Of a DNA stretch of 24,375 nucleotides, positions 1 to 24,375 are shown in pieces (position 1 is the first letter of the stretch; every line of letters starts with the position of its first letter). The translations under genes were made by a program, and so were the position numbers. The notes under the pieces are model-generated. The model ran no database searches and was not told the DNA's origin. It worked only from the letters and a program-made list of their open reading frames with translations. The DNA is from a virus, in IMG/VR virus record IMGVR_UViG_3300050139_000024, positions 1 to 24,375 of that record, one strand, 5' to 3'.

Positions 1-34
1 AGGTAACAGACACGACGGTGGATGTTATTGTCAT
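1..34 (-). CDS. Start of next virion gene, probably tail fibre (partial)
   Basis: An ATG at 34-32 opens a frame reading MTITSTVVSVT before the window ends, so only 11 codons are visible. An AAAGG Shine-Dalgarno-like sequence lies about 9 nt upstream, just after the stop codon of the 814-aa ejection protein (stop at 49-47). In T7-like phages the tail fibre gene follows the last ejection protein, and fibre N-termini often begin with a short Thr/Ser/Val-rich strand of this kind. Calling it the tail fibre is inference from position plus this short N-terminus. The frame is open to the window edge but too short to prove. Confidence 0.45.
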   Translation of the reverse strand, partial: MTITSTVVSVT

Positions 35-46
35 GCCGGATCGCCT

Positions 47-2491
47 TTACTGAACAAACGCCGATGGACGCAGCCAGAACGTCTGATGGTTCTGACTTTT
101 TACATTCTGTTCGTAGCGCCGCAGGTAGCCGGGATTTGCCCATTCCTGCATGCGGAACAGGATCAGATGGTCCAGCACCATCCGCGAGTAGAACAGGTTG
201 ATGAACGGCGCGTTGTTCTTCACCGTCTGGATGCCCTCGGCGACCGGATGGCCTTGATGGTGGATCACGCTCATCAGCACGCGGTGGAAGTCTTCCAACG
301 TGCCCATCGCCGGGCCGCCAGCCGTGGCCAGTATGCCGCCGCCCATGCGGTTTGCCTCGCCGAACAGGAAGTCGCCATAGATGCCCAGGCCGCCGCCCTG
401 CACCATCGCCGCCAGCAGAACTTCCTTGTAGGCGCCGGGCGACATGGGATCGCGCGGCATGCGCCCTTTCGCCAGCTCCTTCAGCGTCATCGACAGGTAG
501 CCAAGCGCCGTCGTGGCGACGATCAGGTGCGCGATGCCGCCAACGTCAACGCCCCGAGCGAGTTGACCCCAGGTTTGCGTTCCCGAACCGGCATTCTCCC
601 CGTAACGCAGGACTTCGCGACCGATCGTGCGGTCGAGATAGGTTACGGCGAATTGCTTGAACTGCATCACGAGGCGCACAGCTTCGCCGGCCCGCGTGCC
701 TCGCTGGGTTCCCCATGTGGTAATCGCCCGGTCGGCCGCGCTTGCCTCCGTCATGCCTTCGCGCACCTGGTCGCTGATGTAGGCCTGCACCCGGTCGGAC
801 AGGCCGCGATCGGCCATCTCCGCGGGGATGATGTAGTGGTTGCCGTCCGCGGCCTGGCGCACCTCGGCCGCCAGCTTTGTCCAGTCGTCCGCCTCGATCC
901 CGTAGCGGATCAGGCTCGCCCGCATGCGCGCCGGCAGGGCGTCAAACGCCGTGGCGGATCGGCGCGCCAGGTTGTTCGACAGCATTAGCCCGGCGGAGGT
1001 TTTCAGGCTGTCGGTCCAATAGGTCAGGCCGGACAGGTTGTAGAACTGGCGCGCCGCAGCGGAGAGTTTGCCAATCGCGCCATCCTCCGCCTGGAAGCGG
1101 TGCATGACGGTGCCCAGCATGTGGTCAAGGCCTACGCCCAATGCCTCCGCCACTTCCTGGCGCGCTTCGCCGGCGGGCAACAGGCCGTGCATCTGCCGCG
1201 CGTACGCCTCGAACAGAGGGATGCCGTTATGACGCAGCATGAGTGCGTTAATGGCCAGGTCGGGAATGGATGACAGCACCACGCCGCCGAGTTTCGCCAG
1301 GCTTTGCATGGTGCGCACGGTCGAGCCGATTTTCGCCAGCGTGTAGTTCCTGGGGATCGACGCCTCGCCGGTCAGCACGGCGAGCACGTTCTTCGGCATC
1401 GATCCGGTCAGACTGTCCCGGGTGGTGAAGTCGTTGCGAAGGCGTGCGGACTTCTGCATGCGATCGATCCAGCCCTGCATCATCGCCTCGGGATTGGTGC
1501 CGAGCTGGCGCATCAGCGCCACGTCGCGGGTGCCTTTCTCGATCGCGTGCAGTGCCGCGTCGACCACGCCGCCCTTGCCGAATTTCTCGTTGTAGTCGAA
1601 CCAGGCGTCGGCCGATTTGAAGTGCAGCAACCGTTCCTGGCTGACGCGCTTTGCCAGATTGCCGGGGCCGGAGAAGCCGGCCAGCGCATCGCCACCCGAT
1701 GTTTCATGCAGGCCGGACGCGAGTGAATCCCACACGTTGCGCAGAAAGGCCGTGCGGTCGGCGCGGCCTTCGAACGTGCTGGCGTCCAGGCGCGGTTCGA
1801 TGAAGCTGCGCCAGGCATCGAACGCCGCGCCGGTCCCGTCGCCACGGATCTTCCACATGTCGTGCGACTGGCGGACGATGTAGTTTTCCAGCTTGCCAAT
1901 CCAGGCGCCGGCCTCGTTCTGCCAGCCGCGCACGGTCTCCATGTATTTGTTGATGATCTGCGCCGCCGACACCGCGTGCGCGTTGTTGGTTGCACGCGCG
2001 CTGGTGGGATCGCGCACCGCCCACAATTCCACCGCCACGTCGCGTTCGAACGCCTTGTCGCGCCACAGCAGCGCCTTCAGGATGCCGGCTCGGCGGAAGT
2101 CGAGGATCAGCCCGCCGTGCATGCGATCGCGCAGGGCGTGGCTCATGGCGTCGATCGACGCCGCCGCACCACTGAAGATGCCGCGCGCGCCGGACAGCAC
2201 GGACCGGATCGCGTTCATTTCCTGGCCCGCCGCACCGCGTGCATCCAGGCCGGCGCGGATGCGGACGTTGATGGCCGCCGCTCGGCGTTCCACGATCGCT
2301 GCCAGTAGCTCCTCGCCGGCCAGTTTCTTGCCGGCCGCCGCGGCCGCGGCAAACCGGCTGTCGCCAGCGTTCACCCTGTCAGTGATCCGCTGTTCGACCT
2401 CGCTGGCGATGTCCATGATTTCCTGGCTGGACAGCGCATGGCCAACCGCCGCGCTGATCGTCTCCAGACAGGCATTCGTACTGCGGCTCAT
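47..2491 (-). CDS. Large internal virion (DNA ejection) protein, 814 aa
   Basis: Large soluble-looking protein rich in Ala and charged helices, with hydrophobic stretches near the C-terminus (about residues 650-668 and 690-712) that could contact or cross a membrane. Its ATG overlaps the stop of the preceding ejection-protein gene as ATGA, so the two are translationally coupled. Position after the lysozyme-bearing and DdrB-bearing virion proteins and before the probable fibre matches gp16 of T7, one of the core proteins ejected with the DNA to build the trans-envelope channel. No enzymatic motif is recognised; the role rests on size, composition and position. The extreme C-terminus (QTFWLRPS) looks like a conserved tail in such phage proteins, from memory only. 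The reading frame is intact. Confidence 0.7.
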   Translation of the reverse strand: MSRSTNACLETISAAVGHALSSQEIMDIASEVEQRITDRVNAGDSRFAAAAAAGKKLAGEELLAAIVERRAAAINVRIRAGLDARGAAGQEMNAIRSVLSGARGIFSGAAASIDAMSHALRDRMHGGLILDFRRAGILKALLWRDKAFERDVAVELWAVRDPTSARATNNAHAVSAAQIINKYMETVRGWQNEAGAWIGKLENYIVRQSHDMWKIRGDGTGAAFDAWRSFIEPRLDASTFEGRADRTAFLRNVWDSLASGLHETSGGDALAGFSGPGNLAKRVSQERLLHFKSADAWFDYNEKFGKGGVVDAALHAIEKGTRDVALMRQLGTNPEAMMQGWIDRMQKSARLRNDFTTRDSLTGSMPKNVLAVLTGEASIPRNYTLAKIGSTVRTMQSLAKLGGVVLSSIPDLAINALMLRHNGIPLFEAYARQMHGLLPAGEARQEVAEALGVGLDHMLGTVMHRFQAEDGAIGKLSAAARQFYNLSGLTYWTDSLKTSAGLMLSNNLARRSATAFDALPARMRASLIRYGIEADDWTKLAAEVRQAADGNHYIIPAEMADRGLSDRVQAYISDQVREGMTEASAADRAITTWGTQRGTRAGEAVRLVMQFKQFAVTYLDRTIGREVLRYGENAGSGTQTWGQLARGVDVGGIAHLIVATTALGYLSMTLKELAKGRMPRDPMSPGAYKEVLLAAMVQGGGLGIYGDFLFGEANRMGGGILATAGGPAMGTLEDFHRVLMSVIHHQGHPVAEGIQTVKNNAPFINLFYSRMVLDHLILFRMQEWANPGYLRRYEQNVKSQNHQTFWLRPSAFVQ

Positions 2492-5025
2492 GCGCCAATC
2501 TCTCCGAGGCCGGAAACGATGCAGGACGCCGCCGCCTCGGCCGCCTGGGCGCGGATTTCCGCCCTGGCCACCGCTTCGTCGGCCGCGTGTAGCGGCGCCA
2601 TGTCCGCTTCGGTCAGCCGGCCGGCCGCCAGTTCGGTGTGCAACGCCGCCGCCGCCTCGTCGGCCAGGCGCATGGCTTCCTGGATTTCCGGCGATAGTTT
2701 CGCCGCCGCCGGGGGCGCTCCGCCGAACATGTCGGCCTGGGCTGGCGCCGGTTGTTCGGGTGATGTCTTCGCCGGCGGTGTCTCCGTTTTGACGCCTGTG
2801 GCCTCCTCTGGCGCCTTGGGCGCCTCCGGCGCATCACCGAACAGGCTGGCTTCCGCGCCGTCACCTGCGTGGCTGGCGCTGGCGGCGCGCGCCTGATCCG
2901 CCGCGTCCCGGCTCGCCGCCACGTCCGCCGGCCGCTCGGCTGACCGGGGCGCCGCCGCGTCGCCCAACGCATCCGCCACTGCCTGCGCCTTGGCATCCAC
3001 CGAGGTCCGCAGGATATCCCCCGCCGTCGTCTCCGGATCGCCGAACAGGTTGGGCCCTGGCCGGGCCTCCATCGCCTGGTCCACGTAGTGGCCCAGCGTC
3101 TCCCCCAGTTTCGCGCGGCCAACCGGCTGGCGCATGGCGTCGTCACGAAACATCATCCGCAGCAGAGCGACGCCCGCCGGCGACGGCCGCGACAGCATGT
3201 CCGTCTGCGCCAGTATCGTCGCCGGGCTTTCACGCGCTGCCCGCGCCTGGTCCAGCAACTGCACCGCCTCTCCCAGCGCGGGCGTGATATCCAGGCCGGC
3301 CGGGATGTCGCCGGCCGCCGCCGCGGCGCGCATTCGCGACCACGGGCCGGCCATGTCCGTCAGCGCCCCCGCCAGGCCCTTCATGTGTTCCACGCGCCCG
3401 TTAAGCATCCGCTCCAGCGTCGGGCCGATGGCGTCGCCATACGCATGCGCCAGCATGGCCGCACGGATGCGCGCCTCGCCCGCCGGCGACAGCGCGCCAT
3501 TCGTCTCGATCATCCCGGCGCGTTCTTCGGCCGGCACCTGCGCCATGAAGGCGCCCACGAAGTCCTGGTTTTCCCGGCCGGCCAAAGTCCCCGGCTGCCA
3601 GGCCGAAACCGCGGCGCCAGCCCGTTTCGCGTCCATCCGCGCCTGCTCGCCCGCGTTCAGGCCGAGCGTCGTCCGCTCGTTCGCGCCGTCCGTGAAAGCC
3701 TTCACCTGGTCCGGTGGCAGGTCCGTGACCCGGCGGCCGATCAGCACTGGCGCCTTCATGCCCTCGACGTCATGGCCCCGCGCCCGCAGGAACGCGCGGT
3801 AGGCCGCTGCCTGGTCCGTCAGCACCGGATCGCCGTAGACCCGCCGCAGGGCCATCGTGCGGCCGTTGCCACTTTCCACGATGTTGTCGCCGTTCACGAT
3901 CGGCGCGCCCGTGGCGGCTTCCGGCGACGGGCCAAGCCGTTCCGGCTCCAGCCGCGACGCCATTTCCGTGATCTGCGCCTGGCTCGCCGCGTTGGCGCGG
4001 TCCCGCACCTGTAGGCCCTCGGCGTGCGGATAGGCCGGGTTGACGTTGCCGGTATCGTCGTGGCTGGCAACCAGGCTATCGAGTTCCACCACTTCCGGCC
4101 GCATCTCCACACGCAAGCCCTGCGGGGTGAAGGCGGCATAGTTGCCGTCTGCCGTGTCGCCGCGCGCCCGGATGCGGGCCGCCATGCCGCTTTCCAGCCG
4201 GCCGATATCCAGCACCGGCGCCACCGCCGTTGGCGCATCGGCCAGGTGTTGTGCGATGCCGGCTTGCAGTGCGCCGGCCCGCGCATCCGGGCCGGCATCC
4301 TCGATCAGTTGAGTGATCGGCGCGCGCGGATACCGCGTCAGCACATGCAGGCCACCGCCGACGATGCTGCCGAACGCGATGTTGTGCAGCGCCTCGCCCA
4401 TCGTCCAGTCGTTCAGCTCGTGCTGGTCCAGCGCATAGTTGATCCCTTCGAGCGGGATCATGGACGCGCCGCCCTGCAAGGCGCCGATGCCGGCGCGCAC
4501 GCCGGCCCGTGTCGCGGCGGATCCCGCTTTCGCAAACCACTCGGCGGCGCGGGCTTCCCCGAGCACGGGAATGAACCCGGCCGCCAGGTTCAGCGGATCG
4601 AGCAGGCCGACGGCCAATGCCGTCCCTGTGCGCGCCGCCCATCCCGTGGCGATGCTGTCGGTTCGGCGATCGACAATGTCCTGGCGCGCGATCTGGTCGC
4701 GCTTGGCCTCGAACAGATCCTGCGCGACGGCTTCGGTGACCGGCGCGGTGAAGTTGAGCGCGCCCTTGATGCCGTAGCGCTTGTTCGCGTCGGCCGGATC
4801 CAGCAGCGGCGATGGCGGCAGGTCGGGCGCCATGTTCATGCCATATTCGTTCACGAACGGCGTCTGGCTGCTTGCTTGCGCGCGGCCCAATCGCACCAGT
4901 GGGCTGCTGGCGAAGGCGTCGCCGGCGACGGCGCCGAGCACCTGGCCGGTGCTGGTTTCCAGCGCGTCCAGGCCCATCCGCTCCAGGGTGGTGCTGTCGT
5001 GTGGGTCGCCGCCAAACAGGCCCAT
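2488..5025 (-). CDS. Ejection protein with DdrB/ParB-like domain, 845 aa
   Basis: Residues 1-300 are a virion-type region with a hydrophobic segment around 130-155 and Gly/Ala-rich stretches. Residues about 312-640 resemble the DdrB-like ParB-superfamily domain. The key signature is IVESGNGRTMAL at about 382-393, equivalent to the GxGR box of ParB/Srx folds. P1 DdrB belongs to the Dar/Ddr antirestriction set carried in the virion. Residues 655-845 are a low-complexity Ala/Pro/Asp linker with three LFG/MFG motifs (about 660, 729 and 767), then a predicted helical end. The start chosen is the ATG at 5025, which overlaps the upstream stop as TGATG. An in-frame start 11 codons further upstream would lie inside the preceding gene. 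It is probably ejected with the genome and acts on, or protects, entering DNA; this is inference. Confidence 0.75.
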   Translation of the reverse strand: MGLFGGDPHDSTTLERMGLDALETSTGQVLGAVAGDAFASSPLVRLGRAQASSQTPFVNEYGMNMAPDLPPSPLLDPADANKRYGIKGALNFTAPVTEAVAQDLFEAKRDQIARQDIVDRRTDSIATGWAARTGTALAVGLLDPLNLAAGFIPVLGEARAAEWFAKAGSAATRAGVRAGIGALQGGASMIPLEGINYALDQHELNDWTMGEALHNIAFGSIVGGGLHVLTRYPRAPITQLIEDAGPDARAGALQAGIAQHLADAPTAVAPVLDIGRLESGMAARIRARGDTADGNYAAFTPQGLRVEMRPEVVELDSLVASHDDTGNVNPAYPHAEGLQVRDRANAASQAQITEMASRLEPERLGPSPEAATGAPIVNGDNIVESGNGRTMALRRVYGDPVLTDQAAAYRAFLRARGHDVEGMKAPVLIGRRVTDLPPDQVKAFTDGANERTTLGLNAGEQARMDAKRAGAAVSAWQPGTLAGRENQDFVGAFMAQVPAEERAGMIETNGALSPAGEARIRAAMLAHAYGDAIGPTLERMLNGRVEHMKGLAGALTDMAGPWSRMRAAAAAGDIPAGLDITPALGEAVQLLDQARAARESPATILAQTDMLSRPSPAGVALLRMMFRDDAMRQPVGRAKLGETLGHYVDQAMEARPGPNLFGDPETTAGDILRTSVDAKAQAVADALGDAAAPRSAERPADVAASRDAADQARAASASHAGDGAEASLFGDAPEAPKAPEEATGVKTETPPAKTSPEQPAPAQADMFGGAPPAAAKLSPEIQEAMRLADEAAAALHTELAAGRLTEADMAPLHAADEAVARAEIRAQAAEAAASCIVSGLGEIGA

Positions 5026-7880
5026 CAGCGGCCCCCCGGCGTGCTGCCATGTATCCAATCACCAAGGGCCGCGCCTACTGGCCGATTGGTGACGCGCGAC
5101 AGGTCAGGGCCGGTTGGCATCGGCGGCAACGAGGGCAGCGAATACGGCCCCGGCGGAACGATTGCATTCGCGGTATCGTCAGGCAGCGGTTCGGCCCACG
5201 CCGGCGGCGCGATCGGCGGCAGGGCGTTAAACCGCAGCTCAACCGGCGATCCATCCGCCCGATGCACTGGCATTACGTCGCCGTTTCGTAGTGTCGCCAT
5301 CAGCACAAGGCCGGAGCTGTCCCGGTTCGGTACCCACTTGCCGTTTTTCGCCGCTGTCAGCACGGCGTCCCGTCGCGCCGCATCGGTTTCGCCGGGGATG
5401 TTCGGCCGCGCGGGTGGTGTCGCCAACTGATCGGCCGTCAGGCCTTGTTGCACCTGGTTCGTCGCCAGGGTCACGTCCGTCATGTTGGCTTGGCTTTTAT
5501 CCACCCGCATCGTGCCACGAATGTCGTACTTCTCGCCGATGATGCCCTGGTACGCCTTCGCCAGTGCATCGTCGGCGTCCAAGCCCTGGAACAGGTAACC
5601 TGTTGCCAGGGCCTTGACGCCGTTCTTGACGGTGTTGAAAAGTTGGTCGCCGTCCTGGTTGTAGGCCGTTGTTGCCCGGAACGGCGCCATCGTGGCTTCG
5701 AGGTTCTTGTCCAGGTCTTTCAGTTGGTCGGGCGGTGCGTTCTGGCGTAGTTGTTCCATTCCACCGGCCTTCGCCGCCATCACAATCACTCGCTGCAAGT
5801 CTGCCCGGGCGAACGCCTGGCCCTTCCTGTCCATGTCGGCGATTAGTTGGATTTCGGGAGACACTTTTCCGATCCGCACCAGTTCGCCATATGCCTGCGG
5901 CCAGTGCTTTCCGAGTTGCTTCTTGTAGGAATCGATCATAGCGCCCGTGTCGGCGGTCGCCGGGTCCGTGTGCGCGAATGTGTCCGAGATGCTGGCGATC
6001 TGGCTGTCGGTCTGCACCCGGGTTTGCGACTCTCGCAGGCCAAGTTGCCGCTGCAATTGCAATGACGCGTCGATGTAGGCTTCTTGCGTCTCTGGCTTTG
6101 CCGAGTCGATCGCCTGGGCGCGCGCGGCCATTTCGGGCGCCGATGCGGTGTAAGCGGCTGGATCGCTCAGCAGTGCCTGGTGTTTCCGCGTCAGCCCCTC
6201 CTCAAACTTCGCCGCTATCCTCAGGCGCAGCGCGGCATTTTCGCTACTCTCGACCCCCGGCACCGCTGGCTGTGCCGGCAGGCCGAGCATGTGGCCGTCT
6301 TTACGCGGCAGTTGGGCGGCGAGCGATCCCGGCACGGCCAGATATTCGCGTATGGCCTGTTCTTGAGCCGGCGTTGCCCACTGCGCGGCACGGGTGAAAT
6401 CGCCGGCGTTGCGCCTGATCGTCAACTCGTCAATCACGCGCTGCTGATCCTGCGGCGGCAGTAGCGTCCGAATTTGCGCCAGCGGGATATCCGGCGTCGT
6501 CATGCCGGCATCGTAGCCGGTTCCCAGGTCGCCGAGCTGGCGGTGCAGGTCCGCCCGCGCCGGCGCCAACGCCCGTTGGTCGTTGTTGAACGCCTCATAG
6601 ACCCTGCCAATCGTCCGTTGCTGAACGTCGAATGGCTGGTCCGCCGTTTGTTTTTTCACGTAGTCGAGTTGCGTTTGCAGGTTGGGTTGGTAGCCGTAAG
6701 TCGTCAGCCTGTCAGAAATCACCGTGCGTCTGGCTTCCTCGCCTGCTATATCTTTCGGCTGCAGATAGTACGTGGAGAACGCCCTGGCCTTGGCTGCCGC
6801 GGTCGGCGCCGCCTCTATGGCCTGGGCCGCCGTTGCATACGTCCCCTTCAGTTCGGCGGCGGTGAAGTCCAGCGCCTCGTCCAGCGTGCCGGCCTCCGGC
6901 AAGTGGCCATACTGCGCCTGGAACGCCGCCAGCCGGGTTTTGTTCCACTGGAACAGACCATGTGAGATGCCGCCGTCGCCGGGGATGGTGTTCGGGTTCG
7001 CGTGGCTTTCCGCTATGGCATTGACGGCAGCGGCATGTGCCATTCCCTCGTTGAGGCCGCGCGCAATCATGCCGTCATGCACGAGCTGGGCGCGGGCCGA
7101 GGTAGCCGCGTCGTATTGCCCGGCGTCCTGCGCGGTCTGGCCTTCGTATTGGGTTTTGAGTTTGGGTTCCAGATGCGTCCGCAACGCCGCCACGTCGCCC
7201 ACCGACATTTCCGGCGCGTACTGGTCAAGCAGGCGGGCCGCGCGGGCCGGGTCGGTTGCCGCGATGATCGTTCCTGCCTGGGCGATCCCCTTGGAGAAAT
7301 ACTGGTTCATCGTCGGCTGATCGATCGTCCCTGCCGCGACATTACCGGCCAGCCCCGACTTCATGCCTTGCACCGCCAGTGACTCATCGGCGGTGTTGGT
7401 CGCGTTCGCCAGTGATTGCGCCTGGTTAGATACGTTGTCGCCCATTGTGCCGATGGCGGTCTGGTGCGCGCGTTGGGCTGACAGGCGGACGACCTCGCCA
7501 TACCTTACCGGCATATGCAACGACAACGATTTCGCTACGTAGCCGCGCGTGCCCTCGTCTGGAATGTTCCTTAGCGTGTCATCCCTGTAGGCGTTCGCTT
7601 CCGCCTGAAAACGGGCGGGCGCGGTCGTTGGGTCTGGATCATTGGCGTAGCGGTTCTGCATATCAATATAGTCGGTCGCGATTTTGCCTTCTTTTTGCGC
7701 CGCGTCGTTTACCTGTTTCTGTACCGTCATCCGGCCCAACAAGTGCCCCAGGTTGGATGTCACCTGCTGCATGCCGGCCGTCAGCGCGTCGTTCGCGCTC
7801 GTCAGGCTGTTGATCGGCATCGTCGGCTGCGGCGTGGCGCCGTAGCCCGCGGACGACAGGATTTCAGGGATGGCGGGCAT
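5025..7880 (-). CDS. Ejection/tail protein with phage lysozyme domain, 951 aa
   Basis: Residues about 263-390 match the phage tail lysozyme type of domain. A catalytic-type Glu at about residue 291 sits in AIAES, followed by the GGISHGLFQW segment, GTLDEALDF, and an ATFST/YYLQP-like helical end typical of the fold. The rest is long helical, coiled-coil-like sequence with no transmembrane segment. The role is local peptidoglycan cleavage during DNA ejection, combined with a structural role as an inner core protein (compare T7 gp15/gp16, where a transglycosylase sits on gp16). The ATG at 7880 lies 2 nt after the TAG of the gp14-like gene, and its stop overlaps the next ATG as TGATG. The lysozyme assignment is firm; the exact equivalence to T7 gp15 or gp16 is not. 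Confidence 0.82.
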   Translation of the reverse strand: MPAIPEILSSAGYGATPQPTMPINSLTSANDALTAGMQQVTSNLGHLLGRMTVQKQVNDAAQKEGKIATDYIDMQNRYANDPDPTTAPARFQAEANAYRDDTLRNIPDEGTRGYVAKSLSLHMPVRYGEVVRLSAQRAHQTAIGTMGDNVSNQAQSLANATNTADESLAVQGMKSGLAGNVAAGTIDQPTMNQYFSKGIAQAGTIIAATDPARAARLLDQYAPEMSVGDVAALRTHLEPKLKTQYEGQTAQDAGQYDAATSARAQLVHDGMIARGLNEGMAHAAAVNAIAESHANPNTIPGDGGISHGLFQWNKTRLAAFQAQYGHLPEAGTLDEALDFTAAELKGTYATAAQAIEAAPTAAAKARAFSTYYLQPKDIAGEEARRTVISDRLTTYGYQPNLQTQLDYVKKQTADQPFDVQQRTIGRVYEAFNNDQRALAPARADLHRQLGDLGTGYDAGMTTPDIPLAQIRTLLPPQDQQRVIDELTIRRNAGDFTRAAQWATPAQEQAIREYLAVPGSLAAQLPRKDGHMLGLPAQPAVPGVESSENAALRLRIAAKFEEGLTRKHQALLSDPAAYTASAPEMAARAQAIDSAKPETQEAYIDASLQLQRQLGLRESQTRVQTDSQIASISDTFAHTDPATADTGAMIDSYKKQLGKHWPQAYGELVRIGKVSPEIQLIADMDRKGQAFARADLQRVIVMAAKAGGMEQLRQNAPPDQLKDLDKNLEATMAPFRATTAYNQDGDQLFNTVKNGVKALATGYLFQGLDADDALAKAYQGIIGEKYDIRGTMRVDKSQANMTDVTLATNQVQQGLTADQLATPPARPNIPGETDAARRDAVLTAAKNGKWVPNRDSSGLVLMATLRNGDVMPVHRADGSPVELRFNALPPIAPPAWAEPLPDDTANAIVPPGPYSLPSLPPMPTGPDLSRVTNRPVGAALGDWIHGSTPGGR

Positions 7881-7882
7881 GA

Positions 7883-8359
7883 CTAACTCACCATGCCGGC
7901 GGCGAAGGCCTTCGAGTTGGCGATGCTCGTCGCGCCCCCCAGGATACTGGTGGCCGCGCCCATGTAGCCGGCCGTCTGCAATGTCGGCGCCATCGCGCTC
8001 GCCTGGTTACTCTGCGCCAGCGCACTGTTCGACGCCGTCTTGCCTTTCCACCGTGCAATCTGCGCGTCCAGCGAACCCTGCGCCGCCATGTCGCCCATCA
8101 CGTCCAGCGCGCTGCCAACGCCGGTCTGCACGCCGTTGGCGGCCCATGCGTTCTCCCCCATGGCCAGCCTGCGGCGCGTCTGATCCTGGATGCGGGCCGC
8201 GTCCGCCTCGCCGAGGTTCAGGGCCGTGCCGGCGTTCACCCGGCCGATCGCCGCGTTGTTGTCGGCCACGGCCGCCTCGGTGTTGCCCTTCGCGATGGCC
8301 GATGCCGCGGTCAAGGCCGTCGTGACCGCCATCATTCCCATGACTACCATCGGGCCCAT
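7883..8359 (-). CDS. gp14-like internal virion protein, 158 aa
   Basis: Small Ala-rich protein with a hydrophobic N-terminus (MGPMVVMGMMAVTTALTAAS) followed by polar helices and a hydrophobic, Gly-rich C-terminus. This layout fits the T7 gp14 class, the smallest ejection protein, which inserts in the outer membrane of the host. Order supports the call: nozzle, gp13-like GNAT protein, this gene, then the large ejection proteins. Its ATG overlaps the upstream stop as TGATG. Internal Met codons at 4 and 7 could also serve as starts. Homology to T7 gp14 is inferred from position and composition rather than a visible motif. Confidence 0.65.
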   Translation of the reverse strand: MGPMVVMGMMAVTTALTAASAIAKGNTEAAVADNNAAIGRVNAGTALNLGEADAARIQDQTRRRLAMGENAWAANGVQTGVGSALDVMGDMAAQGSLDAQIARWKGKTASNSALAQSNQASAMAPTLQTAGYMGAATSILGGATSIANSKAFAAGMVS

Positions 8360-8793
8360 CAGTCGGTCACCCGCGCAAACCGCAGATAATCCTGCCGGTC
8401 CGGTCCATAGGCCCGCGCCAGGCCCTCTTGCTCAAAGCCCAGCATCCGCAGCCAGCGCGCGCCGGGCAGGTATCCGAACAGCGCGTCGGCCTCGATCCGC
8501 CAGATGTTCAGCGCGCCCATCTGCGCCAACCGGACGGCAACCGCCCGATGTATCCCGATCCATGCGCGTTTCGGAATGTTCGGCGCCAGCACGCACCACG
8601 TCTGCGCCCGGCCCTGCCACAGCAGGCCAAGGCCGGCACAGCCGATGATCCGGCCGTCCAGCTCGCCCGTCCATGCCGGGCCGGACCGCGCCGCCATGCG
8701 GATCATGGTGCGCCAGTCCATGTCGGACAGCCCGTATCCAACCGGTTCGAACGCATCCACGTCCGCCGGATGGAAGCCGCGGATTTCAACCAT
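8359..8793 (-). CDS. gp13-like GNAT-fold virion protein, 144 aa
   Basis: The sequence has the rhythm of a GNAT acetyltransferase: a central strand with GRIIGCAGLGLLW, then an IGIHRAVAVRLAQMG helix, IEADALFGYLPGARWLRMLGF, and a final strand. This matches the phage family that includes T7 gp13 (DUF2833 type), located between the nozzle and gp14 as here. The acetyl-CoA loop (Q/RxxGxG/A) is not obvious: the expected position reads LAPNIPKRAWIGIH, so catalytic activity is doubtful. The ATG at 8793 is preferred. It overlaps the nozzle stop by 8 nt, and a TTG three codons upstream is the only longer option. Role in particle assembly is inferred from family and context. Confidence 0.65.
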   Translation of the reverse strand: MVEIRGFHPADVDAFEPVGYGLSDMDWRTMIRMAARSGPAWTGELDGRIIGCAGLGLLWQGRAQTWCVLAPNIPKRAWIGIHRAVAVRLAQMGALNIWRIEADALFGYLPGARWLRMLGFEQEGLARAYGPDRQDYLRFARVTD

Positions 8794-10546
8794 TGGTGTC
8801 AACGTCCGATACCAGCGCCAGCACGGTCAGCGGCAACGGGTCGCTGGTTTCGATCACCACTGTGCCGGCACGATCCCAGCCGGCCGGGAAGGGCACCCGC
8901 TTGAACCCGGTCAACAGCGGAACCGCCTGATCCATCGGCATGTCCAGCGTCCTTTCAATGATCGGTTCCATATGCCCAATGCGGCCGTAGGAACCGCCGG
9001 CACTTTCCAGGAACAGGATGGAGATTTCCGAAATCCGTTTGAACTGGTTCTGCGCGGTGCCGGCCGCGGCGCCGGCTTCCGGCGGCAGTGACACGAACAC
9101 TGCGTGGGACATCAGCCCGATATGCGCCACCGTCGCGGCCCCGCCATTCGCGGTCACCGTGCCGCCGGTCACCACGGCATCATACCGGCGGCTGCCATCG
9201 GCCACGATCTGCACCGTCTGGCCTTCCAGGTGATCCAGGCCAGAGAACACGTTGGCGGCCGTGCCCGAATAGGACAGGCCGCCATCAACGAAATAGGCGG
9301 CTGTCTCGCCTTCCAGGTCGGCGCGGAACGGCGCGCGGACATATTCGATGGTTCGCCGTGTGGTGCCACCGAAGGTGCGGGCTACCGCCAGCATCACGTC
9401 ATCGGTCGTCCCATCCGGCGCCGGCACGACGGCCACACTTTCAACCTGCACCGTGCCGCCGCCAAGCGTCTGGCGCGTCCATGCCCGCACCTTCTGCTCG
9501 CGATCGAACGTCAATGTGGCGAGGTGGCCATCCTTGCGCACGCCCCACACGATCCCGTTGGGTTTTCTCTGATAACCCAACTCCACCAATCCGGTGGCGG
9601 TGATGTGGTCGGACAGTTGCGTCAGATCGATCGTGCTGAACGTGTCGGTCATCACGTCGTATTCCATCTGGCGCAGTTTCCGGCCGCCCTCTTCCAGGAA
9701 CAGGATGACGCCGGACGCCCGGATCGCCGCCGCGTTGCTGTCCGATCCCCGGTCAGTCTGCCGCAACGCCCGGTTGTTGTTCGGGCTCAGGGCGCCGTTG
9801 GCGTTCGCCGGGCCAACCGTCCATTCGCCGGACGATGTGCCGACGCCAAGCCCTTTCGAAAACGACGACAACCAGCGAATGATATTCGCCTGGTCATCAT
9901 CCAGCGCGAGCGTGATGGCGCTGGTATCCAGCACCGCGCCGTCCGGCTCGCTCTGCGTCATGTTCTCGAAGTCACCGGTGGCGCTGGACCATAGCGTCTG
10001 CGGTTTGGTCGACGTTCCGCCCCACCAGGTGCGGCCCGCGTGGAAGGTCGCCGTGGCCGGCCAGCCGCGCGCGTCGGAAAATTCGCCCAGGCGCCAGCGC
10101 TTCGTCGCGGCCGTCGCCACGAACGGGCCGCCCGGATTGACCGTTACCGTGACGGTCTGGCTGTCGGTGTAGGTGCTGATGACGCCAAAGCCCCAGGCCT
10201 GCTTTCCGGCGCCAAGGTATTTCAGCGTTGCGGTGCCGTCCGCGATCGTCAGGCCGATCTCGCGCGGCGCGTTCAGGTCATAGTTCGGCGTGGTGCCCGC
10301 CATGCTGGCCGCCGCCGTCGTGCCAGATGTGGTGACGCGGTACAGCCGATCGACACCCGCGTAAGTCGAAACGAAGACCAGTCCGACCGAAACCCCAGCC
10401 GCGGCACTGCGGGCCGGCGCCTGTCCCCGCAACGCGATGGCTCGGCCAACGTCCGTGGCAGCGAACAATGGCGCCGACGCGGTGACCACAACCGCGCCGG
10501 ACGTGAAAGCCGTTGCCGCCGACAATGCAATGGATGTATCGGCCAT
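8786..10546 (-). CDS. Tail nozzle (tubular B, gp12-like) protein, C-terminal part, 586 aa
   Basis: Beta-rich protein with typical nozzle features: an early segment around residues 15-45 (VVVTASAPLFAATDVGRAIAL), the RLGEFSDARGWPATATFHAGRTWWGGT region, SGLGVGTSSGEWTVGP-like strands, and FLEEGGRKLRQMEYD. These are hallmarks of the podoviral nozzle, a beta-propeller tail-tip protein. It lacks the nozzle N-terminus, which is encoded by the preceding ORF (10546-11226); together they total 812 aa, the usual length of the single-chain protein. The ATG overlaps the upstream stop as TGATG. A purine-rich GGGGGAG lies 7 nt before the ATG, supplied by the end of the Gly/Asp repeat, so separate translation by re-initiation is plausible. 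Confidence 0.85.
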   Translation of the reverse strand: MADTSIALSAATAFTSGAVVVTASAPLFAATDVGRAIALRGQAPARSAAAGVSVGLVFVSTYAGVDRLYRVTTSGTTAAASMAGTTPNYDLNAPREIGLTIADGTATLKYLGAGKQAWGFGVISTYTDSQTVTVTVNPGGPFVATAATKRWRLGEFSDARGWPATATFHAGRTWWGGTSTKPQTLWSSATGDFENMTQSEPDGAVLDTSAITLALDDDQANIIRWLSSFSKGLGVGTSSGEWTVGPANANGALSPNNNRALRQTDRGSDSNAAAIRASGVILFLEEGGRKLRQMEYDVMTDTFSTIDLTQLSDHITATGLVELGYQRKPNGIVWGVRKDGHLATLTFDREQKVRAWTRQTLGGGTVQVESVAVVPAPDGTTDDVMLAVARTFGGTTRRTIEYVRAPFRADLEGETAAYFVDGGLSYSGTAANVFSGLDHLEGQTVQIVADGSRRYDAVVTGGTVTANGGAATVAHIGLMSHAVFVSLPPEAGAAAGTAQNQFKRISEISILFLESAGGSYGRIGHMEPIIERTLDMPMDQAVPLLTGFKRVPFPAGWDRAGTVVIETSDPLPLTVLALVSDVDTNG

Positions 10547-11226
10547 CAGCCGTCTCCCCCATCGCCACCGCCGCCACCGCCGCCATCCCCACCGCCGCCG
10601 CCATCCCCGCCGCCGCTGTCCGGCGGTGCGCCGGAGGCACCCGGATCGTAAGTTCCGCCGGTGCCCGGCGCCGTTGTCCCGTCACCTGGCGCGGTCGTGT
10701 CTGGCGTGTAACCGGCGCCTGGCACGTCGCCGGTGTTCTCTGTGTCGTAGGGACCGTTGACGAAAACAACCGGCGCGATCTGGAAGGTTGCCGCGCCAGT
10801 GCGTGACAGTTTGCGGGTCTGGTAACGGGTGTGGGTGATGTACATGACATCGACGCTCTGGGCGAACCGCAGTTCCCGCAGGCTCGCCAGGTCATACGGC
10901 GTCGGCAGCTCCAGCGGTGCGCCGCCGCTGTCCACGATCTGCCCGCGGTTGCGCCAGAACCGCATGTAACCCACACCGAATTCCAGCGTGTAGGCGGTCA
11001 GGTTGTCCACGATGAACGACACCAGGCGCACCCGGGTGGCTGCCGTCTTTGCATCGCCAAGATAATACGACCCGGGCCGGCGGGTGGCGCCGCCCTGGGT
11101 TTGGATCAGGAAGTTGGTCAACTCCGCCGCACCGGCCGCATACTGCGCCAGGTCAACCCGGCCACGCATGCGCGGCGACAATTCCCCGCTGGTGAAGTTG
11201 GTCTGGATCGGGCGTTGATTGGGCAT
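10546..11226 (-). CDS. Tail nozzle (tubular B, gp12-like) protein, N-terminal part, 226 aa
   Basis: Begins like the nozzle family: TNFTSGELSPRMRGRVDLAQY (residues 9-29), then TQGGATRRPGSYYLG, a VDNLTAYTLEFGVGYMRFWR strand pair, and LRFAQSVDVMYITH with TRKLSRTG. At the point where nozzle proteins continue into their second domain, this ORF runs into a Pro/Gly/Thr-rich stretch (about 175-204) and then a 22-residue Gly/Asp tract (205-226), where it stops. The rest of the nozzle follows in the -1 frame from the overlapping ATG. The start at 11226 is chosen because it overlaps the tail tubular A stop as TGATG; an in-frame upstream start would lie inside that gene. It is either a stable fission product forming a two-chain nozzle or a frameshifted gene. 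Confidence 0.8.
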   Translation of the reverse strand: MPNQRPIQTNFTSGELSPRMRGRVDLAQYAAGAAELTNFLIQTQGGATRRPGSYYLGDAKTAATRVRLVSFIVDNLTAYTLEFGVGYMRFWRNRGQIVDSGGAPLELPTPYDLASLRELRFAQSVDVMYITHTRYQTRKLSRTGAATFQIAPVVFVNGPYDTENTGDVPGAGYTPDTTAPGDGTTAPGTGGTYDPGASGAPPDSGGGDGGGGGDGGGGGGGDGGDG

Positions 11227-11798
11227 CAGATCAACCGCGCATCGATCAGGGTATCGGCCCATAGCTGATCCGGCGTGCCCTCGGCCGCGTCGGCGCTGCG
11301 GGCATCGCGCAACAGGGCGGTGAAGTCGCTCGCCAGTTCGGTTCGGCGCTTGGCGTTGTTACCCAACGGCCATGCCAGGTCGCGGGCCATCGCGGTGACA
11401 AGGCACGTCGCGAACAACGCGTCGAAGTGCCCTTCGTCCTCGACGCGCGAAATATACAGCACGCCGAGCGGCGGCCCAATATCGGTCACCAGAACGCCGC
11501 CTTCGACGGCATAGCGCGTGGTCGGATCGGAGACATTCAACCGGGTGACGCGGATGCAGTCGGTTGGCAGTTGGTAGGCATACGACCACTGCCACACCGG
11601 GGCGGTCGCCATCGCCGGCAGCACCGTCCGTTTCATCGCGAAGTTCCAGGGATGCCGGCGCAGCAGATCGTCGCGCAACGGCACGAACAATCTGTTGCAC
11701 AGGCGCGCGGACTTGCTCGTGTCGTTGATCGACCCGATGTTGTCGTAGCCGATGGCGTCCAAGGCGCGGTTGGCGATGTCGGTCCGGCTCAGTGCCAT
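11226..11798 (-). CDS. Tail tubular protein A (gp11-like), 190 aa
   Basis: Clear member of the T7 gp11/P22 gp4 adaptor class: SRTDIANRALDAIGYD at the start, then SKSARLCNRLFVPLRDDLLRRHPWNFA, a WSYAYQLPTDCIRV strand, and a C-terminal helical bundle with DLAWPL and LASDFTALLRDARSAD. The protein forms the ring between portal and nozzle. Length is normal for the family. A GGAAGG ribosome-binding sequence sits about 9 nt before the ATG at 11798, so this gene is translated independently of the decoration protein upstream. Its stop overlaps the nozzle start (TGATG), coupling the two tail proteins. Confidence 0.9.
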   Translation of the reverse strand: MALSRTDIANRALDAIGYDNIGSINDTSKSARLCNRLFVPLRDDLLRRHPWNFAMKRTVLPAMATAPVWQWSYAYQLPTDCIRVTRLNVSDPTTRYAVEGGVLVTDIGPPLGVLYISRVEDEGHFDALFATCLVTAMARDLAWPLGNNAKRRTELASDFTALLRDARSADAAEGTPDQLWADTLIDARLI

Positions 11799-11821
11799 GT
11801 GGTTCGCCTTCCGCGAAAGGT

Positions 11822-11844
11822 GGGGCGGCGCCGCGCACCGCCCC
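11822..11844 (-). terminator. Hairpin between decoration and tail tubular A genes
   Basis: On the minus strand a 7-bp GC stem (GGGGCGG with CCGCCCC, arms 11838-11844 and 11822-11828) encloses a 9-nt GC-rich loop and is followed by ACCTTTCG. It fills the short gap between the decoration gene stop (11851) and the tail tubular A ribosome-binding site. The U run is short, so it is a weak or partial terminator, or an RNA-processing/stability element at a head-to-tail gene boundary. Confidence 0.45.
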
Positions 11845-11850
11845 GGAACG

Positions 11851-12348
11851 TCAGTCCACGACGAACGCCAGATCCAGCGCCACGTAGCCGGTCGCTGCCG
11901 CCGCGGCGGTCAGGGTCATGACGATGTCGTAGGCCAGGCGGGGATCGGCGCTGGCGCCGGCGTCCTGCCAGACCAGGGCCGTCAGTTTGTCGATCGTGCG
12001 GGCCGAGAACAGCGTTTCGGTGCCCGTCGTGGTGGCCGACGCGATGGAGATGGCCGAGGCATAGCAGGCGGCCGCCACCGCGGCGCCCCCATCGTCATCG
12101 GTGCGATACAGACCGATATTCGCCGCCCCGGATGTGATGGCCGCGTTGAACAGCCGCAGGCCGACCAGCCGCCAGTGCGACATGACGCGGGCAAGCTTGT
12201 ACTGGGAGTTGATGCTGTCGCCGTTCGTGACGGTGACCACGGCGGCCGAGGAACGCGCGCGGCCGTTTTCCTGCGTGACCGGGTTCTGCACCCGTGGGCT
12301 GGCGATGATGTTCGTGATAAGCTGCGAACGGACAGTAACGACGGCCAT
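11851..12348 (-). CDS. Putative capsid decoration/cement protein, 165 aa
   Basis: Small, Ala/Thr/Ser-rich, beta-type protein with no enzymatic motif, lying directly downstream of the major capsid gene. A very good AGGAGG ribosome-binding site stands 7 nt before the ATG, fitting a protein made in high amounts. Sequence features: N-terminal ITNIIASPRVQNPV, a central NIGLYRTDDDGGAAV, and a C-terminal YDIVMTLTAAAAATGYVALDL strand. Position corresponds to cement proteins that follow the capsid gene in BPP-1-like podoviruses, but I cannot show homology. It could also be another minor head protein. Confidence 0.55.
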   Translation of the reverse strand: MAVVTVRSQLITNIIASPRVQNPVTQENGRARSSAAVVTVTNGDSINSQYKLARVMSHWRLVGLRLFNAAITSGAANIGLYRTDDDGGAAVAAACYASAISIASATTTGTETLFSARTIDKLTALVWQDAGASADPRLAYDIVMTLTAAAAATGYVALDLAFVVD

Positions 12349-12368
12349 GGATGGCCTCCTGCAAGGGC

Positions 12369-12390
12369 GGTGGCGGCCGAAGCCGCCACC
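12369..12390 (-). terminator. UUCG-tetraloop hairpin after major capsid gene
   Basis: On the minus strand GGTGGCGGC pairs perfectly with GCCGCCACC around a TTCG loop closed by C-G, the classical ultra-stable cUUCGg tetraloop. It lies between the capsid stop (12414) and the decoration gene ribosome-binding site (AGGAGG, about 12360). No U tract follows (GCCCTTGC), so it is more likely a 3'-end stabiliser, pause or attenuator than a full intrinsic terminator. Confidence 0.6.
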
Positions 12391-12413
12391 TGGTTACGGG
12401 TGACGGCGGCGGA

Positions 12414-13319
12414 TCAGAGGCACTTGATCTCCCACACGCGGGCTTCCTCGACCCGGGCAGCCCCGAGGGTCATTTCGTAGTAGGGTTGGTAGGCGTTGTT
12501 CTTGTCGGGCCGCTTGTCGATGCTGACTTCGGTCAGGCCTTCGGCGACGCCGAAGAATATCCCCTCCTTGTGCCAGACCGGAACCCGCGTGTAGCTGCTG
12601 CTATCGAGCTGCAGGCGCTCCGTCCGGACGAAATTGAAGCCCATGAAGCGCTTGATCTTGCCTTCGACCAGCGCCTGGGTCTCGTTGTAGTCTTTGCTCG
12701 TGACTTCCGTCGTGGACAGCAGGTTGCCAAGCTGCTTCGCGCTCACGGCGATATAGATATCGTCGATCTCCTCTTCGTCGTAGTCATCCGCGACTTCCTG
12801 GCCGAGCAGGCCGGTGCGGGCCTCGATCAGTTTGGAGATGGTCAGGCCGGCATTGCCGCTACCGGAGCCATACGCCCACGAGTTTACCGCGATCTGGTTG
12901 GAAGCTGGGAACGGGACCTGGGTCGAACCGTCCGAGCCGGTGTTCGCGGTCGCGAAGAACGAGGCGATGATGATATCGTCCATGCGCCGGTTCATCGCGG
13001 CGTTGCCCGCCCGGGTATAAGTGCTGGTTGGATCGGCCAGCATGCGGACCTTGTCTGCCCGGTCGATCAGATCGGCCCAGTTGAACGGGGCCAGATCGAT
13101 CCGGCGGCGCCGGTGCGGCGTGTTGGCGATCGGCGTGTCGCCATGGCGGTTCGTGATCTGGTTCGCCGTGGTCGCGCCGACCTGGTCATACCAGGCCGTC
13201 ATGCCGGTGACCGGTTCAGAGATTACCTTGTCGCGCAGGCGGCTCGACTTCTGCTGCGCGAGTAAAGCCAGGGTATTGCGGAACTGTTGGACGAAACTGG
13301 TTGTGACTTCAAACGACAT
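12414..13319 (-). CDS. Major capsid protein, 301 aa
   Basis: Recognised as the phage capsid type found in BPP-1-like podoviruses: an N-terminal helix with TSFVQQFRNTLALLAQQKSSRLR, then GMTAWYDQVGATTA, HRRRRIDLAPFNWADLIDRAD, MNRRMDDIIIASFFATANTG, and a C-terminal TRVPVWHKEGIFFGVAEGL followed by PYYEMTLGAARVEE, typical of HK97-fold capsid subunits. The start at 13319 has a GGGAG sequence about 8 nt upstream. It follows the scaffold and a 65-aa gene after an 89-nt gap. No protease gene or cleavage site is seen, consistent with T7-type heads assembled on a scaffold without maturation protease. Confidence 0.85.
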   Translation of the reverse strand: MSFEVTTSFVQQFRNTLALLAQQKSSRLRDKVISEPVTGMTAWYDQVGATTANQITNRHGDTPIANTPHRRRRIDLAPFNWADLIDRADKVRMLADPTSTYTRAGNAAMNRRMDDIIIASFFATANTGSDGSTQVPFPASNQIAVNSWAYGSGSGNAGLTISKLIEARTGLLGQEVADDYDEEEIDDIYIAVSAKQLGNLLSTTEVTSKDYNETQALVEGKIKRFMGFNFVRTERLQLDSSSYTRVPVWHKEGIFFGVAEGLTEVSIDKRPDKNNAYQPYYEMTLGAARVEEARVWEIKCL

Positions 13320-13408
13320 CGGGAAGCTCCCGAAAAAGGGTTAAACCTTCTCCGGCTGAGCTCCCCGCGTACGGACCCGTGCCTAGCCTGTTTGCCGGGG
13401 TCGGCCTG

Positions 13409-13606
13409 TCACCCCGCGACGTCTGGCGGACGCTGGTTCCCGTCTATGGACGGAACGGCAACGCTCCCCGCCTGGTCGCCATCCAGATATAGCTGAAAGA
13501 CACGCGCCCTTGCAACTATGTCTTGTGCCGGCGTTCCGTTCGACAAACGGGGCGACGTCTCGGCCGCCAGCCGCAGTGCCCACAGGCGGGCGGCGCTGAT
13601 GGCCAT
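13409..13606 (-). CDS. Small protein of unknown function, 65 aa
   Basis: Sits 2 nt after the scaffold stop and before the capsid gene, in the same direction, with an ATG at 13606. The sequence (ARLWALRLAAETSPRL, then a VARARVFQLYLDGD helix and a polar tail) looks like a short helix-turn-helix-like head accessory protein but has no recognised domain. The helical stretch with YLDGD is the kind seen in small phage proteins near capsid genes. The tight spacing argues that it is translated. The 89 nt between its stop and the capsid ATG show no strong hairpin. Confidence 0.65.
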   Translation of the reverse strand: MAISAARLWALRLAAETSPRLSNGTPAQDIVARARVFQLYLDGDQAGSVAVPSIDGNQRPPDVAG

Positions 13607-13608
13607 GG

Positions 13609-14502
13609 TCAGCCGCCATCCACGGCCGCATAGGCCGCGCCATGCAGCGCGTCCCAGCGGCGCTTTGCTTCGGCGTGGCCGGGGTCGGACCGGTTCGTCA
13701 ATACCTTGCCGAAGTCACGATCGCCCTGAAGACGCCTGATTTCCGCCTGTGCGGCGGCCGGCGTGTTGACGTTGAAGCCGCCGCCTCCACCGCTTTTCAA
13801 CCCGGCGGCCTCGGCCCGTTCCATGCCGACTTTCGCGAACATGCGAACCACGTCCAGGTCGTTGGCCAGTCCGGCCTGTTGGAGCTTCTGCGCGAGGGCA
13901 TCGCCGCCCAGCTCGCGCACCGCGCGGCGCGCGGCGTGCGCGTGATCGTCGAACGCCTGGCCCCATTCCTGTTTCAGGGTGGTTGTGGTTTGCGCCAGCA
14001 TCGCGTCCTGAGCCTGCTGCAACGCCGTCGCCTGGGCGGTCACCTGTCCACTGTAGAAGTCCATGACGGCCGCGGCCTGTCGCTTGCTCAGGCCGGCCGT
14101 ATGCAGCGTCTTGCCGAACTCGGTCAGGACTTCTGGTGCAAGGCCCTCCGGCCCTTTCAGTTCGTAGCCGTCCGGCTTCTCAGGGCATCCAAGACGGGCG
14201 TAGACGTCAGCCCATTCCGCCGCGGCTTCGTCTTTCGGCAGCCGCAGCACCTGCGCGCGATCGACGCCGACGAGTGACGCCGCGTGCTTGTAGCTCTTCG
14301 CCAGGCCGTCAACGTCTTTCAGGTCCGCGAACGTCGGATCGGCCCGATAGGCCTCCGGCAGCCACGTCCGCGGGTCAGCCGTGCCCGTGCCGCCGCCGGT
14401 GCCACCGCCTGCCGTATCCGTCAGGAAGCCGGTCGGCGCCGTCCCCGTTCCGCCGGCGCCGGCGCCAGTGCCGGTCCCGGTCGCCGCGCTCGTGCCACTC
14501 AT
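13609..14502 (-). CDS. Capsid scaffold / assembly protein, 297 aa
   Basis: Acidic, helix-rich protein directly upstream of the capsid gene, the usual place of the scaffold (T7 gp9). Residues 1-45 are a disordered Gly/Thr tract. Then WLPEAYRADPTFADLKDVDGLAKSY marks the conserved scaffold motif, followed by VLRLPKDEAAAEWADVYARLGCPEKPDGYEL, long helices (about 150-250), and a C-terminal NVNTPAAAQAEIRRLQGDRDF with DPGHAEAKRRWDALH, which recur in scaffold-type proteins. The ATG overlaps the upstream stop as ATGA. It would be recruited to the inside of the procapsid and expelled before DNA packaging. Confidence 0.82.
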   Translation of the reverse strand: MSGTSAATGTGTGAGAGGTGTAPTGFLTDTAGGGTGGGTGTADPRTWLPEAYRADPTFADLKDVDGLAKSYKHAASLVGVDRAQVLRLPKDEAAAEWADVYARLGCPEKPDGYELKGPEGLAPEVLTEFGKTLHTAGLSKRQAAAVMDFYSGQVTAQATALQQAQDAMLAQTTTTLKQEWGQAFDDHAHAARRAVRELGGDALAQKLQQAGLANDLDVVRMFAKVGMERAEAAGLKSGGGGGFNVNTPAAAQAEIRRLQGDRDFGKVLTNRSDPGHAEAKRRWDALHGAAYAAVDGG

Positions 14503-14795
14503 GGCTGGCCTCCCTGGTTTTGCGAACCGTCAACGGGAGGTGGCTCTGCCGGCGCATCAGCCGCCGGCTCGGGCGCCGCGTCAGCTGGTGGATCTGCCGG
14601 CGCATCGGCCGGTGGCTCTGCCGGCGCATCAGCCGCCGGCTCGGGCCACGGGAACGTCGGCAGGCTGTCAAACACCTGCTGCGCCAGCGCCGCGTCGGAC
14701 ACGCTGCGGTCAAACCGCGACCGCCCGATCACCGCCGCCGTGTCGGCCAGTTCAGGTGTCCACGCCGGCCGAGCCGGAATGTCACTCGTTGCCAT
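14499..14795 (-). CDS. Small protein with Pro/Ala/Asp repeat tail, 98 aa
   Basis: Residues 1-50 form a compact region (ARPAWTPELADTAAVIGRSR, then LAQQVFDSLPTFPWPEP); residues 50-98 are Ala-Asp-Pro-Glu repeats ending in a Gln-rich tail. The DNA carries an exact 36-bp direct repeat. The ATG at 14795 has GAGGAG 10 nt upstream and overlaps the end of the Bbp19-like gene by 14 nt; the stop overlaps the scaffold start. Function unknown. The position between the portal and the scaffold suggests a head accessory role. Confidence 0.65.
   Translation of the reverse strand: MATSDIPARPAWTPELADTAAVIGRSRFDRSVSDAALAQQVFDSLPTFPWPEPAADAPAEPPADAPADPPADAAPEPAADAPAEPPPVDGSQNQGGQP
14539..14646. repeat. Direct repeat, two exact 36-bp copies 72 bp apart
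   Basis: Copies at 14539-14574 and 14611-14646 are identical, with a related partial copy at 14587-14610. All lie in frame inside the 98-aa gene and encode its Ala-Asp-Ala-Pro-Glu-Pro-Pro repeats. The length (36 bp = 12 codons) keeps the frame, so copy number could vary without loss of the protein. Confidence 0.85.
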
Positions 14796-15096
14796 TTTGA
14801 AAAAGCTCCTCAAGTTCACCAGTCACCACCGCCGCCTGGATGGCGTCGGGATTTACGTTGATGGTTTGAATGATCTCCAGGCCAACGCGCCGCCGCCCTT
14901 CGCGAAAGGCCACGGCTGCCGCACCATCAGGTCCGAATGACGTCTGCATGACGCCAACGCTTTGCAGGATGTCCCCCAGCACGCGCCTGCCGGCCTCGCT
15001 GCCGAACACCTGCCGGTAATCCATGACCAATTGCTGCCGCTCGGTGGTTCGGTCCCTGCCGCGAAGTTGCGCCCATGTGCGCCACAGCCGGGTCAT
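14782..15096 (-). CDS. Bbp19-like phage protein, 104 aa
   Basis: The core DYRQVFGSEAGRRVLGDIL (residues about 26-44) followed by a FGPDGAAAVAFREGRRRVGLEI helix is the signature of the small family that includes Bordetella phage BPP-1 Bbp19, commonly next to portal genes. Its molecular function is not established. The start is the ATG at 15096, overlapping the portal stop as ATGA. Longer in-frame starts would lie in the portal gene in another frame and can be dismissed. Confidence 0.75.
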   Translation of the reverse strand: MTRLWRTWAQLRGRDRTTERQQLVMDYRQVFGSEAGRRVLGDILQSVGVMQTSFGPDGAAAVAFREGRRRVGLEIIQTINVNPDAIQAAVVTGELEELFQNGNE

Positions 15097-16742
15097 GCCG
15101 CCGCCGCCTGCCCTTGGCCCGGGGCCTGGCCCGGGGTCTGGCCCTGCCCTTGGCGCTGCTGGAGCACCTGCGACAGGTTCACCAGTGCGGCGCTGCCCTT
15201 CTGCGCCGTATCCGCCACCGTCCCCGCCGCCGCCATCTCGTGCTGCTGCGCCTCCCGCTGGGCCGCCTGCTGCCGCATCTGCGCCAGCGCCTCGGGGGAG
15301 CGCACAACCGCCGCCGGCGCGCCAAGCCGGTTGGCCAGGAAGCGGGCGGCCGCCTCGGCATCGACCACCTGCAAGACGGTCTGATCGACCTGCGCCAGTT
15401 GCCCCATGGCCGTGGCCCACCGCATCACGGCTTCCGCATCCGACGCCTTCTGCGCCATCGCCAGCGGCGACAAATACTCCACGTGGTAGCCCTGGCCGCG
15501 CAACGCTTCCGGCGGCGGCGGCAGGAAGCCGTTCGCCGCCAGGATGTTGAATGATCGGGTGATGACCGGACCAAGCAGCTCACCGGTCACCCGCGCCACC
15601 ATCGGGCCGAGGATGCGCAACATTTCGTCCCGGCGCTGCAACACCTCCGTGGCCGTCATGTTCGGCTGCTGCGGCAGGTTCATCCAGTCCACGTAAAAGC
15701 CGCGCCGGACGCGATCCTGCCGCAGTTCGATTTCGCCTTTTCCCAGGTCCGGCCGGCCGCCGGTCAGTAACGGTCCGACCTTGTCCAGGTTCATGGAGCC
15801 GGAGCGGTAGTAATTGATCGCGCCTGGCGATGTGACGACTGAATTCAGGAACCCGTCATCCGGCACCATCAACGGCGGATCGATCATCTTTGCCAACCCG
15901 CGAAGGTTGATCTCTTCCAGTTTGTTGAGCAGCTTCACGTCCGGCAGAACCGACTGGCCCGGCCCGAAGCCATACGTCTCGCCGGACCGCTTCATCCACC
16001 GCGGCACCGCGAACGGGAAGCCGTTGAACAACGGCCCATCCTCGAGCATCGAGCCGTCCGCCTGGAGAATGTAGGCATTACACCACTTCTCGTCGCCGAT
16101 CGGCACCACGGTGTGCACCACCATGACAGGCGCGTCAGGCGTCTTCTCTGCCAGCGCCTTGATCTTGTCTGGCGTCGTGTCCGGCCATGTCTTAACCACG
16201 TCGCGCGCCGGATAGGGCGAGCAGCGAAACAGCGTGTCGATCTTGCCGTCCGCGCCCTGCGCCACGTAGATTTCGGCCAGCGGGCGCGCCTCGTAAAACG
16301 GACCCAGCCGGCCGCGATCGGCGACGAACAGGCAGCCGGTGCCGAACCCGGCCAGCTCCAGATACAGTTCATGCAGGGCGGTATCGAACCCTGATCTGGT
16401 GGACGTGAACGCGCCATACAGCACGTCCGTGGCTGCTTCAAACCAGGCGCGCACGTCATCGTTGGCCGCCAGCACGGGATCGCTCGGCCGCAGCGCGAAC
16501 CATCGCAGGCTTGGGCTGGTCAGCATTCCATGCAGCGCGCCGGCCAGTTGCTCGCATGCCAGCGTTGGCGTGGTGTTGAAGATCAGGGGCGCGGTGCGAC
16601 GGTTGCCCGGCGTTGTATGCCGCGTGAACTCCCGCGACGGCAGGATATAGTCGGCCACCTGCTGCCAGTAATTTTCGGATGAAGTGCGGGCAGTCTTCAG
16701 CGCCTCGAAACGTCTCAGCAGCGCACGCGCGTCCTGGGCCAT
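15093..16742 (-). CDS. Portal (head-to-tail connector, gp8-like) protein, 549 aa
   Basis: Full-length T7 gp8-type connector. N-terminal ALLRRFEALKTARTSSENYWQQVADYILP, then LIFNTTPTLACEQLAGALHGMLTSP, FGTGCLFVADR, GFGPGQSVLPDVKLLNKLEEINLRG, DPPLMVPDDGF and YVDWMNLPQQPNMTATEVLQRRDEM are all in the expected order, with a Gln-rich helical C-terminus. The protein forms the dodecameric ring through which TerL packages DNA. It starts 1 nt after the preceding stop and ends overlapping the Bbp19-like start. The C-terminal Gly/Gln/Pro tail (about 530-549) is low complexity. Confidence 0.93.
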   Translation of the reverse strand: MAQDARALLRRFEALKTARTSSENYWQQVADYILPSREFTRHTTPGNRRTAPLIFNTTPTLACEQLAGALHGMLTSPSLRWFALRPSDPVLAANDDVRAWFEAATDVLYGAFTSTRSGFDTALHELYLELAGFGTGCLFVADRGRLGPFYEARPLAEIYVAQGADGKIDTLFRCSPYPARDVVKTWPDTTPDKIKALAEKTPDAPVMVVHTVVPIGDEKWCNAYILQADGSMLEDGPLFNGFPFAVPRWMKRSGETYGFGPGQSVLPDVKLLNKLEEINLRGLAKMIDPPLMVPDDGFLNSVVTSPGAINYYRSGSMNLDKVGPLLTGGRPDLGKGEIELRQDRVRRGFYVDWMNLPQQPNMTATEVLQRRDEMLRILGPMVARVTGELLGPVITRSFNILAANGFLPPPPEALRGQGYHVEYLSPLAMAQKASDAEAVMRWATAMGQLAQVDQTVLQVVDAEAAARFLANRLGAPAAVVRSPEALAQMRQQAAQREAQQHEMAAAGTVADTAQKGSAALVNLSQVLQQRQGQGQTPGQAPGQGQAAAA

Positions 16743-16743
16743 G

Positions 16744-17004
16744 TCATTCGCTCCCTTCGGCGGCGTTCGCCCATTGCAGGATCAGCCGCGCCAGCCGGAG
16801 CGGGGTTTCCACGATCGCCAGAACCTGGCCTAGAACCTGGCCGGTGCCGTACGGCTGCGACTTCTCGGCGACGGTCCAGCCGTTGGCCACGCGCGTGATC
16901 CGAAGTTGGTCAATCACCGGGGGCAGGTTGATCTGCCCGGCCTGATCGTCCGTCAGGCCGAGCGGCGGCGCCGCAAGCTGCGGCGGGATGTTCTGGGCGT
17001 CCAT
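16744..17004 (-). CDS. Unknown protein before portal, 86 aa
   Basis: Begins with MDAQNIPPQLAAPPLGL and continues with INLPPVIDQLRITRVANGWTV and a C-terminal amphipathic helix (TPLRLARLILQWA). The ATG at 17004 overlaps the upstream stop as TGATG; an upstream in-frame start would only extend into the neighbouring genes. Its stop is 1 nt before the portal ATG. No domain recognised. Likely a small head/packaging accessory protein by position. Confidence 0.7.
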   Translation of the reverse strand: MDAQNIPPQLAAPPLGLTDDQAGQINLPPVIDQLRITRVANGWTVAEKSQPYGTGQVLGQVLAIVETPLRLARLILQWANAAEGSE

Positions 17005-17210
17005 CAGTTCACCCCCAGCAGCGTCCTGGCGCCGCTCGGCCCCGCCGTCGTGTTGGTCGGCGTCAGGAACGTCGAGGCCCGGCCCGACGCCGTCGCCAGC
17101 CGCTGCCGCTCGGCGTTGGCATCGGCAATCACGGTCTGATCGCTGACCTGCGGGGCCGGCCCCGGCACGATCGGCGCCGGGATGTTCGGGCTGGAGAAAA
17201 GGCCGCTCAT
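17004..17210 (-). CDS. Short Pro-rich conserved-type phage protein, 68 aa
   Basis: Begins MSGLFSSPNIPAPIVPGPAP, followed by a charged helix with ANAERQRLATASGRASTFLT and a C-terminal TAGPSGARTLLGVN. This layout (Pro-rich start, Arg-rich helix, RAST-[IF]-LT motif) recalls a small family often found close to portal genes in podoviruses, from memory. The ATG at 17210 overlaps the upstream TGA as ATGA. Function unknown. Confidence 0.7.
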   Translation of the reverse strand: MSGLFSSPNIPAPIVPGPAPQVSDQTVIADANAERQRLATASGRASTFLTPTNTTAGPSGARTLLGVN

Positions 17211-17551
17211 CGCCCATAGTTCCGGGTGGACCAACTGAAGGCCCGGGTTGCGGTTTGCGTCACCGGCGTGCCCGACGTGCCAGACCGGATGCGCAACCAG
17301 CCGACACCGGGCAGCAGCGATGGCGGCAGGATGATGTAGCGGCTGGCGGCGGCTTGCAGCGTCAGTTCCGCCCCATTCTGGTCGTAGATGTTGACCCACG
17401 CCGAACCGTCCGGGGAATGCTGCAGCGTGATCACCGCAGCATCCCAGCCAGCCGGCATCAACAACCCGACCACGTCGATACCGTTCACCTGCGCGCCGCT
17501 GCTGAGTGAGGCAGAGGTCGCGATCGTGTCAGCCAGGGGATACGTGGTCAT
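17207..17551 (-). CDS. Beta-rich phage protein of unknown function, 114 aa
   Basis: Predicted beta sandwich: SASLSSGAQVNGIDVVGLLMPAGW, VITLQHSPDGSAWVNIYD, RYIILPPSLLPGVGWLRIRSG. The PDGSxW segment resembles strands in phage decoration/adsorption modules. The ATG overlaps the upstream TAA (TAATG), and its own stop overlaps the next start. It may be a head-decoration or neck protein; no homologue is identified. Confidence 0.65.
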   Translation of the reverse strand: MTTYPLADTIATSASLSSGAQVNGIDVVGLLMPAGWDAAVITLQHSPDGSAWVNIYDQNGAELTLQAAASRYIILPPSLLPGVGWLRIRSGTSGTPVTQTATRAFSWSTRNYGR

Positions 17552-17874
17552 TAACTGTCCCTCGCGATGATGATGGGGGCACCCGCGCTTTCCGTCTGGA
17601 TCATCGCCGGCACGACAGTGAGCGATCCCGCGCTGGCCGCCGTGATGACATAGAGGCGGCTGTTCAGCGGCGATCCGCGCACCTCGATGTCATCGCTCAG
17701 GTTGAACACGCCGAACCCGTTCGCGCTGTCGGCGATCGTGCCCGGCGCGGTGAAGCTGATCGTGGTCGCCTGGTAGTCGCCGGCGGACGGATCACGCTCG
17801 ATTTTGGCTTGGTCCCTTCGCGACAGATTGCCGGCGGCGCCGAAGGAATTTGTCTGTGTCAGTCTACTGCTCAT
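17551..17874 (-). CDS. Unknown phage protein after TerL, 107 aa
   Basis: The ATG at 17874 overlaps the TerL stop as ATGA, so this start is preferred over one 10 codons upstream. The sequence is polar at the N-terminus (SSRLTQTNSFGAAGNLSRRD) and beta-rich after residue 35 (ATTISFTAPGTIADSANGFGVFNLSD, DIEVRGSPLNSRLYVITAASAG). The alternation suggests a small beta sandwich. No domain recognised. It forms a pair with the next beta-rich gene, perhaps structural head proteins. Confidence 0.65.
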   Translation of the reverse strand: MSSRLTQTNSFGAAGNLSRRDQAKIERDPSAGDYQATTISFTAPGTIADSANGFGVFNLSDDIEVRGSPLNSRLYVITAASAGSLTVVPAMIQTESAGAPIIIARDS

Positions 17875-19388
17875 GCGTAGGCTCCTGTTGCGTAGGGATC
17901 CCAACTGGGGGTTTGCCGCGGCAGCGCGGTGCCACGCTTGCCGTCCTCGGCGCGGCGCTCGCGGATCAGGGCATCCTCTCCGCCGCCGCTGAGCACGTAT
18001 TGCAGGCCGTCTTGTGGGTGTGACGCCATGTTCTTCTCCGCCGCTTCGTCGTAACGGTCCGTCGTGCCCTGGATGCGCCGGAACCGATATTCGGCGTTGA
18101 AGCCGGCCCGCAGCAGTTTGCAGACAGGCGACAGCAGCAGGCCGGGTTGGCCGTCGATCAGGCGAGTGAGGGGCAGCCGCACCGCTTCCCAGCGTGGGAT
18201 CGGTTTATTGGTCGGCGCCGGGCGGATGCGCACGCCCGTGTGCGCCGCCACGATCTCAATCCAGGTCGCTTCGCCGGCCTTGGTGTCGGCGCCATAGGCG
18301 GCGCTCGGGTCGGCCCACCCATACACGTCCGTGAATTCCGGGAACTCGTCCCGCAGCACCTGGGCGACCATGTCGCCGAACCGCGCCGCGCCGGTCCCCG
18401 GCTCGCCCACCAGCTCGCGCAGGATCAGCCACTGGCCGGACGGCAGCTTCTGCACGAACACGGCGGCGGGGTGGCCGGCAGCATCGAAGCCGATGCCCAG
18501 CGGGATGCCGCGCCGCGCGTGGATCGTCTGCGCCGCGACGTGCAGCTGATCGTTGAACTCCGGGTAGATGACCTTGCCGGCCCTGGAATAGCCCGGGATG
18601 TTCCGCACCATGCGGCGAACCAGCCACTCGGGCGCGCCACTCACCATTTCGTCGTAGTAGCCGGGTGGCAGATTGGTCAGGTTTTCAGCCTGTGGAGATA
18701 GGCCATCCGGCTGGCGAAACAGTGCCCAGCTAACCTCGGCCAACTCCTCCGGCGTCCGCAGGAACAGGCCCTGGTATGTCCAGTTGTGCAACTCGGGCGC
18801 GTTCAGGTCGGCGATGATGCCGTGCCAGCTCGCGCCTTCTTCCGACGCCGGCGGGAAACGCCCCGTCCGGGTGCGCGCATAGTCCAGGACATCCTTGGCC
18901 AGCAGGTCCAGTTCGTTCAGCAGGAAGCCCGTCACTTCGTAGCCGCGGAGTGCTTCCTCGGCCGACTGGTCGCCGACGGCGACGAAGTCCACCTGCATCT
19001 CCACCATCGTGCCGTCGGCCAGGGCGAACGGTATCCGGTGCACCGCCGGCGCGCCCTCGGCCCCGGTGAACTCGCCAACCGACCGAGGCACGCGCGTAAG
19101 CCAGGTCGGGATCGTCGTGCGCCAAAGCTGGCGGTAGGTATCGCGCACGGCCGCCAGCCGGAACCGGCGCATCGGCATCCGGGTGCCGCGCGGCCCTGGC
19201 GCCGTCAGCGTCTGGCTCGGCCGTTGTTCCGTGGCCAGGCGGATGGCCTTCATAAACGCCGCCGTGCTCTTCCCGGAACCCACCGGCCCGTTGATCACCG
19301 AAACCTTCGACCGGTCGCGCATGAACGCGGCCGCGACGGGGCCAGGCGCCGCCCAGACCAGGTTCAGGCGGGGCTGCGCACCACTCAT
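17871..19388 (-). CDS. terL: Terminase large subunit, 505 aa
   Basis: DNA-packaging motor. Walker A GPVGSGKS at residues 34-41, Walker B GFLLNEL at 154-160 with Glu159 as the catalytic base. The nuclease domain starts with GIGFDAAG (Asp302); a second acidic site is YGWADPSA (Asp360), and near the C-terminus SHPQDGLQY supplies the third acidic position typical of RNase-H-fold terminase nucleases. The start at 19388 is chosen because it lies just before the sequence corresponding to the family's N-terminus (LNLVWAAPGPVAAAFM); a longer frame reaching 19454 adds an Ala/Gly/Arg-rich stretch unlike the family. The upstream ribosome-binding site is weak (GGGG). It acts at the portal, with TerS recognising the genome. 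Confidence 0.93.
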   Translation of the reverse strand: MSGAQPRLNLVWAAPGPVAAAFMRDRSKVSVINGPVGSGKSTAAFMKAIRLATEQRPSQTLTAPGPRGTRMPMRRFRLAAVRDTYRQLWRTTIPTWLTRVPRSVGEFTGAEGAPAVHRIPFALADGTMVEMQVDFVAVGDQSAEEALRGYEVTGFLLNELDLLAKDVLDYARTRTGRFPPASEEGASWHGIIADLNAPELHNWTYQGLFLRTPEELAEVSWALFRQPDGLSPQAENLTNLPPGYYDEMVSGAPEWLVRRMVRNIPGYSRAGKVIYPEFNDQLHVAAQTIHARRGIPLGIGFDAAGHPAAVFVQKLPSGQWLILRELVGEPGTGAARFGDMVAQVLRDEFPEFTDVYGWADPSAAYGADTKAGEATWIEIVAAHTGVRIRPAPTNKPIPRWEAVRLPLTRLIDGQPGLLLSPVCKLLRAGFNAEYRFRRIQGTTDRYDEAAEKNMASHPQDGLQYVLSGGGEDALIRERRAEDGKRGTALPRQTPSWDPYATGAYA

Positions 19389-19703
19389 GCCGGCAGCCCC
19401 TGCCCACGGCCCGCGCGCCCTGGCTGACGCGCCAGCCCAGGCCCGGCACCCCACGCCCTGTCCTGGTTCGCGATTTTTGACGATTTTTCCCAGCTGAGGG
19501 GAAAATCACACAGCCAGGGGCATGCAGGGCAGCGGGCTGGCGAAAACCGGCCCCCGGGGGGGGCCGGCCGCGCCTGGGCGCCGGCGTGCACGTGCCAGGC
19601 GCGGCCCGTCAGGCGCGCGGCAGGCTGATTGGCAATCAGCGGTCGCGGCGCGCATTCATCGTGCGAGATCAATGGCTTACGCTGACTGTCAGACTGCCGA
19701 ATG
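19389..19703. other. 315-nt intergenic region between TerS and TerL
   Basis: No convincing gene. It holds the strong hairpin described separately (19543-19567), an exact 10-bp direct repeat TGTCAGACTG at 19687-19696 and 19702-19711 (the second overlaps the TerS stop), and an A/T-richer stretch near 19480-19500. Longer reading frames through it are Arg/Pro-rich shadows. The gap is unusual in an operon whose other genes overlap, so it may hold a promoter for the late virion genes or a packaging (pac/cos) site. Confidence 0.5.
19543..19567 (-). terminator. Terminator-like hairpin between TerS and TerL
   Basis: On the minus strand CCGGCCCCC pairs with GGGGGCCGG (9 bp) around a CCC loop and is followed directly by TTTTCG. 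This is the best intrinsic-terminator-like structure in the window. It lies 137 nt downstream of the TerS stop. The U run is short (4 nt), so termination may be partial. Confidence 0.6.
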
Positions 19704-20201
19704 TCAGACTGTGCCATCTGGCTCTCCGCTAACCGATTGATTTCCTTCGATTGTGAGGATGACGCCCGCATCGCCACTGTCCACGTCCTGAGCCTCGGCC
19801 TCGCCGCCATCGAAGATCGCCAGATGCACGATCTGCCGGTTCGTCACGTCCACCGCGATGGGCTGGCGGCTGTGCAGGTAGGGGAGGCACGCCATGGCAC
19901 ACAGCCGCTTCTCGGCGAACGCCTGGGCCTTGGTGCAGCCCAGCGCCGCCGCCAGGTCCTCGACGCCCAGCGCCGCCATCTGCACCAGCCCCTCCAGCGG
20001 ATCGCGATACCGCGTCAGCAGGTAATCCGCGATCCGCTGAACCCGCAGGTTGCGCTGTCCCGCCGGCCTGCCGCGCCCGCGCCGGTTCTCCGGCAGCGAC
20101 ATCCCCAGCAGCTCCAGTTGCTCCGCGTCGTCGGCCAGCAACGCTTCCCCCGCGTCCGCGTCCTCGAGCATGGCCACAAGGCCGGTGCGATCCGTGCCCA
20201 T
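19704..20201 (-). CDS. Putative terminase small subunit, 165 aa
   Basis: Placed immediately upstream of the large terminase. Residues 40-55 are basic (RRGRGRPAGQR), residues 55-75 contain IADYLLTRYRDPLEGLVQMA, then GVEDLAAALGCTKAQAFAEKRLCAMACLPYLHSRQPIAVDV, a helical module that recurs in small proteins preceding TerL in proteobacterial prophages, from memory. The C-terminus is acidic. The ATG at 20201 has a strong GAGGGGG ribosome-binding site about 7 nt upstream and stands at the edge of the concentric palindrome. Genome recognition by this protein is inference. Confidence 0.6.
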   Translation of the reverse strand: MGTDRTGLVAMLEDADAGEALLADDAEQLELLGMSLPENRRGRGRPAGQRNLRVQRIADYLLTRYRDPLEGLVQMAALGVEDLAAALGCTKAQAFAEKRLCAMACLPYLHSRQPIAVDVTNRQIVHLAIFDGGEAEAQDVDSGDAGVILTIEGNQSVSGEPDGTV

Positions 20202-20230
20202 TATAACCCCCTCAAGATATTCCGCCGGAG

Positions 20231-20452
20231 CGGTTAGAAACGGTTACGAACCGGGTTAGACGCATCCTTTTGATATTCCTCTCTCTTGTGAGATATCTAA
20301 CTTTATAACTTTCTAACCGCCCACCCGCGCGTATGTGTGCGCACGCATGCACATACGCGGGAGTGGTTATATAGTTAGAAAGTTAGAAACCGGCCTTTCG
20401 CCAAGCCTGCCAGTGGGTTGCGTATAACCCGGTTCGTAACCGTTTCTAACCG
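20231..20452. repeat. 222-bp concentric palindrome with 12 GGTTAGAAA-like sites
   Basis: Outer arms of 33 bp (20231-20263 and 20420-20452) match as inverted repeats at 32 of 33 positions. Inside, an imperfect pair (about 20294-20318 and 20365-20389) shares the same centre near 20341.5. The core has exact 10-bp arms CGCGTATGTG (20328-20337) and CACATACGCG (20350-20359). The arms consist of 8-12-bp spaced copies of GGTTAGAAA: three plus-oriented (20232, 20242, 20254), three minus-oriented (20294-20318), the core, three plus-oriented (20365, 20374, 20382), and three minus-oriented (20421, 20433, 20443). Confidence 0.9.
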
Positions 20453-20576
20453 ACGCGGCCGGCGCAGCACCCCCGAACCCGCACGCGCTGTCAAGCCCCA
20501 CGCGGATCATCTGCTTGCAGTAACGGGCCGGGGTGCGGGACGGTAGACTGGCGTGGTCTTGTATAGATGCAGTCAC
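20367..20576 (-). CDS. Doubtful small ORF after helicase gene, 69 aa
   Basis: A GTG at 20576, 2 nt after the helicase stop, opens a frame of 69 codons with GAGGTG just upstream. The first 45 codons have plausible composition (SLPSRTPARYCKQMIRVGLD), but the last part runs through the right arms of the palindrome, where the sequence is dictated by repeats. The GAGGTG is also the last Glu-Val codons of the helicase gene. If real it is coupled to the helicase; it may equally be a shadow. No domain recognised. Confidence 0.25.
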   Translation of the reverse strand: MTASIQDHASLPSRTPARYCKQMIRVGLDSACGFGGAAPAASVRNGYEPGYTQPTGRLGERPVSNFLTI

Positions 20577-20577
20577 A

Positions 20578-22356
20578 TCACACCTCTGGGTCAGTTATCG
20601 GTAGTTCAAGCTGAAGATCAGGCGGTGGAATAAGGCTCAAAGGAATGAGCGTCGCCTTGCCATACGCGCCACCGAAATAGAGCGTGCGGGTTCCACGCTC
20701 CGCGCCTGGCAGCCGCCGCATCGCCTGCACCCACACGCCAGTGACACCCTGCGGGGTCTGCCAGCGGGTGCGCTGAAACAGCCCAGCGAGGCCGGTGTGG
20801 TTGTTGGCGATCGCCAGGTAGGCGGTGCGGTCGATCTTCTCCAGACGGATGCCGACGCGGCCGATGACGCGCTCCGCCTCGCCGGCGTCGACGTTCGGCA
20901 TGCGGCCGGCGGCACGGTTGATCCACTCGCCCAGCAGCAGCCGTTCGCCAGCCCGGAAGGCGTCCACCTGGGACGCCAGCATGTGCTGGAGGCACTGTTC
21001 CTCGTCCCGCAGATCGTCGGCCGTCTCGGACAGTCCAGCGGCTGCCAGGCGCCGCACCCACTCATCGGCGGCCTGGGCATCAGGCTGGTCGCCGAACAGC
21101 AGCAGGTCCGCGCACGTCAGCAGGGTGCCAAACTGGTCGGCACCGCGCTGGCTGTGTCCGACGGTTGCCAGCGCCCGCCGGTAGCGTTCGAGCGTCGCGT
21201 CGAACCGGGGCCATCCGTCGATCATCCGCCGGCGAAGTCTCGCGCCCAGATGCTTCAGGGCGCGGGGTTCGAGGTCTGGCGCGATCTGCTCGGGCGGCAG
21301 GTCCGCCAGTTCGAGCATGGCAATGCGGGACCGATCCGGTCCCATCAGCGGTGGCACCAGAACCGACGAGAACAGAAAGCAGGATCTCAACGTGAACTCG
21401 ACCGGCACGTGCTTGTCGCTGCCTCGGCCGAGTTTGCCACCAGAGGCAGCTATTCGGGCCAAACGCACGACATTCATCTGCTTCCGGTTATCTTCGTCGG
21501 CCTCGAGCTCGTCAACGCTCACCGGCAGCGTCTGGTGCCGCAGCGTCTGCCAGATGAACGCCGGCGACGTGTCGGCCAGATCGATCAGCGCGTTGCCAAA
21601 AAGCCCTTTGAGGGCCTTCAACAGTGTCGACTTGCCGGTGCCCTTGCCGCCGGTCAACCACACGACGGGCCGCCAGGGCAGCGCGCCGCCGATCATCGCG
21701 GCGCCGACCCAGCCGAGCATCAGCACGGCGTCGAGGTCGTTGCGGCGCCACGCCCATGTGTCGAACAGCTCCAGCAGTTCTTCGCCCGGGCTGTCGTCGC
21801 CGACCTGCTCTACCGGCGCGCCGGCGCGATCACCGGACGGATACACATAGCGCCCGGCCAGGCCGGGCTTGCGGGCCATCCTGCCGCCCCAGGGGTCGGG
21901 GATGCGTTCGAAGAAAAGCACCTCGTCACCAAGATGCATCACCAGTTCGCCGTTCTCACCGAGCCAGGTCCCACGGCCGCGCTCCCGGTCGCTCGGGTCC
22001 CACACGCCGGCATGACCGCAGGCGGTCATCAGATCCTCGGCAATCAGTTCCGGCCGCAAGCCGGTGACCACGCCCTTGTCGTTCTTCCGTGTCCAGCGGT
22101 CGGTCGCGTAGCAGAACTCGGCTTGCGGCACGAACAGGCCGAGCAGCTTTAGCCTGGTGTGATCGCCGGCGGTCAACGCGATGATCTGGCGTTTGGCGTC
22201 CAGGTAGTAGCGGACTTCGCCGGCGACGCCGAGCGGCACGACCGGGCAGCCCGGCGGCAGGCCGTGGATGCTCTCGCCCTCGTTGTCGCTGACGATCGTC
22301 AGCGGCCTGGCTGCGGCAAGAGCGTTGCGAACGCGTTGGCGGCCGGTTGCGGCCAT
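20578..22356 (-). CDS. P-loop helicase-like replication ATPase, 592 aa
   Basis: Residues 1-200 form an N-terminal domain without recognised motifs (LGVAGEVRYYLDAKRQIIAL at about 43-62, a pattern seen in phage/plasmid replicative proteins). An ATPase core follows: VWLTGGKGTGKSTLLKALKG with Walker A at 236-243, LPVSVDELE with Asp282-Glu283 as Walker B, RSCFLFSSV as a sensor strand, and DRSRIAMLEL carrying candidate Arg fingers. This order fits SF3-like or related phage primase-helicases that melt origins. The ATG overlaps the primase-like gene stop (TGATG). The C-terminus (VIGRVGIRLEKIDRTAYLAIAN) resembles a DNA-binding winged helix. Helicase activity is inferred. Confidence 0.75.
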   Translation of the reverse strand: MAATGRQRVRNALAAARPLTIVSDNEGESIHGLPPGCPVVPLGVAGEVRYYLDAKRQIIALTAGDHTRLKLLGLFVPQAEFCYATDRWTRKNDKGVVTGLRPELIAEDLMTACGHAGVWDPSDRERGRGTWLGENGELVMHLGDEVLFFERIPDPWGGRMARKPGLAGRYVYPSGDRAGAPVEQVGDDSPGEELLELFDTWAWRRNDLDAVLMLGWVGAAMIGGALPWRPVVWLTGGKGTGKSTLLKALKGLFGNALIDLADTSPAFIWQTLRHQTLPVSVDELEADEDNRKQMNVVRLARIAASGGKLGRGSDKHVPVEFTLRSCFLFSSVLVPPLMGPDRSRIAMLELADLPPEQIAPDLEPRALKHLGARLRRRMIDGWPRFDATLERYRRALATVGHSQRGADQFGTLLTCADLLLFGDQPDAQAADEWVRRLAAAGLSETADDLRDEEQCLQHMLASQVDAFRAGERLLLGEWINRAAGRMPNVDAGEAERVIGRVGIRLEKIDRTAYLAIANNHTGLAGLFQRTRWQTPQGVTGVWVQAMRRLPGAERGTRTLYFGGAYGKATLIPLSLIPPPDLQLELPITDPEV

Positions 22357-23411
22357 CAGGCGCTCCTCAGCAGGTCATTGACGTCTTTGAGGTCCGCGGG
22401 GATGGGCGGGATCAGAACCTCTCGGCCCGCCAGAGCGTGTACCCTCGCGGCGCGCATGAACGCGTCGATCGCCGGCGCGCTGGTGTCGTTCTGACGCCAC
22501 AGGCGCACGGTGTGAATCGCGTCGGGCAGGACGATGTTCGCCATGTTCGACAGCGCGATCGCCGCGAGCACCCGGCATTCCGGGGCAGCGATCGCGACTG
22601 ACAGCCCGTCTTCAATGCCTTCGGTGATGTCGGCGATTTCGCTCTCGGGCGCCTCGGACAGGGGCTTGCCGGAAGCGCCTCGCCACAGATGGACGGAACC
22701 GCCCTTGTAGCTACCCAGCACCATCTTGTTCTTCTCGACCGGCGCTTTTGTTACGCGGCCGTCGTTGCGGCACTCCAGCCAGGTGCGATGGCAGCCGGCC
22801 GCCTGGTTATTGGCGCCGGCAACGAGCGTGACCATGGCAGGCCAACGGCGGTCGCTCGCCTTGTGATACAGGCCGGGGTGAAACCGGATCGCCCTGGGCG
22901 CACGTTTCAGGTCCGCCAGCGCGATGCCGCGGCCCTGCAGGTACATGTCCACGGGCGTGTCCCGCAAATTCGGCATGGCCGAAAGCCAGATGCGGAACGC
23001 CGCGTTGCGCAGCCGTTCTGTTTCGAGCTCGGCCTGCGCGTCACGCTCAGGGGCGGTGGGGGTTTCGCGTTGCACGCGCGCGATCGCGGCCGGGTCGCGG
23101 TTATCGATGCCGAGCCAGCGAAGTGCCCAGGCGAAGGCGTCCTTCTTGTCGTCGCCGAACCGTACATAGGCGATGAGGTCGAGTGCATCGCCCCATACGC
23201 CGGCAACGAAATCGCCCCATACGCCGGCCTTCTCGCCGGTCAGGTGGACGTTGAAGGAGCCGATCTTGCCGGTGCCTGGATTGCGCGCGCACCATTCGGC
23301 GCCGTTGCGCGTGCCGTCGGGCAGCAGTTCATGCACCAACGCGCCGATGCGCGCGTTCAACATCCGCGCGACTTCGCCAGCATCGACCAAACGGCGCGCC
23401 GGCTCGCTCAT
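22356..23411 (-). CDS. Toprim / primase-like protein, 351 aa
   Basis: N-terminal half has the primase-like GTGKIGSFNVHLTGEKAGVW and WGDALDLIAYV segments. The C-terminal half is a Toprim domain: ITEGIEDGLSVAIA supplies the catalytic Glu, then VRLWRQNDTSAPAIDAF, and DLKDVNDLL at the end. The DxD motif of classical Toprim proteins reads QND, so the first Asp is replaced. The start is taken at the ATG 23411, overlapping the preceding stop as ATGA; a GTG nine codons further upstream would overlap the neighbour. The gene probably makes primers for the following helicase. No zinc-binding cysteines are visible. Confidence 0.75.
   Translation of the reverse strand: MSEPARRLVDAGEVARMLNARIGALVHELLPDGTRNGAEWCARNPGTGKIGSFNVHLTGEKAGVWGDFVAGVWGDALDLIAYVRFGDDKKDAFAWALRWLGIDNRDPAAIARVQRETPTAPERDAQAELETERLRNAAFRIWLSAMPNLRDTPVDMYLQGRGIALADLKRAPRAIRFHPGLYHKASDRRWPAMVTLVAGANNQAAGCHRTWLECRNDGRVTKAPVEKNKMVLGSYKGGSVHLWRGASGKPLSEAPESEIADITEGIEDGLSVAIAAPECRVLAAIALSNMANIVLPDAIHTVRLWRQNDTSAPAIDAFMRAARVHALAGREVLIPPIPADLKDVNDLLRSA
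23187..23228. repeat. 18-bp tandem-type duplication inside primase-like gene
   Basis: An exact 18-bp match occurs at 23187-23204 and 23211-23228, 24 bp apart (8 codons), encoding AGVWGD twice, separated by FV. The second unit replaces the usual GxGGDxLD-type segment of the family, suggesting an in-frame duplication or converted segment. Confidence 0.8.
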
Positions 23412-23560
23412 CTGGACGCCCAGCCGATCGCTTCGCACAGCGCCGCCGCGGCCTTGTGCGGATCGCGCACGCCCTTAAGCACGTGCCCCCCCCACCAGCG
23501 GGCCATGAACACCGCGTGGCGCCAGCGGTAATTAGGATCGCGGACCAGCGGATCAACCAT
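23408..23560 (-). CDS. Small unknown protein, 50 aa
   Basis: A short gene easily missed. ATG at 23560 overlaps the preceding gene's stop by 8 nt, and its TGA overlaps the primase-like ATG as ATGA. The product begins MVDPLVRDPNYRWRHAVFMA and continues RWWGGHVLKGVRDPHKAAAALCEAIGWASR. Codon third positions are GC-rich as in neighbours. The coupling on both sides argues that it is translated. Trp/Arg-rich; function unknown, possibly a replication accessory or small DNA-binding protein. Confidence 0.65.
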   Translation of the reverse strand: MVDPLVRDPNYRWRHAVFMARWWGGHVLKGVRDPHKAAAALCEAIGWASR

Positions 23561-23807
23561 GGGCGTCTTCTGGAAGCTGGATGCCCAGCGACTGGGCCAG
23601 CCGGCGGCCGTGGTGGCTCACTTCAAGGGCCTCGCTGGCGGACAGTCCGCCGACGGACTGGAGGTCTCGGGTTGTGGCTGTGGCAAGCCAGCGGACGGCC
23701 GCCGCAACCGCTGGCTTGCGTGCTTCGCCACCGCCAGACACCGCCGCGCCGCCCGCAACGCGGAGCGGCGGACCAGCCACCAGAGTGTTGCCCGGATCAT
23801 CCGCCAT
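23553..23807 (-). CDS. Small unknown protein, 84 aa
   Basis: The ATG at 23807 overlaps the previous gene by 11 nt; a GGAG about 7 nt upstream is a usable ribosome-binding site. The N-terminal half is Gly/Ala-rich and looks disordered; the second half (about 38-80: AAVRWLATATTRDLQSV, SASEALEVSHHGRRLAQSLGI) is predicted helical. No domain recognised. Early-operon location suggests replication or regulation. Confidence 0.6.
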   Translation of the reverse strand: MADDPGNTLVAGPPLRVAGGAAVSGGGEARKPAVAAAVRWLATATTRDLQSVGGLSASEALEVSHHGRRLAQSLGIQLPEDAHG

Positions 23808-24183
23808 CCTCGTTCTCCAGCCGTTGAAGGACCCGTTTCAGCCGCGCCTCCTCGGCGTCCAGGCTGGCCATATCGGCGGCCAGTCTGGCGCGCTGCGCCT
23901 CGATCCAGGCGCGGTGCCAGGCGCGCATCCGGTCGGCCTCCTGGGCCAGGATGCGGCGCGCCCGCCCGTACCAGAATTCCTGCGTTCGGCGGTGCGGCAG
24001 GTCCAGCCGGCGCGCGGCGCGGTTGATCTGCGCGCCGATCTGATCGCCGGGCATGACCGGCTGCGCGGCCCGGCGCACGATCATGCGCATTTCGTCAGGG
24101 AGGGTGTCCGCGAAAGTCACGTGCGTGTTCTTCTTGGACACGCTCGTGACCTTCTTGGACACGCTCGTGTCTTGATTGGACAC
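23797..24183 (-). CDS. Probable small DNA-binding protein, first gene of the early operon, 128 aa
   Basis: Starts at GTG 24183, with AAAGGA about 10 nt upstream; the next in-frame ATG (24090) has no ribosome-binding site. Residues 1-22 are a Ser/Lys/Val repeat encoded by the 21-bp tandem repeats. Residues about 48-82 (DQIGAQINRAARRLDLPHRR, then EFWYGRARRI) read like a helix-turn-helix with a conserved WYG-RARRI helix found in small phage proteins, from memory. Residues 82-124 are a charged coiled-coil-like helix (dimerisation). The repeated dyads at its own start suggest it could bind them and regulate itself; no direct evidence. Confidence 0.6.
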   Translation of the reverse strand: MSNQDTSVSKKVTSVSKKNTHVTFADTLPDEMRMIVRRAAQPVMPGDQIGAQINRAARRLDLPHRRTQEFWYGRARRILAQEADRMRAWHRAWIEAQRARLAADMASLDAEEARLKRVLQRLENEDGG

Positions 24184-24191
24184 GCGCGTGT
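24108..24191. repeat. Four 21-bp tandem units carrying GACACG-CGTGTC dyads
   Basis: Units at 24171-24191, 24150-24170, 24129-24149 and 24108-24128 each carry a 14-bp dyad; spacing is exactly 21 bp, two helical turns. The upstream dyad (24179-24192) is the perfect palindrome GACACGCGCGTGTC. The second and third (24158-24171, 24137-24150) have GACACG-CT-CGTGTC/CGTGAC and the fourth (24116-24129) is degenerate. They sit at the GTG start and in codons 1-22, so they look like an operator or iteron array. Confidence 0.85.
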
Positions 24192-24194
24192 CTT

Positions 24195-24226
24195 CCTTTC
24201 GTGCTGTTGTGGTGGCGCACGAAAGG
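24195..24226. repeat. Perfect 10-bp inverted repeat with 12-nt loop
   Basis: CCTTTCGTGC at 24195-24204 and GCACGAAAGG at 24217-24226. The left arm contains the AAAGGA Shine-Dalgarno of the first gene (on the minus strand), so folding of the mRNA would hide the ribosome-binding site, or the dyad is an operator next to the 21-bp array. Confidence 0.75.
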
Positions 24227-24272
24227 AGGACGGAGAAAACGACAACCGAGAGATTGCAAGAGAGGGACGGAC

Positions 24273-24309
24273 CCTGGCCGGCCGCGGGAGGAACGGACGG
24301 CCGGCCAGG
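24273..24309. repeat. Perfect 12-bp inverted repeat with 13-nt loop
   Basis: CCTGGCCGGCCG at 24273-24284 and CGGCCGGCCAGG at 24298-24309, GC-only in the inner part. No U run follows on either strand. It may be a terminator of an upstream transcript, an operator, or an RNA structure. Confidence 0.7.
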
Positions 24310-24319
24310 ACCCTACCGC

Positions 24320-24342
24320 CAGCCGGTGCACCACGCCGGCTG
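24320..24342. repeat. 7-bp inverted repeat with 9-nt loop
   Basis: CAGCCGG at 24320-24326 and CCGGCTG at 24336-24342, 10 nt beyond the 12-bp repeat. Short arms in very GC-rich DNA, so it is the weakest of the three. Confidence 0.5.
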
Positions 24343-24375
24343 GGGGATGGGGAGAAAGGGGACAACCCGGCGGAG

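Follow-up and report, generated by a model that had tools for sequence, protein, structure and literature searches.

The SaPI protein Rep uses its C-terminal domain to recognize iterons that lie directly downstream of its own gene, apparently as two hexamers, and Cch2 likewise has repeats downstream of its gene to which its C-terminal domain binds (PMC7581432). Gram-negative PICI origins consist of two iteron sets that flank an AT-rich region, and a pri-rep-ori segment replicates a plasmid (PMC6092414, which also mentions P4 alpha and its ori site). The array that is the subject of this work shares with the Rep-ori modules of SaPI and PICI elements (SaPIbov1, SaPI5 and the EcCICFT073 pri-rep-ori) the placement of short iterons right behind the gene of an initiator helicase (putative in our case), the division of the iterons into two sets, their specificity to the element and the presence of a primase gene nearby (PMC7581432, PMC6092414). 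It differs from them in being a strict inverted dyad of twelve sites, six per half, and in its base composition: AT-rich DNA lies within the halves and the core between them is GC-rich and alternating, whereas the SaPI/PICI centre is AT-rich. We regard the array as working like an SaPI/PICI-type iteron origin; because of the strict dyad and the core (GC content 0.69 in the DNA analysed here and 0.61 on average), however, we do not place it in the PICI origin family. The Cch and Cch2 systems of SCCmec are similar in having repeats downstream of the gene, with three 5-nt iterons in place of twelve sites and no report of an alternating core. A survey of the literature, confined to open-licence papers and to that extent weak, turned up the SaPI, PICI and SCCmec precedents; neither the present array nor an origin of this sort with an alternating core was found described there.

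The DNA analysed, hereafter the window, is a linear fragment of 24,375 bp from IMG/VR. The array occupies positions 20232-20451 and is built from twelve 9-bp sites with the consensus GGTTAGAAA, arranged in triplets whose orientations are plus, minus, core, plus and minus. The outer left triplet (20232-20240, 20242-20250 and 20254-20262, plus strand) has spacings of 10 and 12 bp and the outer right triplet (20421-20429, 20433-20441 and 20443-20451, minus strand) spacings of 10-12 bp, or about one helical turn; the inner left triplet (20294-20302, 20302-20310 and 20310-20318, minus strand) and the inner right triplet (20365-20373, 20373-20381 and 20381-20389, plus strand) are both spaced by 8 bp. 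All twelve sites and four triplets of a preliminary description of this DNA, which had been made from the letters alone, could be located, and the match that it gave for the outer arms, 32 of 33 positions, was reproduced when 20231-20263 was compared with the reverse complement of 20420-20452. (A repeat search over the window reported the arms as 44 nt at 89%.) With up to three mismatches allowed, the consensus has 16 matches in the 222-bp array versus 1.8 per 222 bp elsewhere in the window, and 1000 shuffles of the array gave a mean of 4.4 matches and a maximum of 13. The matches beyond the twelve overlap true sites or are weak.

The genes around the array are all on the minus strand. The putative initiator helicase, a P-loop protein of 592 residues (20578..22356; phrog_21086 and phrog_35358, primase-associated helicase-like), ends 126 bp from the array (20452 to 20578), and its partner, a DNA primase with Toprim_3 and DUF7146 domains (22356..23438), is encoded upstream of it. 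The first gene past the array encodes TerS (165 residues; 19704..20201), a candidate rival for binding to the sites, and beyond it lies the gene for the terminase large subunit, TerL (17871..19454; phrog_2); the portal and capsid proteins of the window were recognized by PF12236 and PF19821, respectively. Thus, the flanking genes had been named correctly in outline, as a P-loop replication protein and TerS. The window's TerS matches no Pfam or PHROGs profile, however, and was identified through its relatives only, a family in which the motif GRPxGxxNK is almost invariant and AT-hook-like (GRPxG is invariant). For a 128-residue protein that had been proposed as a second candidate binder we found no role in the array. 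In satellite phage P4, too, primase and helicase functions go together with short iterons; there, alpha is one fused protein and two separate regions, ori and crr, are needed, whereas the window has separate primase and helicase genes and one array. No second array was found in the window.

A helicase scan of IMG/VR, together with wider scans, yielded about 110 loci, and 81 non-redundant helicase loci were scored for the array. The gap between helicase and terS in the first relative (L001) contains three copies of GCGTGAGA, three of TCTCACGC, a CG-alternating core, three further copies of GCGTGAGA and three of TCTCACGC; that is, it has the topology of the window and a different word. This proved to be general: nearly all strong loci have a single array of 220-290 bp with a word of their own, and the words (GCGTGAGA, GGTTCCA, TGTTGACG, TGGGAAGT and others) are lineage-specific. 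By a score that is independent of the word, 87 control windows gave 7.2 at most; 48 of the 81 loci were above this value, and 62 had scores of 6.4 or more. Since the array detector is conservative, so much so that the window's own array scores 6.2 against a cut-off of 7.4, these prevalence figures are lower bounds. The recurrence of the layout in related contigs, which had been suggested as a check, is thus seen in most of the 81 relatives. Cultured bacteria, too, are among the carriers, with prophages in Nitrospirillum iridis DSM 22198, Sphingomonas sanguinis NBRC 13937 and Caulobacter sp. BK020. When sites were counted with per-locus matrices, twelve was the commonest number (26 of 56 arrays) and six sites were present in 64 of the 112 halves, the split within a half varying from 3+3 to 4+2.

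At the centre of the window's array (20326..20359) lies a 34-bp tract of perfect purine-pyrimidine alternation, which is Z-DNA-prone. Its ends, CGCGTATGTG and CACATACGCG, had been noticed before, and the alternation between them had been missed. The second-longest alternating tract in the whole window is 13 bp. Among 56 loci of about 7-24 kb, 46 have their longest tract of this kind inside the array, and over the 56 loci the tract has a relative position in the array of 0.47 ± 0.07 and a median length of 19.5 bp; the longest alternating tract in 2,697 random 280-bp windows is 17 bp. The step composition of the core is that expected from its GC content, and its palindromy equals that of dinucleotide-shuffled tracts (0.61 versus 0.62). 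Hence, what is conserved in the core is alternation itself, and neither a sequence nor a cruciform; we considered a cruciform core and ruled it out on the same measure of palindromy. The left spacer between outer and inner sites (20263..20293) is AT-rich, with a GC content of 0.375 over 20263-20294 as compared with 0.67 for the window, whereas the right spacer (20390..20420) is not (GC 0.68). In the relatives both spacers are poor in GC (mean 0.47 on the left and 0.38 on the right, versus 0.65 for the loci; p about 1e-12). Arrays from Arsenophonus plasmids, described below, and from MQ-4 have A-rich or AT-rich centres and no alternating core, and the alternating core is therefore a trait of the main, mostly alphaproteobacterial group.

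Does the array belong to the helicase or to the terminase? Lambda cosB and pac sites also have short repeated sites immediately before terS. As an alternative to an origin, TerS may bind the array as the site at which packaging starts (pac or cos). Phages of the main group have the array in the gap between helicase and terS; its median distance to the helicase stop codon is 146 bp, and its end is a median of 50 bp from terS, even where the helicase is kilobases away. As the helicase is more than 1 kb from the array in ten cases (1.6-6.4 kb in L022, L025, L036, L041, L048, L071 and L080), position within this group alone would favour TerS. The order is rearranged in L036 (1370-8538): the array is next to TerS, both being upstream of the primase and helicase genes, and TerL comes immediately after the helicase. 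A prophage-like 14.3-kb fragment with an integrase and a repressor (L147) has an array at 8997-9252, with the words CTGAAATG and CTGTAATG, directly before TerS and no helicase homologue in the 9 kb upstream, and this is the single observation that points away from an association with the helicase.

Against a packaging site, the array adjoins the helicase in loci whose terminase genes are unrelated, being lambda-type in L031, L056, L093 (Nitrospirillum) and L132 and HK97-type in L134, and it does not share this persistence with cosB or pac. It is also present with the helicase in integrase elements in which no terminase was recognized (L097, L143 and, as a weak array, L133) and in plasmids without TerL. 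Finally, of the terminase relatives, which were collected through TerL, 44 have the helicase in the contig, and 32 of these also have an array; of the 21 that lack it, 2 have an array, namely L147 and a locus whose contig is too short to judge. Thus, it is the helicase, and not the terminase, that the array goes with, and because it travels with the helicase through swaps of the packaging module we rejected a packaging site as the main explanation and consider it improbable. The integrase elements are compact, comprising integrase, primase in some, helicase and array (L097, 6710-11629; L133, 5511-9473; L143, 4488-9595); two of them are in Micavibrionales-related genomes, and all three are candidate phage satellites.

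A tblastn search of PLSDB with the helicase led to small plasmids. Those of Arsenophonus nasoniae that carry the helicase measure 8-11.6 kb and have 5-9 annotated genes. Apart from the helicase, no replication protein is annotated on them, and most encode a protelomerase. About 60 bp past the helicase stop codon they have an array of about twelve sites, divided 4+2 and 2+4 across the centre. Similarly, the array of a 19-kb plasmid from Atlantibacter begins 42 bp past a primase-helicase gene. The Arsenophonus elements (L226, L227, L228, L232 and L233) combine an Rpn nuclease with the helicase-array module, most adding a protelomerase, TerS or both, and several are recorded as linear; they look like linear phage-plasmid satellites.

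Plasmids that reside in the same host differ in their words: paNv_CAN17 has TTACAACC and paNv_CAN18 has ATTACAAA, and paPv13 has GCTAACAA and paPv15 has TTGTTACC. Meanwhile, the helicases of paNv_CAN17 and paPv13 (L227 and L228) are 98% identical in the ATPase part, 90% in the N-terminal part and 70% in the C-terminal part, and their words are TTACAACC and GCTAACAA. Both the fast change of the word and its difference between plasmids of one host would be expected if selection acted against cross-talk (incompatibility) between co-resident elements.

These same plasmids bear on the idea that the array is a site of telomere resolution or site-specific recombination, inasmuch as its palindromy is strong and plasmids with such an array encode a protelomerase. 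Yet in the plasmids the array is beside the helicase gene, with the gene for the protelomerase several kilobases away, the core is no more palindromic than its shuffled versions, and prophages such as L093 and L095 carry the array in their interior. Nor was a protelomerase or recombinase recognized in the 24-kb window, a record that is itself a fragment, the ground on which the preliminary description had set this explanation aside. That judgment holds, and we regard such a site as extremely improbable.

The range of contexts also speaks to a regulatory switch, in which a repressor or activator at the array would control the packaging or replication operon. The array is intergenic, between two transcription units, and its inverted sites would suit cooperative binding; moreover, a helicase bound at an origin could also affect the transcription of terS. 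No regulator gene is common to all the contexts, however, whereas the helicase is, and twelve sites in a fixed geometry of two halves exceed the needs of common operators. We judge a switch to be quite unlikely, more so than a packaging site.

To what kind of protein does the helicase belong? An AlphaFold2 model of the window's helicase, built from 63 sequences (pLDDT 91.5, pTM 0.88), matched SCCmec Cch (5dgk) best, with a Z score of 16.4 and an rmsd of 6.7 over 437 residues, spanning helicase residues 27-582 and so nearly the whole protein. The SaPI5 primase-helicase (7ola) came next with a Z score of 15.8, followed by MCM and the poxvirus D5/E5 helicases. Sequence identity to the solved SaPI proteins is about 10%. 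The model predicts an initiator-helicase fold of the Rep/Cch type. The C-terminal domain modelled in isolation (pLDDT 92.5) gave a weak best fold match (Z 4.3) and no Foldseek match at E < 0.001, and its weak VIA matches (Z 2-4) included several winged-helix-type DNA-binding domains and Cch 430-553.

Word and C-terminal domain are linked statistically. Over 72 loci the distance between words correlated with the distance between helicase C-terminal parts (Spearman 0.18; none of 300 permutations as high) and not with that between ATPase parts (0.01; 125 of 300 permutations), a modest effect tested with permutations that ignore phylogeny. Word distance correlated with TerS distance as well (0.14), as a packaging site would have it; this value fell to 0.08 when the helicase C-terminal part was held constant, whereas the correlation with the C-terminal part stayed at 0.20 given TerS. 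A residue-level scan for specificity gave a significant signal that was too diffuse for naming contact residues: of its four highest-ranking columns, two fell outside the C-terminal domain.

Given that the array follows the helicase, that plasmids carry the same pair and that the fold matches, the array is very probably the iteron origin of an initiator helicase of the SaPI-Rep/Cch type. To the reading as a whole, a phage replication origin recognized by the adjacent helicase, we assign a probability of roughly 0.82. Taken separately, it is highly likely that the array functions as an origin and likely that the helicase is its binder. An origin or a master switch had been the preferred reading of the preliminary description, and the origin is well supported by the recurrence of the array in relatives, its adherence to the helicase rather than to the terminase and its position just downstream of the helicase gene on tiny plasmids. 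The dimeric binder proposed at the same time is not supported: the likely binder is the neighbouring helicase, with the predicted fold of the hexameric SaPI/SCCmec helicases, and the sites come six per half.

How might such an origin work? We infer the following steps, from binding and the number of hexamers to melting and origin activity. The C-terminal domain of the helicase (residues about 443-592) would bind the twelve sites, and the six sites of each half would seed one hexamer, which would place two hexamers opposite one another with the core between them. Strain would be taken up by the AT-rich spacers, the alternating core or both, these would open, and the primase encoded upstream would then prime. 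The word that the C-terminal domain would read changes rapidly, probably since elements in the same host have to avoid a common word, while the geometry and the type of core are kept. A double hexamer with six sites for each ring is somewhat favoured over other arrangements, and a part for Z-DNA in the core is doubtful. Equally doubtful is the fuller proposal that a core selected for alternation alone flips to Z-DNA, or uses weak pyrimidine-purine steps, and in this way takes up or releases the strain of melting, with two hexamers each on six inverted sites and a word that can be exchanged together with the C-terminal domain.

A switch in GC skew had been suggested as a further check on an origin, and none was found: around the arrays of 52 loci the skew was 0.047 on the left and 0.040 on the right (p 0.07). 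The result is uninformative, because most genes have the same orientation to the left and to the right of the array.

Dozens of helicases paired with dozens of words in a fixed geometry amount to a natural library for origin recognition, one from which the way a hexameric initiator selects its origin could be worked out, and which could allow words to be swapped and compatible replicons to be built for Alphaproteobacteria. The usual six sites per half make the loading of a double hexamer directly testable. If the core is kept for alternation alone, and neither for sequence nor for palindromy, it would represent an uncommon instance of a non-B-DNA-prone property being under selection at an origin. 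In practical terms, the array is a marker for the replication modules of uncultured phages and satellites.

Finally, further repeats were encountered in some of the loci. Head-to-tail repeats that are separate from the array lie upstream of the replication genes in L038 (30 copies of a CCTGTCC-like word at 1713-2222) and in L079 (22 copies of a GCTACGG-like word at 2443-2768). In a Parvibaculum locus (L102), a similar array with the word GGTAACG and a near-alternating core (16532-16837) lies 5 kb from a fused primase-helicase gene and upstream of transposase-like and ParB-like genes.
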